A stretch of 64,000 nucleotides of DNA from Actinomycetota bacterium (GTDB lineage: Bacteria > Actinomycetota > Geothermincolia > Geothermincolales > RBG-13-55-18). A program made the position numbers and the translations under genes. Of this stretch, positions 1 to 64,000 are shown in pieces. The stretch is taken from assembly GCA_013178005.1 (NCBI GenBank), contig JABLXL010000010.1, positions 1 to 64,000 of the forward strand, written 5' to 3'. The notes below the pieces were generated by a model that ran no database searches, had not been told where the DNA came from, and was given only the letters and a program-made list of their open reading frames with translations. Every line of letters starts with the position of its first letter. Within the stretch, counting starts at the first letter, position 1.

Positions 1-127
1 GGTTTTGCTCCTGCGCTTCCTTCAGACTCAACCTCGCGATTGAGCCCTTGCGCTTCGCTAGTCCTTCACCTCCGTCAGGTTGGACAGGGGACTTTCACCC
101 CCGAGCTGCCGGCCATGCCCGGCACAC
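1..127 (-). mobile_element. Group II (IIC-like) intron, 5' end, cut by left edge
   Basis: Read on the minus strand from 127 leftward, the sequence begins GTGTG, matching the group II 5' splice consensus GUGYG. It continues with a short GCCGG/CCGGC hairpin, a GTGAAAGTCCCC segment, a GCGCAAGGGC segment and TCTGAAGGAAGC, which are typical landmarks of group II domain I. The boundary sits five bases (TTCCT, plus one T) after a perfect intrinsic-terminator hairpin (133-154). Class C group II introns are known to insert exactly there, downstream of terminator stem-loops. The intron-encoded reverse transcriptase and domains V/VI would lie outside the window. An intron fragment without its 3' half is also possible. 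The identification rests on motif recognition, not on a covariance search. Confidence 0.82.
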
Positions 128-132
128 AGGAA

Positions 133-154
133 AGGAGGCGCCGAAGCGCCTCCT
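133..154 (-). terminator. Intrinsic terminator hairpin used as intron target
   Basis: A perfect 9-bp stem AGGAGGCGC/GCGCCTCCT closes a cTTCGg tetraloop on the minus strand and is followed by TTTCCT. The group II intron starts immediately after this tail. The hairpin would end the transcript of the structured RNA candidate at 166-263. Confidence 0.75.
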
Positions 155-165
155 CTTAAAGGGGA

Positions 166-263
166 GCTATAAGCCACCGGCGGATAGGGCTATTTCAGGG
201 GGTGGAATGTGCTGATTCCATCTCATGCTATAGGGCATATGGGGTTGGCCGGCAGCTTATAGC
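166..263 (-). ncRNA. Candidate structured small RNA, family unknown
   Basis: A 16-bp closing stem is formed by 248-263 and 166-181 (minus strand GCTATAAGCTGCCGGC pairing with GCCGGTGGCTTATAGC, two G-T pairs). Inside it lies a 6-bp hairpin (203-220). An intrinsic terminator follows 12 bases later and there is no open frame. The size (about 98 nt) and the stem/bubble/hairpin layout look like a small regulatory RNA. I could not match it to SRP RNA (no GGAA-loop motif), 6S RNA (too short), tmRNA or RNase P. It may also be a structured 3' UTR. Confidence 0.4.
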
Positions 264-284
264 GTAGGGCCTTTTTCAATGTTC

Positions 285-308
285 AAAAAAATCAGCCCCG
301 GATGGGGC
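285..308 (-). terminator. Rho-independent terminator
   Basis: On the minus strand, the stem GCCCC/GGGGC with loop ATCC is followed by TGA and seven T residues. It lies 35 nt downstream of a minus-strand promoter-like sequence (350-378), so it could act as an attenuator or end a very short RNA before the 166-263 element. Confidence 0.65.
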
Positions 309-349
309 AATAATCTTGTCATCTCATAATCGTCCCACCCGTTGATTTG

Positions 350-378
350 AAGTTAGCAGAGTGCCATTTCCGTGTCAA
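350..378 (-). promoter_or_regulatory. Sigma70-type promoter upstream of the small RNA region
   Basis: On the minus strand, a consensus -35 TTGACA (378-373) is followed after exactly 17 nt by TAACTT (355-350). No coding region begins downstream, so the promoter probably drives the RNA elements at 133-308. Confidence 0.5.
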
Positions 379-439
379 GCAAATCGTTCATCTTTATTCA
401 ACCGAATGGTTGATATATATCATGACCCTATCGGGGGGT

Positions 440-601
440 TTGCTCTCAAGAGGCTTTTCCGCCCATTGCCCATCAAGGATAACCTGGCGATCTTGCCGCG
501 GTGAACAGTGGCTTGCTTTCGGGAGGCTATGTCTTGGATTTTCTGCCAAGGATAACCCGGCGATCTTGCCGCGGTGGGCAGTGCTTTGCTTTCAGGAAGC
601 T
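440..601. repeat. 73-bp-period degenerate repeats over a gene 3' end
   Basis: Two clear copies (474-528 and 547-601) share the core GATCTTGCCGCGGTG and run into a GCTTTC(A/G)GGA(A/G)GCT segment. A weaker third copy is at about 440-473. The right-hand copy contains the stop codon (592-594) of the minus-strand lipid kinase gene, so the end of that gene has been copied downstream. Confidence 0.75.
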
Positions 602-1875
602 TTTCCCTTTGCTTCCTTTCTCAGCCTCCGCGCCGCCCCGCGCGCGAGCCTCCTCTCTTCGCGGTCCGGACGGAACAGCGCCTGCTGGCGACCCGTCTCC
701 CGTCCCCGGTCCAGGGCCGCGACTATACGGGGTTTTATCCGCGCCGCGTCCAGGGCCTGGTCCACCCTGGTTTTCACCCTCCTGGAAAGTTCCTCGAGCT
801 CCTCCGACACCCCCTCACGACGAGGTATGAGGCGGAGCTGCACCGGCTCCGGGGGCTCCTCCCTGGGGATAAAGGGCAGCTTCTTGTCCTTCAGGGAGCC
901 GGCGGGCACCAGGACCCTCAAAGCCCGTGGGACCACCGAGAGGTTGATAATCCTTCCCGCGTCGAACTTGTAGACCTCGCCGTCGATCTGGGCGTACGTG
1001 TCCGTCTTGCACTCCACGCGCATGCTGCGCACCTGGTGGAAAGAGACGAGCCGCGAGAAGCCATGCCGACCGCCCATGCAGGCGAAACCGAAGAGCACCA
1101 GGCCGTAGACGTTGGGCATCTCGCGACCTATGGTGAGGTCCAGCAAGCCGTCGTTCATGCGCGCGTTGGGGTTAATCCTTATGTAGCGGCCGAAAACCGG
1201 CGCGTTGCACAGGATGGAGATGAGCACCCAGTCCTCGAAGACCTGCCCCTCGTAGTCGAAGCGGACATGGTAGCGCTTGCGCTCCTCGAAAAAACATTTC
1301 TTCAGCCCGCTGTAGAAATAAGCAGGGATGCGGAAGCGCTTCCACTTGTAAGCGCCGTCCGCTATCTCCGAGTCCACTCCCAGGCCCCAGGTGACGGCGG
1401 CGTAACGGTCGTCGTAACGAATGAGGTCGATGGTGCGGCAGGTATCGCCGAGGATCGCCGAGAGCGCCTGCTCCTTGTCCTTGCGGTCATATCCCATGTT
1501 GCACGCGAAGTCGTCGGCGGTACCGGCGGGGAACATGGCCAGTTTCAGATCGGCGGAGGGGACCTTCATGATGCCATTGATGATCTCGTTGGTGGTCCCG
1601 TCTCCCGAGACCGACACCACCACGTCGAAGTCCTCCGCCCATTTCACCACCATCTCCTCGGCGTGTCCCGCGCGCTCGGTGAACAGGGCCTCGTATTCCA
1701 CCCCGGCGCGCTTCAGTCGGTTGAGCAGCCAGATGCCCTCCTCCTGGGCCTTGCCGCCCCTGGAGACGGGGTTCACGATTACCAGGTATCTCCTGTCCCC
1801 TTTGTCCTCCGGCAACGCGACGCCTCCCTTCCGCCACCCTTCACCCAATCCAGCCGGCCGATTCACGCTCGTCAT
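592..1875 (-). CDS. Diacylglycerol kinase family lipid kinase
   Basis: The 427-aa protein belongs to the DAGK/YegS lipid kinase family (DAGK_cat fold), which phosphorylates diacylglycerol or related lipids with ATP at the membrane. The N-terminal NPVSRGGKA segment (residues 35-43) and the nucleotide-binding GDGTTNE motif (91-97) are diagnostic. A second conserved region (TWGLGVDSEIAD, about 165) is typical of bacterial DgkB-like enzymes. The usual length is about 300 residues. Here an extra Arg/Glu-rich tail of about 100 residues follows the C-terminal beta domain and has no recognisable fold. The ATG at 1875 has only a weak Shine-Dalgarno site, so a start nearer residue 30 is possible. The gene is monocistronic, and its stop region is duplicated downstream. 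The lipid substrate cannot be read from the sequence. Confidence 0.9.
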   Translation of the reverse strand: MTSVNRPAGLGEGWRKGGVALPEDKGDRRYLVIVNPVSRGGKAQEEGIWLLNRLKRAGVEYEALFTERAGHAEEMVVKWAEDFDVVVSVSGDGTTNEIINGIMKVPSADLKLAMFPAGTADDFACNMGYDRKDKEQALSAILGDTCRTIDLIRYDDRYAAVTWGLGVDSEIADGAYKWKRFRIPAYFYSGLKKCFFEERKRYHVRFDYEGQVFEDWVLISILCNAPVFGRYIRINPNARMNDGLLDLTIGREMPNVYGLVLFGFACMGGRHGFSRLVSFHQVRSMRVECKTDTYAQIDGEVYKFDAGRIINLSVVPRALRVLVPAGSLKDKKLPFIPREEPPEPVQLRLIPRREGVSEELEELSRRVKTRVDQALDAARIKPRIVAALDRGRETGRQQALFRPDREERRLARGAARRLRKEAKGKAS

Positions 1876-2020
1876 GGAATCACACCGGCGGAAGCTCGAA
1901 AAACCAGGAGATTATGGTATCACGCTGGTTTTATTCAGTAAACAATTAGCGGAGCCTTGTTCAGATCGTTCCGCCGCCGGCGGACGGAAAGGATCGTGCG
2001 AAGTTACCCCGGTTTTCCGG

Positions 2021-2300
2021 GCGCTTTCCGGGTCGGGCAAGGTTTGGCGCGTACCGCCAAATCAGCAAGGCAACCCAGGATGGGGGAAGACTTGGGGGTG
2101 GATCCAGGAAATGGACGCCTTAACAACGTGCCTGGCGCTTTCCGGGCCGGGCAAGGTTTGGCGCGTACAACCAAATCAGCAAGGCAACCCAGGATGGGGG
2201 AAGACTTGGGGGTGGATCCAGGAAATGGACGCCTTAACAATGTGCCTGGCGCTTTCCGGGCCGGGCAAGGTTTGGCGCGTACCGCCAAATCAGCAAGGCG
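2021..2300. repeat. 114-bp tandem repeat, about 2.5 copies
   Basis: Near-identical units start at 2021, 2135 and 2249 (for example GGTTTGGCGCGTAC at 2041, 2155 and 2269). The period is 114 bp, and because it is a multiple of three it keeps false reading frames open on both strands. The unit has no codon-like signal and lies in the 620-bp gap between the lipid kinase and the CBS-domain gene. Confidence 0.92.
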
Positions 2301-2335
2301 AACTAAGCCTTCGGTGAGCGAGGAATTGGGCCGGG

Positions 2336-2435
2336 GAAAGGCTTCGCGTGAACGGGAGCAGGGTTGAGCCTCCCCCAGAACAGACGCGACGGCGGGATAA
2401 TCCAGCCCTCGTGGAAAGCTTCGCGTGACCGGGAG
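2336..2435. repeat. 77-bp-period degenerate repeat
   Basis: GAAAGGCTTCGCGTGAACGG (2336-2355) recurs as GAAAGCTTCGCGTGACCGG (2414-2432), 77 bp apart, just upstream of the CBS-domain gene. Confidence 0.6.
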
Positions 2436-2498
2436 GCCGCCGGTGGGCATAATAGAGCTGAGCGGACGAAAAACGGCGCTTCGCGAGGAGGAGGGACG

Positions 2499-3008
2499 AT
2501 GCTCGTCAAGGAAGCGATGAACCGGAACCCGCCCCGCATCCACGATACCGCGACCATAAAGGAGGCCGCGGAGAGAGTGGCCCTGACCCAGGCCGGCGAG
2601 CTCGTGGTGACGGCGGGCGAGGCGGCGGTGGGCATGGTGGGCGCCGAGGACCTCCTGCGTTGCCTCGTGCCCGAATTCGACGAGCTCCTGGAGGAGGGTG
2701 GCGCCCCCTCGCGGCTGCATCCCCACAGGCGTTCGACGGACCTGCTCCCCCACCTCAAGGTGAGGGAGGTTATGCGCCGGGTCCGCGCATTCCTGGATCC
2801 GGAACAGTCCCTGGAGAGCGCGTTCGGACAGCTCCTGGAAGGAGGAGGAAAAGCTCTTCCTGTGGTAAGCGATGGAAAGCTGGTGGGATGCCTTTCCATG
2901 GTGGACGTGGCCAGGGCGTTGATGTGGCGTGACCGCGTGGCCCCCGCCCAGGGGCAGCCGGCGGTGGAGCGCCGCAAGGGCCGTGGTCGGGAGGAGGGCC
3001 GTCCCTGA
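2499..3008 (+). CDS. Two-CBS-domain protein
   Basis: This 169-aa cytoplasmic protein consists essentially of a CBS pair. CBS1 spans about residues 4-60 (VKEAMNRNPPRIHDTATIKEAA start) and CBS2 about 88-145 (VREVMRRV...PVVSDGKLVGCLSMVDVARAL). A linker of about 25 residues separates them, and a basic Arg/Gly tail ends the protein. CBS pairs bind adenine nucleotides or SAM and act as regulatory modules; no partner enzyme is encoded next to it. The ATG at 2499 was chosen because GAGGAGGAGGG stands 3-9 nt upstream and CBS1 starts right there; the frame is open further upstream but only through repeat DNA. The stop-codon region is duplicated 77 bp downstream. Confidence 0.85.
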   Translation: MLVKEAMNRNPPRIHDTATIKEAAERVALTQAGELVVTAGEAAVGMVGAEDLLRCLVPEFDELLEEGGAPSRLHPHRRSTDLLPHLKVREVMRRVRAFLDPEQSLESAFGQLLEGGGKALPVVSDGKLVGCLSMVDVARALMWRDRVAPAQGQPAVERRKGRGREEGRP

Positions 3009-3100
3009 CCGGGAGGAAATCCTTTCCATGCAGAGATCGAGATCGCCTGCCCTGATTCGGCGGTCGGGAGGAGAGCCGTCTCTTACCGGGAGGTCCAGAT
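2985..3100. repeat. 77-bp-period duplication of a stop-codon region
   Basis: GGTCGGGAGGAGGGCCGTCC at 2985 continues through the CBS gene stop into CCGGGAGG. It recurs with few changes at 3062-3093, 77 bp downstream. The copy is non-coding. Confidence 0.75.
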
Positions 3101-3221
3101 CCCTCCGGGGCATGGGCGCTCGCCCCCTTCGGCCCACGGGCACGGGTGGTCGGAGCGGCGCCGGGAGGGAAGGGCGCGCCCCTTGGAGGGCGGCGCGATA
3201 GCGAAAAAAGGAGTGGTGGCC

Positions 3222-4001
3222 TTGAAGATAGCGGTGACCGGCAAGGGAGGGGTGGGAAAGACCACCCTGGCAGGCGGCCTGGCGCGCCTGCTGGCCGACG
3301 AGGGTTACAACGTCATAGCGGTGGACGCTGACCCCGACGCCAACCTGGCGTCAAGCCTGGGCATCTCCGAGGAGGAGATGGCGGGGGTGGTGCCCATAGC
3401 GGACATGAAGGAGCTCATCGCGGAGCGCACCGGCTCGAAACCCGGCACCTTCGGGACCTACTTCAAGATGAACCCCAAGGTGGACGACCTCCCCGAAGCC
3501 CTGTCTCGGGTCCACAAGGGGGTGCGCCTGCTGGTGATGGGCACGGTGAAGGAGGGCGGCGGCGGCTGCGTGTGCCCGGAATCGGTGATGCTCAAGGCGC
3601 TACTGCAGCACCTCCTGCTGGCCCGCGAAGACGTGGTGATCCTGGACATGGAGGCCGGCCTCGAGCACCTGGGCCGGGGCACCGCGGGAGCGGTGGACGC
3701 CATGATCGTGGTCATCGAGCCGGGGATGCGAAGCGTGCAGACCGCCAACACCATCCGCCGCCTCGCCTCCGACCTCAAGGTCCAGAAGGTGTTCGTGGTG
3801 CTCAACAAGGTCCAGGACGCCCGGGAGGAGGAACTGGTGCGCGCTCGACTTGACGGCCTGCCCTTCCTGGGATCTATTTCCTATAACCAGAGCATACGCC
3901 GTTCAGACCTGGAAGGAACCAGCCCCTACGACGCCGACCCCGACTTCGTGGCCGAGGTGAGGGCCATAAAGGAGAGGCTTTTCCAGGAACTCGGCCGCTA
4001 G
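3222..4001 (+). CDS. cooC: CO dehydrogenase maturation ATPase CooC
   Basis: This MinD/SIMIBI-class ATPase helps insert nickel into the C-cluster of anaerobic CO dehydrogenase. The P-loop GKGGVGKTT starts at residue 7. A Walker B-like VVILDMEAG segment lies around residue 145, and the CooC hallmark Cys-x-Cys (C116, C118 in GGGGCVCPES), which binds metal at the dimer interface, is intact. The family usually starts MKIAVTGKGG. That is obtained with the TTG at 3222, which has AAAGGAG 8 nt upstream; GTG codons at 3213 and 3216 are alternatives. No CO dehydrogenase gene is in the window, but cooT lies 11 kb away. The end of the gene is duplicated 72 bp downstream. Confidence 0.9.
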   Translation: MKIAVTGKGGVGKTTLAGGLARLLADEGYNVIAVDADPDANLASSLGISEEEMAGVVPIADMKELIAERTGSKPGTFGTYFKMNPKVDDLPEALSRVHKGVRLLVMGTVKEGGGGCVCPESVMLKALLQHLLLAREDVVILDMEAGLEHLGRGTAGAVDAMIVVIEPGMRSVQTANTIRRLASDLKVQKVFVVLNKVQDAREEELVRARLDGLPFLGSISYNQSIRRSDLEGTSPYDADPDFVAEVRAIKERLFQELGR

Positions 4002-4085
4002 GCCGGGTACACAACCCTCCCCGCCCAGGCCGGCGTTTTATTTATTTGAGACTTTCAGGAACTCGGCCCCTAGGCCGGGCACGCA
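3978..4085. repeat. 72-bp-period duplication of cooC 3' end
   Basis: CAGGAACTCGGCC(G/C)CTAGGCCGGG occurs at 3984-4006, spanning the cooC stop, and again at 4056-4078. Both copies keep a small CGGCC/GGCCG hairpin. The remaining gap up to 4422 shows no gene, RNA or clear promoter. Confidence 0.75.
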
Positions 4086-4422
4086 GTCCGTCCAAGCCCC
4101 ACGGCCGCTGCATCCTTTCGGCAGGCGCTTTGCGGGTTGAAACCGGGACATTCGGTTATGTTTGGCCCGAGGTTGGGGTTCAAGCTGTATCGTTTCCGTA
4201 AACACTTTCCGGGGCCGAAGCCGGTCAGAAGACCGGCCCATGCCGGGGCGGCCCGCCGCTTTTCCGGTTGTGATATCCTATGGATGATTCAATCCATGAT
4301 CCCCGGCGGGAAAAGCGGTTGCCGCCCGGGGTCGGGTCAGCGCGGATCGGGAGCGAAAGAAGCGGCGTGAGGGTCAAAACACCCCGGCGGTGAAACGCCG
4401 TGAATGGCCAGAAGGAGGACGC

Positions 4423-5238
4423 ATGTTTCCCATCCTGAAAAAGGAGCAACTGGCGGAGACGGTTTTTTCCGTGATGGCAAAAGCGGAAGAGGTGGCGCGA
4501 AGGGCGCGGGCGGGACAGTTCGTCATCCTGCGCCTGGACGAAACGGGCGAGCGCTTTCCCCTCACCCTCTGCGACTGGTCTCCTGACGAGGGATGGATAC
4601 GGCTGGTGCTCCAGGTGGTGGGCCGCTCGACCCGCAAGCTCAGCCTCATGGAGGAGAGAGACGCGATCCTCGACCTGGTGGGGCCGCTGGGCCGCCCCAC
4701 GGAGATATGCGAATACGGCCACGTGGTTTGCGTGGGAGGCGGGGTGGGCATCGCCGCCATCCACCCCATATGCCGTTCCCTGCGCGAGGCGGGCAATCAC
4801 GTCACCGGCGTTATCGGGGCGCGCAGCGCCGACCTCCTCATCCTCGAGGAGGAGATGGCCGCGGTGACGGACGAGCTGGTGCTGACCACCGACGACGGCA
4901 GCAGGGGGATCAAGGGCCGGGTCACCTGGGCCCTCGAGGAGCTCCTGAAAAAGGAAAAGGTGGACCTGGTGATCGCCATTGGCCCCGCCATCATGATGAA
5001 GTTCGCCAGCGCGGTGACGGCGGAATACGACGTGCCCACCAAGGTCAGCCTCAACTCCATCATGCTGGACGGAACGGGCATGTGCGGCACCTGCCGTTGC
5101 GAGGTCGAGGGCAAGACCCGCTTCGCCTGCGTGGACGGCCCGGAATTCGACGGCCATGCCGTGGACTGGAACCTCCTGCTCTCGCGCCTCGACCAGTACA
5201 AGGAGGAAGAGGAGATCGCCCGCCGCCTCCCCATCTGA
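4423..5238 (+). CDS. FAD/NAD-binding, [2Fe-2S] subunit of NfnA/SudB type
   Basis: The 271-aa protein is of the ferredoxin-NADP reductase fold found as NfnA (electron-bifurcating NADH-dependent ferredoxin:NADP oxidoreductase) and as SudB of sulfide dehydrogenase. It moves electrons between NAD(H), FAD and an iron-sulfur cluster. An FAD-binding FPLTLCDW motif is at about residues 45-52, the NAD-binding GGGVGIA at 105-111, and four C-terminal cysteines (C221, C224, C226, C236; GMCGTCRC...FACVDGPEFDGH) form the [2Fe-2S] site. AAGGAGG upstream fixes the ATG at 4423. In most genomes the gene is adjacent to its NfnB/GltD-like partner. Here the only such partner is 17 kb away on the other strand (22684-24090). 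Dihydroorotate dehydrogenase electron-transfer subunits are related, but this length and C-terminus fit Nfn/Sud better. Confidence 0.82.
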   Translation: MFPILKKEQLAETVFSVMAKAEEVARRARAGQFVILRLDETGERFPLTLCDWSPDEGWIRLVLQVVGRSTRKLSLMEERDAILDLVGPLGRPTEICEYGHVVCVGGGVGIAAIHPICRSLREAGNHVTGVIGARSADLLILEEEMAAVTDELVLTTDDGSRGIKGRVTWALEELLKKEKVDLVIAIGPAIMMKFASAVTAEYDVPTKVSLNSIMLDGTGMCGTCRCEVEGKTRFACVDGPEFDGHAVDWNLLLSRLDQYKEEEEIARRLPI

Positions 5239-5338
5239 TGTAATATTCCATATTATGGTAATTAATCGCCTGTCCCGCCGGGGACGTCACCGCGTATGAA
5301 TGTTCTGCGGTGCCGTCGGTGGAGTTGGGGGTAATGCC

Positions 5339-6481
5339 GTGCGAGTGCTCATCGCCCCGGACAAGTTCAAGGGTTCCCTGAACGCGAGCGAGGTCTCCGC
5401 ATGCATCGCGCGCGGTTTCTCAGGCGCCTGGCCGGAGGCGGAGCTCACCCTGTGCCCCCTGGCCGACGGCGGGGAGGGCACCATGGAGCTGCTGGTGCGG
5501 GCCACGGGCGGCAGGACGGTCGATTGCGAGGTCACGGGCCCGCTGGGCGAGAAGCGCCGCGCTCCCCTGGGGATACTGGGGGACGGCACGACCGCGGTGG
5601 TGGAGATGGCCGCCGCCTCGGGCCTTGCCCTGGTCCCGCGCGATAGCCGCGATCCCCTGGTCACCACCACCGCGGGCACGGGAGAGCTCATACGGTGCGC
5701 TCTCGACGCCGGGCTGCGCCGGGTCATCGTGGGCATAGGGGGCAGCGCCACCAACGACGGCGGCGCCGGCATGGCCGCCGCCCTGGGGGCGCGCTTCCTG
5801 GATTCCTCGGGCTCCGATCTGCCGCCGGGGGGTGGCGCCCTGGCGGGGCTCGCCGCCCTCGACCTCTCCGGGATGGACCCGCGCCTGGGCGAGGCGGAGA
5901 TCATCGTCGCCTCCGACGTGGCCAACCCCCTGCTCGGCGAGGAAGGGGCTTCCCGGGTCTACGGTCCCCAGAAAGGCGCGGACGCCGAGGCGGTGGAGCG
6001 CCTCGAAAGGGGGCTCTCCAGGCTAGCGGAGGCCGTGGAAAGCGCGCTGGGGAGGAGTTTCGCGGAGCTTCCCGGCGCGGGCGCCGCGGGAGGCCTGGGC
6101 TTCGGCCTTATGGCCTTCCTGGGGGCGGAGGTCCGCCCGGGCATTGAGGTGGTCATGGAGGCGGTGGGTTTCGAGGAAAAGCTTGCCGGCCGCGACCTGG
6201 TGATCACCGGGGAGGGCAGGCTGGACGCCCAAACCGCCCACGGGAAGACGGTCACCGGCGTGGCCCGCGCCGCGGCGCGGCGGGGAATACCGGTGCTGGC
6301 CCTGGGGGGCGAGGTGGCCGAGGGCGCGGAGAAGCTGCGCGAATTGGGAGTGACCGCGCTCATGGGCATCGCCCGCGGGCCCATGAGCCTGGAGGAGAGC
6401 ATGAGCGGGGCGGGCCGGTTGCTGGAGGCCTGCGCCCGAGAGCTGGCGTCCCTCCTGCGCGCAATGGGCGAGGTCCGCTGA
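5339..6481 (+). CDS. Glycerate kinase
   Basis: The 380-aa protein is a GlxK/GarK-family glycerate kinase that phosphorylates D-glycerate to 2- or 3-phosphoglycerate, feeding lower glycolysis/gluconeogenesis. It opens with the family signature VLIAPDKFKGSL and contains LADGGEGT (about residues 38-45), a GIGGSATNDGGAGMAAALGARF block and a C-terminal ITGEGRLDAQTAHGKT motif. The length is typical. The GTG at 5339 (GGGGGT upstream) gives the normal N-terminus; an ATG at 5300 would add 13 unsupported residues. The last 90 bases and stop are duplicated in tandem immediately downstream. Confidence 0.9.
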   Translation: MRVLIAPDKFKGSLNASEVSACIARGFSGAWPEAELTLCPLADGGEGTMELLVRATGGRTVDCEVTGPLGEKRRAPLGILGDGTTAVVEMAAASGLALVPRDSRDPLVTTTAGTGELIRCALDAGLRRVIVGIGGSATNDGGAGMAAALGARFLDSSGSDLPPGGGALAGLAALDLSGMDPRLGEAEIIVASDVANPLLGEEGASRVYGPQKGADAEAVERLERGLSRLAEAVESALGRSFAELPGAGAAGGLGFGLMAFLGAEVRPGIEVVMEAVGFEEKLAGRDLVITGEGRLDAQTAHGKTVTGVARAAARRGIPVLALGGEVAEGAEKLRELGVTALMGIARGPMSLEESMSGAGRLLEACARELASLLRAMGEVR

Positions 6482-6669
6482 GGCGGCGGCGCCGGAAAAG
6501 CCGCGGCGACGTCCGCCGGCGCCCGCGACCGAGGAGAGCATTAGCGGGGCGGGCCGGTTGCTGGAGGCCTGCGCCCGAGAGCTGGCGTCCCTCCTGCGCG
6601 CAATGGGCGAGGTCCGCTGAGGCGGCGGCGCCGGAAAAGCCGCGGCAACGTCCGCCGGCGCCCGCGACC
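6392..6669. repeat. 139-bp tandem duplication of glycerate kinase 3' end
   Basis: Bases 6392-6530 (end of the glycerate kinase gene, stop, and 50 bp downstream) are repeated at 6531-6669 with only a few substitutions, such as ATGAGC to ATTAGC. The second copy is a dead gene fragment. Confidence 0.92.
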
Positions 6670-6730
6670 GAGACCATGGTAATTCCTGGTTCCCGCGGGA
6701 TCGGGAGTCGACAAGCGATCCCGGAGCTCC

Positions 6731-6895
6731 ACGTGGCAAAGCGTCAGTGGAGAAGGTAAGGACCTAACCGCAATTTTTCCCTCACTTTGGGCGCCGCCCT
6801 TTCGAGGAACCCCAGGACATCATGGCACTAACGGTATAACCCGCAACTTTTTCGCTCACTACCCTGCGGATTATACGTGACAAAGCGTCAGTGGG
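6731..6895. repeat. Degenerate intergenic repeats, 73- and 144-bp spacing
   Basis: CCGCAATTTTTCCCTCAC (6768) recurs as CCGCAACTTTTTCGCTCAC (6841), 73 bp apart. ACGTGGCAAAGCGTCAGTGG (6731) recurs as ACGTGACAAAGCGTCAGTGG (6875). The whole gap between the glycerate kinase and znuB is built of such copies. Confidence 0.7.
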
Positions 6896-6899
6896 GATG

Positions 6900-7745
6900 T
6901 CAATGGTTCGCGATCCAGCCCTGCCGCTGGCTACGGACAAATCGCCTCATCCAGGACCTTCGGGGGGACAAAACCATGGCCAGGAGGAAAAGGCCGAACA
7001 TCACCATGACTACGGTGGCCCCCGAGGGGATGTCCGCCCGGTAGGACAGGTACAGGCCCAGGGCCATCGAGGAAAGGCCGGAGAGCACGGAAACCAGCAA
7101 CACCCCGCGGTAGTTCCTCGACAACTGCAGCCCCGTCGCCCCTGGGATGACCAGGAGGGCGGAAACCAGGATGATCCCCACCAGCTTGATGGAGATCACG
7201 ATGGTCAGCGCCATGGTGGCGAGCAGCCCGTAGTAAACCAGGCGTACCGGCAGCCCCGAGGCGATGGCGGTTTCCTCGTCGAAGGAGACAAAGAGCAGCT
7301 CCTTGAAGAAGAGCACCACGAAGGCCAGCGCTATGAAGGCCAGGACCGCAGCCGCGATCACGTCAGCCCAGCTCATGGCGAGGACGCTCCCGAAGAGGTA
7401 GCTCATCAGGTCCAGGTTGTACCTGCGGGCAAGCCCCACGACGATCACGCCCAGGGCCATGGCCGTGGTGAAAAGGATGCCGATAGTGGTGTCTTCGTGC
7501 ATGCGCCCGCGCCGCGACAGCCATCCTATACCCAGAGCGACCAAGGTACAGAACCCCCCGGCCGACCACAAGGGATCCACTCCCGCCGCCAGCCCTATGG
7601 CCACCCCCCCGAAGGCCGCGTGGGAGACACCCATTCCCATGAAAGCCAGGCGCTTCACCACCACGAAGAAGGAGATCACCGAACAGGCGAGGGCGATGAT
7701 CATCCCCCCCGCAAGCGCCTTCTGCATAAACGCGTATTCGAGCAT
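6900..7745 (-). CDS. znuB: Zinc/manganese ABC transporter permease (ABC-3)
   Basis: The 281-aa integral membrane protein of the ABC-3 family forms the membrane pore of a zinc- or manganese-type importer. About eight hydrophobic segments are visible. It has the family-typical AFMGMGVSHAAFGGVAIG motif (about residues 34-51) and a VGIILVSALLVIPGATG motif near residue 215. It starts one base after the stop of the ATPase gene, so translation is probably coupled. It is the last gene of the fur-znuA-znuC-znuB operon on the minus strand. Whether the substrate is Zn or Mn is inferred from the binding protein, not from this subunit. Confidence 0.88.
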   Translation of the reverse strand: MLEYAFMQKALAGGMIIALACSVISFFVVVKRLAFMGMGVSHAAFGGVAIGLAAGVDPLWSAGGFCTLVALGIGWLSRRGRMHEDTTIGILFTTAMALGVIVVGLARRYNLDLMSYLFGSVLAMSWADVIAAAVLAFIALAFVVLFFKELLFVSFDEETAIASGLPVRLVYYGLLATMALTIVISIKLVGIILVSALLVIPGATGLQLSRNYRGVLLVSVLSGLSSMALGLYLSYRADIPSGATVVMVMFGLFLLAMVLSPRRSWMRRFVRSQRQGWIANH

Positions 7746-7746
7746 C

Positions 7747-8562
7747 CTACCAGCCTCTCCGGGGCGCCCCCTCCCCCAACAGGAAATCGAACTCGCAGCG
7801 GTAGGCCTCCTCGAGCCGCTCGCTGCCCAGCACCTCCTGGGGACTGCCGTGCAGGTGCATGGTGCGGTTGATGCACACCAGGCTGTCGGCGAAGCGGGCC
7901 AGCACGCTCACGTCGTGGGAAACGAAGATCACGGTGAGGCCCCTCTCGCGTTTGAGCCGGTTCAGCAGGGCAAGGAAGCTTTCCTGTGCCTCGGCGTCAA
8001 GTCCCGCGGTGGGCTCGTCCAGGAGCAGTATGCGCGTCTCCAGGCAGAGAGAACGGGCGAGAAAGGCGCGCTTCTGCTGCCCTCCCGAAAGCTCGCCGAT
8101 GGGGCGCCGCTCGAGGCCTTCCAGGCCCACGGCGCGTATGCTCTCGCGCACCGCTTCCCGGTCTTTGCGGGTGGGGAACCGCAACGGCCCGATGCAGCAC
8201 GCGCGCCCCATCATCACCACGTCGTAAACGCTTACGGGGAAGATGGGGTCAAATAGGACCTGCTGGGGCATGTAGCCGATATGGTGCAGCTCATGCCGGA
8301 GCTCTCCCGGCTGCAGGCCGAGCACCCGCACCTCTCCCCGCGCCGGTCGGACAAGGCCCAGGATGACCTTCATCAGGGTGGTCTTGCCCGCTCCGTTGGG
8401 TCCGATGACGCCCAGGAACGTACCCTCATCCACGGAGAAGGTTATGCCCTCGAGGACCAAGCGGCCGTCCAGCTCCACCCAGACATCCCGGAGCTCGATC
8501 ACCGCCCGGGGCGTGCCCGCACCCCCTGAGAAGAACTCGCTGACCCTGCACCTGCCTGCCAC
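7747..8562 (-). CDS. znuC: Zinc/manganese ABC transporter ATPase
   Basis: The 271-aa ABC ATPase powers metal uptake at the inner face of the membrane. Walker A GPNGAGKT is at residues 54-61. A Q-loop lies in MPQQVLFDP, the signature is LSGGQQKR, Walker B is LLLDEPTAGLD, and the switch histidine is in FVSHD. It starts with GTG, preceded by GAGGAG, only 9 nt after the znuA stop. A tail of about 15 residues after the ABC fold is unremarkable. The gene lies between the binding-protein and permease genes. Confidence 0.9.
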   Translation of the reverse strand: MAGRCRVSEFFSGGAGTPRAVIELRDVWVELDGRLVLEGITFSVDEGTFLGVIGPNGAGKTTLMKVILGLVRPARGEVRVLGLQPGELRHELHHIGYMPQQVLFDPIFPVSVYDVVMMGRACCIGPLRFPTRKDREAVRESIRAVGLEGLERRPIGELSGGQQKRAFLARSLCLETRILLLDEPTAGLDAEAQESFLALLNRLKRERGLTVIFVSHDVSVLARFADSLVCINRTMHLHGSPQEVLGSERLEEAYRCEFDFLLGEGAPRRGW

Positions 8563-8571
8563 CGCCGCTCC

Positions 8572-9594
8572 TCATTCAAGCGCCTGGCGCATCCGCTCCA
8601 CGTCGTGTCTCAAGAGTTTAACAAAGGTGTCGGTTTCGGGATCCTCCGGGTTTCCCAGGGGGTCCAGGATGGCGACCTTAACCTCCCCGCCCGACGCTTC
8701 CGCCACCGCCTCCGCGGCGCGGGGGCTGAACTGTGGCTCCGCGAAGACCACCTTCACTCCTTCTCTTTGTATATCATCGACCAGGCCGGCCACATCGGCG
8801 GCGCTGGGCTCCTTGCCGGGAAGTTCCTCCACCACCCCCACCATCTCGAGGCCGTAGCGTGCGGCGAAGTAGGCCCACGAGGAATGGAAGGCCACGAATT
8901 TCCTGTGGGTGAAAGCACCGACCTGCTCGCTTATCCAGGCATCGAGCTCCTCCAGCTCCTCGATGAAGGCCGAGGCGTTATCCCAGTACTCCTGCTTGTG
9001 CTCCGGGTCAGTTTCGATAAGGGCGTCGCGGATGGCTTGCACCTGGTGGACGGCCAGCCGGGGGTCGAGCCAGACATGGGGATCGTAAATGCCGTGATGA
9101 TGTTCTTCCCCTTCTTGTCCTTCGTCCTCTCGCTCGTGTTCTTCCCCTGCGGCCGGAATCAAATCGCCCTCGGGGATGGCGGCGGCCGTTTCCACCTTCG
9201 TTAACCCGCTGTTGCCCACCTTGTTCAGAATATCCGTGGCCCAGGCTTCAAGCTCCAGCCCGTTCAGGATGAGCAGCCTCGCCTCGGACAGGAACTTCAT
9301 CTGCCCGGAAGTGGGCTCGTAGGTATGGGGGCTAGCGCCCGCGGGCACCAGCAGCTCGACCTCGACCCGGTCGCCGCCCACCTGTTTTGCGAAATCGGCC
9401 AGCGGCGGGATGGAGGCGGCCACCTTTACCTTTCCTCCGGAATCCGCGTCCCGTGCTCCCCCGCATCCCCCTGCCGCCACGGCGAGCAGAAGCGACACCG
9501 AAACCGCCAGCGCCGCACCCAACGGTCGCGACCTTGTTTTCCTGTTGATAATGGTTACCAACTTATCCCCCAGGTCTTGAAATAATGCCAACAT
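8572..9594 (-). CDS. znuA: Zinc/manganese-binding lipoprotein of ABC importer
   Basis: The 340-aa cluster A-I metal-binding protein captures Zn2+ or Mn2+ outside the membrane and delivers it to the ABC permease. A hydrophobic signal ends in the lipobox AAGGC, giving a lipid-anchored Cys at about residue 44. The metal-binding framework is visible: HTYEPTSG, a His/Glu/Asp-rich loop (EHEREDEGQEGEEHHHG) and DPHVWLDP, then FHSSWAY and a late conserved Asp. The charged His-rich loop is characteristic of zinc-specific members. The ATG at 9594 has no Shine-Dalgarno site; TTG at 9561, with GGGGG 6 nt upstream, still gives a complete signal peptide and may be the true start. Confidence 0.88.
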   Translation of the reverse strand: MLALFQDLGDKLVTIINRKTRSRPLGAALAVSVSLLLAVAAGGCGGARDADSGGKVKVAASIPPLADFAKQVGGDRVEVELLVPAGASPHTYEPTSGQMKFLSEARLLILNGLELEAWATDILNKVGNSGLTKVETAAAIPEGDLIPAAGEEHEREDEGQEGEEHHHGIYDPHVWLDPRLAVHQVQAIRDALIETDPEHKQEYWDNASAFIEELEELDAWISEQVGAFTHRKFVAFHSSWAYFAARYGLEMVGVVEELPGKEPSAADVAGLVDDIQREGVKVVFAEPQFSPRAAEAVAEASGGEVKVAILDPLGNPEDPETDTFVKLLRHDVERMRQALE

Positions 9595-9606
9595 TGGAAA
9601 ACGCCT

Positions 9607-10032
9607 TCAGGCTTTGGCCGACGCGAGGCATTCCCCGCAGTAGCCGAAAATGCTCAAGCAGTGCGAGATAACCTGGAAATCGGATTCGCCGCGGACCCTC
9701 TCCTCCAGCTCCTCGAGGTCGCATCCCCGGTAAGGAAAAACGCCGCGGCACGAGACGCACACCAGGTGATGGCGGTGCTCGCCGGTGTTGAGCTCGTAAT
9801 GCTGCGCTTCCTCGTGCAGGTGCACCCGCCGCACGACATCCAGCTCGCACAGAAGCTCCAGGGCGCGGTACACGGTGGCAAGGCCGATGTCGGGCATCTT
9901 CTCCGACGCCAGGAGATGCACGTCCGCCGGATTGAGGGGCCGGCCGGGATGCTCCGCGAACACCTCGATGACCGCCCTTCTCTGGCGGGTCATGCGATAG
10001 CCATGAGACTTAACCCTCCCGTGGGCATCCAT
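9607..10032 (-). CDS. Fur-family metalloregulator (Zur/Fur type)
   Basis: The 141-aa winged-helix repressor has MTRQRRAVIEVFAEHPGRPLNPADVH as the DNA-binding start, the conserved IGLATVYRALELL recognition helix and an HHHLVCVSC metal region. Two CxxC pairs (C..C near residue 95 and CGEC near the end) form the structural zinc site. Encoded 12 nt upstream of znuA in the same direction, it most likely senses zinc and controls the importer. Its own upstream region holds a perfect 7-1-7 Fur-like box (10052-10066), so it should autoregulate. A Fur or Mn-sensing (Mur) role cannot be excluded by sequence. Confidence 0.9.
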   Translation of the reverse strand: MDAHGRVKSHGYRMTRQRRAVIEVFAEHPGRPLNPADVHLLASEKMPDIGLATVYRALELLCELDVVRRVHLHEEAQHYELNTGEHRHHLVCVSCRGVFPYRGCDLEELEERVRGESDFQVISHCLSIFGYCGECLASAKA

Positions 10033-10051
10033 TAAATCCTCCAGATAATAT

Positions 10052-10066
10052 TGAGAATAATTCTCA
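10052..10066 (-). promoter_or_regulatory. Fur-family operator (7-1-7 inverted repeat)
   Basis: TGAGAATAATTCTCA is a perfect 7-1-7 palindrome centred 27 bp upstream of the regulator start. It matches the TGATAATNATTATCA class of Fur boxes at all but one position per arm. It probably controls the whole fur-znuACB operon. Confidence 0.8.
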
Positions 10067-10099
10067 TTTATATCTTAACGGTATTCCCCGTTCCCTTGC

Positions 10100-10200
10100 G
10101 ATGTCAAGCGTGGGGTGACCCGGCATACTTCCGGGTCATGATTGTTGCTTGCAGAAACCGTTGATAGCTCATCCTGATGCCAGGCGCGGGGTAACGCGGT
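10100..10200. repeat. 76-bp-period degenerate repeat
   Basis: GATGTCAAGCGTGGGGTGAC (10100-10119) recurs as GATGCCAGGCGCGGGGTAAC (10176-10195). The gap between the regulator and moaA (10067-10422) otherwise contains only the moaA promoter. Confidence 0.6.
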
Positions 10201-10322
10201 TTCATTTTCCATGCGAAGAATGATCTTGCAGACACCCAGGCTTCCCATCACCTTCCCACAACTGCTCGGTTATCCGGGATCGCCTGGCCTGCGGCCCCTC
10301 ACCAGTCCTCCGCAGACCCCTA

Positions 10323-10331
10323 TGCTATAAT
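10323..10331 (+). promoter_or_regulatory. Extended -10 promoter for moaA operon
   Basis: TGCTATAAT (TGn plus perfect TATAAT) lies about 90 bp upstream of moaA. No good -35 is visible, which fits an extended -10 promoter. No molybdenum-cofactor riboswitch fold was recognised in the leader. Confidence 0.5.
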
Positions 10332-10422
10332 CTCCCCGTGAGCGAAAGACCTGCACAGGCAGTGAACGAGGTGTATGGCGATTGATTATCGCCGTATTTT
10401 TGCCCCTGGAGGGAGCGGTAGT

Positions 10423-11397
10423 ATGACCTCGCTCAAGGACCCCTACTCCCGGACCATCGATTACCTGCGCCTGGCGGTAACCGACCGCTGCAACCTGCGC
10501 TGCGTTTACTGCATGCCTCCAGAGGGAGTGCCCCATCTCTCCCACGACGACATCCTCACCTACGAGGAGATTACGCGCGTGCTGAAGGTGGCGGTCGGCG
10601 CGGGCATAAGCAAGGTGCGCCTGACGGGCGGCGAACCCCTGGTGCGCAAGGACCTTGATCGCCTGGTGAGCGGGATAGCGTCGCTTCGCCCCTCCCTCGA
10701 CATCTCCCTCACCACCAACGGCACCCTCCTCGCCGCCCAAGCGGAGAAACTGGCCGCGGCGGGGCTGCGGCGGGTAAACATCAGCATCGACTCGCTTCGC
10801 GAGGAAACTTACCGCTCCCTGACCCGCACGGGGAGGCTTGCGGACGCCCTGGAGGGGGTGGAGGCCGCCCTCGAGGTGGGCATGGATCCGGTCAAGATCA
10901 ACGTGGTGGTGCTTTCCCACCTGCCGGAAGAGCTGGATGATTTCGTGCGCCTGGCGCGGCGCCTGCCGGTTCACGTGAGGTTCATCGAGTACATGAGCCC
11001 CTGCGGGACCTTCGACGGAGATTACTACGTGCCCGCGGAAACGGTAAGGAAGGCGCTCGAGGAATACGGAGACCTGAGGCGGTGCGAGCCGCCTCCTGGC
11101 GCGGGACCGGCCCGTTACTTCAGCCTGCCCGGCGCGCGCGGCACCTTCGGATTCATATCTCCAGTGAGCTCGCACTTCTGCCCCGAGTGCAACCGCCTGC
11201 GCCTCACCGCCGACGGCAAGCTACGTCCATGCCTCTTTTCCCCCGACGAGATCGACCTGCTCAAGGCCATGCGCGAGGGGGCCGGCGACGGCGACATCCT
11301 CGAGGCCATACGCTCCTCCCTGGCCGCCAAGCCGCGCGATCACGGGGGCCTGGCCAACGGGAGCCCGGGGAGGACCATGTCCCAGATAGGAGGTTGA
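10423..11397 (+). CDS. moaA: GTP 3',8-cyclase MoaA
   Basis: This radical SAM enzyme catalyses the first step of molybdenum cofactor synthesis, GTP to (8S)-3',8-cyclo-7,8-dihydro-GTP. The 324-aa protein has the N-terminal radical SAM [4Fe-4S] motif CNLRCVYC (C23, C27, C30), the SAM-contacting LTGGEPLVRKD, and the C-terminal second-cluster cysteines in HFCPECNRLRLTADGKLRPCLF. It ends in the required Gly-Gly tail (SQIGG). GGAGGGA 8 nt upstream supports ATG 10423 over an in-frame codon at 10375. The gene is the first of moaA-moaC-MOSC-mogA. Confidence 0.96.
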   Translation: MTSLKDPYSRTIDYLRLAVTDRCNLRCVYCMPPEGVPHLSHDDILTYEEITRVLKVAVGAGISKVRLTGGEPLVRKDLDRLVSGIASLRPSLDISLTTNGTLLAAQAEKLAAAGLRRVNISIDSLREETYRSLTRTGRLADALEGVEAALEVGMDPVKINVVVLSHLPEELDDFVRLARRLPVHVRFIEYMSPCGTFDGDYYVPAETVRKALEEYGDLRRCEPPPGAGPARYFSLPGARGTFGFISPVSSHFCPECNRLRLTADGKLRPCLFSPDEIDLLKAMREGAGDGDILEAIRSSLAAKPRDHGGLANGSPGRTMSQIGG

Positions 11398-11400
11398 GAG

Positions 11401-11916
11401 TTGGGGGGAGCCGGTAAGAGCGGCGCTGGCAATCTTTCCCATCTGGACGATTCGGGAAGGGCGAGAATGGTGGACGTCTCGGACAAGGAGACGACCGCCC
11501 GTGCCGCCGTCGCCCAGGCCACGGTGAGCATGCGGAAATCCACCCTCGAGCTCATCCTGGCCGGCGGCGTCAAGAAGGGCGACGTGCTGGCGGTGGCCCA
11601 GGTGGCGGGGATCATGGCCGCCAAGAAAACGAGCGAGATAATACCCATGTGCCACCCCATCGCCATAACCGCCGTGGACATGGAATTCAAGGTGGACGAG
11701 GCCGCCTCAACCATCACCGCCGTGGTCACCGTGAGGACGCGGGACCGCACCGGGGTGGAGATGGAAGCCCTTACCGGCGCGACAGCGGCGGCCCTGACCA
11801 TCTACGACATGTGCAAGGCGGTGGATCGCGACATGACCATAGGAGACGTGAAACTGCTCTTCAAGGAAGGCGGAAAGTCGGGGACCTACGAGCGGAAAGA
11901 GGAAAGGGACCGGTAA
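11401..11916 (+). CDS. moaC: Cyclic pyranopterin monophosphate synthase MoaC
   Basis: MoaC converts the MoaA product to cyclic pyranopterin monophosphate. The 171-aa protein contains MVDVSDKETTARAAVAQA, IPMCHPIAI (active-site Cys/His) and DRTGVEMEALTGATAAALTIYDMCKA, all family signatures. It starts with TTG three bases after the moaA stop, with AGGAGG from the moaA tail as ribosome-binding site. An N-terminal extension of about 20 residues precedes the conserved core. Confidence 0.95.
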   Translation: MGGAGKSGAGNLSHLDDSGRARMVDVSDKETTARAAVAQATVSMRKSTLELILAGGVKKGDVLAVAQVAGIMAAKKTSEIIPMCHPIAITAVDMEFKVDEAASTITAVVTVRTRDRTGVEMEALTGATAAALTIYDMCKAVDRDMTIGDVKLLFKEGGKSGTYERKEERDR

Positions 11917-11952
11917 GGCGAGGTAAAAGGATAGAGCCGGAGGTATGCCCGG

Positions 11953-12396
11953 ATGGTGGAAGGCAGGATTGAGGCGGTCTGCGTGAGCGCGGAGAAGCAC
12001 GTGCAGAAGGAGGCGGTCGAAAGCGCGGTGCTCGTTCCCGGCAAGGGCATAGAGGGCGACGCCCACTATGGCTTCGGCCACCGTCAGGTCAGCCTGCTGG
12101 CGGATGAGAGCGTGGACAAGATGCGGGAAAAGGGGCTCACGGACCTCAAGCCGGGGGCATTCGGGGAGAACCTCCTCACCCGGGGGATCGACCTCCTCGC
12201 GCTGGATATCGGGGACCGCCTGCGGGTGGGAAGCCAGGTGTTGCTGGAGGTCTCGCAGGTGGGCAAGGAGTGCGTGGACCGCTGCGCCATATACTATGCG
12301 GCTGGAGACTGCATCATGCCCCGCGAGGGCATCTTCGCGCGCGTGATCGAGGGGGGGGTCGTAACCCCCGGGGACGCGGTGCGGGTAGAGGAGTGA
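11953..12396 (+). CDS. MOSC domain protein
   Basis: The 147-aa single-domain protein resembles the C-terminal domain of molybdenum cofactor sulfurases (MOSC), which handle sulfur or cofactor transfer. Conserved features include GIEGDAHYG, the QVSLLADES segment, FGENLLTRGIDL and a Cys-containing CVDRCAIYYAAGDCIMPREGIFARVIEGG, where the first cysteine region matches the MOSC active Cys. Small MOSC proteins are often found between moaC and mogA in anaerobes. Its exact reaction is unknown. Confidence 0.88.
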   Translation: MVEGRIEAVCVSAEKHVQKEAVESAVLVPGKGIEGDAHYGFGHRQVSLLADESVDKMREKGLTDLKPGAFGENLLTRGIDLLALDIGDRLRVGSQVLLEVSQVGKECVDRCAIYYAAGDCIMPREGIFARVIEGGVVTPGDAVRVEE

Positions 12397-12498
12397 ACCA
12401 GGTGGACGCCTTTCGTAAAGGCGCAGCTGGTATAAGCCCGTGACGAGGGTTAACGCCAGGTGGACGCGGCGAAAGGGAAAACGAGAAAAGGCGAAGGG

Positions 12499-12999
12499 AT
12501 GACGAAGGCCTACAGGGTGGCGATCCTCACGGTAAGCGACAAGGGATCGCGCGGGGAGCGGGAGGACCTCTCGGGATCTGCCCTGGAGGAGGCTGTCCTC
12601 GCCCAGGGATGGAGCGTGGCGGTGCGGGAGCTGGTCCCGGACGAGGAGGAGGCCATCGCGGCGCGCCTCGAGCATTACTGCGACGAGCTCGGGGTGGACC
12701 TGGTGCTCACCACCGGGGGAACGGGGCTGAGCCCCCGGGACGTGACGCCGGAGGCCACGCGGCGGATCATCCAACGGGATGCGCCGGGCTTCGCCGAGGC
12801 CATGCGCGCCGCATCCCTGGCCAAAACCCCCCACGCCATGCTCTCGCGCGCCGTCAGCGGCATGCGCGGCTCCACCCTTATCGTGAACCTTCCGGGCAGC
12901 CCCCGTGGCGCGAGGGAGAACCTGGAGGTCATCCTCCCCGCACTCCCCCACGGCCTGGACAAGCTGCGCGGGGACGGCGGGGAATGCGCCGTTCCCTGA
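12499..12999 (+). CDS. mogA: Molybdopterin adenylyltransferase MogA/MoaB family
   Basis: The 166-aa protein activates molybdopterin by adenylation before metal insertion. It has the family core VAILTVSDKGSRGEREDLSG, LVLTTGGTGLSPRDVTPEAT (TTGGTG binding loop) and LIVNLPGSPRGARENL. The ATG at 12499 follows AAGGCGAAGGG; an upstream codon at 12460 lacks support. Last gene of the cofactor cluster. Confidence 0.92.
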   Translation: MTKAYRVAILTVSDKGSRGEREDLSGSALEEAVLAQGWSVAVRELVPDEEEAIAARLEHYCDELGVDLVLTTGGTGLSPRDVTPEATRRIIQRDAPGFAEAMRAASLAKTPHAMLSRAVSGMRGSTLIVNLPGSPRGARENLEVILPALPHGLDKLRGDGGECAVP

Positions 13000-13012
13000 A
13001 GGTTGGGGCGAT

Positions 13013-13040
13013 TTGAAAAGGGTGTGGAAACGGTTATAAT
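13013..13040 (+). promoter_or_regulatory. Sigma70-type promoter
   Basis: TTGAAA and TATAAT are separated by 16 bp and lie 20 bp upstream of the 13061 start, in the gap after mogA. This separates the following gene from the cofactor operon. Confidence 0.72.
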
Positions 13041-13060
13041 ATCCCTGTCTTTCGCCCTAC

Positions 13061-13552
13061 ATGGAGCCCGAACTGAATATCGCACCTGCGGAGGTTGCCG
13101 TGCTGACCAGAAGATTCGTAAAAATGATCGAGACCAGGGCGGACAAGGTGGCAAAGCTCTGGTTGAAAGAGGTCCGGCAGTCCAGATACACCCCCACCTA
13201 CCACCACTTCCCCGAGGAGCTCCTTTTTGAAAGGGCCATGGCGGTCTACGAGCGGCTGGGGTACTGGTTGAGCCCGGAGACCAAGAAGGAGGAGATAAGG
13301 CATTTCTACATGAACCTGGGCCAGCGACGCTACCAGGAGGGTTTCCGGCTCGAGGAAGTGATCATGGCGCTTATCCTGTTGAAAAGATACCTGTGGCTGG
13401 AGGTCCTTTCGGAGGGGCTGACCCAGACCAACCTCGAGCTCTACCAGGCACTGGAGCTCAACAACCAGGTGGTCCTCTACTTCGACCGCGCCATCTACTA
13501 CACCACCCTCGGATACATGGAAGCCTTGGACGCCGCCAAGGCCACGGGCTGA
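13061..13552 (+). CDS. RsbRD N-terminal-like helical sensor protein
   Basis: This 163-aa helical protein resembles the RsbRD_N domain (N-terminal sensor of RsbR-type co-antagonists and of some kinases). Features are a W-x-x-E-V-R/Y-pattern helix (WLKEVRQSRYTPTY), a long MNLGQRRYQEGFRLEEVIMALILLKRYLW segment and an ALELNNQVVLYFDRAIYYTTLGY end. No STAS or kinase domain follows, so it is a stand-alone sensor domain. It has its own promoter. The N-terminal helical region of the histidine kinase at 47671-49383 looks broadly similar. The assignment is family-level only. Confidence 0.65.
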   Translation: MEPELNIAPAEVAVLTRRFVKMIETRADKVAKLWLKEVRQSRYTPTYHHFPEELLFERAMAVYERLGYWLSPETKKEEIRHFYMNLGQRRYQEGFRLEEVIMALILLKRYLWLEVLSEGLTQTNLELYQALELNNQVVLYFDRAIYYTTLGYMEALDAAKATG

Positions 13553-13798
13553 AACGAGCTTGGCGTAAGCCCGCGGCGCCGCGAACGCCCTTCCCTGAGA
13601 TCGGGCAATCCATCCGAAAAACGACTTGAAAACTTGCATGGTTGACACTGGACACGCGAATCGGTGTATGAAGCGTTTCCTGCTGCTCATGGAAGACGCA
13701 CTTAGCCGCCCCTCCAGAGAGGCGGGCGCGGAAGAGATGGAATAGAGGCGCTCCGTGTTTCAGGCATGGGGCAGGGGCCATCCCCGAAGGAGGATAAA

Positions 13799-14425
13799 TT
13801 GCAGCTTGTACTGGTAAGGCACGGGGAAACCGAATACAACCGCGCGGATGTCTTCCGCGGACGCCTCGACCTTCCCCTTAACGAAAGGGGGCGCGAACAG
13901 GCCGAGGCGGCAGCGCGCTACCTGGAAGGCGAGGCTTTCGAGGCTTTCTATTCCAGCCCCATGGAACGGTCCATGCAGACCGCGCGGGCTATCGCCGCCC
14001 CGCACAAAGGCCGGGTGGAGGCGCTCGAGCATTTCATCGACGTCGACTACGGCGAGTGGAGCGGAAAGAACATCGAGGAGATCGGAAAGGCCTGGCCGGA
14101 GGAGTTCGCGTCCTGGGCAGAAGACCCCGAGAACACCGTGTTCCCCGGAGGGGAGTCGGTGCGGGAGGTGCGGGAGAGGTTGGAGGCGGGCCTGGAGTGG
14201 TTGGCCTCCCGCCACGCGGGGACGGTGCTGCTGGTGGGGCACAAGCTCATCAACCGCATGGTCATCTGCATCGTCCTCGACCTGCCCACGCGGGGCATCT
14301 GGAAGGTGGAACAGTCCAACGGGGCGATAAACGTCATCGACCGCGGGGAGCGGGGGTGGGTGCTGCGGCGCATGAACGACGTCGCGCACCTCCGCGGCCT
14401 GGAGAGCAACGATCAAAGGACCTGA
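13799..14425 (+). CDS. Histidine phosphatase (phosphoglycerate mutase family)
   Basis: The 208-aa branch-1 histidine phosphatase has the catalytic RHGE at residues 7-10 (LVRHGETEYN), YSSPMERSMQTA, an acidic residue in DVDYGEWSG and the second histidine in VLLVGHK (about H148). Members include cofactor-dependent phosphoglycerate mutases, CobC and broad phosphatases; the substrate is not readable. GGAGG at 13789-13793 lies 5 nt before TTG 13799, giving the normal family start. The ATG at 13766 lies upstream of that site and is unlikely. The stop region is duplicated 76 bp downstream. Confidence 0.85.
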   Translation: MQLVLVRHGETEYNRADVFRGRLDLPLNERGREQAEAAARYLEGEAFEAFYSSPMERSMQTARAIAAPHKGRVEALEHFIDVDYGEWSGKNIEEIGKAWPEEFASWAEDPENTVFPGGESVREVRERLEAGLEWLASRHAGTVLLVGHKLINRMVICIVLDLPTRGIWKVEQSNGAINVIDRGERGWVLRRMNDVAHLRGLESNDQRT

Positions 14426-14687
14426 TGGTTGCGCCTTCGTCTTCTTGCCTGAGGTCCAGGACGAGATCGTGGTCTTGGAGAGCAACGATCAAAAGGCCTG
14501 TGAGCTGCGCCGGATTCGCTGATTGCCGAGCGCCTTTGCCGTTGCCCTTGTCCTCTAGGTGGTCGTCCAGCCAGAGCTCCCTCTCCTCGGCCATGAGACG
14601 CTGCATAATCGCCTTTTCCCTCTGCTTGACCTCTTCCCTTACCTGTGTGACCATTTTTCTTGAGGCATGTTCATCACGTTCAGTCAT
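14334..14687 (-). CDS. Small charged protein of unknown function
   Basis: The 117-aa frame starts at ATG 14687 behind an excellent AAGGAGGA site. The first 50 residues (MTERDEHASRKMVTQVREEV then KQREKAIMQRLMAEERELWL) are highly charged and predicted helical. The rest is low-complexity and lies antisense to the duplicated end of the phosphatase gene, so the original C-terminus may have been replaced by the duplication. No family was recognised. The start site sits inside a long hairpin (14686-14734), which argues that the N-terminal part is a real, regulated gene. Confidence 0.45.
   Translation of the reverse strand: MTERDEHASRKMVTQVREEVKQREKAIMQRLMAEERELWLDDHLEDKGNGKGARQSANPAQLTGLLIVALQDHDLVLDLRQEDEGATIRSFDRCSPGRGGARRRSCAAAPTPAPRGR
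14399..14512. repeat. 76-bp-period duplication of phosphatase 3' end
   Basis: GGAGAGCAACGATCAAAGG (14401) followed by the stop region recurs at 14477 as GGAGAGCAACGATCAAAAGG and then TGCGCC. The period is 76 bp. Confidence 0.7.
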
Positions 14688-14734
14688 AGCCTTCCTCCTT
14701 GTTTGGTTGTTCACCTATACAAGAGGAAGGCTAT
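14686..14734 (-). promoter_or_regulatory. Hairpin masking a ribosome-binding site
   Basis: On the minus strand ATAGCCTTCCTCTTGT (14734-14719) can pair with ACAAGGAGGAAGGCTAT (14702-14686). This is a 12-bp perfect stem plus a 4-bp extension with one bulge and a 16-nt loop. The Shine-Dalgarno site and the first base pair of the ATG of the small gene are inside the stem, which suggests translational control. Confidence 0.55.
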
Positions 14735-15000
14735 CTATTGTCGCCCTAGGAGTCCAGACACAAATTGTTATACGCTACCGGCCAGCGAGGAGCCCGTCCG
14801 TATTTTCTGCTTGCGCTTTCGATAGAAAAAATATGATCCTGAATATCTCTGCCTGCCGCTAATCTGTTTAACACACCGGAAAAGACAGCCTTATGACCGA
14901 TTGAATCGGCAGATAGCCCAGGCTTCAGGCCGATGGCCAGGCCAGACCCCCAGGCCAACTGTCGTGAGCGTGCCCGGCATGGACACGTCCTGGTGTAGGG

Positions 15001-15006
15001 TATAAT
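15001..15006 (+). promoter_or_regulatory. -10 element upstream of DUF5318 gene
   Basis: A perfect TATAAT lies 33 bp before the start; TGGACA lies 15 bp further upstream as a possible -35. It would drive the DUF5318-cooT pair. Confidence 0.4.
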
Positions 15007-15038
15007 GGACGCGACGGAAAGAAAGGAAGTGATCGAGC

Positions 15039-15413
15039 TTGAGGTGCGTGGCCACGACGGTTGATTATACCTTGCGCAAACGGTCCGTGCTGCGCGATTT
15101 CCGCTGCGGGCGACTCTCGGTGTACGACGTCTGCGACGCCCATCCGGAGATCCGCCGTATCGCCACCAACGTGGGCGAGAGGACTTCCTGCCTGTGCCCG
15201 GTTTGCCGCAAGGAGAACCTGCGCCTGCTCAACTTCGTCTATGGCAACGAGCTGGAATCCGACAACGGCCGCGTATATCCAACCGAGGCCGTTTTCGACG
15301 GGCTGCGGAAAAGGTACCGTGATTTCACCTGTTACGTGGTGGAGGTCTGTATAGGCTGCAACTGGAACCACCTGGTGCGCAGCATCAACTTTAAGAACGC
15401 CGGAGGTGGCTGA
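15039..15413 (+). CDS. DUF5318 family protein
   Basis: The 124-aa protein belongs to a conserved, largely actinobacterial family of unknown function. The N-terminal VDYTLRKRSVLRDFRCGRLSVYDVCDA is typical, and two CxxC pairs (C53/C56 and C104/C107) likely bind zinc. It starts with TTG after AAAGGAAG; an in-frame GTG at 15048 is an alternative. The stop is one base before the cooT ATG, so the two are co-translated here, an uncommon pairing. Confidence 0.78.
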   Translation: MRCVATTVDYTLRKRSVLRDFRCGRLSVYDVCDAHPEIRRIATNVGERTSCLCPVCRKENLRLLNFVYGNELESDNGRVYPTEAVFDGLRKRYRDFTCYVVEVCIGCNWNHLVRSINFKNAGGG

Positions 15414-15414
15414 G

Positions 15415-15606
15415 ATGTGCGAATCCCACGCCTATCTTCTGGAGGGCGAGGAAGAGCGGTTGATCATGGAGGACGTGATCAGCATCAGAGAGGAAGGGGG
15501 CAAGGTCATCCTCTCCAACATCATCGGGGAGGAAAGCGCGCTTGACGCCGAGGTCGCCTCCATCACCCTCCTCGAGCATAAGGTCCTGCTCAAGCTGACC
15601 GGCTGA
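15415..15606 (+). CDS. cooT: CooT-family nickel-binding protein
   Basis: This 63-aa protein begins MCESHAYL, the CooT hallmark in which Cys2 binds nickel. It is built of short beta strands. In Rhodospirillum rubrum CooT assists CO dehydrogenase nickel supply; other CooT proteins occur beside corrinoid methyltransferases. GGAGG 8 nt upstream fixes ATG 15415. The gene is translationally linked to the DUF5318 gene and distant from cooC (3222-4001). Confidence 0.85.
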   Translation: MCESHAYLLEGEEERLIMEDVISIREEGGKVILSNIIGEESALDAEVASITLLEHKVLLKLTG

Positions 15607-15760
15607 CGTCCCCGCCAAGCGCGGGCATGAGGCGGTCGGGATAATACGGGTAAAATCTCGGCGCACTAAACCAATACGGCGTCGCTTTCAGGCGTGGGCG
15701 GCCGGTTTATGGGTGGGCCTGAGCCCTGGGCAATATGCCGCCGGTGGTTCTCCAGCCCGT

Positions 15761-16336
15761 TCAGGTGCGGATGACCAGCTCGCCCTCGTCCACGCGCAAG
15801 ATGGCCTCGTAGGGGATGATGTTCTCCTCCCCAGCGCGGTTGTAACGGCGCCGTAGCTTTCCCACGATGCGCTCCATCCGCCTGCCGGGCGGGAACCACT
15901 CCATACCCACCTGCAAGCCCTCCAGGAAGAGCAACACTCCCTCAGGCTTGAGGATGACCGCGTCCACCCGCTGCAGGCGGTTGCCCTCCGCGTCCACCAT
16001 CTGCTTGTTGAGGACGTCCCTGCGCAAGAGCAGCTTGCCCTCGCTGGAGGCGACCTCGAATTCGGGGTGTTCGTGCCTTAAGTAAACCGCCTCCGGCTCA
16101 ATCGCCTCCACCTCCGACCAGGGCATGAGGAGCACGATGTCCTCCACGGGGCGTGGAAGAAGCAGACCCCCGATGCGATCCGTCCACTGGAGATGGACGG
16201 CGATGTCCGTGGCCACGGGCGGCTTTGCCGCGAGGTCGAAGGCCAGATCCTCGACGTGGCCCACCTCGCGATCCTTAGCGTCCCTGACCTCGCGCCTGAG
16301 CAGAGACGCCAGATAGACTTGGCCTTCCTCCATCAA
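15761..16336 (-). CDS. PRC-barrel-like, magnesium-transport-associated protein
   Basis: This 191-aa protein resembles the two PRC-barrel-like repeats that precede CBS/MgtE modules in magnesium transporters: a first barrel (VYLASLLRREVRDAKDREVGHVEDLAFD) and a second (VASSEGKLLLRRDVLNKQMVDAEGNRLQRVDAVIL). It ends in a beta-rich VIPYEAILRVDEGELVIRT tail. It lies 200 bp downstream of, and in the same direction as, the Nramp-like transporter. Similar proteins pair with NRAMP-related transporters in other bacteria, so a regulatory or metal-sensing subunit is inferred. Confidence 0.7.
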   Translation of the reverse strand: MMEEGQVYLASLLRREVRDAKDREVGHVEDLAFDLAAKPPVATDIAVHLQWTDRIGGLLLPRPVEDIVLLMPWSEVEAIEPEAVYLRHEHPEFEVASSEGKLLLRRDVLNKQMVDAEGNRLQRVDAVILKPEGVLLFLEGLQVGMEWFPPGRRMERIVGKLRRRYNRAGEENIIPYEAILRVDEGELVIRT

Positions 16337-16537
16337 GCTTCACCCCCTTGCCCTAGAGGAAAAGAGCCCGTGGGCGCCGCGGTTTCAGGACGGAAGTGCC
16401 GCCTCGCCGCCCGAGGCCGCGTACGCAAGGGTCGCCGGCGTACTCCCGCGGAGCGCGCCCGCGACCAACCCGCAGGGCGGCCTCCCCGGGACGCGGCAAC
16501 CAACAGGCGTCTCGCCCTCGCCATCGCCCACTCCCGA

Positions 16538-17812
16538 TCATCCCGACGGAAGAAACGTCGATACTATCATGGCCAGGTTTATCAGGTAGAGAAACGCCAA
16601 AGACACCAACATAAGGGTGTTGAATCTCGGCTTGTTGGCATATTCTCCCATCAACTCGCGGTCGTTTGCCAGGATCAGCATGAAGGTCACGATAACCGGC
16701 AGCAGGATGCCGTTGAGGGTCTGGGAGGCCACCATGATGAACACCAGGTTGATACGCGGGATCATCACCAGCAGCGCGCTCCCGACGATAAACAGGGTGT
16801 AGGTGAGGTAGAACTGGGGCGCCTCGCGGTAGGGGCGGTCGATGGTGGCCTCCCACCCGAAGGCCTCGCACACGGTGTAGGCGGTGGTGAGAGGCAGGAT
16901 AGAGGCGGCGAAGAGCGAGGCCGAGAAGAGGCCGAAGCCGAAGAGGTAAGAGGCGTACTTCCCCGCTATCGGCGCCAATCCCGCGGCGGCCTCCTCGGCG
17001 CTGGTGATGCTGAAGGCGCCTACCCCGGGCTTGTAGTAGAAGGCGGCGGCGCAGCAGATGATGATGAGCATCCCCACCACAACGGCGAAGAAGACGCCGA
17101 CTAGGGTGTCCATACGCTCATAGGCCAGCTTGTCGGCGTCCAACCCTTTGTCCACGATGGAGGATTGCTGGTAAAAGAGCATCCAGGGGGCGATGGTGGT
17201 GCCTATGTTGGTCACGGCGAGCACCAGGTAGGAGGTCTCCATGCTGACTTTCGGGACCACCAGGGAGCGTCCCACCTCGGACCAGTCGGGACCGGCCATA
17301 AAGGCGGATATGAAGTAGGCGATATAGACCAGGCTCACCACCAGGAATACCTTCTCCACCCTCTTGTAGGTGCCCTTGACCACCAGCCACCACACCGCGA
17401 AGGCAAGTGGGGGGATGGCCAGGAGAGGCGGGAGGTGAAAAAGTTGAAGGCTGGCGGCGAGGCCCGCGAAGTTGGAAACGGTGTTGGCGAAGTTAGTGAA
17501 GACCAGGGCCAGCATCACCAAAGCGGTCACGCGAAGGGAGAAGCGCTCCCTGATCAGGGCTGCGAGACCCCTGCCAGTCACCGTCCCCAGGCGCACCACG
17601 AGTTCCTGGATCAAGGCTAGCAGGACGGCGGTGATGGTGAGGACCCAGAGGAGGTTATAGCCATAGCGCGCGCCGGAAACGGAGTAGGTGGTGATACCCC
17701 CGGCGTCCGTGTCCACCATGTTCACGATGATGCCGGGGCCGAGCACGGCCAGGAACACCAGCAGTTCCCGGCGGGTCAGCCTCCTTCTCCTGCGCCTTTC
17801 CCTGGCGGGCAT
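16538..17812 (-). CDS. Nramp-family transporter with altered metal motifs
   Basis: The 424-aa protein has about eleven membrane helices and the LeuT-like Nramp fold. Canonical manganese/iron Nramps carry DPGN in helix 1 and MPH in helix 6. Here helix 1 reads VNMVDTDAGGITTYS and helix 6 reads TNIGTTIAPWMLFYQQ, so both metal-coordinating motifs are changed and the soft Met ligand is shifted or lost. That matches what is known of Nramp-related magnesium transporters, and the PRC-barrel neighbour supports Mg2+. GGAGGG 6 nt upstream fixes ATG 17812. A promoter and a 190-nt structured leader precede it. Confidence 0.78.
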   Translation of the reverse strand: MPARERRRRRRLTRRELLVFLAVLGPGIIVNMVDTDAGGITTYSVSGARYGYNLLWVLTITAVLLALIQELVVRLGTVTGRGLAALIRERFSLRVTALVMLALVFTNFANTVSNFAGLAASLQLFHLPPLLAIPPLAFAVWWLVVKGTYKRVEKVFLVVSLVYIAYFISAFMAGPDWSEVGRSLVVPKVSMETSYLVLAVTNIGTTIAPWMLFYQQSSIVDKGLDADKLAYERMDTLVGVFFAVVVGMLIIICCAAAFYYKPGVGAFSITSAEEAAAGLAPIAGKYASYLFGFGLFSASLFAASILPLTTAYTVCEAFGWEATIDRPYREAPQFYLTYTLFIVGSALLVMIPRINLVFIMVASQTLNGILLPVIVTFMLILANDRELMGEYANKPRFNTLMLVSLAFLYLINLAMIVSTFLPSG

Positions 17813-18015
17813 GGCTTCCCTCCAAGGTCTCATCACTCCCTGCTCAGAAGTTCAGTTCCGTGTTAAGGCCGACACGGCCCGAGGCGAGCTCCGGCGAGAA
17901 CCGGAATGCCGGCCGGCAACCGGGCCGGCTGTAACCGTGAGAGCTTTACAACAAGGTCCTTGTCTTTCAACCGTAACGGCTCTAAGGTATCGTTCACCCG
18001 CATTGGTCGATTATA
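17813..18015 (-). promoter_or_regulatory. Promoter and structured 5' leader of Nramp-like gene
   Basis: A minus-strand TATAAT (18015-18010) precedes a leader of about 190 nt. Within it AGAGC/GCTCT arms (17984-17980 with 17945-17941) enclose an ACAAG/CTTGT hairpin, followed by several GC-rich stems (17830-17940). The segment TAAAGCTCT resembles the 3' core of the M-box magnesium riboswitch, but the conserved M-box 5' block (GTTAGGTGAGGCTCC) is absent. This is a riboswitch candidate of unknown class only. Confidence 0.35.
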
Positions 18016-18050
18016 CCATGGCGTCTGCCCATCCCGGTCCCGGTCACGCC

Positions 18051-18662
18051 CTAATGCGGACCCGGCAACAGGCGGCATGCGGCGGGGCAATCGATGACCC
18101 TCTTCTCGGTGACGATGTTGTGGATGCGCGCGTCGTGGTCGGCACATGGGACGTGCTCCACGATCTGGAGCTCGAAGGCCACGGCGATGAGGCGGCAGCG
18201 GGGGCCGCACTTCTCGAGAAAACGGTCGTAGTAACCGCCGCCGTAACCGAGCCTGCCCCCGGAAAGATCGAAAGCAACCCCCGGCATAAGGACCACGTCT
18301 ATCTCCTCGGGGGGCACCGGCCTCAGGCACTCGCTCTTGGGCTCCAGAATGTCGTAGTTCCCCGGCGCCAGGTCCTCCTGCAGGTCGAAGATGCGCGAGG
18401 CCACCATGCTCTTGTCCCCGTCGTTCGTGCAGGGCACGCATACCACCTTGCCCTCGTCCAGGGCGCGGCGGATCATGGGCAGGGTGTCGACCTCGCTGCG
18501 GAAGGAGATGAAGAAAAGGACGGTCCCCGCCGCCGCGAACTCGGGCACCGTCCACAGGTTCTCGGCTACACGCGCTGAGAGCAGTTTCCTCTGCTCGGGA
18601 TCCAAGGCGTCGCGCAGTTCCTGGACCTTCTTGCGCAGCTCTTTCTTCTTCTTGTGGATCAT
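18051..18662 (-). CDS. 5-formyltetrahydrofolate cyclo-ligase
   Basis: This 203-aa ATP-dependent enzyme converts 5-formyl-THF to 5,10-methenyl-THF. The family signature LMPGVAFDLSGGRLGYGGGYYDRFL (about residues 128-152) includes the glycine-rich ATP site. The N-terminal KKKKELRKKVQELRDAL helix is also typical. AGGAG 6 nt upstream supports the ATG. In an organism with Wood-Ljungdahl-like C1 chemistry it may also rescue stalled formyl-THF, but that is inference. Confidence 0.93.
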   Translation of the reverse strand: MIHKKKKELRKKVQELRDALDPEQRKLLSARVAENLWTVPEFAAAGTVLFFISFRSEVDTLPMIRRALDEGKVVCVPCTNDGDKSMVASRIFDLQEDLAPGNYDILEPKSECLRPVPPEEIDVVLMPGVAFDLSGGRLGYGGGYYDRFLEKCGPRCRLIAVAFELQIVEHVPCADHDARIHNIVTEKRVIDCPAACRLLPGPH

Positions 18663-18771
18663 GTCGTTCTCCTATGGTCCGGGTCAACTATATAATATAG
18701 CAGGTCACGGGAATGGCAAGCCCGCGGCGCTGCGCCGCATGATTAGCCGCTGCCTTTTGGGAGGAGATGAC

Positions 18772-19260
18772 ATGGCAAAGGTGCTGGTGATCTCGGATAC
18801 CCATATACCGAAGGTGGGGGACTCGCTTCCGCGGGAGGTGCTGGAGGCGGCGCGCGAAGCCGACCTGGTGCTGCACGCCGGCGACCTGGTGGAGATGAGG
18901 GTGCTGGAAGAGCTTCGCGCTTTGGCCCCGGTGCACGCGGTCGCCGGCAACATGGACCTGCCGGAGGTGAGCTCGGTGCTACCCCAGCAGGTCACCGTGG
19001 AAGTGGAGGGGAAGCTCATCGGTCTGACCCACGGGTCAGGTCCACCCATGGGCATCGAGAGGAGGGTGTTGTCGCGCTTTTCCGGGGTGGACGCAGTGGT
19101 TTTCGGGCACACCCACCGCGCCTGCATGGAGGAGCGTAAGGGAGTGCTGCTCCTGAACCCCGGCACCCCCACCGACCGGCGTTTTTCCGATCGCCTCTCC
19201 TACCTACTGCTCACCATAGAGGACGGCGCTATCAAGCCGTCCATAGTGTGGCTGGACTGA
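18772..19260 (+). CDS. YfcE/MJ0936-type metallophosphoesterase
   Basis: This 162-aa calcineurin-like phosphodiesterase of the YfcE/MJ0936 group contains all dimetal ligands: SDTH (D/H), HAGDL, AGNMD, LTHGSG and GHTH, in the family order. The ATG at 18772 follows GGGAGGAG; the longer open frame upstream is antisense to the cyclo-ligase gene. It is a cytoplasmic phosphodiesterase of unknown physiological substrate. Confidence 0.9.
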   Translation: MAKVLVISDTHIPKVGDSLPREVLEAAREADLVLHAGDLVEMRVLEELRALAPVHAVAGNMDLPEVSSVLPQQVTVEVEGKLIGLTHGSGPPMGIERRVLSRFSGVDAVVFGHTHRACMEERKGVLLLNPGTPTDRRFSDRLSYLLLTIEDGAIKPSIVWLD

Positions 19261-19651
19261 GACGGCGCAGCCGGCGGCGGTAGAGCGGGCGCCGAGTCAG
19301 GCCGGCGCATAGAGGGCAAGCCCGCGCCCTTGCGCGAGAATGGGGAATTGAAACGCCACCGCGCAATGTTACCGCGTTAACCGCGGAATATCCTTGTTGC
19401 ATCAGGTGAACGATGGTGGCGTATCAGCGGTGCAGGGATTTTTTAAGGTCATAAAGCCATTATTTACCAACACATGAGCCACTGCATTGTACGAGCTTCG
19501 GCAGCCTGCGCAAGAGCGGAAAAACGCAATGGGCGCCGTCGCGGCCTGCGGGTTTGGGAATTAATCAAAGTGGCGCTGGCAGCATCCTCAAGCGGAAAAA
19601 CGCGATATGCGCCCGCGGCCAGAGGGGGAGGAGCGAGTGAAGGCGCCGAAG
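19261..19651. other. Gene-free gap with degenerate 86-bp repeat
   Basis: No plausible coding frame was found. GCGGAAAAACGC occurs at 19516 and 19602 within two similar segments (86 bp apart), each followed by a TGCGC- or GGGCGCC-like stretch. No clear terminator is visible for either convergent gene. Confidence 0.5.
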
Positions 19652-20284
19652 CTAGGGGGTTTCGCCCCAGGGCTCTTCCTCTGAGAGGTCCAGGCCTCCC
19701 ACCACCACCCAGCGCCCCTTGCCCGCCACCTCCTCCATGCCGGGTATGTTGAGCAGGGGGTCGTTCTGAGGATCCTCATACCAGCGGAGGTATATCTCGC
19801 CCTTTTTATCGCCGAAACTGTCCTGCTTGTACTCGGGGCTTCCGAACATCTCCTTGCCGATATAGCGCACGCCGCCGCCGGTCAGGGTGACCGTGGCCTC
19901 CCTGCCGTCGTTTGCGGTTTCCTCCATCTGCACATCCAGGAACTCGATCTCCCATTCCTTCGAGTTCCACATCTCCCGCAGGGAGTCCACCTGCTCCATG
20001 CCCACAAACTGCCCGGCACTGTCCTGAAGGAAATCGGGGTTTATCACCTCGAGGTAGAGCTCGAAATCGCGCCCGTTGTCGGGGTTGCGAACCATCTTGC
20101 CCTCGGAATCCTCGCTCTCGATCCACTCCATGGACTTGAACCATTTCTTCACCGCCGTCACCGGGCTTTTGTCCCGGGGATCGAATTCTTCCCGGAACGA
20201 GGACCCGCTGGTCCACCCGCACCCCGCGCAGGCGAGGACGAAAACCGCCGCCGCGGCATATACCAGCAACCTTGACCCGCGCAA
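19652..20284 (-). CDS. Putative lipoprotein
   Basis: The 210-aa exported lipoprotein has the N-terminus MRGSRLLVYAAAAVFVLACAGC, with lipobox LACAGC. The mature part is acidic and mixed alpha/beta (AVKKWFKSMEWIESEDSEGK, DFELYLEVINPDFL, GKGRWVVVGGLDLSEEEP) and may be NTF2-like. The start was set at TTG 20284 because GGGAGG stands 7 nt upstream; a GTG at 20359 would add 25 residues before the signal. It is last in a four-gene envelope cluster on the minus strand. Function unknown. Confidence 0.7.
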   Translation of the reverse strand: MRGSRLLVYAAAAVFVLACAGCGWTSGSSFREEFDPRDKSPVTAVKKWFKSMEWIESEDSEGKMVRNPDNGRDFELYLEVINPDFLQDSAGQFVGMEQVDSLREMWNSKEWEIEFLDVQMEETANDGREATVTLTGGGVRYIGKEMFGSPEYKQDSFGDKKGEIYLRWYEDPQNDPLLNIPGMEEVAGKGRWVVVGGLDLSEEEPWGETP

Positions 20285-20362
20285 GATAGACCTCCCAGCT
20301 AGCGAGCGACTCCCGTCTTCCAGGTCTCGACCGTCTAAGTATATTGTACCGGCGGGCACGTG

Positions 20363-21094
20363 TCAGCCCGACTCCTGCGTCTGCTCTTCCACCTCGGGGA
20401 ATTCCGGCTGCCCCGGCCCTATATCTTCGTAGTAATAGGGCAGTTTCGCCAGTTGGTAATCCTGTATCAGCCAGGTGTTCTCCACCTTCACCAGGCGCAC
20501 CGTCCTTGGGTACTGGGCGAAATCGATGCCCCCGCTGTCGCCTCCCGAATTATAGAAGCCCTTGAAGGTGCCCCCCACCACCTCAACCTCGGCGTAATCC
20601 CCTTCTTCCTTCACCAGGCGGGTCTTCAGCCCTTCCAGGGCGTAGTAGTCGTAGTCGATGCCCTCGGTGTACGGGTCCGGCTCGTACTCGCCGTTCTGAG
20701 CCATCTTGTAAAGCTCTAGGTCGGTATGCTTGAGGTAAAGCATGACGTTCTTGTCGCGGAGAGCGTTGTAGAATTCCTTCACCGCTTTCTCGGGACCGCT
20801 CTCACCGCCGCCCGCGAGCACCACCACGATCACCACTGCCACCGCCACCACCGCCGCAAGCAACAGCAACCCCAGCAGGGGACTGGTGCGGCGGCGCGCG
20901 CGGCGCCTCCTCCTCTCGGCCTCCTCAGCATCCAGGCCCTCTCGCCTTGCTTCGCGCCGGTAACGCGCCGCCTCCCGCTGGGAGCGCCTGCGCGCGCGGG
21001 CCTTTAACGCCTCCAGGTCCAGTATCCTCTCGCCGCACTCCTCACAGTAACGGCGGCCTTCCGGGTTATCGTACCCGCAGTTGGGACAACGCAA
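20363..21094 (-). CDS. Zinc-ribbon, membrane-anchored NTF2-like protein
   Basis: This 243-aa protein has a cytoplasmic N-terminal zinc ribbon (CPNCGYDNPEGRRYCEECG), then a strongly basic helix rich in Arg/Glu. A membrane helix (LLGLLLLAAVVAVAVVIVVV, about 75-95) follows, and an external domain begins GPEKAVKEFYNALRDKNVMLYLKHTD, which resembles DUF4878/NTF2-like lumazine-binding folds. It starts with TTG behind AAGGGGG. It probably shares an operon with the lipoprotein 78 bp downstream. Function unknown. Confidence 0.72.
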   Translation of the reverse strand: MRCPNCGYDNPEGRRYCEECGERILDLEALKARARRRSQREAARYRREARREGLDAEEAERRRRRARRRTSPLLGLLLLAAVVAVAVVIVVVLAGGGESGPEKAVKEFYNALRDKNVMLYLKHTDLELYKMAQNGEYEPDPYTEGIDYDYYALEGLKTRLVKEEGDYAEVEVVGGTFKGFYNSGGDSGGIDFAQYPRTVRLVKVENTWLIQDYQLAKLPYYYEDIGPGQPEFPEVEEQTQESG

Positions 21095-21382
21095 CGCAAA
21101 CCCCCTTGTCCGCCCACGCCTGCCGGCGCGGGTGCGCCGCCGCGCCCGCCGCGACGGCGATTTCCGAGTCCGGGAATCACCTCACGCGATCCCGCTTCGC
21201 CCGCACCCTTCGAGCGGGCTGCAAATCTTATCATACCGTATCCGGTCCCCGAGAAGGGCGCATGCCCACGCCGCATGCTGCGCGGTGAAGCGCCAGCGCC
21301 TCTTGGAGCCCCTTCACGCTCTCGTCGCCTCCATCCCTACGGGCGGGCGCACACCGTTCCCGCGCCCTTCCCCCGGGCGGCC

Positions 21383-21889
21383 TCAACTTCCCGCCGCCTT
21401 CTCCAGGGCGTTCACGACGTAGAGGTCGAGAGCCTCCATGAACCACCGGCCTTCCCTGCGCACCAAGTAGAGGGGCGCCACGTCTTCGCGCGCGAAATCT
21501 ACCTCCCCTTTCTTGCGCCAGGCTCCTCCCTCGAGGCGGTAGAGCTCGCAACGGCCGGAGACCATTCTCACCAGGGCGCGTTCGCCGTCGAGGTACTCGC
21601 TCTCGAGCTCCACGCCCGTGAAAGCCATGCGCCAGTTCACGGGCTCCGCGAGATATATACGGTGTAGACTCTCCCAGGTCCGCGCCAGTTCCCCTTCACC
21701 CCGAGACACCTTTTCCCGGGCTTCGGGGTTCACGCATGAGCGCATGGCCGGGACATCATGGGACTGCACCGCACCCAGGAACTTGTAAACCGTCCTTTCG
21801 GGCGTCTCCTGCCCGCATCCTCCGGACGCCAGGCAGGCCGCCAGCAACGCGAACAACGGCAAGATGATCCTCGCGGCCCTCGCCGCCAC
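21383..21889 (-). CDS. Putative lipoprotein with NTF2-like domain
   Basis: The 168-aa protein starts at GTG 21889 (GGGAGGC upstream). Signal peptide AARAARIILPLFALLAACLASGGC ends in a lipobox. The mature domain TPERTVYKFLGAVQSHDVPAMRSCVNPEAR resembles the NTF2-like external domain of the neighbour at 20363-21094, suggesting divergent paralogues. It is encoded 35 bp after the coiled-coil zinc-ribbon gene in the same direction. Function unknown. Confidence 0.7.
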   Translation of the reverse strand: MAARAARIILPLFALLAACLASGGCGQETPERTVYKFLGAVQSHDVPAMRSCVNPEAREKVSRGEGELARTWESLHRIYLAEPVNWRMAFTGVELESEYLDGERALVRMVSGRCELYRLEGGAWRKKGEVDFAREDVAPLYLVRREGRWFMEALDLYVVNALEKAAGS

Positions 21890-21923
21890 CCCACGCCTCC
21901 CGTCGACGAGCCGGCGCTGGCGG

Positions 21924-22385
21924 CTAGACCTTCGTCCCGCAGTTGGGGCAGAAAGCCGATCCCCCGGGGACCTCTCCCCCGCAGGAGGGGCAGGCGACCG
22001 GCGCGGCGGCGGGCTGTGCCGCGGCCTCGGGCACCGGCGGCGGAGCGGGCGCCGGCGGCGGAGCGGCGGCGGGTTGGCCCCCCGGTGGAGGGGGAGCGGG
22101 GGCCGCGGCCTGGGCCGCTGCTTTTTGCGCCTCGATCTGCTTCTCCAGCTCGATGATCTGCCACTCCAGGTTGAAGATCTGGTCCACCTGCGGCCGCAGC
22201 GATTCCACATCCACTTGCTGTTGCCTGAACTGCTCAACCAGTGCCTCTCCCAGGGCAGCTACCAGCTCCGCCCTCTGCTTGCGCAGGGCGTTAACCTGGC
22301 CCTTCTGCTTGGTGGAATCAAGGGCCTGGTCCAGCTGGGAACCGAGACTGGAGGCCTGCTCCTTCAGCTTGTCAAAAAAACCCAT
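21924..22385 (-). CDS. Coiled-coil protein with C-terminal zinc ribbon
   Basis: The 153-aa soluble protein starts MGFFDKLKEQASSLGSQLDQAL. A predicted coiled coil runs to about residue 90, a Pro/Ala-rich linker to about 128, and the end is a zinc ribbon CPSCGGEVPGGSAFCPNCGTKV. The architecture resembles small actinobacterial zinc-ribbon proteins of unknown role. GAGAGGTGAAG precedes ATG 22385. It is the first gene of the 19652-22385 cluster. The 298-bp gap upstream (to 22683) holds nothing recognisable. Confidence 0.72.
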   Translation of the reverse strand: MGFFDKLKEQASSLGSQLDQALDSTKQKGQVNALRKQRAELVAALGEALVEQFRQQQVDVESLRPQVDQIFNLEWQIIELEKQIEAQKAAAQAAAPAPPPPGGQPAAAPPPAPAPPPVPEAAAQPAAAPVACPSCGGEVPGGSAFCPNCGTKV

Positions 22386-22683
22386 CCTCTTCACCTCTCT
22401 TCTTCCAGCCGACTGACGCCGCCACCGCCCCGGTCCGCTCCCGGATCCGCGGGCGCGACCCGCGCCCCAACTACCCCGTGCCCCCTTTCGGCACGCGACA
22501 GGATTAATTATAAGACTCTTCGCGGTGGATTGCGGGCGATCCATCTGAAAAGAGACTTTCAATAGTTCACCCGTTCTCTTGCCGCGGGAAAGCCGCGCGG
22601 CCTATAACTCCCCGGTCGTGAGCATTGAGTGGCCGGCGCTCTTTCTTCCCGCCTCCGTGTCGGCCTGGCAAGGCAACACGACC

Positions 22684-24090
22684 CTATTTCGTGAGCAGGG
22701 AGTGGATGGCGCGCGCCGCCCTCTTCCCCGCCCCCATGGCCTCGATCACCGTGGCCGAGCCGGTCACGATATCCCCGCCCGCGAAAATGTTGGGCACCGA
22801 GGTCTGCCCCGTCTCGGGATCCGCCTCTATGTAGCCCCATTTATTCAGCTTCACCTCGGGCAGGGTGGAGGTGAGCAGGGGGTTGGCGCGGGTGCCTATG
22901 GCCATGACCACCAGGTCCACCTCCAGCTCGAATTCCGAGCCCTCGATAGGGACGGGACGGCGCCTGCCGCTCTCGTCGGGCTCCCCCAGCTCCATGCGCA
23001 GGCACTCCATCCCCCTCACCCACTCATCCCCCAGGATGCGCACCGGCAGGGTGAGGAACTTGAAGGCCACCCCCTCCTCGGCCGCGTGGGCTATCTCCTC
23101 CGCCCGCGCCGGCATCTCCTGGCGCGAGCGCCGGTAGACGATGGTCACCTCTTCCGCGCCCAGGCGCAGGGCGGTGCGCGCGCTGTCCAGGGCGACGTTG
23201 CCGCCCCCGATGACCGCCACCCGCTTCGCTCGCTTGATGGGGGTGTCGTACTCGGGGAAGAGGTAGGCTTTCATCAAGTTGGAGCGGGTGAGGTACTCGT
23301 TGGCGGAATAAACGCCGTTGAGGTTCTCCCCCGGGATGTCCATGAACATGGGAAGGCCCGCCCCGATGGCGATGAAAGCGGCGTCGTAACCGTCCGCGAA
23401 AAGCTCCTGAAGGGTGTAGCTGCAACCGATGACCTGGTCCAGCCTGATCTCCACTCCCAGGCTGCGCACGTATTCCACCTCCCGCATGACTATGGCCTTG
23501 GGAAGGCGGAACTCCGGGATGCCGTAGGTCAACACCCCGCCCGGCGCGTTGAGGGCCTCGAAGACGGTGACCTCATGCCCCAGGCGGGCCAGGTCGCCCG
23601 CGCAGGTGAGCCCGCCGGGCCCCGAGCCGATTACCGCCACCCGCTTCCCCGTGGGGGGTTCCTTCGGTGGAAGGACTATCTCCCCGTGCGCCGCCTCGTA
23701 ATCGGCGGCGAAGCGCTCCAGCCTTCCTATAGCCACCGGCTCCCCTTTCTTGCCCAGGGTGCACACCGCCTCGCACTGCGTCTCCTGGGGGCAAACGCGC
23801 CCGCAGATGGCGGGAAGGCTGTTCTTCTCCTTGAGCTTGGCGGCGGCGGCCAGCGGGTCCCCTTCCTCGATGAGCTTTATGAAGGCGGGGATGTCTATCT
23901 CCACGGGGCATCCGGCCACGCACGGCTTCTTCTTGCACTGGAGGCAACGCGATGCCTCCGTCCTTGCGGCTTCTGCGCTCAGTCCCAGGGCCACTTCGTC
24001 GAAGTTTGACCGGCGTTCACCGGGGTCCTGCTCCGGCATCTTCACGCGCTGTATCATCATCCTGCCCTTCTTGCCGGCTTCCTCGCCCAT
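22684..24090 (-). CDS. NfnB/GltD-like NADPH oxidoreductase subunit
   Basis: This 468-aa FAD/NADPH flavoprotein belongs to the glutamate synthase small-subunit-like family, which includes NfnB and SudA. Eight N-terminal cysteines (C49, C52, C57, C61, C96, C100, C106, C110) bind two [4Fe-4S] clusters. FAD motif VIGSGPGGLTCAGDLA (about 155) and NADPH motif AVIGGGNVALDSARTA (about 300) follow, and the end FAGGDIVTGSATVIEAMGAGKRAA is diagnostic. No glutamate synthase large subunit is nearby, so an Nfn-like or sulfide-dehydrogenase-like role with the 4423-5238 protein is inferred. The start region (ATG 24090, AAGGAGAAGG) is duplicated 91 bp upstream. Confidence 0.85.
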   Translation of the reverse strand: MGEEAGKKGRMMIQRVKMPEQDPGERRSNFDEVALGLSAEAARTEASRCLQCKKKPCVAGCPVEIDIPAFIKLIEEGDPLAAAAKLKEKNSLPAICGRVCPQETQCEAVCTLGKKGEPVAIGRLERFAADYEAAHGEIVLPPKEPPTGKRVAVIGSGPGGLTCAGDLARLGHEVTVFEALNAPGGVLTYGIPEFRLPKAIVMREVEYVRSLGVEIRLDQVIGCSYTLQELFADGYDAAFIAIGAGLPMFMDIPGENLNGVYSANEYLTRSNLMKAYLFPEYDTPIKRAKRVAVIGGGNVALDSARTALRLGAEEVTIVYRRSRQEMPARAEEIAHAAEEGVAFKFLTLPVRILGDEWVRGMECLRMELGEPDESGRRRPVPIEGSEFELEVDLVVMAIGTRANPLLTSTLPEVKLNKWGYIEADPETGQTSVPNIFAGGDIVTGSATVIEAMGAGKRAARAIHSLLTK

Positions 24091-24214
24091 CCGTCCTTCT
24101 CCTTGCGTTCTCGATCTCCGGCGTTATCCCTCAACAACCCTCAGATTGCATCCTGCCCGTCCTGCCGGCCTCCTCGCCCATCTGCCCTTAACCTCACGTG
24201 CTCGATCTCCTGCG
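24058..24214. repeat. 91-bp-period duplication of a gene 5' end
   Basis: The segment 24058-24123, containing the start codon and first codons of the NfnB-like gene plus its leader, recurs at 24149-24214 with about 10 changes. The outer copy keeps an ATG and a 15-codon frame that stops early. Here a 5' end, not a 3' end, was duplicated. Confidence 0.75.
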
Positions 24215-24776
24215 CCGTTTTCCCGCGATGGACAGGCATGGGCGCCATCCCGCTATCCTTGCTCGCGGCGTTCTACGGGTCGACCCGAGCCGGCATCGTG
24301 AGCAGGCACGGATGAACAAAATATACGCACTCGCCCCGCCCCATCGCAAGTCGATCGCCTGACCACCGGGCATGGGCTTCGTGGTTATTCGTGGTTGTTA
24401 TCCGATTTCATACCGTTTATGCGGGCGCCCACCGGGCCAAAAATCTCAGGGGTCTCCCTTCCCCTGCATAACCACCGCAAGCGGCACGGGTCGAATAATG
24501 ACCTCCCGGAATTTTCGCGCCGTCGTTCGGCGAGACACGATGATCATCACCACAGTACCAATATTTGCCTGTCTATCCCGCTATTATGTTCATTCCATCT
24601 TCAGGAAAGAGGGCAAGGTACGGTGGCCCGTTCACCCGTCCTGAAGCTCAGGGCCGTGATCGGCATCCATATAATCCGCAAGGCGCCTTCCGCCCATGAG
24701 GAATCGCGGAACCTCCAAAGGCAGAATCGCGTCTCTTACCCAAGGGGGACGAGGGAACGGAGGATGGAGGGTGAAG
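24215..24776. other. Gene-free gap
   Basis: About 560 bp between two divergent genes. Reading frames here lack Shine-Dalgarno sites and family resemblance. No terminator or convincing promoter was seen. Confidence 0.5.
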
Positions 24777-25727
24777 ATGTCTGGCAGAAAATGGCTGATA
24801 GCGGCGGCATCCCTGACCATTGTGACGTTGATCGTCTCCGCCGCCGTGCTGGGATGCGGGGAGAGCGGGATCGAGGCCGCGGGAGATGGGGTGGCTCCGG
24901 CAACGGGAAAAGAGGACGTTAAATCAAGCGACTGGGGAGCGGATGCGGAAAAGGTATACTCCGGCGAAGAGCAGGCAGCGCGAGCCCAGGGGGAAGGCGT
25001 GCCCGCCCCAACGCAGGAGACGTCTTCCGTCCTCGAGCAGTCCCAGCTCAAGGTGATTAAGACCGCCCTGGTGAGGATGGAGCTGGGCAAGGGCGACTAT
25101 GGATCGGTGCGTGAGGACGCCGTGGCGGCGGCCAAGGCGGTGGGAGGCTACGTGGAGGACGAGAGCTCCAGCCGCGACGGCGACGGCTTCACCCACGCCA
25201 CCCTGACCTTGCGCGTTCCCGCGGACAAGTTCGACGAGCTGCTCGAGGAGGTGTCCTCCCTGGGCGAGGTCACCTCGAGCCAGGTCAAGACCGAGGACGT
25301 GAGCGAGGAATACGTGGACCTGGAGAGCAGGCTGCGACACCTCGAGACCCAGGAACAGTTCTACCTTTCCTTGATCTCGAAAGCCCAGACCATCCAGGAA
25401 ATGATCTCCATACGCGAGCACCTCGACTCCATACAGCTCGAGAAGGAACGGTTGCAGGGGCGCAAGAACTTCCTCGACAACCAGGTCGGCTTCTCAACCA
25501 TAACCTTGTCCGTGGACGAGACCTCCGGCGAGGAGGAGGGCGAGGGGTTCTGGGACAAGGTAGGCGAAGCCTTCAAGAGCTTCGGCCGCGGGATGAAGAA
25601 ACTGGCAGTGGGGTTCTTCTACGCCCTGCCTTACCTGATCCTGGTCGGCATCATCGCCACCGCGATATGGGTGCTCGCCCGGAGGGCGCGCGGCAAGCGT
25701 GGAGATAAGCGGCAGGAAGCTGGTTGA
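24777..25727 (+). CDS. DUF4349 membrane lipoprotein
   Basis: The 316-aa protein has the signal peptide WLIAAASLTIVTLIVSAAVLGC with a lipobox-like Cys, an acidic linker, and a DUF4349 domain (KTALVRMELGKGDYGSVREDAVAAAKAVGGYVEDESSS...LRVPADKFDELLEEVSSLGEVTSSQVKTEDVSEEYVDLESRLRHLETQEQ). A coiled-coil section and one C-terminal membrane helix (LPYLILVGIIATAIWVLA) end the protein, followed by a basic tail. GGAGG fixes ATG 24777. The family is envelope-associated with unknown function. Confidence 0.85.
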   Translation: MSGRKWLIAAASLTIVTLIVSAAVLGCGESGIEAAGDGVAPATGKEDVKSSDWGADAEKVYSGEEQAARAQGEGVPAPTQETSSVLEQSQLKVIKTALVRMELGKGDYGSVREDAVAAAKAVGGYVEDESSSRDGDGFTHATLTLRVPADKFDELLEEVSSLGEVTSSQVKTEDVSEEYVDLESRLRHLETQEQFYLSLISKAQTIQEMISIREHLDSIQLEKERLQGRKNFLDNQVGFSTITLSVDETSGEEEGEGFWDKVGEAFKSFGRGMKKLAVGFFYALPYLILVGIIATAIWVLARRARGKRGDKRQEAG

Positions 25728-25807
25728 TACGGGTCGTGACTCCTGGTCTCCTGCCTGATCCACGAGGGACAGCCGGGAAAGCGGTCCGGATTGAGGGGCG
25801 AGATTTG

Positions 25808-25990
25808 ATGTCGACGTAGGCACAGCGGGATTTACGATCCGGCCCGGCTTAAGCGGCCGGCGCGCCCGCTCAAATCATCGATGTCGGGGATGCCATTCCC
25901 CAAGGGAGAGGCGGGAAATCGTTAGAGCCAGCATGAGCCGGTCGTCGCATCGATGTCGGTTGGATACGGTTTTCCATGGGGACGGCGGGG
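25808..25990. repeat. 72-bp-period degenerate repeats
   Basis: GATGTCG starts units at 25808, 25880 and 25952, exactly 72 bp apart. The last two share TCGATGTCGG and a diverged CCATT/CCAT...GG(G/C)GGCGGG block. They fill the gap downstream of the DUF4349 gene. Confidence 0.6.
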
Positions 25991-26092
25991 CAGCGAAGGA
26001 TTCTGTTTAACATACCCCGCGGTGGCCGGTCCGGAACATGGCGGTCCCACGCGGGACCGAGAGTGGGCCGCTGTCGCTGCCGTAAATGCTAA

Positions 26093-26120
26093 GCCACGCC
26101 GCCCGGATGGGCGGCGTGGC
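26093..26120 (-). terminator. Terminator hairpin after FBP aldolase/phosphatase gene
   Basis: A perfect 12-bp stem GCCACGCCGCCC/GGGCGGCGTGGC with a 4-nt loop lies 28 bp beyond the stop of the minus-strand gene. The T tract on either strand is weak, so it may be bidirectional or a mRNA-stabilising stem. Confidence 0.6.
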
Positions 26121-26148
26121 GTTGCTTGTCCCCGTGCTCGCTACCCGC

Positions 26149-27264
26149 TCAGTGATCCCGTTCCGAGCCCTCCAGGGGCACGAAACGGTCGGCCAACTTC
26201 TCCAGCACCGCGGGCATCGTGGTGTATTCCATCTCGTCCAGGGGCAGGCGGTGCGGCTCGAAGGGCCCGTGCTGACGTAGGTAATCCGCGATGTCCAGGG
26301 CTCTCTTACGCGCGTTGTCGTAGCTCGGGTCCGCGAACATGTCCCTGGGGCCCACCAGCTTGCCGCCGATGAGCTGGAAGCCGAGAGCCACCACGCGCGG
26401 CGGTCCGTCGAAACGGGTGGGCGTGTCCCAGTCGGTGCCCACGGGCATGAAGGGACCATGATGGCTGCCGCGCATCCAGCCCGCCACGGTGTAGGGGAAG
26501 GAGAAGGGCTCCAGCACCTCGCCCACGGCGGGAAGTCCGCTCTGGCAGCGCACCGCCATCACCGGGTCGTCCTTGCCCACATAGCGCCCGGCCATGAGGA
26601 AGAGGCGCTGGGTCGAGGTGACCGCCACCGGTTCGTCGTCCCCCTTGCGGAAGACGTGCTTAATGACATAACGCGAGGGGGCGCCGATGAACACCAGCAT
26701 GTCGTAGATCTCCTCGGGGGTGTTGAAGATGACCTTCTTCTCCTCGATGAGATCGTGCACCTCGAAGCGGAAGCCGTCATGCATGGAGGGGTCGATCACC
26801 AGGCCGGCGGTATTGAAGGGGTCAGCGAACATCTTGTAGAGGGGGAAGTTCCAGGCGCCGGGCTCCGTCTTGTCGGCCAGGAAAACGATGACCGGCTCGC
26901 TCTTGCGCTCCTCGATCTCCATCTCCGCGAAACCGGGCCCCATGCCGCGCAGGTTTCCGGAGAAGGCATCGGTGAGGAGGTCCTGACCCGCGCCGTACTG
27001 GCCCAGCTCCTTGGCCACCTCGGTCACCGCCTCGAAGGTATTCCATGCGAAGCGGTGGATCTCCTCGTTGTCGGGGCCCTTTTCGTGGGTCATGATCATG
27101 GCGATGTCGTCGCCGCACTTGGCCTGACAATAATCTATGAGCAGGCCTTTTTCTTTAGCCTCCGCCAGCAGCTCGCGCGTGCGGCTGAGCATCGCCGGGT
27201 GCACGTCGGAGTGACCGACATAACCTCCCACGTCAGCCTTGATTATGCTCAACGTGACCTTCAT
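26149..27264 (-). CDS. Bifunctional fructose-1,6-bisphosphate aldolase/phosphatase
   Basis: This 371-aa class V FBPase condenses triose phosphates and dephosphorylates FBP, making gluconeogenesis unidirectional. It is known from archaea and early-branching, often autotrophic bacteria. The family start MKVTLSIIKADVGGYVGHS (His/Asp metal ligands), DYCQAKCGDDIAMIMTH and TGPD-like segments are present. YKMFADPFNTAGLVIDPSMHDGF, the KHVFRKGDDEP region and GSHHGPFMP complete the match over the whole length. AGGAGG precedes the ATG, and a consensus promoter lies at 27353-27381. Confidence 0.94.
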   Translation of the reverse strand: MKVTLSIIKADVGGYVGHSDVHPAMLSRTRELLAEAKEKGLLIDYCQAKCGDDIAMIMTHEKGPDNEEIHRFAWNTFEAVTEVAKELGQYGAGQDLLTDAFSGNLRGMGPGFAEMEIEERKSEPVIVFLADKTEPGAWNFPLYKMFADPFNTAGLVIDPSMHDGFRFEVHDLIEEKKVIFNTPEEIYDMLVFIGAPSRYVIKHVFRKGDDEPVAVTSTQRLFLMAGRYVGKDDPVMAVRCQSGLPAVGEVLEPFSFPYTVAGWMRGSHHGPFMPVGTDWDTPTRFDGPPRVVALGFQLIGGKLVGPRDMFADPSYDNARKRALDIADYLRQHGPFEPHRLPLDEMEYTTMPAVLEKLADRFVPLEGSERDH

Positions 27265-27352
27265 GCTTTCTTACCTCCTTGAGCCCAGGGGAACCGACAG
27301 GCCCCTCTTCCGCCTCGCTCGCTTTTCTTACCCCGGCCATAGGACATTCGCC

Positions 27353-27381
27353 ATTATAATATCTATGCTGTATCATTTCAA
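27353..27381 (-). promoter_or_regulatory. Consensus sigma70-type promoter
   Basis: On the minus strand TTGAAA (27381-27376) and TATAAT (27358-27353) are separated by exactly 17 bp. It lies 89 bp upstream of the FBP aldolase/phosphatase start and is the strongest promoter match in the window. Confidence 0.8.
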
Positions 27382-27565
27382 AGACGCCGGGCGGGCCCGG
27401 GCGCTCATGACCCGGGGGATGGACCGCCGGGAGGTTCACCTGGTGGACCCGCGAGCACAGCCTCTGCCCGCCGGCAGGAGCCGATAAGCGCCGGCGGGAT
27501 CCTGTCCAGGCGCCCGTCGCCGGGCATACCATCGATATACCCATAGGGGAGGCGGGTGTAACGCG

Positions 27566-30262
27566 ATGCGGACCGACGAGGAAACCCACTGGCATGCCCT
27601 GGAGATCGACGAGGTGGCGGAACGGCTGGGCACCTCGCCTCTCGAGGGGTTGACGGAGGAGGAAGCCCGGACTCGCCTGCGCGCCCACGGCTATAACGTG
27701 ATCCGCGAGGAGGAGCGCGCCGGCCCCCTGTCCCTCTTCCTCGACCAGTTCCGGGACTTCATGATCTACGTGCTGCTCGCGGCGGCGGTGATATCCGGCG
27801 CCGTGTTGCGCGAATACCTCGACGCGGCGGTGATCATGTTCATCGTGGTGGCCAACGCGGTGCTCGGGTTCGTGCAGGAATACCGCGCCGAAAAGGCCCT
27901 GGAGAGCCTGAAGAAGCTCAGCGCCCCCACCGCGCGCGTGGTGCGCGGGGGAAAGGAGGCGAGCATACCCTCCGCGGAGCTGGTTCCCGGCGACCTAATC
28001 CTCCTGGAGGCGGGAGACCGCATCCCAGGCGATGCGCGGCTGGTCGAGGTCCACGGGCTTAGGCTCGAGGAGGCATCCCTTACCGGGGAGTCGGGAGCGG
28101 TGGACAAGGCCTCGGCCTGCCTGGCACCGGGAGCCTTGGCCCCCGGGGATTGCAGGAACATGGTCTTCACGGGGACCCACGCCGTGCACGGCCGAGGCAA
28201 AGCCCTGGTGGTGGCCACCGGCAGGGAAACGGAGCTGGGGCGCATCGCGGAGATGATCGGCGAGGCGGGCGAGGAGAAAACCCCCCTGCAGGTGGAGCTG
28301 GGGAGGGTGGGCAAAAGGATCGCCCTCCTCTGCCTGGGCGTCTGCGCGGTGATCTTCGCGGCCGGGGTGATCCGGCAGCTGGAGTGGGCGGACATGTTCC
28401 TCTTCTCCGTCAGCCTCGCGGTTGCTGCCATCCCCGAGGGCCTTCCCGCCATCGTGACCGTGGCCCTGGCGCTGGGGGTCAGGCGCATGGCTTCGCACAA
28501 CGCCCTCCTGCGCAAGCTCCCGGCCGTGGAGACCCTGGGTTGTGCCGACGTCATCTGCACCGACAAGACGGGGACCCTCACCCGAAACGAGATGGAGGTG
28601 CGCGAGGTCCTGCTCCCCGGGCGCGAGCCTGTGCCGCTTTCGGAGATCCCACGGGAGGGGGGTGAATGGGATGCGCTCCTGCCCCTGCTGGCCACCGCGA
28701 CGCTGTGCAACGACGCCAGGGAGCAGGAGGGGGAGTTCCTCGGGGAGGGCACGGAGGTCGGACTGCTGCGCGCCGCACGGGAACTCGGGTTTTCCCGTGA
28801 AGACGCGCTGCGGTCGATGCCCCGGGTAGAGGAACTGCCCTTCGAGAGCGAACGCAAGATGATGAGCACCGTGCACCGCCTGGACGGGCGCAACCCTTAC
28901 TTCGCTTTCAGCGACGCCCCTTACCTGCTCCTGCTCAAGGGAGCCCCGGAGTCGGTGCTCAACCGCTGCGCCCATTTCCTGGGTCCCAACGGTATCGAGG
29001 AGCTCGGGAGCGGGGGGCGAGTGCATTACGCCGCTGAGGCGGAGAGGATGGCAGAGCGCGCGCTGCGCACCATGGCCTTCGCCTTCCGCCCTCTGGACGC
29101 GCCGCCCGAGGAGGCGGACGCGGATTCGCTGGAGAGGGACCTTGTATACCTGGGCACGGCGGGGCTCATGGACCCGCCGCGCCCCGAGGTCTATGAAGCC
29201 CTGGAGAAATGCCGCAGGGCGAGCATCGAGGTGGTGATGATCACCGGGGACCACGCCGCCACCGCCCGCGCCATAGCCGAGGAGCTCTCCATCCTCTCCC
29301 CCGGCAAGGAGCTGGTGACCGGGTCCGAGCTCGCGCACATGAGCGACGAGGAGCTGGCCTCCAGGGTGGAGAGGATAGCCGTCTACGCCCGGGTATCCCC
29401 CGCCGACAAGGTGAAGATAGTGCGTGCCTGGAAGGCGCGTGGCAAGACGGTGGCCATGACCGGGGACGGGGTCAACGACGCTCCCGCCCTCAAGAACGCG
29501 GATATCGGGGTGGCCATGGGCGTGACCGGCACCGACGTGAGCAAGGAGGCCTCGGACATGGTCCTCGCCGACGACAACTTCGCCACCATCGTCAACGCAG
29601 TGGAGGAGGGGAGGATAATCTACGACAACCTCAAGAAGTTCATTTACTTCCTCCTGTCCTGCAACATGAGCGAGGTCTCCACCATGTTCCTGGGCATGCT
29701 CTTCTCCTCCGTGACCCCCCTCAGGGCGGTGCAGGTGCTGTGGATGAACCTGGTGACCGACGGCTTTCCGGCCATGGCCCTGGGGGTGGACACCCCCGCC
29801 CCGGACATCATGCTGCGCCCTCCGCGCGACCCCTCGGAGAGCATCCTCTCCTACCGGAAGCAGCTGCTGGTGGTGTGGCAGGGCGTGATCTTATCGCTGG
29901 GAGCCCTCGCCGCCTTTTTCATCTCCCGCGCCATCCTCTTTCCCCATGACCCGGCCAAGGCTCAGACGGTAACCTTCACCACCCTGGTTATCTCGCAGCT
30001 CATTCACGCCTTCAACTCACGCTCCGAGCGGCTCTCCTTCGCGGAGCTCCCGCTTTTCGACAACAAGGCGCTTGTCGGCGCGCTGCTCCTTTCCCTGGGG
30101 CTGCAGCTCCTGGTGGTGCTGGTCCCGCCCTTCATGCGCCTCTTCGGCACCGCGGGCGTGGGAGCGGACGGGTGGGGCCTCATCCTCGCCTGCTCGGTAC
30201 TGCCGGCCATCCTCATAGACCGCATCAAGGTCCTGCTCCGCGCGACAGCCGCGGGATCATGA
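27566..30262 (+). CDS. P2-type cation-transporting ATPase (Ca2+-like)
   Basis: The 898-aa P-type ATPase has an N-terminal cation-ATPase domain (HALEIDEVAERLGTS), actuator loop LTGESGAV, phosphorylation site DKTGT (D333), KGAPESVLNRC nucleotide-binding segment and hinge MTGDGVNDAPALK. Helix 4 carries AAIPEGLPAIV and helix 6 carries NLVTDGFPAMALGVD, the Ca2+-binding pattern of SERCA/PMCA-like pumps and bacterial calcium ATPases. It is expected to export Ca2+ (or Mn2+). It is complete and monocistronic. The 300-bp gap upstream holds only the divergent promoter at 27353-27381. Confidence 0.9.
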   Translation: MRTDEETHWHALEIDEVAERLGTSPLEGLTEEEARTRLRAHGYNVIREEERAGPLSLFLDQFRDFMIYVLLAAAVISGAVLREYLDAAVIMFIVVANAVLGFVQEYRAEKALESLKKLSAPTARVVRGGKEASIPSAELVPGDLILLEAGDRIPGDARLVEVHGLRLEEASLTGESGAVDKASACLAPGALAPGDCRNMVFTGTHAVHGRGKALVVATGRETELGRIAEMIGEAGEEKTPLQVELGRVGKRIALLCLGVCAVIFAAGVIRQLEWADMFLFSVSLAVAAIPEGLPAIVTVALALGVRRMASHNALLRKLPAVETLGCADVICTDKTGTLTRNEMEVREVLLPGREPVPLSEIPREGGEWDALLPLLATATLCNDAREQEGEFLGEGTEVGLLRAARELGFSREDALRSMPRVEELPFESERKMMSTVHRLDGRNPYFAFSDAPYLLLLKGAPESVLNRCAHFLGPNGIEELGSGGRVHYAAEAERMAERALRTMAFAFRPLDAPPEEADADSLERDLVYLGTAGLMDPPRPEVYEALEKCRRASIEVVMITGDHAATARAIAEELSILSPGKELVTGSELAHMSDEELASRVERIAVYARVSPADKVKIVRAWKARGKTVAMTGDGVNDAPALKNADIGVAMGVTGTDVSKEASDMVLADDNFATIVNAVEEGRIIYDNLKKFIYFLLSCNMSEVSTMFLGMLFSSVTPLRAVQVLWMNLVTDGFPAMALGVDTPAPDIMLRPPRDPSESILSYRKQLLVVWQGVILSLGALAAFFISRAILFPHDPAKAQTVTFTTLVISQLIHAFNSRSERLSFAELPLFDNKALVGALLLSLGLQLLVVLVPPFMRLFGTAGVGADGWGLILACSVLPAILIDRIKVLLRATAAGS

Positions 30263-30310
30263 AGGGATAGCCGCTTCGGCTCATCGCAGCGGGAGAAAGC
30301 TTGCTACGGG

Positions 30311-32071
30311 TTATCCAGCGGGCTGGAGGGCGGACTCGGTGAAGGTGCAGTTGGGGTCCCAGAGCAGCCACTCGTTTATGCCCAGTTCGTAACAGGCGCG
30401 GATCTGGGCCTGCACCTCCGCGGTCCCGTAATTCAAGCGCAGGGAGAAGTCCTGCAGCCAGGGGCGCAGCTTGCAATTGGTGCCCTCGAGCTTTTTCTGG
30501 AAGTCGACAAGGCTGGCGTATACGGTGTCATGGGGATTGGCCTCGGGGTCCCCGATGTTGTATTCGCCGGGGTTGTAATGGGACGGGTAGACCATGGGGC
30601 ACATGTAATCGAGGTACCGGCCCATGGCGGAGACGTCCTGCCCTATGCCCATATCTCCCTGCCCGGAGGCGGTGAGACCAAAGACGTCCGCGGAAAGCAC
30701 CACTCCCAGTGGCTTGAGGCTGTCGCGCATGAAAACCAGGAAATCCGTGATCACCTGTGACTTGTTGCGGGTATCGCCTCCCTGGGCGGGGAATACGCAG
30801 GTCGTGACGTCGCCGTCCGACGGAAAACGCACGTAATCGAGCTGTATTTCCTTGAAGCCCTTGCGCGCCGCCTCCAGGGCGATCCCCTGTATGTAGTCCC
30901 AGTTCTCGCGGTTATAGGGGTCCAGCCATTTCCCGTCCCCCCACCTGCCGCCGCTCGTATTGTGTACCGCGAGGTCGGGACGCTTCGAGGCCACCACCGG
31001 GTCCTTGAAACAGACGATGCGGGCGATGGGGTAGATGTCGTTGTACCAGCACTTGTCCATGACGCGCCCGATATCCACCCCTCCCTGGGTCAGGGGGCTT
31101 CCGACCTCAAGAGCCAGGGGCACCTCGCTGGGGTACGCGACGCGCCCGCTCTCGTCCTTCACGTCTATCTGCATCCCGTTGAGCTCGGTCCTTTTCACCA
31201 GGTCCACCATGTTCTTGAAAAGCGTGCGATCAGCCGCCACCCAGATGGAGACGTGCATGCCCTTAATCTGCGGAGGAGGGGCGGTATCCACCAGGAGCTC
31301 CCTGCGGTTGCCGGCCTTATCCAGCGCCAGCAGGGTCACGGCGGTGCGCTCATAACGGTCCACCTCGACGGTGAAGGTGCCGTCCTCCTTCACCGGCACC
31401 TTCTTGTCATCCAGCATGAGGACGTCCGCGCCTTCTACCCTTCCCTTGATAACGGTGATACCGTCGTCCCTCAGCTCCCACTCGTCCACCTGCAGAACGG
31501 GGGCGGCGCAGTCCACCATGAAGCGCGACGTGGCCGCGACCTTGCCCTCCACCAGGAGCTCGACCACGTGCTCGCCGTCCGCCAGGTCGATGTCCATGGA
31601 GAGCAACGCGTTCTCGACCACAGCCCGGTCGGTGCGGTCCTCCCCGTCCACCAGGACCTTCACCGAATCCGGCCTCACGTTGCTTCGCAGCGAGGCCTCT
31701 ATATGCACGGGCGAGCCAGCCACCAGGGAACCGTCTGAGGGCAGCATGCCGCTCGCGGCCGGCGAGCGCAGCAAGACCACGAGCATGATGACGAGGAAGA
31801 TGACAGTGCCCAAGCCCGCCAGCGCCCACAGGGCGCGCGGGTTCATCCTCGACTTCTGGCGGTAGATGCGCTGGTGGGGACGCACGCTGGGCCGCCTTAC
31901 CCCGGTGGACCTGGGCGCTGTTTGCCGGGCACCTGCGCGGCTCGATGCTCCCAGGCCCGTCTCGCGCTCGGGGATGGCCCGCGCGCCGGTTATCTTCGCG
32001 CGCGGGACCACGCGAGATCTCAGGCTTCTTCGCGAGAAGATCCTCTTGCCTCTCCCGGGATAGTACGCCAA
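30311..32071 (-). CDS. Membrane-anchored DUF4015 putative glycosidase
   Basis: The 586-aa protein has an Arg-rich cytoplasmic N-terminus (about 75 residues) and one membrane helix (LWALAGLGTVIFLVIMLVVLL). Two beta-sandwich-like repeats with VDGEDRTDRAVVENALL-type motifs follow. The C-terminal domain is of the DUF4015/GH-like TIM-barrel type: MHVSIWVAADRTLFKNMVDLVKRTELNGMQIDVKDESGRV, GFKEIQLDYVRFPSDG (likely catalytic Asp) and VVLSADVFG. It probably acts on surface polysaccharide. TTG at 32071 is a weak start; a start near residue 75 is possible. It lies 115 bp downstream of the polysaccharide deacetylase gene in the same direction. Confidence 0.8.
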   Translation of the reverse strand: MAYYPGRGKRIFSRRSLRSRVVPRAKITGARAIPERETGLGASSRAGARQTAPRSTGVRRPSVRPHQRIYRQKSRMNPRALWALAGLGTVIFLVIMLVVLLRSPAASGMLPSDGSLVAGSPVHIEASLRSNVRPDSVKVLVDGEDRTDRAVVENALLSMDIDLADGEHVVELLVEGKVAATSRFMVDCAAPVLQVDEWELRDDGITVIKGRVEGADVLMLDDKKVPVKEDGTFTVEVDRYERTAVTLLALDKAGNRRELLVDTAPPPQIKGMHVSIWVAADRTLFKNMVDLVKRTELNGMQIDVKDESGRVAYPSEVPLALEVGSPLTQGGVDIGRVMDKCWYNDIYPIARIVCFKDPVVASKRPDLAVHNTSGGRWGDGKWLDPYNRENWDYIQGIALEAARKGFKEIQLDYVRFPSDGDVTTCVFPAQGGDTRNKSQVITDFLVFMRDSLKPLGVVLSADVFGLTASGQGDMGIGQDVSAMGRYLDYMCPMVYPSHYNPGEYNIGDPEANPHDTVYASLVDFQKKLEGTNCKLRPWLQDFSLRLNYGTAEVQAQIRACYELGINEWLLWDPNCTFTESALQPAG

Positions 32072-32186
32072 ACCAAACGTCCGGGGCCTTACCCCGGCCC
32101 CGATCCTCCTCTCCTGTTTCCTTACCTCGCTTCCGGCCCACGGCGCCTGCGCGCCGGAACCGGCATGCCTACATACGGTTCCCCGT

Positions 32187-33287
32187 TCAGTAGGTCCTCA
32201 GTTCCTTGTCCCCCAGTTTGCCCATGTCCACGCGGTCGATCATGTGCTTGGGCACCGTCACCGTTGCGGGGTTTCCATCGCTGCGGTAACGCCTCTCGGG
32301 GTTCTCCATGAAATACTGGATCCAAGCGTAGATGCCGCTGTCGCCGGTGTCCAGCGAAGGGTCGAGCGCCTGCACGCGGGGGAGTCGCAAGGGGTCGAAG
32401 GAACGGTCTACGGGCGACGGCGCCGGGTTGGCGCCCACCAGGAGCGAAGCCTGGAACCTGACCTCCACCCCATCGTACTCGCCGTAGGTGAGGATGGCGG
32501 GGTTCTTGGGCTCGGAGCCGTTGGGCAGCGCTATGCTGGTCTGCTGGTATCCGGGCAGGTACTCCTGCACCATCTTTATGTTTCCGGCCAGCTCCTTCAA
32601 GGCAGCGTTGTCGTCCAGCTCGCCCAGGGAGGGATGGTTCACGGTGTGGTTGCCGATGTCGTATCCGTTCTCCACCAGCCAGGTGAGCTTCTTCTCCGCG
32701 TACTGCTCCTGCCCGAAGAGGCCCGGCAGCACGTAGAAGGTCGCGGTGACGTTGAAATCCGGGTGCTCCCGGTCGAACTCCTCCATGACCCCCACCGCGC
32801 AGCGTGGGTCGATCACCAGGTCCCCGTTCTGCTCGATGTATCGGAACTGGCTGGGATCCGCGTCGTCGAAGGTGAGCACCACTGGAGTGCATCCCGGCTC
32901 GACTGCGATGTTGTTGTTGACCAGGTCATCCAGGCCTATGCAGCGGTAGCCCTGCTCGTACAGGTATTCGAGGTCGGCGCGAAAGTTCTCCGGGGTGCGG
33001 GACCAACGCCCCTCCTCGGCTATGCGGTGGTATTCCAGGATCATCACCGCGCCGAGCTCGTTGACCTTGAGGCGATTCAGTTCGCCCTCGCTGATGCCGA
33101 TCGCGCTCACCACCGTATCCTGGAAATCGCCCCCGGAGCCGCCGGAGGCCAGGGAAGCCACCAGGATGATGGTTATCGTTACCAGGACAAGGAAAGCCAT
33201 GAGCACGTAAAAACGGCGCGTGAACTTGAGCCTTCCGCGCGGCCTTCTCCTCGCCGTCCTCCTCGGGACCGCCTCCTGTTCCGTCAT
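32187..33287 (-). CDS. Membrane-anchored polysaccharide deacetylase
   Basis: This 366-aa NodB-homology protein has one N-terminal membrane helix (FYVLMAFLVLVTITIILVASLA). Deacetylase motifs are visible: PVVLTFDDADPSQF (the catalytic Asp pair) and GNHTVNHPSL (H-x3-H metal site). The domain is extracytoplasmic and would remove N-acetyl groups from peptidoglycan or a surface polymer. Insertions between the motifs make it longer than simple NodB proteins. Likely co-transcribed with the DUF4015 gene. Confidence 0.88.
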   Translation of the reverse strand: MTEQEAVPRRTARRRPRGRLKFTRRFYVLMAFLVLVTITIILVASLASGGSGGDFQDTVVSAIGISEGELNRLKVNELGAVMILEYHRIAEEGRWSRTPENFRADLEYLYEQGYRCIGLDDLVNNNIAVEPGCTPVVLTFDDADPSQFRYIEQNGDLVIDPRCAVGVMEEFDREHPDFNVTATFYVLPGLFGQEQYAEKKLTWLVENGYDIGNHTVNHPSLGELDDNAALKELAGNIKMVQEYLPGYQQTSIALPNGSEPKNPAILTYGEYDGVEVRFQASLLVGANPAPSPVDRSFDPLRLPRVQALDPSLDTGDSGIYAWIQYFMENPERRYRSDGNPATVTVPKHMIDRVDMGKLGDKELRTY

Positions 33288-33521
33288 ATCCCCCCAATCG
33301 CGTCCAACCGTTCACCGGGAGCCTGGACCGGGCTCCCCTCATGCTATCTCGTAGAAGTTTAGCATCTTACCCCCGGAGGCTCCAATGACGCTGGACATCC
33401 GGGACATGCGATCGCCATCCGCCGTTGCGCGCTCCGGGAAGCCGACGCCTGCACTCAAATAGACATTCAACGTCGCCCTGGGGGTTCCCTTGAAGCGCGA
33501 AACGCGCCCGGCGCGCTTCCC

Positions 33522-33755
33522 TCAGGCGATATCCACCACTATGCGCGTGTCCGTGCCCCTTATCCCCTCCACGTCATGGAGGTCGGCGATGACCACCTCG
33601 GATATCCCCCTGGCGTCATCGGAATCCAGCACAGCGATGATGTCGTCGGGCCCGGTCACGCAGTAGGCCTCCGTCACCGCCCGCATCTCCTTCACCGCCT
33701 GCATAACCTCCTTGATCTTCCCCGGCTCCACCTTGATGAGCACGAACGCCTTCAT
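33522..33755 (-). CDS. Stand-alone Lrp/AsnC ligand-binding (RAM) domain
   Basis: This 77-aa protein corresponds to the C-terminal effector domain of Lrp/AsnC regulators without a DNA-binding part: MKAFVLIKVEPGKIKEVMQAV, VTEAYCVTGPDDIIAVLDSDD and a C-terminal DTRIVVDIA. Such stand-alone modules form oligomers and bind amino acids. GGGGGGAGCGG precedes ATG 33755. The in-frame extension to 34001 has no Shine-Dalgarno support. Its partner regulator is not in the window. The gap 33756-34109 holds only the tRNA promoter. Confidence 0.85.
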   Translation of the reverse strand: MKAFVLIKVEPGKIKEVMQAVKEMRAVTEAYCVTGPDDIIAVLDSDDARGISEVVIADLHDVEGIRGTDTRIVVDIA

Positions 33756-34079
33756 CTCCGCTCCCCCCTTTCTCGCGTCGTCCCCCCTTGCATCCGCCAG
33801 ATCGATGACCGGATAAGAAATATATTGACTGGATGGCTTCCGGTTAAACCGCCCGCTTCGAAACACCGGGACTCCGGTCCCGGCGAGCGGGCAGCCGCGT
33901 CGAAACGGCCCCCGGTAACCATGAGATAGCGACAGTGGCGGGCGCGCCGCCAGCCCAAGGGAAGCGGGTTTTGGCGCCTGTGCTTTCCTCCCGCCCGGCA
34001 AAGCCGAGGCAGAACCGCCCAGGCTCGCGTTGCCGGCGCACCGTCACGCCGTTTGCCCGTGCGCGAGCGCCTTTTGGTT

Positions 34080-34085
34080 TATAAT
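34080..34085 (+). promoter_or_regulatory. -10 element of tRNA-Ala gene
   Basis: A perfect TATAAT lies 24 bp upstream of the tRNA 5' end. The best -35 (TTGCCC) is 21 bp away, so spacing is poor. Confidence 0.5.
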
Positions 34086-34109
34086 TCACCTTAACGACGA
34101 CGGGAACGC

Positions 34110-34184
34110 GGGGATGTAGCTCAGTGGGAGAGCGCCTGCCTTGCAAGCAGGAGGTCGGCGGTTCGAATCCGCTCATCTCCACCA
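34110..34184 (+). tRNA. tRNA-Ala (anticodon TGC)
   Basis: A complete cloverleaf is present: acceptor GGGGATG/CATCTCC (one G-T pair), D-arm, anticodon arm CCTGC-CTTGCAA-GCAGG with TGC, GTTCGAATC T-loop, discriminator A and encoded CCA. The 3' half from the anticodon loop is repeated at 36975-37022, marking it as the integration site of the island. Confidence 0.97.
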
Positions 34185-34186
34185 GG
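34139..34186 (+). repeat. Direct repeat attL (48 bp)
   Basis: A 48-bp block covering the tRNA-Ala anticodon loop to CCAGG is identical to 36975-37022. Flanking bases diverge immediately on both sides. Confidence 0.93.
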
Positions 34187-34190
34187 TAAA

Positions 34191-34232
34191 AGGCCTGGTC
34201 AGAGGGCATTTTCCACCTGACCAGGCTTTCCT
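34191..34232 (+). terminator. Terminator supplied by island behind tRNA-Ala
   Basis: The 10-bp perfect stem GCCTGGTCAG/CTGACCAGGC (34193-34202 with 34217-34226) is followed by TTTCCTTTG. It replaces the ancestral tRNA terminator, now at 37029-37069. Confidence 0.8.
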
Positions 34233-34336
34233 TTGTAGAGCGGCTGGCCTTGTATCATATATTGGGGGACCTTCCGATGCCAGAATCGACCCACAACTTC
34301 TTATAAGGAGCTAGAATGACTTTCCCGAGGAAGTTG

Positions 34337-35131
34337 TTAATGCTTTCCGTCAAAGCCCGTAAAGCTCCCGCTGGCAAGTCCCTTCACAACCTCAACCGGC
34401 AACCTGTTATTTACGTTTGCGTTCTCGTTCTCCAAGAAAAGATAAAATATCTGCACTCCTCTTCCGTAGTTGATAGCTTCGATCAAGATGACCCCTCCAA
34501 TTATTCTGTTGTCTTTCTTCGATATAAGCTCTTTCAGCTCTTTTTCCATTGGAGGAAATAACTTCTCCGTCACGCTTACAAATAAATCAGGCACGACAAC
34601 TACGAGGTTGGGTGTGTGTTCCGGAAACTTTTCACGCGCCTTTTCTATTGCATAAAAGATTCTTTCAGTTGGGTTGATAGACCGAGCCTCTCCGCTAACA
34701 TATTTAGGCATCCGCTTTCTTGCCCCTAATTTTTCCGCATCGCTTAACTCGCCCTCCCAACCAGGGTTCTTTACCTCACAATAGATAATGGGTGAGTCTC
34801 TCCATTGAATTTCAAGATCGACATGGTTTTTCGTGTTCGGGTCATAATTAAGAATTGTAAATCCCTTTCGCTTGAAAAAATATGATGCAAGAATCTCGCT
34901 GAACGCGCTATCCCGTTGGCTTATATCGCTGCAAAGCATGCAAGAATAGTGCTCAAATTGCCCTTGAGATTTTATATGAGTCAGCAATCGTTCAATAAAA
35001 TCTGCCCACTCTTGTGAGGATGGAAAATCATCCTGACCCACCCAGGGGGCGTTTGTTAGAATCTTTCTCGTTAAGGGGCCAAGGCATATCTTCACATTCA
35101 TAATAAATTTATTAACATGCGCAGATGACAT
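34337..35131 (-). CDS. Putative PD-(D/E)XK-type nuclease of island operon
   Basis: This 264-aa protein is without a family I can name with certainty. Residues 79-121 fit a PD-(D/E)XK restriction-endonuclease-like core: E79 in a helix (SEILASYFFKRKGF), D105 in HVDLEIQW and E119-x-K121 in IIYCEVKNPGW. Strand, acid, hairpin, E-x-K is the usual order. A further alpha/beta part (NLVVVVPDLFVSVTEKLF, RIIGGVILIEAI) follows. There is no signal or membrane helix. It begins 21 bp after the DUF5131-like stop, so it is the third gene of the operon. No good Shine-Dalgarno site is seen; ATG 35101 is an alternative. AT-rich codon use marks it as acquired. Nuclease activity is predicted, not shown. Confidence 0.65.
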   Translation of the reverse strand: MSSAHVNKFIMNVKICLGPLTRKILTNAPWVGQDDFPSSQEWADFIERLLTHIKSQGQFEHYSCMLCSDISQRDSAFSEILASYFFKRKGFTILNYDPNTKNHVDLEIQWRDSPIIYCEVKNPGWEGELSDAEKLGARKRMPKYVSGEARSINPTERIFYAIEKAREKFPEHTPNLVVVVPDLFVSVTEKLFPPMEKELKELISKKDNRIIGGVILIEAINYGRGVQIFYLFLENENANVNNRLPVEVVKGLASGSFTGFDGKH

Positions 35132-35152
35132 TGAAGAGAAACAGAATGGACG

Positions 35153-35887
35153 TCAACAGTTAGCACTCTCGGCTATTAGGTTTTTAACCGGCATCTGGTC
35201 CCAAATAGTACCGTCCAAGAGACGACCGTTCCTCTTCTTGTTGACTCCTCCCCACTGTTTGAAGAAAAAAGGGACGTTCGCCGCCAAGCATTGGTCGCGT
35301 ATCCTTCTTGCCCAGGCGGGGTCCATCCGTCGAGCTCCAGGGCCTGATTCCCCCCCAACGATAACCCAGTCGATGCCTTCCATGTCGAGGTCACTTATTG
35401 GCCCAAGCAGGGGTTCAAACGACACGAATTTAATGAAGGCGTCTGTTTGTTTGAGATGGTCAATACGATATATATGTTCTTCGGTTTCCACGCTGACCCC
35501 CATCCACACATTGGATGGCCAGGGCAGCTTCGGTGCAAGTTCGCGGAGCCGCCCTGAGCGCTTAGTAAGCACCTGAAAACGGTGATGTGACGCCGCTGTC
35601 ATCACCATAAAGACTTTGGCTATGAACTCCGTGGGAACTTCTTCGTGAAAAAGATCGCTCATGGAGTTGACGAAGATTGCTTGAGGGCGTTTCCAACGTA
35701 GAGGCATCTCAAGCACGTGCTCATGTGTGGTTAGCCTGAAGCCGTTGGTATAGTTGGGGTGACCCATGGCCTTCAGACGTTTAGACATGCGCTCCGCATA
35801 GCAGTGCCGGCAGCCTAGGCTTATTTTCGTGCAGCCGGTAACAGGGTTCCACGTGGATTCCGTCCACTCTATGGCCGATCTCGCCAT
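35153..35887 (-). CDS. DUF5131/phage Gp37-like three-Cys-motif protein
   Basis: The 244-aa protein starts [19 protein letters not shown]. It carries the family's three-cysteine motif C19-x6-C26-x2-C29 ([17 protein letters not shown]), reminiscent of a radical SAM [4Fe-4S] site. Other signatures are [36 protein letters not shown] and [26 protein letters not shown]. The family (Gp37/Gp68 of phages) has no established reaction and regularly occurs beside TcmP proteins. ATG 35887 is one base downstream of the TcmP stop (35889-35891), so the two are translationally coupled. Confidence 0.88.
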
Positions 35888-35888
35888 G

Positions 35889-36722
35889 CTACGCACCTCG
35901 GTTTCTGTATTTTTCGAATATATCCATGACAATCTTTTCTGCAACCGGCTGCTGACTTGCGAAGTACAGATAATATACCACCGAGCCCTTCGTATTGCGC
36001 ATGGGCATGGGGATAGGCACGTGCTGGAATCCCGCTTTCTCTAGAAGTCTTTTCTGAAAGGCCTTCGTAACTGCCTCGTTGCCTAGCTTCGCGTCCTCAT
36101 CGCCGAAGAGGGTTAGTCTTTTCTCGTACGCGATATCGCGCCAAGATCCATCCCCCCAGAAAGCATTCATGCGAGCAATTCCATCTGCTGTCACTCTTTC
36201 GGGATGGCGCCATAGTGCATTCCTGTTCATATCCATGATGGGGAAGTTGAGGAAAAGGTCGATGGTACGAATTCTGCCAGCAGTCTCGATTACCTCCCAG
36301 TTGAGATTCAGCTTGTATGGGTCAAGCAGGCAAAGGCCGCGCCTGTAATCCTCATAGCGCACCCGGGGAAATACCTTCTCGAGAAGAATCTCGTTGCAAT
36401 CCCCCTCAAAGATATGCACATTTTTTCGGTCGCCAACGAGGCTTTTTAGATGTTCGACTTTGCCTCCATCCAAGTCGATAAGATAGAACTCCTTGAATCC
36501 AGGCACAATATTCAAGGCGTTAAGCGGGCTCCCTGGTACAAACTCTCCCGTGCTTCTTGCTATGTTGACCCCTGGCCCAGCGAAGCCGTCTATGTAGACA
36601 TGTGACAGACGCTTCTTCGTAAGGATGGTTGAATACGCTTGCGCGTACTCTCTCACGATGTCGAGTTTGACCTCCGACCAGTATCCGATTTCGTCGAATT
36701 GTACTTCCCCAGCCGCTGTCAA
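35889..36722 (-). CDS. tcmP: Three-Cys-motif partner protein TcmP-like
   Basis: This 277-aa protein is of the TcmP family, named as the partner of three-Cys-motif (DUF5131-like) proteins. It shows a Rossmann methyltransferase-like order: [10 protein letters not shown] (motif I-like), [15 protein letters not shown] (acidic motif II), [11 protein letters not shown] (motif III-like) and [14 protein letters not shown] (DPY, resembling motif IV of amino-methyltransferases). SAM binding is therefore plausible but unproven. It starts with TTG 36722 preceded by a G run at 8 nt. First gene of the island operon. Confidence 0.85.
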
Positions 36723-36974
36723 CCGATCATCCCCCCTAGATCATCTCGTATTTCAATAAACTTCGTATAGCCCCAATCATTATTTACCTGAGGAGTGACA
36801 GAAATCCTTCTAACAGATTTCTAACATAATTGACATAGCTTACCATAAAATACCTGCTGATTCATAAACCCAATCATTTCTGTGAAATGTAAAAAACCTC
36901 TTCAAATACGATATTCCACTCTCATCATCCATATGTTGAAGATGTTAATTCTGTGAACTCCTGATTCCTTGGCA
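36723..36974. other. Island leader region, no gene
   Basis: AT-rich and free of coding frames. It includes an inverted repeat AGAAATC/GATTTCT (36800-36822), a possible operator about 80 bp upstream of the operon. No consensus promoter is evident. Confidence 0.4.
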
Positions 36975-37022
36975 CCTTGCAAGCAGGAGGTCGGCGGTTC
37001 GAATCCGCTCATCTCCACCAGG
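36975..37022 (+). repeat. Direct repeat attR (48 bp, tRNA-Ala 3' fragment)
   Basis: An exact copy of 34139-34186. It lacks the acceptor 5' strand and D-arm, so it is not a functional tRNA. Confidence 0.93.
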
Positions 37023-37028
37023 CAGAAC

Positions 37029-37069
37029 GCCCGGCCGGTAAGCGTTATCCTTGGCCGGGCTCTTTTTTC
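37029..37069 (+). terminator. Ancestral tRNA-Ala terminator
   Basis: Stem GCCCGGCC/GGCCGGGC (37029-37036 with 37053-37060) is followed by TCTTTTTTC. It directly follows attR and was separated from its tRNA by the island. Confidence 0.82.
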
Positions 37070-37326
37070 TAGGACTCAAGAGAGCTCGCGGCCCATGGCG
37101 CTGTGGCCATGGGACGGCCGTGGACAGGCGCATATGCCCGGGGGCCCGACGAAGGCGTTTTCCCAAAGCCCTCCCATTAAGGACATATTGGCCCCGATGT
37201 ATTCTTTATATGAGGTTAATCCGATACGCCGAATTTACCCGCGAAGCACCCACAGCTTCCATTGTTTATCGTATATTTATCCCGTAAGAAAAAGCACAAG
37301 AACGGTCTAGGTCAAGGAGGTGTGCA

Positions 37327-37770
37327 ATGGCCATCAGGAAAGCAAACGCGATCATTGTCTGGTGTATCGGGGCCCTCCTCATCCTCCTCTTGGCCGGCAC
37401 CCTGGCGGGTTGCGGCTCCAAGGAGGGTACGGAAAAGGCGGGTGAGGCTACGGGAGCCGGCGCGGAGAACGGCGCCGCTTCGGGGACCTCGCAGCCGCAG
37501 GAATACGTGTTCTCGGTAACGGCGAGCCAGGACACCAAGACCGAGACCTTCCAGGTCGCCACGAACTCGCAGGAGCTCTATTACGACCTCGTGGGCGGGG
37601 ATGACGCGACGGTAACCATAACGGTGTTCTCCTCGGACGGCAAGATGCAGGCGGGGGCGAACGCCTTCGAGCCCGGCCCCCACCAGAAGACGATATACCT
37701 GAAGCCGGGGACCTATTACATGGAGATCCTGCCGGAGAACTGCACGGTCGAGGTGAAGGTGCAGGACTGA
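37327..37770 (+). CDS. Small putative lipoprotein
   Basis: The 147-aa protein has signal peptide AIIVWCIGALLILLLAGTLAGC with lipobox LAGC. The mature part is a short Gly/Ala linker and a beta-rich domain (YVFSVTASQDTKTETFQVATN...TIYLKPGTYYMEILPENCTVEVKV) resembling extracellular pre-peptidase or jelly-roll-like folds. AAGGAGG precedes the ATG. A terminator with a duplicated copy follows. Function unknown. Confidence 0.75.
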   Translation: MAIRKANAIIVWCIGALLILLLAGTLAGCGSKEGTEKAGEATGAGAENGAASGTSQPQEYVFSVTASQDTKTETFQVATNSQELYYDLVGGDDATVTITVFSSDGKMQAGANAFEPGPHQKTIYLKPGTYYMEILPENCTVEVKVQD

Positions 37771-37863
37771 GCCGCATACGCTCAGCGGTTTTTTCCAAGC
37801 CGATGAGCTTTTTCAGCCCCTATTCCTGTGAAGGTGCAGGACTGAGCCGCACACGCTCAGCGG
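37753..37863. repeat. 75-bp-period duplication of lipoprotein 3' end
   Basis: GTGAAGGTGCAGGACTGAGC (37753-37772, including the stop) followed by CGCATACGCTCAGCGG recurs at 37828-37863 with one change. The second copy runs into the stop codon (37857-37859) of the convergent minus-strand gene. Confidence 0.85.
37767..37794 (+). terminator. Rho-independent terminator of lipoprotein gene
   Basis: CTGAGC/GCTCAG stem with 7-nt loop, then CGG and six T residues; the stem overlaps the stop codon. The duplicated hairpin at 37842-37860 lacks the T tract. Confidence 0.75.
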
Positions 37864-38927
37864 CGCGAGCGCAGCATGTCGATGAAGGCCTCCAGGCGGG
37901 TGGCGGTGCCCACGGTGGAGGTGTGTTCGTCGAAGCAAAGCCCCAGGACGGGCACGTCCCTTGCCGAAGAGATATGTGGGAGGATGGTGCGGCAGATGTT
38001 CTCGGGCATGCAGGTGAGGGGATAAGCGTGGATTACCCCGTCGAACCCCTGGCGAGGCGCGTCCAGGGTCCCGGCGATGGTCATATGTTCCTCGCCCCCC
38101 AGGACATAGGGAAGGTACGCGCGGCTCACCCTTCGCGCGCGAGAGCTGGAAAGGTGCAGTAAAGGGTCCAGCCACAAGGGGCTGAGCAGCCAACGATAGG
38201 TGGACAGGATGGGCTGGGCCTCCACGCCGTGGTTTGAGCCCAGCCTCCTCACCAGGTCGAAGTTCAAGGACGGCTCCAGGAGCACGTAGAGTTCGCCCAC
38301 TATCCTCACGCGCAGGATGCCGTCTTCGGGTCGCAGGGGCAGGGCGGAGAATTCCTCGCGCAGCTCCCGCCGGATGGCACGGACCATCCTGATGGAATCC
38401 GCATCGTCGATTCTCGAGAGGTAGCGTTCCATCAGCGCGTCCGCCTCCCCCACCTTCTCCTCGCGGGGCCTGGCGAAGCGGACCAAGCACTCCACCTCCT
38501 CCACCGCCGCGGCCTTGGCGCGGAAGATGGCCGCCGCCCCCAGCAGCCGCCGGAAGGCCCCCTTTCCCACCGCGCTCTTTACCTTTTCCCACACCGCCCG
38601 GGGATCCTCCCGCCCTATGAGCAGCGACTCGAACTCGTATCCCATGTCTCTCAGGATGAGATGCTGCACGTGCCCGTAGTTGCCGAAGCGGCAGGCCCAC
38701 ATGCCGCAGACCATGGCCATGGTGTCCGCGCCCTTCTCCAGGGCGTTGATGCAGTCCCCGAGGGTTATCTTGAAGGGGAGGCAGACGAACTCCGGCGCGT
38801 ACCTCGCCCCCAGCTCCAGGGTCGCGCGGTTTGGGCGCTCCGGCACCACCGCCTCCGCTCCCGCGTGCTCCACCAGGGCCCGCAGGGGGATGTAGGCGTT
38901 GCCCATATGCGGGAAGGCCACTTTCAT
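37857..38927 (-). CDS. Acyl-CoA dehydratase activase-related protein (second of pair)
   Basis: This 356-aa protein resembles the C-terminal part of large 2-hydroxyacyl-CoA dehydratase activase fusions (CoA-enzyme activase/DUF2229 family). Features are FPHMGNAYIPLRALVEHAGAEAVVPERPNRATLELGARYAPEFVCLPFKITLGDCINALEKGAD, a cysteine-rich VCGMWACRFGNY and YPLTCMPENICRTILPHI. The conserved Cys residues suggest an FeS cluster. ATG overlaps the TGA of the upstream DUF2229 gene, so the two are coupled. No activase ATPase or dehydratase gene is nearby, and its role is unknown. Confidence 0.75.
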   Translation of the reverse strand: MKVAFPHMGNAYIPLRALVEHAGAEAVVPERPNRATLELGARYAPEFVCLPFKITLGDCINALEKGADTMAMVCGMWACRFGNYGHVQHLILRDMGYEFESLLIGREDPRAVWEKVKSAVGKGAFRRLLGAAAIFRAKAAAVEEVECLVRFARPREEKVGEADALMERYLSRIDDADSIRMVRAIRRELREEFSALPLRPEDGILRVRIVGELYVLLEPSLNFDLVRRLGSNHGVEAQPILSTYRWLLSPLWLDPLLHLSSSRARRVSRAYLPYVLGGEEHMTIAGTLDAPRQGFDGVIHAYPLTCMPENICRTILPHISSARDVPVLGLCFDEHTSTVGTATRLEAFIDMLRSRR

Positions 38928-39964
38928 CGCGTCAAGACTCCCGGGGGGCGCGCCGTCTTGCGGTGGCGCAGGAGGTCCACGAAGGCCTCGGCCCGTGTCC
39001 TCACGCCAGACTCGGCGCTGTGCTCATCCAACACCAGGTCCATGATCGCCCGCTTGTGGGGGTTGGGCACTTCCCTTCGCACCATCTCCGTGACCAGGGA
39101 ATCGGGTCCGCACCCGAAGCTCGTGAGGTAGATCAGGCCGTCCACTCCCTCCTTTTCCAGGAAATGGGAGGACGCCGCCAGCAGCTCCCATTCGTAGCTC
39201 CAGGAGAGGTCGGGAAGCTTGCGCGCCTCGACCTCCAGCTCGCGCGGCGAGAGCATGGTGCTCGCCAGCACCCTCGCCCCCGAGGAATCTAGCCAGTGGA
39301 TAAGCCGCTTGTTCACCAGTGAATCTCCCAGGAGGTAGGGATGGCCCACCACCGCGACGGTGACGTCCCTATCCGCGGAGGCGTAACCGGGAGAGGGCAA
39401 GCCGTTGCCGTTCTCCATGCGCTTGAGGGCATCCGCGGGAAGGAGCCCCTCCCGCTGCAAGGCCTCGAAGCGCCTCTGCTCGCGCGTGGCCGCCGCGTAT
39501 GCACGGGCGATCCCGCGCAGGGGGACCCCAAGGCGCCTTCCCAGGCGGAGGCACCCCCACCACCAGGGCACCTTGCTCACGTCGACTACGAACTCCAGGG
39601 GCGGGGGAAGCTGCGGGAAGGAAAAACGCACCATGTCCGGCGCCGCGATCAGCTTGGGGCAGGTGAAGGTGTCGTATTCCTTCTTCTCCACGCTCACCAG
39701 GCGCGGGATGAGCATGTAGTCGACCTTGCCCTCCAGGTAGCGAACGTGTCCGAAGAGCGCCTTGACCGCCACGCACACGTCGTCCACGCAGAGATCCGTG
39801 CCCATGCCCATGATGCGCAGGTTGGTGGGAGGGGAGGCCACCACCTCGCACCCGAAGCCCTCCAACAAGGCCTTGAGGAAGGGATAGTAGCGGTAGAACA
39901 TCAAGGCGCGGGGCATCCCGATCCTCGGCCTACCCTCGGAAACCCGTTCCCTTACCACGTTCAT
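38924..39964 (-). CDS. DUF2229-type acyl-CoA dehydratase activase-related protein
   Basis: The 346-aa protein opens with RIGMPRALMFYRYYPFLKALLEGFGCEVVASPPTN, the DUF2229 signature normally found inside giant activase/dehydratase fusions. Cysteines in DLCVDDVCVAVKALFGHV, FTCPKLIA and SFGCGPDSLVTEM could hold an FeS cluster. ATG 39964 has AAGGAAG 7 nt upstream; a GTG at 39988 is the alternative. It overlaps the following gene by four bases. Together the pair looks like a split version of one long family protein. Confidence 0.78.
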   Translation of the reverse strand: MNVVRERVSEGRPRIGMPRALMFYRYYPFLKALLEGFGCEVVASPPTNLRIMGMGTDLCVDDVCVAVKALFGHVRYLEGKVDYMLIPRLVSVEKKEYDTFTCPKLIAAPDMVRFSFPQLPPPLEFVVDVSKVPWWWGCLRLGRRLGVPLRGIARAYAAATREQRRFEALQREGLLPADALKRMENGNGLPSPGYASADRDVTVAVVGHPYLLGDSLVNKRLIHWLDSSGARVLASTMLSPRELEVEARKLPDLSWSYEWELLAASSHFLEKEGVDGLIYLTSFGCGPDSLVTEMVRREVPNPHKRAIMDLVLDEHSAESGVRTRAEAFVDLLRHRKTARPPGVLTR

Positions 39965-40410
39965 CCTCCGCTTCCTTGCCCGCGCCACCTTGGATCATCC
40001 ATGGGTCTCCGCCCAGATTCCATGAACAAGGACTCCATATTCTTGGCTATTCAACGCCGACCGCCGCGTGCCCCACTAAATATCATCACCGGCGGGAAGA
40101 CGCTCCACGCTCCGGGAGCCTCCCGACTCCATACCTTAAAGATTATCCCTCACCAGGCCCCGGGGCAAACGCTTGCCCTATGCGCTCCAAACCCTCTTCC
40201 CTATCCACTCTATACCCTTCGCGTCGAAAAAGAGACACGACGACGCCGGCATCTTTCCTTTTCCTCGGGGGAACCTTGCCCGCTCCGCGAGCTTCTCCAT
40301 ACAATAAGGCAAAACGGGGGTAGCCGTTGCCCCGAGGCCCGAAGGGACCTGAGGGAGCTATTCTTGCCGAAGGCAAAACGAACCGCTTGCAGCGCGAAGG
40401 GAGCGTGAAT
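39965..40410. other. Gene-free divergent intergenic region
   Basis: About 450 bp between divergently oriented genes, slightly AT-richer. No RNA gene, terminator or consensus promoter could be supported. Confidence 0.45.
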
Positions 40411-41178
40411 ATGTCCAGGAAGTCATTGGCCACCATCGCCGTCGTCGCGGCCCTGCTCGTTCTGTCCTGCGGCGCGGCTCGAGCCCAGGAGCAGCAGCCC
40501 AGCCAGGAACCCACGCAGGTGCCCCCCGGTTCGGAGACGACCCAGCCCGGCGGGGAGGCGGCTCCACCGGGTCACGTCTACTTCTACCTGGACGGAGAGC
40601 TCGCGCAGGTGGAAAGGGATATAACCGGGGGCGGGCAGATGGTGGAGTTCGCCATCCTCGAGCTGCTGAAGGGACCCACGGAGGAGGAAAAGGCCGCCGG
40701 CTACGTCACCTATATCCCGGAAGGGACCAAGCTCATGTACACCACCATCAAGCAGGACCGCAGCGAGTTCAGCCTTAACCTCTCGCGCGAGCTCCTGGGG
40801 CTGGCGGGCGACGAGGAGTCCTCCGTCAAGGCGATGAAGCAGATTGCGAAAACGGTGCAGGACGTATCCGGCATCCAGAGCGTGGGGATAACCGTGGCGG
40901 CCGACGCCATGGGCGGTCAGCCCGAGGACGCCTACGAGGCGCTGGGCGTCTCCCGGTCCGAGATAACGGGGACGAGCGGGGGAGAGGAGGCGCAAACCGG
41001 GGAAAGCAAGACAGGCCTCGTGCTCGGCATCGTGTTCGGATGCCTGGGGGCCTTGGCGCTGATCGCGGTTATCGCCCTGGCGGCGCGGAAGCGGCGAGAC
41101 ACGAAGGATAGAGGCGGGAAAAAGAAGGCGGGGGGATCGAAGCCCGCCTCACGGACGGGGCGCAAGAAGGGAAAATAA
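40411..41178 (+). CDS. GerMN-domain exported membrane protein
   Basis: The 255-aa protein has a signal peptide (SLATIAVVAALLVLSCGAARA), a Pro/Gln-rich linker and a GerMN domain (HVYFYLDGELAQVERDITGGGQMVEFAILELLKGPTEEEKAAGYVTYIPEGTKL...). One C-terminal helix (GLVLGIVFGCLGALALIAVIALAA) is followed by a Lys/Arg tail. GerMN domains occur in spore germination proteins but also in actinobacterial LpqB-like envelope proteins, which fits better here. AAGGGAG precedes ATG 40411. The peptidase-like gene starts 4 bp after it. Confidence 0.82.
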   Translation: MSRKSLATIAVVAALLVLSCGAARAQEQQPSQEPTQVPPGSETTQPGGEAAPPGHVYFYLDGELAQVERDITGGGQMVEFAILELLKGPTEEEKAAGYVTYIPEGTKLMYTTIKQDRSEFSLNLSRELLGLAGDEESSVKAMKQIAKTVQDVSGIQSVGITVAADAMGGQPEDAYEALGVSRSEITGTSGGEEAQTGESKTGLVLGIVFGCLGALALIAVIALAARKRRDTKDRGGKKKAGGSKPASRTGRKKGK

Positions 41179-41182
41179 CCGC

Positions 41183-42244
41183 ATGGAGGGCAACGGCCAC
41201 AATACAAGCGCATTCCTGCCGGGAGGTGGAAGGCGTCGCGCAAAGGCGCCCCTCCGGCCGTTCATATTGTTGCTCATCCTGATATCAGCCGTTGCCTTGA
41301 CGGTGACCTCGGCGGGCTGCGGGTCGGCTTCGCAACCTCCGCGGGAGGACGACTTCCTGATCTCCCTTGCCGACGCCGTGGACACGGGGCGCATGTTGCG
41401 GGACATCGAATACATGGCGGGCGAGGAGCTGCGGGGGCGGCCGGCCGGAAGCCCGGAGTCCTCGGAGCTGGAGGCGTTCCTGGAGCAGCGCCTGGTGGAG
41501 CTGGGACTTGAGCCGGTGGACGAGCTGGGCCTGAGCGGCTACCGGCAGGAGTTCCCGGTGCCCACGGAAAGGTGTTTTCTGGAGAGCCCTCCCGAGGGGG
41601 CTACCTTGACCTGCGCCAATGTCCTGGGGGAGATCCCGGGGGAGGACGGCGGCGAGCTCGTGGTGCTCACGGCCAACTACGACGGGCTGGGGGTGGACGC
41701 CGCCACGGGAGAGTTCTACCCGGGAGCGGATTACAACGCATCGGGAGCGGCTGCGGTGCTGGAGCTGGCGCGGATCCTATCATCCACGGACGAACGCCCC
41801 CGTGACACCATCGTCTTCGCCCTCATGGGGGCGGAGGAGTGCGGCGGATACGGTTCCTCGGCCCTGGCGGAGGCCTTGGAGTCGGGGGGCTTCAAATCAG
41901 GCGCGCACGTGATCAACCTCGAGGGGCTGGGCGCTGGCGAGGGCGGCTACATGGACGTCTGGGACCTCAATTACCGCAAGAACCGCCCTACCGTGGAGGC
42001 CTTGGACGAGGCGGCCTCCATGCTGGGGGTGACCCTGGAGCTGGGGGGAGCGGACCCCGGGACTTCCGCGGCGACCTTTTTCCTCCACCACCTGCCGGCG
42101 GTGACCTGCGACTGGTCCTGGTTCGAAAGGGACGAGCACCCGGATTTCCACCTGCCAAGCGACACGCCTGATCGACTGCGCGAGGAAGGCCTCCGCGCCG
42201 TGACCGGGGTGGCGGCGGTGGCGGCCTGGATGCTCGCGGGGTGA
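41183..42244 (+). CDS. Peptidase M28-like lipoprotein with degraded metal site
   Basis: The 353-aa lipoprotein (FILLLILISAVALTVTSAGC) has an M28 aminopeptidase fold: RDIEYMAGEELRGRPAGSPES start, GAEECGGYGSSAL and a C-terminal DEHPDFHLPSDTPDRL. The first zinc ligand, usually His in AHxD, is Asn165 (TANYDG). The bridging Asp of GAxDNxSG is Tyr184 (GADYNASG), and the later Asp is Glu246 (NLEGLG). The catalytic Glu pair (E218/E219) and last His (H323) remain. Activity is therefore doubtful; a binding or altered-metal role is possible. Likely co-transcribed with the GerMN gene. The gene end is tandemly duplicated. Confidence 0.8.
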   Translation: MEGNGHNTSAFLPGGGRRRAKAPLRPFILLLILISAVALTVTSAGCGSASQPPREDDFLISLADAVDTGRMLRDIEYMAGEELRGRPAGSPESSELEAFLEQRLVELGLEPVDELGLSGYRQEFPVPTERCFLESPPEGATLTCANVLGEIPGEDGGELVVLTANYDGLGVDAATGEFYPGADYNASGAAAVLELARILSSTDERPRDTIVFALMGAEECGGYGSSALAEALESGGFKSGAHVINLEGLGAGEGGYMDVWDLNYRKNRPTVEALDEAASMLGVTLELGGADPGTSAATFFLHHLPAVTCDWSWFERDEHPDFHLPSDTPDRLREEGLRAVTGVAAVAAWMLAG

Positions 42245-42361
42245 GCACCCGGATTTCCACCTGCCAAGCGACACGCCGGACCGGCTGCGCGAGGAAGGCC
42301 TCCGCGCCGTGACCGGGGTGACGGCGGTGGTGGCCTGGATGCTCGCGGGATGAGCACCCGG
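42134..42361. repeat. 109-bp tandem duplication of peptidase gene end
   Basis: 42134-42242 (last 36 codons and stop) is repeated at 42243-42351 with a handful of changes, followed by 10 bp of a third copy (GAGCACCCGG). The GAGCACCC boundaries suggest slippage or unequal crossover. Confidence 0.93.
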
Positions 42362-42423
42362 TTCAGCGGTTGGCGCCATTCGCCTCGGGCGAGGTCATGG
42401 GGCCGGGAACACCAGGAGAGCCC

Positions 42424-43653
42424 CTAGATGGTACGGCGCAGGATGCCGCGCCTCTCCTCCTCCTCCATGCGCTCTATCCAGCGGAACGCGTATCGTATCT
42501 CCTCGGCGGTGGGCAGGTTGTCCTCTCTACTCCAGGCGCGGTTGAGGAAATCGAGGCCCTTCTTCTCCTCGACCTCGCGGCAGAAGAGCTCCCCTACCTG
42601 GTACTGTTGCAGCTTGAGGTCGAAACCCAGCATCCTCTCCACGAAGCGCTCCGCCCCCGATTTCCCCTCGCGACGGCGGCGGAAAGCGGCGCTCATCTCC
42701 TTGAAGGAGGGTATTACCTCCTTGCCCGCCAGGTCCATGATCAGGTTGCTGTATCCCTCCACCAGCGACATGAAGGCCTGGATACGCGCCAGTATCTCCC
42801 TCTGCTCCGGGGTATGCATCACGGATATGAGTCCACCCTGGTTCATGATCTCGTTGAGTCGCACGGAGTCTTTGAGCTCTTGGGGGCGCAGTCGCATGCC
42901 CATTTCCTCCAGGCGCAGGGATACGCTCCCGAAATACCTCTCCATCAATGATCTCAGGTAGCTCTTTATCCACGGGTTGGCCGCGAACTCGAAGGCATGG
43001 GTCACCTCGTGCAGGGTTATCCAGAGGCGGAAATCCGCAGGTACCAGTCGCATTTTCTCCTCCGCCTTGAGGAGGTTGGGGTAGACGATATAGAGCTTGC
43101 CGCCGTCCTCTGGGCGTGGCAGCCCCAGGTCGAACTGTCCGAGGACGTTGCGGGCGAGGTAGCCGATGACCATGCCCAGCTGAGCCGTGAGAATGCCCTG
43201 GGTGAGTACTTTCCCCGCGCGCAGCGGCTTCCTCCTCTGCTCCTCCAGCTTGCCGATGGTCCTGGCGTAGCTCTCCGCCAGGGGCTCGAATATCAGGCGG
43301 AAGCTCTCCAGGTTGGCATCGATCCAGTCGGGGCGATCGAAAACCAGCAACGGCCCAAGGGGCTCCCTCGGCTCCAGGCGAGAGTATTCCCGCACCAGCT
43401 CCTCGCTGCGGCTCTTCATGGCCTCGAACTCTTCAGGCCGCGGCGGGGGGCCCGTGGGCGCAGCCACCTCGGACTGCGCCACCAACACGGCGATCTCCCG
43501 CGCCTGTTCCCAGTCCACCATACCATCGCCTCCACCACGGAAAGCGCGGCGCAGGGACCGGTAGAGGGGCAACCTCCTGGCGACCCCTTCCATGAATTCG
43601 TTTACCCCCCGCAGGCTGCGCTGCCAGGGATCCTCTTTCATCTCCTCATCCAT
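42424..43653 (-). CDS. DUF2342 zinc-dependent metalloprotease
   Basis: The 409-aa protein is from the actinobacterial zincin-like DUF2342 family (some members annotated with coenzyme F420 gene neighbourhoods). The HExxH zinc site is in LWITLHEVTHAFEF. Other landmarks are VDWEQAREIAVLVAQSE, QLGMVIGYLARNVLGQFDLGLPR and IQAFMSLVEGYSNLIMDL. ATG 43653 was chosen after GAAAGAGG; the upstream Arg-rich frame overlaps the PHP gene and is doubtful. Substrate unknown. Confidence 0.85.
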   Translation of the reverse strand: MDEEMKEDPWQRSLRGVNEFMEGVARRLPLYRSLRRAFRGGGDGMVDWEQAREIAVLVAQSEVAAPTGPPPRPEEFEAMKSRSEELVREYSRLEPREPLGPLLVFDRPDWIDANLESFRLIFEPLAESYARTIGKLEEQRRKPLRAGKVLTQGILTAQLGMVIGYLARNVLGQFDLGLPRPEDGGKLYIVYPNLLKAEEKMRLVPADFRLWITLHEVTHAFEFAANPWIKSYLRSLMERYFGSVSLRLEEMGMRLRPQELKDSVRLNEIMNQGGLISVMHTPEQREILARIQAFMSLVEGYSNLIMDLAGKEVIPSFKEMSAAFRRRREGKSGAERFVERMLGFDLKLQQYQVGELFCREVEEKKGLDFLNRAWSREDNLPTAEEIRYAFRWIERMEEEERRGILRRTI

Positions 43654-43750
43654 TTCCTCTTTCGCCGCCTCCCGCCCCGGCCGCCTCCGGCACCAGCGGG
43701 CTCGCTTCCGCCGCCTTGCCCGCTCACCCCTTATCTGAGCCCATTTCCTC

Positions 43751-44431
43751 TCAGGTTTCCTTTGCCTCGCCGGCGCCGAAGGCGACTCCGTAACGCGCAA
43801 GCGCGGAACGTGCCAGCGCCTCCTCGAGGTAGGCTGCCCGGCATTCTCCACCCTTAACCATGGCGATGAGTTCCTCCATGCTTTCCGCCCGGCGGGGAAA
43901 CACGGTCACGCACCGTCCAAGCTCGCCTGGAGCGTGCGCATCGCTCCCGCCCACCTGCGGCAGCCCGTACTCTGAGGCCATGCGGTTCGCCAACACGTTC
44001 TCGTGGTACGAGCAACCACCGTTCAGGACCTCCACCGCGTCCACGCGGCCCAGCACCTCCCGGGGCGGCAGGCCTTTGTACTTGCGGCGATGGCCCCAAT
44101 ATCCCCTGGCTGGGTGAGCCAGCACCATCATTCCCCCCTTCCTCCCGACCAGGTCATGGAGTTCATCGAAAGCCATGTCGGGAAGCAGCTCCTCTTCCAC
44201 GCCGAAAACCAGGATGTCCCCTCCAGGGGTATAAACCTCCACGCCAAGGAAAACGGTAAAGCCCATTTCCAGCCCAAGGTCGCGGGCCACCCGCGCTCCG
44301 TGGATGGTGCCATGCTCCGTCACCGCCACCGCGTCCAGACCTGAAGAGCGCGCCCGGAGGATCATATCCCCCGGCTCCAGCTCGCTGCACTTTGAAGAGG
44401 CGCTGGTATGCACGTGAAGATCCACGACCAT
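43751..44431 (-). CDS. PHP-domain phosphoesterase
   Basis: The 226-aa protein has the PHP metal motifs: MVVDLHVHTSASSKC (HxH), VAVTEHGTIHG, VFLGVEVYTPGGDILVF, VLAHPARG and a C-terminal GGSDAHAPGELG. It is close to nucleoside 3',5'-bisphosphate or oligoribonucleotide phosphatases of the TrpH/YciV type, but substrate is unassigned. AGAGGA 7 nt upstream supports ATG 44431. It is the upstream neighbour of the DUF2342 gene. Confidence 0.88.
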   Translation of the reverse strand: MVVDLHVHTSASSKCSELEPGDMILRARSSGLDAVAVTEHGTIHGARVARDLGLEMGFTVFLGVEVYTPGGDILVFGVEEELLPDMAFDELHDLVGRKGGMMVLAHPARGYWGHRRKYKGLPPREVLGRVDAVEVLNGGCSYHENVLANRMASEYGLPQVGGSDAHAPGELGRCVTVFPRRAESMEELIAMVKGGECRAAYLEEALARSALARYGVAFGAGEAKET

Positions 44432-44820
44432 CGTCAAGTCCTCTTTTCGCTCCTCGAACGCCCCATAGTTTAGCACAGCCGGGTGGGGCAGAACTTGTCA
44501 GTGGGCTAACCGGACACCGTGCGCTCCTCTCGCTCGCTTCAGGGGACGCCTGTATCCAGGCCGTCTCGCACGGGACGCATCATCGATAATCGCGGCCCGG
44601 CGATTCCGTATCGGGCTCGAGATTTCCATGCCTTGCCAGCCGTTTGACTCGCATCCGCTCGGCTTTTCGACCTTTCCCCACTTGCGCGCGAAACAGTGCC
44701 TTTTGCAACGCGTTTCCGCAATAAACGGCTTTTCGCTGCGCCATGCCCTCCCGGCAGCTCCCGGCAAGGCGTTTCCGAAAGATCTGGCATCGCCATATAG
44801 GCCCTTCCCTGGGGGTTGCT
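44432..44820. other. Gene-free region
   Basis: No coding frame with Shine-Dalgarno support. CGGCTTTTCG appears twice (44660 and 44726). It opens a 1.3-kb stretch without genes. Confidence 0.45.
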
Positions 44821-44879
44821 AATACCCTGGTATTATTTTTCCCCTAAATTACTACCTATGAGGAATGGCGCGGGCTTTG

Positions 44880-45337
44880 CTCGACGATTTAAATTCTAGT
44901 CGTAAACGGAACCTTGAAATAGGCCCCAAGCGGACACCGGGGAAATAGTGCCTTAGAAAAAGTGGATGTAAGTCGTGGGCGAGACGGCATCAGCATTAGT
45001 CGCAGCCCCCTTAAGTAGACGCAGTAGCATTCCCCTAGCACCATCCGAAGCCGACTAGCCGAGACAGCCATCTACCCCTATAGCAACAGAATGCAGCCCA
45101 GACGGACTACTTAACATGACACTCGCCCATGACAACCTATTATCACCGGCAATCGTCGCAGCAACATCGAAACAACGCTCGCAGCACTACATCGCGGCAA
45201 CATTTACGGAAACGATCCGGCAATATTCGCAGCAACGATCGCAGCAACACCGACATCCCTGAGGTATCCCCTGAATCCCCATAGGAGTCCGCATTAGCGG
45301 AAGGCCCCGTCCCCCCTGCGGGGCCTTTTCCGTTTTC
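44880..45337 (+). ncRNA. Candidate long non-coding RNA, A/C-rich
   Basis: About 450 nt has lower GC, stops in all frames and a plus strand rich in A and C. The 3' part repeats CGCAGCAAC-like words (for example 45158, 45229, 45240) with 71-bp periodicity. Distant complementary segments exist (GGGCGAG near 44975 with CTCGCCC near 45122). It ends in a strong intrinsic terminator. No known RNA class was recognised and no clear promoter was found, so this is only a hypothesis. Confidence 0.28.
45301..45337 (+). terminator. Strong rho-independent terminator
   Basis: AAGGCCCCG/CGGGGCCTT, a 9-bp stem with a 9-nt loop (45301-45309 with 45319-45327), is followed by TTCCGTTTT. No coding gene lies upstream on this strand for more than 3 kb. 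Confidence 0.78.
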
Positions 45338-45744
45338 ACCTCCCCGAGGGGTTTATCGCATCTCGTGGAATTTCGTGACGCTTCAACCGAGATCCTTTCA
45401 AGCTGCAACGCCATGTATTCGAAAACGCACTTCATTGCATAATTCGAGCTTCATTGAAGCCACTACCTTGGACCAGCAGGAATGGCCACCGGGATTTTCG
45501 ATCCGAGCGACCCGGCGCTACGTCTTGCATCCGAAACCAGGCAAAGATGCGGTTGCGCGCCGCTCGGCGCTCCTTTAACCTTTAACGAAAGGGATTCTTA
45601 TACCTGAAATATAAGCTGGAACCAGGAGATGACTCATGGTGGCGCATTAAGTGCGCCGTTGGTCAAGGCATGGGGGGAAACCGAGCACCCCATACCATGT
45701 GCATCACCCATACTCATGGCGAAGGGCCGTAAGAGGAGGTTGAG

Positions 45745-46869
45745 ATGCAGGATGGCGTCGCTTGTCCCGCCTGCGGCCTGCCGCGTTGGTTGAACCGCAA
45801 ACTGGTCTGGACCACGGACGGAGGGATATATTTCCGCGCCAGGCGATCCGAGCGCCTCGTTTTCCTCGATGAGAAGGAGATATCCGCTCTGGTAGAAGAG
45901 GGGGTAAGGCTGCGAGGGGAGCAACTCCTCGACACCCTCAGGGAGCGGCGCCGCGAGTTCACCCGGGCCGAGGTCTCCACCCAGATGACACCATTGCGCC
46001 GAGCTTTCCTGCGCCGCCGCCCCTTCGCCAGGAAGTTCGTGAAGCTGGCCCTAGGGGAGGCCTCGCTCCTCGGATGCGGCAACCTGGAGGTGACATCCCT
46101 GAAGCCCGGAAAGGAAATGGAGCTCAAGGCGCGCCACCCCTACCATCCCCAGCTCCTCGCCGGCGATATCTGGGGCTTCTGGGAGGGGCTTTTCGGTGTT
46201 GAGGCCTTGCTCTCCCTGAATCCCACCAGCCAGTATGATTGGGAGATCACGGTGAAGACCATTGCCCGCAAGAAGCACCACGCTGAGCGGGAAACGCTCC
46301 CGCGAAGGCCTCAGCGTGATTACGACCTCGAGGTATGCGAGAAATGCCGCCTCCCTCGCTTCACCTGGGAGCTGCGCTGGGACGAGGAATTGGGCACTAT
46401 CTACCGGGCTGGTAGCCACCGCCACATGATAATAACCTCGGCACGAGGATGGCAGGTGGTGCTGGAGGAGATCGCCGGCAACCGCGAGGGAGAGCTGCCC
46501 CCCGTCGCGTGCGAGGCGCTGGCCGCGTTGTCTTCCGCCGAGTACGGGACCTTGAAGGGGGGCAACTACAAGACGGCGTACCGCAACTTTTTCCTGGGCC
46601 TGCCCTTTCTCGGATGGGGCAAACCAAAGCGGGTGTCGCGCAAGCCTTTCCTCATTGAGGCCGAAATGGAAGGCGTACCCTTCCCACAGCTCCTGGCCTG
46701 GAAGATGGCGGGCCTCTTCGAAGCCCTGGAAGGGGAACCTGCCGACATCAAGTACCTGCGGGAGGGCGACAACGGCCGTCGCTACCTCATCGGCCCCAGG
46801 CTGGAGGGCAACTTCCTCGAGATAGAGCGCATGGTCCCCGAACCGGGAAGGTTCGTGCTCCCCTTCTGA
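45745..46869 (+). CDS. Two-repeat CxxC-LPR protein, unknown family (copy 1)
   Basis: The 374-aa protein is built of two related halves. Each starts with a zinc-knuckle-like CPACGLPRWLNRKLVW... or CEKCRLPRFTWELRW... followed by a G-x-I-Y and a basic R/H turn. The rest of each half contains helices and strands (TSLKPGKEMELKARHPYHPQLLAGDIWGFWEGLF; RKPFLIEAEMEGVPFPQLLAWKMAGLFEALEG) reminiscent of small-ligand-binding heme/V4R-like folds. A clear paralogue is at 54334-55398. RBS GAGGAGG; no operon partner. The 400 bp upstream (45338-45744) holds only short hairpins. Function unknown. Confidence 0.75.
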   Translation: MQDGVACPACGLPRWLNRKLVWTTDGGIYFRARRSERLVFLDEKEISALVEEGVRLRGEQLLDTLRERRREFTRAEVSTQMTPLRRAFLRRRPFARKFVKLALGEASLLGCGNLEVTSLKPGKEMELKARHPYHPQLLAGDIWGFWEGLFGVEALLSLNPTSQYDWEITVKTIARKKHHAERETLPRRPQRDYDLEVCEKCRLPRFTWELRWDEELGTIYRAGSHRHMIITSARGWQVVLEEIAGNREGELPPVACEALAALSSAEYGTLKGGNYKTAYRNFFLGLPFLGWGKPKRVSRKPFLIEAEMEGVPFPQLLAWKMAGLFEALEGEPADIKYLREGDNGRRYLIGPRLEGNFLEIERMVPEPGRFVLPF

Positions 46870-46963
46870 CCGGGTCGGACCTTTTTCTTGGATCGCCGAC
46901 CGTATTCCGGCTTTACTGCCATGCAATGGGATGCTGTTGCGATCGGGGGCATGGGCACGAGAC

Positions 46964-47674
46964 TCAGATGGCGGGCTTGTCCGGCTTGATGGTCTCCTTG
47001 TCCTTGAGCACCAGGCCCCGGTCCAGGGCCCACAGCACCGCGTTGGTGCGGTCCGCCACCCCGATCTTGCGAAAGATGTTGCGGATGTGCACCTTCACGG
47101 TGTGTTCGCTGATGAAGAGGATCTCGGCTATCTGACGGTTGTTGTACCCCCTGGCCATGAGCTTGATCACGTCCACCTCTCGCTGCGAGAGGTCCTCGAA
47201 ACCCTCTTCCTTCTTTTTCCTGCGGCCCGGCGGCTCGGTGATCTCGTCGATGAGCTTCCGCGCCACCGAGGTTGAGATCAGGCTCTCCCCCTTGGCGGCC
47301 GCCCGGACCGCTTTCACCAGCTCGTCCTTGGCCGCGTCCTTGATCACGTAGCCGATGGCGCCGGCCATGATGGCCTGCCTGGCGAACTGCTCGTCATCGA
47401 AGACGGTGAGGGTGATGGCCTCCACGTCGGGGTGGTCCCTTTTCACCCGCCTTATGAGCTCGATCCCGTTCATTCCCGGAAGCTGGATGTCCACGATGAT
47501 CACGTCAGGCTTGAAACGCTCCAGCTTCTCCATCGCCTCCTCGCCGCTGCGCGCCACGGAGACGATCTTTATCCCCCCCTGTTTCTCCAGGATGCGGATC
47601 AGCCCCTCCAGGACCACCTCGTGGTCGTCCACGAGCATAACGTTGACCGGCTTCTGGCGCTCCTCGGCCATCAT
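46964..47674 (-). CDS. NarL/FixJ-type response regulator
   Basis: The 236-aa protein has a receiver domain with MLVDDHE and phospho-acceptor D62 (IIVDIQLPG), then a LuxR-type helix-turn-helix DLSQREVDVIKLMARGYNNRQIAEILFISEHTVKVHIRNIFRKIGV. The signal is presumably relayed from the histidine kinase whose gene overlaps its start by four bases (ATGA). DNA targets are unknown. Confidence 0.94.
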   Translation of the reverse strand: MMAEERQKPVNVMLVDDHEVVLEGLIRILEKQGGIKIVSVARSGEEAMEKLERFKPDVIIVDIQLPGMNGIELIRRVKRDHPDVEAITLTVFDDEQFARQAIMAGAIGYVIKDAAKDELVKAVRAAAKGESLISTSVARKLIDEITEPPGRRKKKEEGFEDLSQREVDVIKLMARGYNNRQIAEILFISEHTVKVHIRNIFRKIGVADRTNAVLWALDRGLVLKDKETIKPDKPAI

Positions 47675-49383
47675 CCTTCCCTCCCCGTGATCATCGGTAT
47701 TCTCACCGTGATGCGCGTCCCCATGCCCGGTATGGAATTGATGACCAGTTGCCCTCCCAGGAGCTCCGCTCTCTCGCGCATGGCCATGAGGCCCAGGTGC
47801 TCCCCTTTCTCCTGTTCCGCCTCCACCATCTCGGGGTCGAAGCCTATGCCGTCGTCTTCCACGGTGAGGATCAGGTCTCCCCCGGACGCCTCCGTCTTGA
47901 TCCTCACCGTGCTGGCGTTGGAGTGCTTGCGCACGTTGGTCAGCTCCTCCTGCAGGATGCGGAAGATGGGGAGCTCCACCGCGGGCGGGATATATTCCAG
48001 GCCCTTGAGGTCAACGCTGGTGCTGATAGCGTACTCCTCCTCGAACTGTTCCGCGTAGCGCATGATGGTTTCCTTGAGCCCGAGGATATCCAGGGAGGTG
48101 GGCCTGAGGTTGGCCATGATCTCGCGCAACTCGCGGAGGCAATCCTTGGCCCGCTGCTGCACCTCCTCTATCTCCTCCACCGCCAGCCTTGGATCCTCCT
48201 TGATGAAATCCAACGCGAATCCCGCCGCGTATATTATCTTCAGCAGCGACTGGGCCACGGAGTCGTGCAACTCGCGCGCGATGCGGGCGCGCTCTTCCTC
48301 GTGAGCGGTGTTCACCCGCGTCATGAGATGATCCATAACCCGCCTTTTCGCCATCACCTCGCGGTAGAGTTGAGTGTTCTCAAGGGCCATGCTCACCGTC
48401 TCCGCGTAAGAGGCAAGGGTTTCCAGTTCCCTCTCGCCCAGGCTGCCCTGCTGGATTTCGCCCTCGAGGTAAAGCATCCCCCGCGGGGTACCCGTGGTAT
48501 TCAGGGGCACCAGGGCGTAGGGCGCGCCGGGCTCCGGGGTTAAAAAGGCGATGCGCTCTCCTCCCCTCGCGCGTTCGGCGATGATGTGCGCGCCGAACAT
48601 GGCCCGTGCCTCGGGGGAGTCCGACATGGGCGTCAGGGGATACTGCCTTCTCTCCTCGAGGATGCGCTCTCCCCAGAAGGGCTCCATGCGGTCCTTCGCC
48701 GCCTGGGGGATGAGCAGGTCGTGTTCGAAGATGAAGACCACCGCGCGACGGTAGCCCAGGACATCGCAAGCCCCCTCCACCACCAGCCGCAACAGGGCCC
48801 TGCGGTCCTGGGTCACCCGCACGCGATCCAGGAAGCTATTGTACTCCTTTACCGTTTCCTGGCGCTGCCTGACGAATTCCCGCGCCAGGGTGTTCGCCGC
48901 CCTGAAATATGAGTCCCAGACTATCTCCGCCGCCCGGAGCTTGTCCTCCGGGGTGTAGCCTACCTCGTCCCACGCCCTCTTTATCCATTTCCACGCTATC
49001 TCGCTTCCCACCTGGAAGGCGCGCAGCATGTCCACCAGCTCGAAATCCTTGAATTCCACCTCCAGCCTGTTGAAGGTGACTTTTTCCTCCGCCAGCTGCT
49101 GGAAGAGGGTCAGGCACGCCTTCCGGCCCAGGGCGCGCAGCTGCGCGCCGAACTCCGGGGGCATGCGCATGAAGGAAGGTATGGTGTTGAGGGCGCGCTG
49201 CGCTATCTCCTCGACGACATCGTCGAGGCGCTCGCGCAGATAGTTTATGCCCTCCTCGAAAGCGGGTCTCAAGGCGACGCCCTCATTTCGATCCTCTTTT
49301 CCGTCTATCTCCATGCGACTTGGGGACAAGCCATAGACGAGACGCCTTGGGGGACGCAAGCTCCACGAGATGTCGTCGCCCAT
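47671..49383 (-). CDS. NarX-like GAF sensor histidine kinase
   Basis: The 570-aa cytoplasmic kinase has an N-terminal helical sensor region (about 40-190), a GAF domain (about 190-338) and a HisKA_3 dimerisation helix with phospho-acceptor H373 (RIARELHDSVAQSLL). An HATPase_c domain (LQEELTNVRKHSNAS, VEDDGIGFDPE, GEHLGLMAMRERAELLGG) completes it. No membrane helix, so the signal is internal (redox, NO, O2 or a small ligand). AGGGAG precedes the ATG; extended -10 at 49402-49410. Forms an operon with the overlapping regulator gene. Confidence 0.93.
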   Translation of the reverse strand: MGDDISWSLRPPRRLVYGLSPSRMEIDGKEDRNEGVALRPAFEEGINYLRERLDDVVEEIAQRALNTIPSFMRMPPEFGAQLRALGRKACLTLFQQLAEEKVTFNRLEVEFKDFELVDMLRAFQVGSEIAWKWIKRAWDEVGYTPEDKLRAAEIVWDSYFRAANTLAREFVRQRQETVKEYNSFLDRVRVTQDRRALLRLVVEGACDVLGYRRAVVFIFEHDLLIPQAAKDRMEPFWGERILEERRQYPLTPMSDSPEARAMFGAHIIAERARGGERIAFLTPEPGAPYALVPLNTTGTPRGMLYLEGEIQQGSLGERELETLASYAETVSMALENTQLYREVMAKRRVMDHLMTRVNTAHEEERARIARELHDSVAQSLLKIIYAAGFALDFIKEDPRLAVEEIEEVQQRAKDCLRELREIMANLRPTSLDILGLKETIMRYAEQFEEEYAISTSVDLKGLEYIPPAVELPIFRILQEELTNVRKHSNASTVRIKTEASGGDLILTVEDDGIGFDPEMVEAEQEKGEHLGLMAMRERAELLGGQLVINSIPGMGTRITVRIPMITGREG

Positions 49384-49401
49384 GACGGCTCCCTATGGTG
49401 A

Positions 49402-49410
49402 AGTATATCA
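49402..49410 (-). promoter_or_regulatory. Extended -10 of two-component operon
   Basis: TGATATACT on the minus strand (TGn plus TATACT) lies about 20 bp upstream of the kinase start. No -35 is visible. Confidence 0.45.
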
Positions 49411-49451
49411 ATTTTCGCCCTTTCTCCCGAAAGCGCGGTGGGACAGCCAGC

Positions 49452-50486
49452 TCATCCGATGGTGAAATAGATGAGCTTCTGGTTGTTATCCAGGAAGGTC
49501 TCCTGGGGGACGGGGTTTACCTTGATCTCGAGGATATTGCGCACGCCCGACGTCGGGCTCAAGCCCTGGAAGCTCACCTGCAGGGTCTCGCCGGGGTTTA
49601 TGGTGGCGATGGTCTGCTCCTGCCTGGTGGGGGCGGGGTTCCTCTCGGTATAAAGGCTCACCGTGACCACCACGTCCTTTTCGGCGCGATTGCCCTGGTT
49701 CTCGACGTTCACGGTTAGGCTCAGGGTTTCGGTCTCGGGAAGGCGGTGTATATCCTCGCCCCCTATCTCCTCCACTTGGCCTTCGGGGTTGAGGGAAACG
49801 GCGCCAACCGCGAGGCCATGTATCTCGGTTCCCTTGAGGGAGGTAAGGAAGGCCTTCACGCTCTCATAGGAGGCGTTATCCCAGTCCGCGAGCCAGATGG
49901 AATCGGTCAGCGGGGCCACTTCCTGGATATTGTTCTTCTCAAGGACCTCGGTCACCGCCCGTCGGAAGAACCGGTAGGTCCCGTCCGAATACATCAGCTC
50001 CTGCAGATCCTCGGACAGGCTGCGGGCGTATACGTCCAGGTCCACTGCTTCCAGCGAATTCACCAGGTCCGAGCGGAAGGTCTTCGAGCCCCGGTAGCGT
50101 TGCTCCAGGCATATGAGCAGAGCGGTATGGGCATTTTCCAGGCCTTCCGGGGCCTCGATCCCCTTCGCCTGCTCCAGCATATCCAGGCAGGACTGCTCGA
50201 TCCCGGTGAGCTGCTGGTTCAGGCCATCGGGATCTGCCACCAGTTGCGGGAGGGACGAACGGATGGCGTTCCAGCTCGACCCCACGCTGGTTGAGGTGTC
50301 GATGATGGGGCGCACGCGGTTCACGTATTCGGTGAGCGCCGAGGTGCTCACTTCCTTCCCGCCCTTGCCGCAGGTCAGGTTGAAGAGCCAGCACCCCAGG
50401 ATCAGGACCACGATGGCCACGATGATGGCCGGCGCGGGGTTCCTCCTGCGCCTGCTGAACTTCGGCCCTCTCATCTGGGCGTACAT
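49452..50486 (-). CDS. Membrane-anchored protein with CARDB-like domain
   Basis: The 344-aa protein has a basic N-terminus, one membrane helix (AIIVAIVVLILGCWLFNL, about 19-37), a helical external region and a C-terminal CARDB/Ig-like beta domain. That domain reads LSLTVNVENQGNRAEKDVVVTVSLYTERNPAPTRQEQTIATINPGETLQVSFQGL. Probably an envelope protein-interaction module. It is monocistronic, upstream of the kinase on the same strand. Function unknown. Confidence 0.75.
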   Translation of the reverse strand: MYAQMRGPKFSRRRRNPAPAIIVAIVVLILGCWLFNLTCGKGGKEVSTSALTEYVNRVRPIIDTSTSVGSSWNAIRSSLPQLVADPDGLNQQLTGIEQSCLDMLEQAKGIEAPEGLENAHTALLICLEQRYRGSKTFRSDLVNSLEAVDLDVYARSLSEDLQELMYSDGTYRFFRRAVTEVLEKNNIQEVAPLTDSIWLADWDNASYESVKAFLTSLKGTEIHGLAVGAVSLNPEGQVEEIGGEDIHRLPETETLSLTVNVENQGNRAEKDVVVTVSLYTERNPAPTRQEQTIATINPGETLQVSFQGLSPTSGVRNILEIKVNPVPQETFLDNNQKLIYFTIG

Positions 50487-50640
50487 TCCGCTCCTCGCTT
50501 GCCTCGATGCCGCCGCGGATATCCCCCATGCGTTTCTTCTCGCAAGCCCGCCGTCATTCCTTCGCTTTCGCTTGCCTCTCTTTTCATCTCCGTGGCGGCG
50601 TATTTAATAAGGGACGGCGGTTATGCCGTCCCCGGTTCCT

Positions 50641-50727
50641 GGTGGGCGAGGCGGGACTCGAACCCGCATGCCCGTACGAGCACTGGACCCTGAACCCAGC
50701 GCGTCTACCAATTCCGCCACTCGCCCG
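50641..50727 (-). tRNA. tRNA-Leu (anticodon CAG)
   Basis: Minus strand: acceptor GGGCGAG/CTCGCCC, GGAATTGGTAGACGC D-arm, anticodon loop TTCAGGG with CAG, a long variable arm (class II), GTTCGAGTC T-loop and encoded CCA (50643-50641). Confidence 0.97.
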
Positions 50728-51189
50728 GACTTCGTCCGTATTATAGCAGTCCTCCCGGCATATTGCATCGCGTAAGCGATCGTGTCGAGCGCGGCGACGC
50801 ATAATGGTGTCGGTGCGTTACAGAACGGCGGCGAGGTTCATCCACCACTTTCGATTTCCCCGTTTCGGATGGCAGGTGCGCATCTTCTCCCTGGAACGGA
50901 GGAATAATTCAAGATAGACCCCTAGGGATGGACCCCTAGGGATGAAAGTCGCAGGGAGGGCGCACTGGAGGGGGCGTCTGTTAATGAAAGGGTCGCGTGC
51001 GCGCCGAGCGAGACCGCTGCCCGACGGCCCGGGCCGGAAGAAGCAACCGGAAGCAAAGCGAGGAAAAAGTCAAGATACGACCCCAAGGGCGTACGACCCC
51101 AAGGGCGTACCGATACCCGGCTTCCTGGGCCGGAAGAAGAAACCGAAAGCAAAGCGAGGAAAAATTCAAGATACGACCCCAAAGATAGG
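50728..51189. repeat. Gene-free gap with 96-bp-period repeat
   Basis: GGGCCGGAAGAAGCAACCGG (51031) and the following 36 bp recur at 51127-51182, 96 bp apart. Shorter 17-bp copies of GACCCCTAGGGATG lie at 50919-50944, and ACCCCAAGGGCGTAC is doubled near 51078. No gene was found. Confidence 0.75.
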
Positions 51190-52182
51190 TTACTCGGCTC
51201 GGTTGAACTGCCACAGAGCCAGGGCGAAAAGGACGGCCCCGAAACCCAGCATCACCGACACGTTAAGCCACATGGGATATGTCTGCGTGGGCAGGGCGGC
51301 CCTCTGGGTCGCCGAGACCAGGGCGGCGGGGTCGGGGTAGCCCTTGCCCATCCCGATCTGGTATATCTGGGGGTCCTTGAACCACACCGCGAACTGCGCC
51401 ACCGAGGACTGCATCCCCGCTCCGATATCCACCCCCCTGAGCATGATGCCGCGCAGGGCATCCACCCCGTAGGTCAGCGGATCGATCTTGGTGAGCACGG
51501 TCATCCACCCCGGCAGACCCTGCAGGGGAAAGAAAGCGCCCGAGAGGAAGAACAGCGGCATGAGGAGGAAGTTCATCACGATGGGAAAGCCCTCGAACGA
51601 GGTCATGCGCGCCGCCACCGCCACCCCCATGGAGGTGAGACTCAGGGCCAGCAGGACCAGTATGGGGATGACCGCCAGGACCTTCCACAGGGTGGAGAGG
51701 CTGAAGCCGTAGAACCAGGGGGTGAAGGCCAGCACCAGGAAGATCATCCCCTGCAACATGGCGGTGGTCGAGCCCCCGATGATCTTCCCCAGGGCCACGC
51801 TGGAGCGCGGCACGGGAGAGACCAGCACCTCCTTCAAGAACCCGAACTCCCTGTCCCAGATGATGGAGATGGACGAGAACACCGCGGTGAAGAGCACCGT
51901 CATGCCCAGGATGCCGGGGAACATGAACTTCACGTAGGACACGTCCCCCCCGCCGAAGACCTTGAAGGCGCTCTGCATGCCCACTCCCAGCAGGGCGAGG
52001 TAGATGATGGGCTGCGCGAAGCCCCCGATGCGGCGCGGCCGGTCGCGCCAGAAGCGCTTGAACTCCCGCAGCCAGATAATGTACACGCCGCGCATGGCCC
52101 TCTGCAGGCCGGAGCGTCCACGCTTGTCCGGACCGGCTGTCATTTTTTCCTTCAACCCTTTCTCCTTGATATCGCTGGCCAT
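51190..52182 (-). CDS. ABC-2 type exporter permease
   Basis: The 330-aa permease has six hydrophobic segments and the ABC-2 signature region PLFFLSGAFFPLQGLPGWMTVLTKIDPLTYGVDALRGIM. It resembles DrrB/daunorubicin-type exporters of drugs, lipids or polymers. It is encoded 28 bp after its ATPase gene and downstream of a MarR gene in the same direction. The substrate is unknown. Confidence 0.88.
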   Translation of the reverse strand: MASDIKEKGLKEKMTAGPDKRGRSGLQRAMRGVYIIWLREFKRFWRDRPRRIGGFAQPIIYLALLGVGMQSAFKVFGGGDVSYVKFMFPGILGMTVLFTAVFSSISIIWDREFGFLKEVLVSPVPRSSVALGKIIGGSTTAMLQGMIFLVLAFTPWFYGFSLSTLWKVLAVIPILVLLALSLTSMGVAVAARMTSFEGFPIVMNFLLMPLFFLSGAFFPLQGLPGWMTVLTKIDPLTYGVDALRGIMLRGVDIGAGMQSSVAQFAVWFKDPQIYQIGMGKGYPDPAALVSATQRAALPTQTYPMWLNVSVMLGFGAVLFALALWQFNRAE

Positions 52183-52210
52183 CTCGACTCCTTCAGGTCA
52201 AGTTTCTCCG

Positions 52211-53203
52211 TTACCTGGCGAAGGGTGGGCGCGCCCGCGCAAACGTCCTCAGGTCGCCCAAGCTATCCGCCTCTTCCTCCCTGATCTCGCGGCCGGTCAG
52301 CTTGAGGAAAACGTCATCCAGGGTGGGGCGGTGGAGGCTTATGGCCTGGATGCGAACCCCCAATTCCCTTATCACCCTGGGGATGAACTCCTCGCCCCGC
52401 TCGACCTTAAAACATACGCAATCGCGGTCCTCGAGGATGTTGACTCCGAAGCGCTCCTTCAACTCGACCTCCGCCTTAGCGTCGTCCTCCGTCTTGACCC
52501 TGATCACGTCGCCGCCCACCATGTTCTTGAGGTTCTCGGGCGTGTCCAGGGCGATGATCTTCCCATGGTCTATGATGGCTATGCGGTCGCAGTGCTCGGC
52601 CTCCTCCATGTAATGGGTGGTCAGGAAAATGGTGTTTCCCTCCCGCTTCTTAAGGCCGTCGATGTAATCCCAGATATGGCTCCTGGTCTGGGGATCGAGC
52701 CCGATGGTGGGCTCGTCCAGGAATAGCACCTTGGGGCTGTGCAGCAGTCCCCGCGCTATCTCGAGCCTTCTCTTCATGCCCCCCGAGTAGGTGATGACCA
52801 GGTCGTCGGCTCGATCCAGCAGGTCCACCATTTCCAGCACTTCCTTCTTTCTCGCCTCCCTTTCGGAGGCGGGAATGGCGTAGATGACGGCGTGGAAGTC
52901 GAGGTTCTCGTTGGCGGTGAGGCGGTCGTCCAGGCTGGGATCCTGGAAGACCAGCCCGATGGACTCGCGCACCTCGTTTTTCTGGGTGCGTATGTCGTAC
53001 CCGTTGACCTTAGCCGACCCCTCGGTCGGGGTGAGCAGGGTGCAGAGCATGTTGATGGTGGTCGTCTTCCCCGCGCCGTTGGGTCCCAGGAAGCCGAAAA
53101 CCTCCCCGCGATCGACCTTGAAGGATACCCCGGCCACCGCCGTAAGCTCCCCGAACCTCTTGACCAGGCCGTCGACCTCCACCGCGTATCCGTCCGCTTT
53201 CAT
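52211..53203 (-). CDS. DrrA-like ABC transporter ATPase
   Basis: The 330-aa ATPase of the DrrA/CcmA group has Walker A GPNGAGKTT, VFQDPSLDDRLTANENL, signature YSGGMKRRLEIA, Walker B VLFLDEPTIGLD and TTHYMEEAEHCD. A DUF4162-like C-terminal regulatory extension follows (about 225-320). It partners the ABC-2 permease downstream and is likely controlled by the upstream MarR protein. Confidence 0.93.
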   Translation of the reverse strand: MKADGYAVEVDGLVKRFGELTAVAGVSFKVDRGEVFGFLGPNGAGKTTTINMLCTLLTPTEGSAKVNGYDIRTQKNEVRESIGLVFQDPSLDDRLTANENLDFHAVIYAIPASEREARKKEVLEMVDLLDRADDLVITYSGGMKRRLEIARGLLHSPKVLFLDEPTIGLDPQTRSHIWDYIDGLKKREGNTIFLTTHYMEEAEHCDRIAIIDHGKIIALDTPENLKNMVGGDVIRVKTEDDAKAEVELKERFGVNILEDRDCVCFKVERGEEFIPRVIRELGVRIQAISLHRPTLDDVFLKLTGREIREEEADSLGDLRTFARARPPFAR

Positions 53204-53264
53204 CTCCTCATCTTAGCCTTTCTCTTCCGTACCTCAGCGCCGTTAGCAGGCCGAGCCGTTGACG

Positions 53265-53756
53265 CTATCCTTTATCGCCGGCGGGCGCGCGCGACAATCG
53301 CCCCGCGAGCTCCTCGAGGAAATCCACCAGGCCGGCGAGCTTTTCCGCGTCCTCGTCGCTCGTCAACCGCATGAACTCATACTTCTGCTGATCCCATAGG
53401 CGGCGCATGATCCTCTCTCCCTCGCTCGTCAGGCTCACCAAGGTCACGCGGCGGTTTCCGGGATCTTTGCGGCGACTCAGCATCCCCTTCTCGCAGAGCC
53501 CGTCAATCATGCGGCTCGCGGTGGGGGCGGCGACCATCATCATGTCGGAGACCTGGGTCACGCTGAGCTCGCCATGGGCTCCCACCATCTTCATGAGGAA
53601 GAACTGCGGGCCGGTTACCCCGTGCTCGCCCATGGCCTTGCGGAAGATGGAGCCCCGCATGCGCATTATCGCCCCAAGGCTCTCGACGAAACGTTCCGCG
53701 AGATCCTCGCGTACCGGAGCTTCCTTCCGAGTTACCTCGCGCTTACATTTAGCCAT
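53265..53756 (-). CDS. MarR-family transcriptional regulator
   Basis: The 163-aa winged-helix repressor has GVTGPQFFLMKMVGAHGELSVTQVSDMMMVAAPTASRMIDGLCEKGMLSRRKDPGNRRVTLVSLTSEGERIM, with the DR-x-R-like wing. It starts at ATG 53756, in the middle of a perfect inverted repeat (53747-53763) and without a Shine-Dalgarno site, so the mRNA may be leaderless and self-repressed. It lies 61 bp upstream of the drrAB-like genes and probably regulates them. Confidence 0.9.
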   Translation of the reverse strand: MAKCKREVTRKEAPVREDLAERFVESLGAIMRMRGSIFRKAMGEHGVTGPQFFLMKMVGAHGELSVTQVSDMMMVAAPTASRMIDGLCEKGMLSRRKDPGNRRVTLVSLTSEGERIMRRLWDQQKYEFMRLTSDEDAEKLAGLVDFLEELAGRLSRAPAGDKG

Positions 53757-53763
53757 GCTAAAT
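53747..53763 (-). promoter_or_regulatory. Inverted-repeat operator over MarR start codon
   Basis: ATTTAGCCATGCTAAAT, a perfect 7-3-7 palindrome, has its centre as the start codon of the minus-strand MarR gene. A TAGATT -10-like element lies just upstream, as expected for a leaderless, self-repressed promoter. Confidence 0.65.
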
Positions 53764-53991
53764 AATCTAGGCGATGGGGTTCTCCGCGTCAAGCACTTCG
53801 GCCTGACGCAGGTCATACACAACGAGATCGCCGCGGGGCGACGGGTTGATATGGGGGCGTTGGCTGGAAGGGTGCGTTTGCGCGCCATGGCGGGATACGG
53901 GGTAAGATGGTTCCAGCAGCGGTTGCACGGCAGCGCCGGAAAAGCCGCGGGCAGCGGTTCCCCTGCGATACGGCGGGAAAAGGAGGAGGTC

Positions 53992-54279
53992 GTGGATATA
54001 ACGTCGTTCCAGAGGATGATAGCCGATATCTACCTCGACAGGGACGGGCGGCGGGGCACCTGGGAAACATACGCCTGGTTGGTGGAGGAGGTGGGGGAGC
54101 TTGCGCGCGCGCTGCGCTCGGGGGACGAGGAATCCCTGCGCGAGGAATTCGCGGACGTGTTCGCCTGGCTCGCGAGCCTCGCCAACCTCCGCGGGATAGA
54201 CCTGGCGGAGGCGGCGGGCAAGTACGCCGGCGGCTGCCCCAAATGCCTTCGGACGCCCTGTTCGTGCCCGGAGGCATGA
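53992..54279 (+). CDS. MazG-like nucleotide pyrophosphohydrolase
   Basis: This 95-aa protein resembles MazG-type NTP pyrophosphohydrolases: TYAWLVEEVGELARALRSGD with the EEvgE motif, and EFADVFAWLASLANLRGIDL with the second acidic motif (EE-x12-28-E-x-x-D). It ends in a small cysteine cluster (CPKCLRTPCSC). It likely hydrolyses non-canonical or excess NTPs. Starts with GTG 53992, 6 nt after AAGGAGGAGG; longer upstream frames are antisense to the MarR gene. Confidence 0.82.
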   Translation: MDITSFQRMIADIYLDRDGRRGTWETYAWLVEEVGELARALRSGDEESLREEFADVFAWLASLANLRGIDLAEAAGKYAGGCPKCLRTPCSCPEA

Positions 54280-54333
54280 GGGACAGGGCTCGTCATCGGG
54301 GCAGGTGCGGTGACTCTGAATCCGCCGGAGGCG

Positions 54334-55398
54334 TCAGGCGGTCGTCGCTTCGACCAGCAGGTCTCCGTCCTCCCTTTCCTCCCATTCCACCCTGCCGTCA
54401 CGGCCTGTCACCAGCTCGAAGATCCCCCACACCAGGCCCGCGAGCACCGGCTCCAGGCAGGGGTTCTCGATATGGAAGCGCAGCCTGTTCTCGCCCCATT
54501 CCAGCCCCACGAGGTTGCCCAGGCCGCGCAGGGCCAAGGCGCGGCGCAGGTCCTCCCGCGACCTCGCCTCCTCCATCCCGTAAAATCCGCTGCGCAGGAA
54601 GCGTCGCTGTGCCTCCGCCACCACCCTGGGGATCTCCTCGCCCAGCTCCTTCTCCAGCTCGGAGATAACGGCGTCCAGGGTGGCTGGGCCCAAGGCCACC
54701 ATGCGGCGACCGCTCTCCCGGTGCAGAATCACGCCGCGCTCCGGTATCCACTCGTAGAAGGAAAGGGCGCGCGGCAGCCCGCACACGGGGCAACGCTCCA
54801 GCTCGATATCCCCCTCCTTGTTGGCATAGGGCTTCGCCTTGAGCCTCTCCTGCAGCTCCAGGGGGTGGGGGGTGATGTGGGCGGTTATCTCGTATTCCCC
54901 CGGAGACACCTCCACGTGCGTTATCCCCACCTCGCGCCTGTCTATGGCGTTGAATGAACCCGCGAGGTCGCCGCTGAAGAGCGGGAGCGAGTAAAGCTCG
55001 CTCGCGCTTATGGTCACGTAATCGCCCTCGCTGTGGGCGCGGCGCATGCGGGCCAACTCGACCATGCCGTACCCCATGACCCTCCCCAGGGCGGTGACGT
55101 TGCGGATCACCGGCCTTACCCCCACCAGCCTCACCACCGCCTTCACCACCCCAGGCAACATATGGTCGACGAAGTCGTAGGTGGCCCTGCGCTTGGCCTC
55201 GACGATGATGCGGTCTATGGGAATGCCGAGGATCTCCTCCACTCCCTGGAAGGTGGAGGTTATGTTGTCGAGCTCGATGAAGATCATGCGGTGATCCGGG
55301 TTCTTGCTCTGGACGATGGTACCGTTCTTCAGCCACGCGTGCTCTCGCGCGAAACGCCTGGGGACCCCGCATTCACGGCAGGGCTTCAAAGCCACCAT
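54334..55398 (-). CDS. Two-repeat CxxC-PR protein, unknown family (copy 2)
   Basis: The 354-aa paralogue of the protein at 45745-46869 has two halves, each beginning CRECGVPRRFAREHAWLKNGTI or CPVCGLPRALSFYEWIPERGVI, followed by a basic R/H-R-M turn. Each continues into a domain with IIVEAKRRATYDFVDHML or VVAEAQRRFLRSGFYGM helices and an EYEITAHITPHPLE or NRLRFHIENPCLE strand. AGGGGGG 7 nt upstream supports ATG 55398. Divergence between copies is high, but residue order of the Cys motifs and W/G positions is shared. Function unknown. Confidence 0.75.
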   Translation of the reverse strand: MVALKPCRECGVPRRFAREHAWLKNGTIVQSKNPDHRMIFIELDNITSTFQGVEEILGIPIDRIIVEAKRRATYDFVDHMLPGVVKAVVRLVGVRPVIRNVTALGRVMGYGMVELARMRRAHSEGDYVTISASELYSLPLFSGDLAGSFNAIDRREVGITHVEVSPGEYEITAHITPHPLELQERLKAKPYANKEGDIELERCPVCGLPRALSFYEWIPERGVILHRESGRRMVALGPATLDAVISELEKELGEEIPRVVAEAQRRFLRSGFYGMEEARSREDLRRALALRGLGNLVGLEWGENRLRFHIENPCLEPVLAGLVWGIFELVTGRDGRVEWEEREDGDLLVEATTA

Positions 55399-55670
55399 CA
55401 CACATCCCCCCTGACTCCTCACCTACCGCTCGCCGGCGGCGCGCACATAATCCCTTTAAGAGCTCGCCTTCCCAGCCGCTTCCATATGTTAGTTACTTCT
55501 TCGTAACTCGCCCCTTACCCTCTTACCGATTGTCTGTGTTTTCTTCATGGCAGAAAAGAAACCGCATTTGCTTCTCCATGAGCATTCCCTGGTTTCATTA
55601 TCGGCAGTACGGGAAGGGACGTGAAGCGCCGCGGTCGAACCGTCGAAACTCCGCGGCGCCCATGAGTACC

Positions 55671-55785
55671 TATGCCTTTCGGAAAAGGGAGAGGGAATGG
55701 GTGTAGAAAGGGGGCGGCGCAACTTGATTTCACCGATGTTTATCTTTGCCTTTCTTAGAAAGGGAGTGGGAATTAGTGGAGGGAT
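55671..55785. repeat. 74-bp-period degenerate repeat in gene-free gap
   Basis: TATGCCTTTCGGAAAAGGGA (55671) and the following GAGGGAATGGGTG recur as TTTGCCTTTCTTAGAAAGGG (55745) and AGTGGGAATTAGTGG. The rest of 55399-55933 holds no gene or RNA that I can support. Confidence 0.55.
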
Positions 55786-55933
55786 AAAACAGCGATAAAC
55801 CGGCGCGGCTTGGCGGCAGCGATGTGCATCGTCGTTTCTGCGCCGGCGTGTTGCTCGTTCTCAAGCCTTAAAAAGGGCATCTTGAGCGCTTTTCTGCCCG
55901 GGAGGCGCCGTGGAGCGCGGGGCCTGGGACCGA

Positions 55934-57403
55934 TCAATAATAGATCCACTCGAAGCGGGAGCGGCGGTCCGCCCAGTCCGCGGCGGCCTGGAGCAGGGGA
56001 CGGCGCAGTTTCCAGGGGACCTTCTCCGCCATCAGCACCCGGTCCAGGGCTCCCGCCGCAGCCTTTCCCGCCTTCCCCGCCTCGTAGAGGCGGGAATAGA
56101 GCTCGGCGAGGGGGTAGAACTTCTCCTTGGCGAAGGAATACACGGGGCTGCGGAATGCCGGGACCTCCAGGGCGCTGCGCCCGTCGAAGATGGTGTCCAC
56201 GTGCCGACCCGAGAGGTATCCCTTCTCCTCACAGTATGAGTAAAGGCGCGTGTTAGGGTAGGGATGGTAGGTGGAAACCTGCATGCAGTGCGGGCGGGCC
56301 ATGGCGTTGATCTTTATGGTGTCCAGCAGGGAGGACAGGTCCTCGTCGGGCAGCGCGGTCATGTTGGTGGACACGGTCTTGATGCCGTAACTCCGGCAGA
56401 GGCGGAAGGCGCGCACGATGTCCCGGTTGGACATGTGCCGGTTGAGCACCTTCCTCCTCATCTCCTCGTTGCCGCTCTCGATGCCCATGCATATCACCGA
56501 GCACCCGGCGCGGGCGAAGAGGGCCACCGTCTCCTCGTCCAGCACGTTAACCCTGGAGTTGCAGATGAAGGGGAGGTCCACCTCCTCCCGGTAGCGCTCC
56601 ACCAGCTCGCGGAACCACTCCCGGTCCAAGGTGAGGATGTCGTCGTCGAAACGTATGTACCGCAGGCGGCGTCCGGTGTCGGCCGCGATGATGGCGTGTA
56701 TCTCGCGCATCACGTTGTCCACGCTGCGGAAGCGCACGTAGCTGCGGCGGTTGGGGTAGATGCTGCGCTGGGCATGGTTGGAGCAATAGGTGCAGCTGTA
56801 AGGGCATCCCCGGGAGGCCATGAGGGTGCCCCTTTCGTGCTGCTGCTCGCAGAAATTCGCGGGGTCGAAGATCTCCCGGTCGGGAAGGGGCAGGGAATCC
56901 AGGTCCTCCACCAGGGGGCGCACCGGGTTGCGCGTTATCTCCTCGCCCCTCCTCACCCACAGGGAAGCTATCCGCGAGGGATCGCGGCCTTCCTCCAGGG
57001 CGGCGCAGAGCTCCGCCAGCGCTTCCTCCCCCTCTCCAAGGCATACCGCGTCCAGGGGCGCGTCGCGCAGCGCGCCCTCCGGGTCAAGGGTGGGGTGGGC
57101 GCCGCCGCATACCGTGAAAAGGCCGGTGCCTTCCTTGATCCAGCTCACCCAGCGTCGCACGTGGGGGAACATGTGGGTGGTGCTGGAAACCGCTACCAGG
57201 TCGGGCGATTCCCGGGCTACCATGTCCAGGAGCTCCTCCCTTTTCACCGGCCGCACCAGGTGGATGAGGGAAGTGCGATGCCCTTCCCTCTTCAAGTAGG
57301 CGGAGAGGTACCCTATGCCTAGGTAGATGCGGCCCTCGGGGAGATAGCGCTCCTCGTCGTACTGGAAGAAATCCGGGTAAAGGAAGGTGACCTTCAAGCC
57401 CAT
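55934..57403 (-). CDS. B12-binding-domain radical SAM protein
   Basis: The 489-aa protein has an N-terminal cobalamin-binding-like Rossmann domain (FLYPDFFQYDEERYLPEGRIYLGIGYLSAYLKREGH...VAVSSTTHMFP...VCGGAHPTLDPE), then a radical SAM domain with CPYSCTYCSN (C-x3-C-x2-C). Such proteins often methylate or rearrange lipids, hopanoids or cofactors. Its gene lies 19 bp downstream of the geranylgeranyl-reductase-like gene, suggesting lipid or isoprenoid chemistry. The cobalamin-binding His motif is not obvious. Confidence 0.88.
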   Translation of the reverse strand: MGLKVTFLYPDFFQYDEERYLPEGRIYLGIGYLSAYLKREGHRTSLIHLVRPVKREELLDMVARESPDLVAVSSTTHMFPHVRRWVSWIKEGTGLFTVCGGAHPTLDPEGALRDAPLDAVCLGEGEEALAELCAALEEGRDPSRIASLWVRRGEEITRNPVRPLVEDLDSLPLPDREIFDPANFCEQQHERGTLMASRGCPYSCTYCSNHAQRSIYPNRRSYVRFRSVDNVMREIHAIIAADTGRRLRYIRFDDDILTLDREWFRELVERYREEVDLPFICNSRVNVLDEETVALFARAGCSVICMGIESGNEEMRRKVLNRHMSNRDIVRAFRLCRSYGIKTVSTNMTALPDEDLSSLLDTIKINAMARPHCMQVSTYHPYPNTRLYSYCEEKGYLSGRHVDTIFDGRSALEVPAFRSPVYSFAKEKFYPLAELYSRLYEAGKAGKAAAGALDRVLMAEKVPWKLRRPLLQAAADWADRRSRFEWIYY

Positions 57404-57422
57404 GGTCCCGTCGCCGTCCCTC

Positions 57423-58604
57423 TCATAGCGGGTGATCCGACCTGCGGCAGTTCATGAGGAAACGCCCCATCTTGTCCCCCAGCCTGGGGAAGCGGGAGGT
57501 TGTGAAGAGCAGGGGGTTCACGAACCACGGGGTGTTGCCGTAGCGGATGGCCATGGTCCCCAGCCGGAAGTATCGCCGGTAGTGCCATTCCAGGATGCGA
57601 CGGTAGTTCTCCACCAGGCCCGGATCTCCTGAGCGCAGCGCCGCCGCCAGCGTCTCCCCCGCCCAACGTCCGCTCTCCAGGGCATAGGTGATGCCTTCGC
57701 CGCTGATGGGGTTGGTCATGGAGGCCGCGTCTCCCACCAGCAGGACGTTCCCCCTCACGGGGACCGACCCTCCCAGGCCCACGCGCAGGAGGGCGCCGCG
57801 GGGCTTCCCCAGCGGCTCGGCGTGGCGCAGTTTCCTTGCGGCGTGACGGGTGCGTTCCACGAAGGCCTCGAAGACGCGGTTTACGTTTAGGCCGTGCTTC
57901 GCGCGTGCGTAGAACATGAAGCCCGCGCCGACGTTCACGATCTCTCCGTCCACGGGGAAGATCCACCCGCAAGCCGGCGAGATGGCGTCCTCGGGGTAGA
58001 TCTCCAGGAAGTCGGAAACGCCCTCGGCTCCCCGCATGTAACACCGCACTGAAACGCCCAGGTAAAGGGGGTCGCGGTTGAGCATCCCCAGCTCTCCGCC
58101 CACCAGGGAGACGGGGCCGTCCGCGCCCACGACGTAGCGGGCGGCAATCTCCAAGCGCTCACCCTCGCGTTCCGCCTCCACCCCGGGGATGCGGCCGTCC
58201 CGCGGGGGAAGCAGACCGGTGACCCTGCAGCCCTCCCAGACCTCTGCTCCCAGCTCCTGGGCGTGCCGCAGGAGGATGTAATCGAGGCTCCGCCTGGGCA
58301 CCACGTAGCCATGGTCCGGGTAGCGGCTGCCCATGGGGTAGCGGACCTCGGTGAGCCCTCCCCGGGTGGCGTAGAAGCGTATGCCGGAGGTGCGCTGGAA
58401 GCGCCCCTCGAGCTCTCCGCGCAGCCCCAGGCGGTACAGGGCATGCACGGCCCGCGGCGCGACGCCGTCCCCGCAGGTCTTGTCACGAGGAAACCTCTCC
58501 CTGTCCAGCAGGAGCACCCGGAACCCGTGCGGGGCGAGGGCGCACGCGGCGGCGCTCCCTCCTGGGCCGGCTCCCACGATGACCACGTCGTATTCCCCAT
58601 TCAT
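57423..58604 (-). CDS. Geranylgeranyl reductase family flavoprotein
   Basis: The 393-aa FAD-dependent oxidoreductase has the N-terminal dinucleotide motif VVIVGAGPGGSAAACALA, DRERFPRDKTCGDGVAPRA (family-typical KxCGgG region), YVVGADGPVS and the GDAASMTNPISGEGITYALESG motif near the C-terminus. The family saturates isoprenoid chains of lipids and quinones (menaquinone, archaeal-type lipids); the substrate here is unknown. Upstream gene of the radical SAM pair. Confidence 0.9.
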   Translation of the reverse strand: MNGEYDVVIVGAGPGGSAAACALAPHGFRVLLLDRERFPRDKTCGDGVAPRAVHALYRLGLRGELEGRFQRTSGIRFYATRGGLTEVRYPMGSRYPDHGYVVPRRSLDYILLRHAQELGAEVWEGCRVTGLLPPRDGRIPGVEAEREGERLEIAARYVVGADGPVSLVGGELGMLNRDPLYLGVSVRCYMRGAEGVSDFLEIYPEDAISPACGWIFPVDGEIVNVGAGFMFYARAKHGLNVNRVFEAFVERTRHAARKLRHAEPLGKPRGALLRVGLGGSVPVRGNVLLVGDAASMTNPISGEGITYALESGRWAGETLAAALRSGDPGLVENYRRILEWHYRRYFRLGTMAIRYGNTPWFVNPLLFTTSRFPRLGDKMGRFLMNCRRSDHPL

Positions 58605-58928
58605 GGCGTCGATTATAGCACGGGCAGCTCGAGCAACTTTTTCCTCCCCCGAGCCGCCCCGGTCTCGGGATCGGAGAAGGCCGCCACGGTTCCGGAGCGT
58701 GAAGGGGGCCGCGATAGGCCGCCCCTAAGACGGGCGCTTCCCGTTACCGGGAAGGACCGCGATGCCGCCCCGGCGACGGGTTACGCGAGGGGCAAGAGAA
58801 TATCGAAAAGCCCCGGACAGCGGGTTAACCACAACTGCCCGGGGTATGGGTGGCCTCGACCACCAGGTATTGACCGGTGGCGGGCTATAGATGTAGCCGC
58901 TCCGCCTCTCGGCGTGCGCCGAACCCGC
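58605..58928. other. Gene-free gap
   Basis: About 320 bp between the flavoprotein start and the PknB stop. I see no gene, clear promoter or terminator. Confidence 0.45.
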
Positions 58929-60728
58929 TTAAGCGGAGCGTCCCACGAAGATGCGCACGTTGTAGCCGGTGTCCACCATGGCCCCGGGCAAAGGCACCTG
59001 GTCGATGACCTCGCCCACCTCAGCGGGATCGGAGGTGTCCTGGTAGATCACGGTATAGTTCAAGCCGGCGTCATTTAGGATCTGCTTGGCGTCGGCCTCC
59101 TTCTCGCCCCGCACGTCGGGCACGCTGATGGTGGAGGGCCCTGTGCTCACCACTATGGTCACCGTGCTCCCCTCGAGCACTTTCTGGTTGGCCAGGGGGC
59201 TCTGCCTTATGACCCTGCCCTCGGCTACCTCCGAGCTGGATTCCTCGGTCACCGACACCTGGAAGCCGGCCTTCTTCAGGGTATCCTCGGCGTCCGCCTG
59301 CTTCATGCCCACCACGTCGGGCACGGCCACCTTCTTCTGCTCCACCCCGACCTCAAGCCTCACCGTGGTGCCCGGCGAGATCAGCTTTCCGGCGGCGGGG
59401 CTTTGAGAGAGCACCGCGTTTACCTCCTCCTCGTCCTCGGTGGGGACGCTCTTTATCTCGATCACCAGGATGCCCAGCTTCTTGAGGGCGTCCTCGGCCT
59501 CGTCGCGGCTCATTCCCTCGACCTCGGGCATGCGCAATTCGCGGGTGACGGTGAGGTTGACCTTTTCCCCCTTGGCCAGCAGGGTGCCCCATTCCGGGTC
59601 CTGGGAGACCACCAGGTCGGCTTGCTCCGACTCGTCCTCGATGTACTTGTCCTTCACCTCTCCCAGCTTGAGGCCCAGGCTCTCCAGGGTGCTCGTGGCT
59701 TTCTCCAGGGTCATCCCCTGCAGGTTGGGGACCTCTACCTTGCTTCCACCTCCCCCCAGCACCAGCGCGAGCACCACGCCCGTCACCGCCAGGACGGCGA
59801 CCACCGCCGCCGCCACCGCCCAGAGCCACCTTGGCCTGCCGTCGTCCGCGGCAGGCACGGGAGCCGCGGCCGCCGTCCGCCCTGGAAGGACGGGGGTGGC
59901 GGAGACCGGCATTCCCTCGAGGAAGCGCAGCAGGTCCGCCTTCATCTCCTGCGCTGTCTGGAAGCGGTTGGCGGGATTCTTGGCCATGGCCTTCATCACC
60001 ACGGCCTCGAGTGCGGCCGGTATCTCGGGGTCGATGACCGAGGGCGGGATCGGGTCCTCGCGCACCTGGCGGTAGGTGACGGTCACGGGGTTGGGATCGT
60101 CGAAAGGTACCCTCCCCGTGAGCATCTCGTAGAGCACCACGCCTAGGGAGTAGATGTCGGACCTGCCGTCCACCGCCAGCCCCTGCGCCTGCTCGGGGGA
60201 GATATACTGCGGGGTCCCCATGACCATTCCCGTCTGGGTCATGCCCCCTCCGTTCCCCTCGCGGGCGATCCCGAAATCCATCACCTTCACCCTGCCGAGG
60301 TCGGTGATGAAGATGTTGTGTGGCTTGATGTCACGGTGGACCAGGTTGTGGCGGTGGGCGAACTGCAGGGCGGCGCTTATCTCCGCCGCTATCTCCGCCG
60401 CCCGCTCCGGCAGCAGGCGGCCTTCGGATCGCAGGATCTCCTTGAGGTCTCGGCCTTCCACGTACTCCATGACGATGTAGTAGAGCTCTCCCTCGTTTCC
60501 CCAGTCGTAGATGTTCACGATATTGGGGTGGTTGAGGTTGGCGGCCGCCTGGGCCTCGTGACGGAACCTCTGGATGAACACGGGATCGGCCGCGTACTGC
60601 GCGTGGAGGACCTTCACCGCCACTTCCCTGCCCAACAGCAGGTCGTCGGCGAGGTAGACGTCGGCCATGCCTCCGCTGCCAAGTTTTTCCTTGATGCGAT
60701 AGCGCTGGTTGAAAACCTTTCCCAGCAT
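58929..60728 (-). CDS. pknB: PASTA-domain serine/threonine kinase PknB
   Basis: The 599-aa kinase has a complete catalytic domain: Gly loop GSGGMADVYLA, K39, HRDIKPHN (131-138), DFG (151-153) and a TQTGMVMGTPQYISPEQ activation segment. A single membrane helix (WLWAVAAAVVAVLAVTGVVLALVL, about 300-323) is followed by four extracellular PASTA repeats (VEVPNLQGMTLEKA..., MPEVEGMSRDEAEDAL..., VAVPDVVGMKQADAEDTL..., ISVPDVRGEKEADAKQIL...). It senses muropeptides or lipid II and controls cell wall growth and division. ATG 60728 follows GAGGACAAG. It lies downstream of the pseudokinase and pbpA genes. The gap 60729-61048 shows nothing. Confidence 0.95.
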   Translation of the reverse strand: MLGKVFNQRYRIKEKLGSGGMADVYLADDLLLGREVAVKVLHAQYAADPVFIQRFRHEAQAAANLNHPNIVNIYDWGNEGELYYIVMEYVEGRDLKEILRSEGRLLPERAAEIAAEISAALQFAHRHNLVHRDIKPHNIFITDLGRVKVMDFGIAREGNGGGMTQTGMVMGTPQYISPEQAQGLAVDGRSDIYSLGVVLYEMLTGRVPFDDPNPVTVTYRQVREDPIPPSVIDPEIPAALEAVVMKAMAKNPANRFQTAQEMKADLLRFLEGMPVSATPVLPGRTAAAAPVPAADDGRPRWLWAVAAAVVAVLAVTGVVLALVLGGGGSKVEVPNLQGMTLEKATSTLESLGLKLGEVKDKYIEDESEQADLVVSQDPEWGTLLAKGEKVNLTVTRELRMPEVEGMSRDEAEDALKKLGILVIEIKSVPTEDEEEVNAVLSQSPAAGKLISPGTTVRLEVGVEQKKVAVPDVVGMKQADAEDTLKKAGFQVSVTEESSSEVAEGRVIRQSPLANQKVLEGSTVTIVVSTGPSTISVPDVRGEKEADAKQILNDAGLNYTVIYQDTSDPAEVGEVIDQVPLPGAMVDTGYNVRIFVGRSA

Positions 60729-61048
60729 CTTGTCCTCATACCTCCGATGAACCTCAGGGGGCACCCGGTGTCCTGCCCGGAAGCGCCTTCCTCACCATGC
60801 GGGGCGCCTTGTTCCGCCTTTGCCGCCCTCGAGATTGTTTTCCATGCGCCGGGTCCCTAATCCTTTAAAACCAGGACACCCCGGAACGCGGACTCGCGCC
60901 CGGGAGCCAGCCGCTTCATCCACGACCTGTCTCGCCGGACCGGACGCCGCCCGACTTTCCTTTCTGCCCCGCCATAACCGGCGGAAGCAACCCTCCAAGC
61001 GTATATATGAAGCCTTTCGGGACAGGCATGTTCCCCGGAGCCCCTCCC

Positions 61049-62404
61049 TCAGGTGCCGGAGCCCTTCCTGTTCACCACCAGGTTCACCGCGTCCCCGCTG
61101 GAGAGCCTGGATCCGTAGGGGGGGTCGGTTTCCACCACGCGGTTTTCGCTGTAGCCCTCCACCTCCCGGTAAACCACCTCTCCCAGGCGGAAGCCGCGGC
61201 TTTCCAGCACCAGCCTCGCGTCCTCCAAGGTCAGCCCGATGAGGTTGGGCACGGTGAGAGGGCCCAGGCTCTCCAGCACCCTGATTACCGTCTTCTTTTT
61301 CACCATGATCCCGCCCTTGGGGTCCTGGGATATCACGTATCCCGCCCTCACGCCGACGTCGTGCTCTTTGCCCACCACCAGGACCCCAAGGTCCCGCTCC
61401 GCCGCCAGCTTCTGGGCCTCCTCCACGCTCACGCCCACCAGGTTGGGGACCTCCACCTTGCTCCCGGTGATGGCGGCGGAGAGCAACCACACGAAAAAGA
61501 ATATCGCCGCCACCCCCAGAAGCGAGGCTCCCAGCCATATCTGCCATCGCTTCAAGCGGGGAAGGGCGATGGACGGCAGGTGCTTCTCCGCCGCCTCGGC
61601 CGCGTCGGGCTCCCCCTGCTCAGGGCGCGACTCCGGCGCCATGGGGACCTCCTCCCGCAGGGTGGACACCGCCTCACGCAGGAGATCCCCGGCGTGGGGG
61701 AAACCCGCGCCGGAGACGCTGTCCAGGCAGAGCTGCACCAGGCGGCGCAGGCGGGGGGGCACGTCGTCGCCCCACCTTAACTTGCCCTCCCTTATATCCG
61801 CAACCGCCTCCGCCGAGCTCCTGCCGGTGAGGCTGCGGTAGAGGAGGTAGCCGAGGTCGCTCAGGTCGCGCCTCGGATCCTGTGAAAAGGGGTGTGGGCT
61901 CGCCGCCCCGCCCAGAACGACGGGGAACCCGGGGTCGGACACCCTCGCCCTGCGCCCCGGGTAGATGAACACGTGCCTCTCGTCGAGGGAGCCATGTGTG
62001 ACTCCCTGTTCGTGGAGGTAAACCAGTATCCTTCCCATCTCTACCGTGAAATAAAGGGCCCCGACCGGCTTCATCTTCTTTCCCGCCGCCAGCAGCTCGT
62101 GTAGGGTCTTCTCCTCCACCATCTCCGTCACCGCATAGGGGCGGTCGTCCTCGATGCCGTAGTCCAGAACCCCGATGATGCCGGGATGGTGGAGGCGGGT
62201 GGCGCGGTGGGCGGCGGACCGGAAGGAATCGCAGAAATCGCGGTCGGAAAGCAGGTGGGGAAGGGGCAGCTTGACCGCTACCTCCCTCTCCTCCAGGATA
62301 TCGTAAGCCCTGAAGACCTCCACCGTCCGGCCTACCGCTACCCTCTCGTCCAGCCGGTAGCGTCTCCTCAAGACGCGACCCTTCCAGTCCATCAAGCGAT
62401 CCAT
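61049..62404 (-). CDS. PASTA pseudokinase
   Basis: The 451-aa membrane protein has the PknB-like layout: a kinase-like domain, one membrane helix (IWLGASLLGVAAIFFFVWLLSAAI, about 291-314) and two PASTA repeats. K45 of VAVK is kept, but the Gly loop is VAVGRTVEV and the alpha-C Glu is missing. The catalytic HRDLKPxN reads HGSLDERH (137-144, Asp lost, Lys to Asp, Asn to His) and DFG is DPG (157-159) with no APE motif. Catalysis is unlikely. It occupies the usual pknA position upstream of pknB and probably works as a muropeptide-sensing scaffold. GGAGGAGG precedes the ATG. The 280-bp gap upstream holds nothing certain. Confidence 0.85.
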   Translation of the reverse strand: MDRLMDWKGRVLRRRYRLDERVAVGRTVEVFRAYDILEEREVAVKLPLPHLLSDRDFCDSFRSAAHRATRLHHPGIIGVLDYGIEDDRPYAVTEMVEEKTLHELLAAGKKMKPVGALYFTVEMGRILVYLHEQGVTHGSLDERHVFIYPGRRARVSDPGFPVVLGGAASPHPFSQDPRRDLSDLGYLLYRSLTGRSSAEAVADIREGKLRWGDDVPPRLRRLVQLCLDSVSGAGFPHAGDLLREAVSTLREEVPMAPESRPEQGEPDAAEAAEKHLPSIALPRLKRWQIWLGASLLGVAAIFFFVWLLSAAITGSKVEVPNLVGVSVEEAQKLAAERDLGVLVVGKEHDVGVRAGYVISQDPKGGIMVKKKTVIRVLESLGPLTVPNLIGLTLEDARLVLESRGFRLGEVVYREVEGYSENRVVETDPPYGSRLSSGDAVNLVVNRKGSGT

Positions 62405-62684
62405 GCCTCCTCCGTCTGGAAAAGCCCGGTAACCCCATGGCCATTATAATGCAGCGAGCAGGATGCGCGCTGATAGGCCGGCCCGCCACGGACCCGCAAG
62501 CGCGAATACGCAGGGCTGGAATTGTCGCGCCCCCTCGGCCTCCCGTCGCTCCGGGAGAAAGGCCGTGTGGGCGAAAGACCGAGGTTGTTCCCGGTGATGC
62601 CTCGGCTTTCATCCGGCGGGCGTGAAGTCCTGGTCGAGCTCAGGTCCATGCCTCCTCCGCTCTCCATTTACTTTCTCCGAGCCC

Positions 62685-64000
62685 CTATTCCAGGGCGGCG
62701 GCCATGACCTCGCGCGCCACTGGAGCGGCCATCGAGCCTCCGCTCCCCCCGCTGTTCTCCAGCAGCACCGCCACCACCACGGTGGGGTTCTCCGCAGGCG
62801 CTATGCCCAGGAACCAGGTATGCGGGGGCTTGCCTTCCACCTCGGCCGTGCCCGTCTTCCCGGCCACGGTCACCCCCTTTATGGCCGCCTCCGTCCCCGT
62901 GCCCGACCTCACCACCGCCACCATCATCTCCAGCACCTCGGAGGCGGTATCCGGCGACACGGGCGCTCGCCATTCCCCCACCTCGTAACGCTCGAGGATC
63001 TCCTCCGAGCGGCGCACTTCCTTCATGAGGTGCGGACGCATGATCCTGCCCCGGTTGGCAACGGCGCATCCCGCCAGGCACAACTGCAGGGGGGTGAGCA
63101 GCACCTCTCCCTGGCCCGCGCCGCTCCAGGCCAGCTCAACCTCGTCCATATCGGCGGCTTCCGGGATGTAGGAGGGCGTGACCGCGGGGTAGTCCAGGGG
63201 GATCTCCCCGTTGAGGCCGAATCGCTCCGCGTATTCCACCAGCTTCGCCGCCCCCACGCCCAACGCCAACTGGGCGAAGTAGGTGTTTATGGACCGGGCC
63301 ATGGCTCCTTCCATATCCTGGATCCCGAAGGATGTGGGGGGGTCGCCGTAGTTGGTGACCCGCGAACCGTCAACGGGAAGCACCCCTGGGCAATCGAACT
63401 CCGTCTCCGGTGAGAAGCCATTCTCGATCCCGGCGCAGGCGGTGACAACCTTGAAGCTGGACCCCGGCACGAAGAGGCCCATGGTGGCGCGGTTGAGCAG
63501 CGGGCTGTCCGGATCCTGAACATACGCGCCCATGACCTGGTCCGCCAAGGGGTTGCCCTCCGCGTCGCGTTCCCGGCTCACCAAAGCGTTGGGATCGAAA
63601 TCGGGCCATGAACACATGGCCAGTATCGCCCCCGTTTTTGGATCCATGGCCACCACCGCCCCCTTGCGTTGTCCCAGGGCTTGCGCCGCCGCCGCCTGGA
63701 TCTCTGAGTCAACGGTGATGACCAGGTCGTTTCCCCTCTCCAGATCGGAGGTCATCTCCTCCACCCAGCCGCGCGAAGGTTTTTGGCCCAGCAGGTAGTC
63801 GTTGTAATAGGCCTCCAGCCCGGTCCTGCCGAACTGGGGGCTGTCGTAGCCCAGCAGGTGGGAGAAGAGCCTCCCGCCGGGGTAGGACCGCTTGTACTCG
63901 ATGGGCCCTTCCGTCTTTACGCTCTCCGCCACCACCAGGCCGTCGGAGGTGAGAACCCTGCCACGGGCGATGCCGTACTCCCTCATGATGCGACGCGTGT
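62685..64000 (-). CDS. Penicillin-binding protein PbpA-like transpeptidase (partial)
   Basis: The visible 438 residues lack the N-terminus beyond the right edge; the frame is open to base 64000 (T-R-R-I-M-R-E-Y-G). Transpeptidase motifs are S-x-x-K in VPGSSFKVV, S-x-N in ARSINTYF and KTG in AGKTGTAEV. The class B N-terminal GRVLTSDGLVVAES and LLGYDSPQFGRTGLE segments match PbpA/FtsI of actinobacteria. It cross-links peptidoglycan outside the membrane. In actinobacteria the order rodA-pbpA-pknA-pknB is usual, so rodA and a PstP phosphatase gene may lie just outside the window. Confidence 0.92.
   Translation of the reverse strand, partial: TRRIMREYGIARGRVLTSDGLVVAESVKTEGPIEYKRSYPGGRLFSHLLGYDSPQFGRTGLEAYYNDYLLGQKPSRGWVEEMTSDLERGNDLVITVDSEIQAAAAQALGQRKGAVVAMDPKTGAILAMCSWPDFDPNALVSRERDAEGNPLADQVMGAYVQDPDSPLLNRATMGLFVPGSSFKVVTACAGIENGFSPETEFDCPGVLPVDGSRVTNYGDPPTSFGIQDMEGAMARSINTYFAQLALGVGAAKLVEYAERFGLNGEIPLDYPAVTPSYIPEAADMDEVELAWSGAGQGEVLLTPLQLCLAGCAVANRGRIMRPHLMKEVRRSEEILERYEVGEWRAPVSPDTASEVLEMMVAVVRSGTGTEAAIKGVTVAGKTGTAEVEGKPPHTWFLGIAPAENPTVVVAVLLENSGGSGGSMAAPVAREVMAAALE

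What the first reader, a model, noticed from the sequence alone, without database searches (positions are those of the whole stretch)
34337..35131. Unnamed nuclease-like third member of the TcmP operon
E79, D105 and E119-x-K121 are arranged as in PD-(D/E)XK nucleases, in a protein I cannot place in a named family. Its gene follows the three-Cys-motif gene by 21 bp. If conserved, this gives the pair an effector that the family descriptions do not mention.
Basis: partly seen in the sequence, partly recalled or inferred. Interest (0 to 1): 0.68.

Follow-up and report, generated by a model that had tools for sequence, protein, structure and literature searches.

The report
tRNA-flanked defence island with extra nuclease
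A bacterial chromosome carries a 2.8-kb three-gene insert between two copies of the end of a tRNA gene: two genes are a widespread, suspected anti-virus pair, and the third encodes a nuclease-like protein that is an add-on here rather than a fixed member of the pair.

Summary
The ORF, its coordinates, the 21-bp gap and the residues E79, D105 and E119-x-K121 are all real. The nuclease reading holds at sequence level. A two-member profile (this protein plus a SIR2-fused relative from Chloroflexota) aligns with the UPF0102/YraN nuclease-fold family at hhalign probability 96% (100 decoys reached at most 5.5%), with all four residues in register, and its best PDB hit is a UPF0102 structure. AlphaFold gives the right alpha-beta order, but model confidence is too low for Foldseek to decide.

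The claim that it belongs to the TcmP system fails. The conserved unit is TcmP then DUF5131, already in PADLOC as candidate defence pair PDC-M41. No other TcmP locus or TcmP-bearing genome searched carries the third gene, and its only relative found has no TcmP nearby. Its codon composition also differs from the pair's.

The trio forms a 2.84-kb island between two exact 48-bp copies of the tRNA-Ala 3' end, without an integrase. Three relatives show the uninterrupted site. Elsewhere the pair lies beside other nucleases or defence genes, and once in an integrase-bearing tRNA-Arg island. Most likely the nuclease is accessory anti-invader cargo on a reduced mobile island.

The parts
34110..34184 (+). 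tRNA-Ala (TGC), the insertion site; intact copy
   Evidence: ARAGORN, Rfam RF00005 75 bits
34139..34186 (+). left copy of the 48-bp exact direct repeat (3' half of tRNA-Ala from the anticodon loop); attL-like
34187..36974 (.). inserted DNA: low G+C (0.41-0.53 against 0.63), three genes, no integrase; absent at the same tRNA in G002, G010 and G005
34337..35131 (-). P0001, PD-(D/E)XK-like nuclease (E79, D105, E119-x-K121), accessory third gene
35153..35887 (-). P0002, DUF5131 (PF07505), three-Cys protein (C19, C26, C29); PADLOC PDC-M41B
35889..36722 (-). P0003, TcmP (TIGR04474); PADLOC PDC-M41A; TTG start
36723..36966 (.). non-coding stretch upstream of TcmP, 76% identical over 203 bp upstream of TcmP in the congener G001; likely the operon's control region
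36975..37022 (+). right copy of the 48-bp direct repeat; attR-like

Best explanation
The trio is the cargo of a small tRNA-Ala island, probably inserted by a tyrosine recombinase that is now absent from it or acted in trans. TcmP and DUF5131 form the conserved working unit, most likely an anti-invader (defence) module. P0001 is a PD-(D/E)XK-type nuclease acquired separately and placed behind the pair on the same strand, so probably co-transcribed. It most likely adds a second, largely independent anti-invader activity by cutting foreign nucleic acid at an E79/D105/E119/K121 metal site. Shown: the motif, its conservation in one relative, the profile match to a nuclease-fold family, the tRNA repeats and the empty sites. 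Inferred: nuclease activity, its target, co-transcription, the defence role and past mobility.
For: Motif identical in the relative and in register with YraN; best PDB profile hit is UPF0102 3fov; core element order in the model. The relative is fused to a SIR2-like domain, a common defence effector. 48-bp tRNA repeats, low G+C and three empty sites in relatives. Pair matches PDC-M41 and elsewhere neighbours Mrr, HNH, HmaC, HsdR, TIR and a UG21 reverse transcriptase. P0001 absent from all other TcmP loci and different in GC3.
Against: No activity has been shown for P0001, for the pair, or for UPF0102 (one purified member was inactive, PMC10140301). Only one relative is known, and its gene has an in-frame stop. 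Foldseek was inconclusive. The background rate of defence neighbours was not measured. Promoter scans gave no more hits than shuffles, so co-transcription rests on spacing alone.
Confidence: 0.55

Rival explanations
1. Plug-in effector or restriction-like unit: TcmP (methyltransferase-like) and DUF5131 (radical-SAM-like) mark or sense nucleic acid, and P0001 is their cognate cutter, one of several interchangeable nucleases.
For: 21-bp spacing on the same strand. Other pairs have an Mrr nuclease 61 bp upstream (L008), an HNH nuclease 104 bp upstream (L002) or an Mrr-STAND protein 16 bp downstream (L016).
Against: Most pairs have no nuclease neighbour; the slot is upstream in some loci and downstream in others; P0001 has a different composition; its relative has no TcmP nearby.
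Confidence: 0.2
2. Decaying passenger: some or all of the island is no longer functional.
For: The integrase is missing; TcmP departs from two nearly invariant positions, H53N and G137K in the DPYG motif; a congener keeps only a broken DUF5131 fragment.
Against: All three frames are intact; P0001 keeps all motif residues; DUF5131 keeps every column conserved in at least 97% of 51 relatives.
Confidence: 0.15
3. The nuclease serves the island itself, for example in excision, transfer or maintenance.
For: It lies at the tRNA-proximal end; UPF0102 is distantly similar to Holliday-junction resolvases (PMC10140301).
Against: It is missing from the other tRNA-adjacent TcmP loci (L008, L002, L023); its relative is fused to SIR2-like sequence, not to a recombinase.
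Confidence: 0.05

Closest known systems
UPF0102/YraN family (PF02021; solved member 3fov)
   Same: Shares the core helix-strand-strand-strand stretch with the glutamate, aspartate and E-x-K in register
   Different: 264 aa against about 120; no PF02021 hit; the genome has its own separate YraN (G000:C10)
PADLOC candidate defence pair PDC-M41 (TcmP + DUF5131)
   Same: P0003 and P0002 match PDC-M41A and PDC-M41B strongly (2e-74, 4e-119)
   Different: Adds a third, unrelated nuclease gene; P0002 also scores nearly as high with PDC-M30B
CIME (cis-mobilizable element: keeps attL and attR, has lost integration and transfer genes; PMC5704250)
   Same: Direct tRNA repeats at both ends, no integrase or transfer gene among the island's three genes
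   Different: Only 2.8 kb; no evidence of which element it came from or that it moves
L008 island: tRNA-Arg, integrase, Mrr nuclease, TcmP, DUF5131
   Same: Same pair with a nuclease between exact tRNA 3'-end repeats (46 bp)
   Different: Has an integrase; its nuclease is Mrr-type, upstream of the pair; different tRNA and phylum

Membership tests
PD-(D/E)XK nuclease superfamily | Catalytic D and (E/D)-x-K, with a helix glutamate before them, conserved in relatives | tested here: met
   E79, D105, E119, K121 identical in the one relative and aligned with YraN; only one close relative is known
PD-(D/E)XK nuclease superfamily | Alpha-beta core fold | tested here: inconclusive
   Element order fits but mean pLDDT is 57 and Foldseek found no hit at E <= 0.001
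PD-(D/E)XK nuclease superfamily | Metal-dependent nuclease activity | not testable with these tools
   Needs purified protein
UPF0102/YraN (PF02021) | Match to the family model above its cut-off | tested here: not met
   No Pfam hit for P0001 even at E <= 10; similarity is to the fold family only
PDC-M41 (TcmP + DUF5131) | Both component models matched by adjacent genes | tested here: met
   PDC-M41A 2e-74, PDC-M41B 4e-119, adjacent and co-oriented
PDC-M41 (TcmP + DUF5131) | P0001 as a conserved component | tested here: not met
   Absent from all other TcmP loci and TcmP-bearing genomes searched
PDC-M41 (TcmP + DUF5131) | Protection against phage | not testable with these tools
   PDC is a candidate label; no experiment found in the library
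tRNA-inserted island / CIME | Direct att repeats at both ends and an empty site in relatives | tested here: met
   48-bp exact repeat; uninterrupted site in G002, G010, G005
tRNA-inserted island / CIME | No integrase or transfer gene of its own | tested here: met
   The three genes fill the island; none is an integrase; the genome's four recombinases lie elsewhere
Restriction-modification system | A modification that protects from the paired nuclease | not testable with these tools
   No methylome or assay available

The most novel reading that the evidence does not exclude
TcmP-DUF5131 is a core module with an exchangeable nuclease slot (PD-(D/E)XK, HNH, Mrr), and it spreads as minimal integrase-less tRNA islands moved by recombinases in trans.
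Probability: 0.18. Interest if true: 0.75.

Novelty: new variant of a known kind. Interest (0 to 1): 0.42.

Why it matters
It places a candidate defence pair, for which no experimental test was found in the library searched, on a precisely bounded 2.8-kb natural cassette that can be cloned whole, so the roles of the pair and of the nuclease can be separated by single deletions. It also identifies an unnamed PD-(D/E)XK-like group, found once fused to a SIR2-like domain, that the family libraries searched here miss.

Tried and rejected
Conserved third member of the system: rejected. Relatives in plasmids, phages or viral contigs: none. Weak phylum hits L073-L076: L073 is a YraN-type ORF, the rest looked like chance. 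First genome-contig scan with P0001 found nothing. Profile search of 329 genomes from the phylum of a Bacillota MAG: nothing. Fold of the single sequence: pLDDT 36, unusable alone. Foldseek against PDB and viral models: no significant hit, though VRR-NUC and other nucleases recur low in the viral list and FokI in the PDB list. Neighbour gene of the SIR2 fusion as a paralogue of P0001: score 26.1 against a decoy maximum of 28.3, not shown. Shared upstream element across TcmP loci: found only in one congener. RNA elements in the island: only the tRNA. Literature on DUF5131: none in the library.

Full report
What was checked. It starts 21 bp after the stop of a DUF5131 gene (35153-35887), which starts 1 bp after TcmP (35889-36722, TTG start). 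DUF5131 is secure (PF07505, 1e-104), as is TcmP (TIGR04474, 204 bits against a cut-off of 53). Both match the PADLOC candidate defence pair PDC-M41. P0001 itself has no Pfam or PADLOC match, no meaningful PDB match, and only sub-threshold ones in NCBIfam and PHROGs. The sub-threshold NCBIfam hit is PRK14677 over residues 78-122 (E 0.11).

The nuclease reading. Searches of plasmids, phages, IMG/VR and the genome collection found no relative. A search of 370 genomes from the phylum of a Chloroflexi MAG found one: G601:C183, 43% identity over 173 aa, E 6e-43 pairwise. There the domain sits behind a SIR2-like domain (PF13289 at 1.9e-4, just below its own cut-off; PADLOC SIR2 at 3e-10). That gene has one in-frame TAG, so it may be a pseudogene or carry a sequencing error. 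E79, D105, E119, V120 and K121 are all identical.

The profile of the two sequences picks up UPF0102/YraN-type proteins in other genomes, with the glutamate, the aspartate and the E-x-K in register. Against 24 YraN sequences hhalign gives probability 96%, E 4e-9, score 59.4; 100 column-shuffled decoys reached at most 22.7 and 5.5%. These 24 had been selected by the profile itself, which favours the match somewhat. Five sequences, four taken by the Pfam model and one by the profile, gave 88%, E 3e-6. P0001 alone against the 24 gives 91%. The same profile's best hit in the PDB sequences is the UPF0102 structure 3fov, E 0.003. That UPF0102 belongs to the PD-(D/E)XK group is general knowledge, not tested here; its activity is not established, and one purified member showed none (PMC10140301).

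AlphaFold with the two-row alignment gives helix 70-88, strands 91-95, 106-110 and 116-120, helices 131-140 and 154-168, and strand 176-181, with mean pLDDT 57 and pTM 0.61. Foldseek was inconclusive. The nuclease core is therefore supported by sequence profiles and element order, not yet by a structure match. Activity is inferred.

The third-member reading. TcmP followed by DUF5131 is the arrangement in most of 37 close TcmP loci from many phyla. None of their ORFs resembles P0001 at E <= 1. None of the 37 whole genomes holds a clear relative (best hits are a YraN and a chance match). Of 396 genomes of the same phylum, 40 have a TcmP match and only this one has P0001. P0001 also differs in composition: GC3 0.46 against 0.59-0.60 for the pair. 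It is most likely a separate addition.

The island. The 3' half of tRNA-Ala (TGC), 48 bp from the anticodon loop onward, is repeated exactly at 34139-34186 and 36975-37022, bracketing the trio. The interval has G+C 0.41-0.53 in a 0.63 background. In G002, G010 and G005 the same tRNA, with the same left-flank gene, is followed by the right-flank lipoprotein gene without the insert, which is the empty site; in G002 the lipoprotein gene is also duplicated on the other side of the tRNA. G001 has different DNA at this tRNA and a tRNA fragment before its right flank, so the site looks like a hotspot. No integrase lies within the island. The genome has four tyrosine recombinases elsewhere, two of them beside other tRNAs, so supply in trans is possible but not shown. 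An att-flanked element without integration genes fits the published definition of a CIME (PMC5704250).

The pair in the same kind of setting elsewhere. L008 (Vicinamibacterales) shows a fuller version: tRNA-Arg, integrase (PF00589), an Mrr-type nuclease, TcmP and DUF5131, bracketed by an exact 46-bp tRNA-Arg repeat. L002 and L023 have the pair's 3' end facing a tRNA. L003 has an integrase just upstream. Of 33 loci with both genes, 7 have a defence gene within 350 bp on the same strand: HNH (L002), Mrr (L008), Mrr-nSTAND3 (L016), TIR (L021), HmaC (L023), HsdR (L032) and a UG21 reverse transcriptase (L034); an eighth, a HATPase (L036), is weaker. No background rate was measured. In the literature, TcmP SMa2243 of Sinorhizobium meliloti is listed in one regulated group with the Hna defence helicase (PMC12445080), and TcmP occurs in S. 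meliloti prophages (PMC12429752).

Conclusion. The best reading is a reduced tRNA island carrying a candidate defence pair plus an accessory PD-(D/E)XK-like nuclease. The plug-in effector reading is not excluded, but nothing here requires it: most pairs have no such neighbour. TcmP here departs from two nearly invariant positions (H53N, G137K), so loss of function is also possible.

Noticed in passing
window 34139-34186 and 36975-37022: Exact 48-bp direct repeat of the tRNA-Ala 3' half around the three genes; became central to the explanation.
   Followed up: yes
window 35889-36722 (TcmP residues 53 and 137): TcmP departs from two columns that are at least 97% conserved in 37 relatives: H53N and G137K, the latter in the DPYG motif. 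Could mean altered or lost function.
   Followed up: partly
L072:1-563 (G001:C150): The congener G001 carries a TcmP start and about 200 bp of conserved upstream DNA at another site, beside lexA; the similarity stops close to where the window's right repeat begins. The contig ends inside TcmP.
   Followed up: partly
L136:4390-4435 and L135:3347-3451 (G001): G001 seems to have a different insert at the same tRNA-Ala, with a tRNA 3' fragment before the right flank: a likely insertion hotspot.
   Followed up: partly
L008:2002-7801: tRNA-Arg island with integrase, Mrr-type nuclease, TcmP and DUF5131 between exact 46-bp repeats.
   Followed up: partly
L079:469-2253 / L111:6531-8315 (G601): Relative of P0001 fused behind a SIR2-like domain, with one in-frame TAG.
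   Followed up: partly
L111:5490-6503: Gene just before the SIR2 fusion also has an E...D...E-V-K pattern, but its profile score does not exceed shuffled decoys.
   Followed up: partly
L144/L145 (G002:C17:84459-84865): A broken DUF5131 remnant with stop codons in a same-genus genome.
   Followed up: no
L137 (G002:C5), around 1524-3337: The lipoprotein gene of the right flank is present twice in G002, once on each side of the tRNA-Ala.
   Followed up: no
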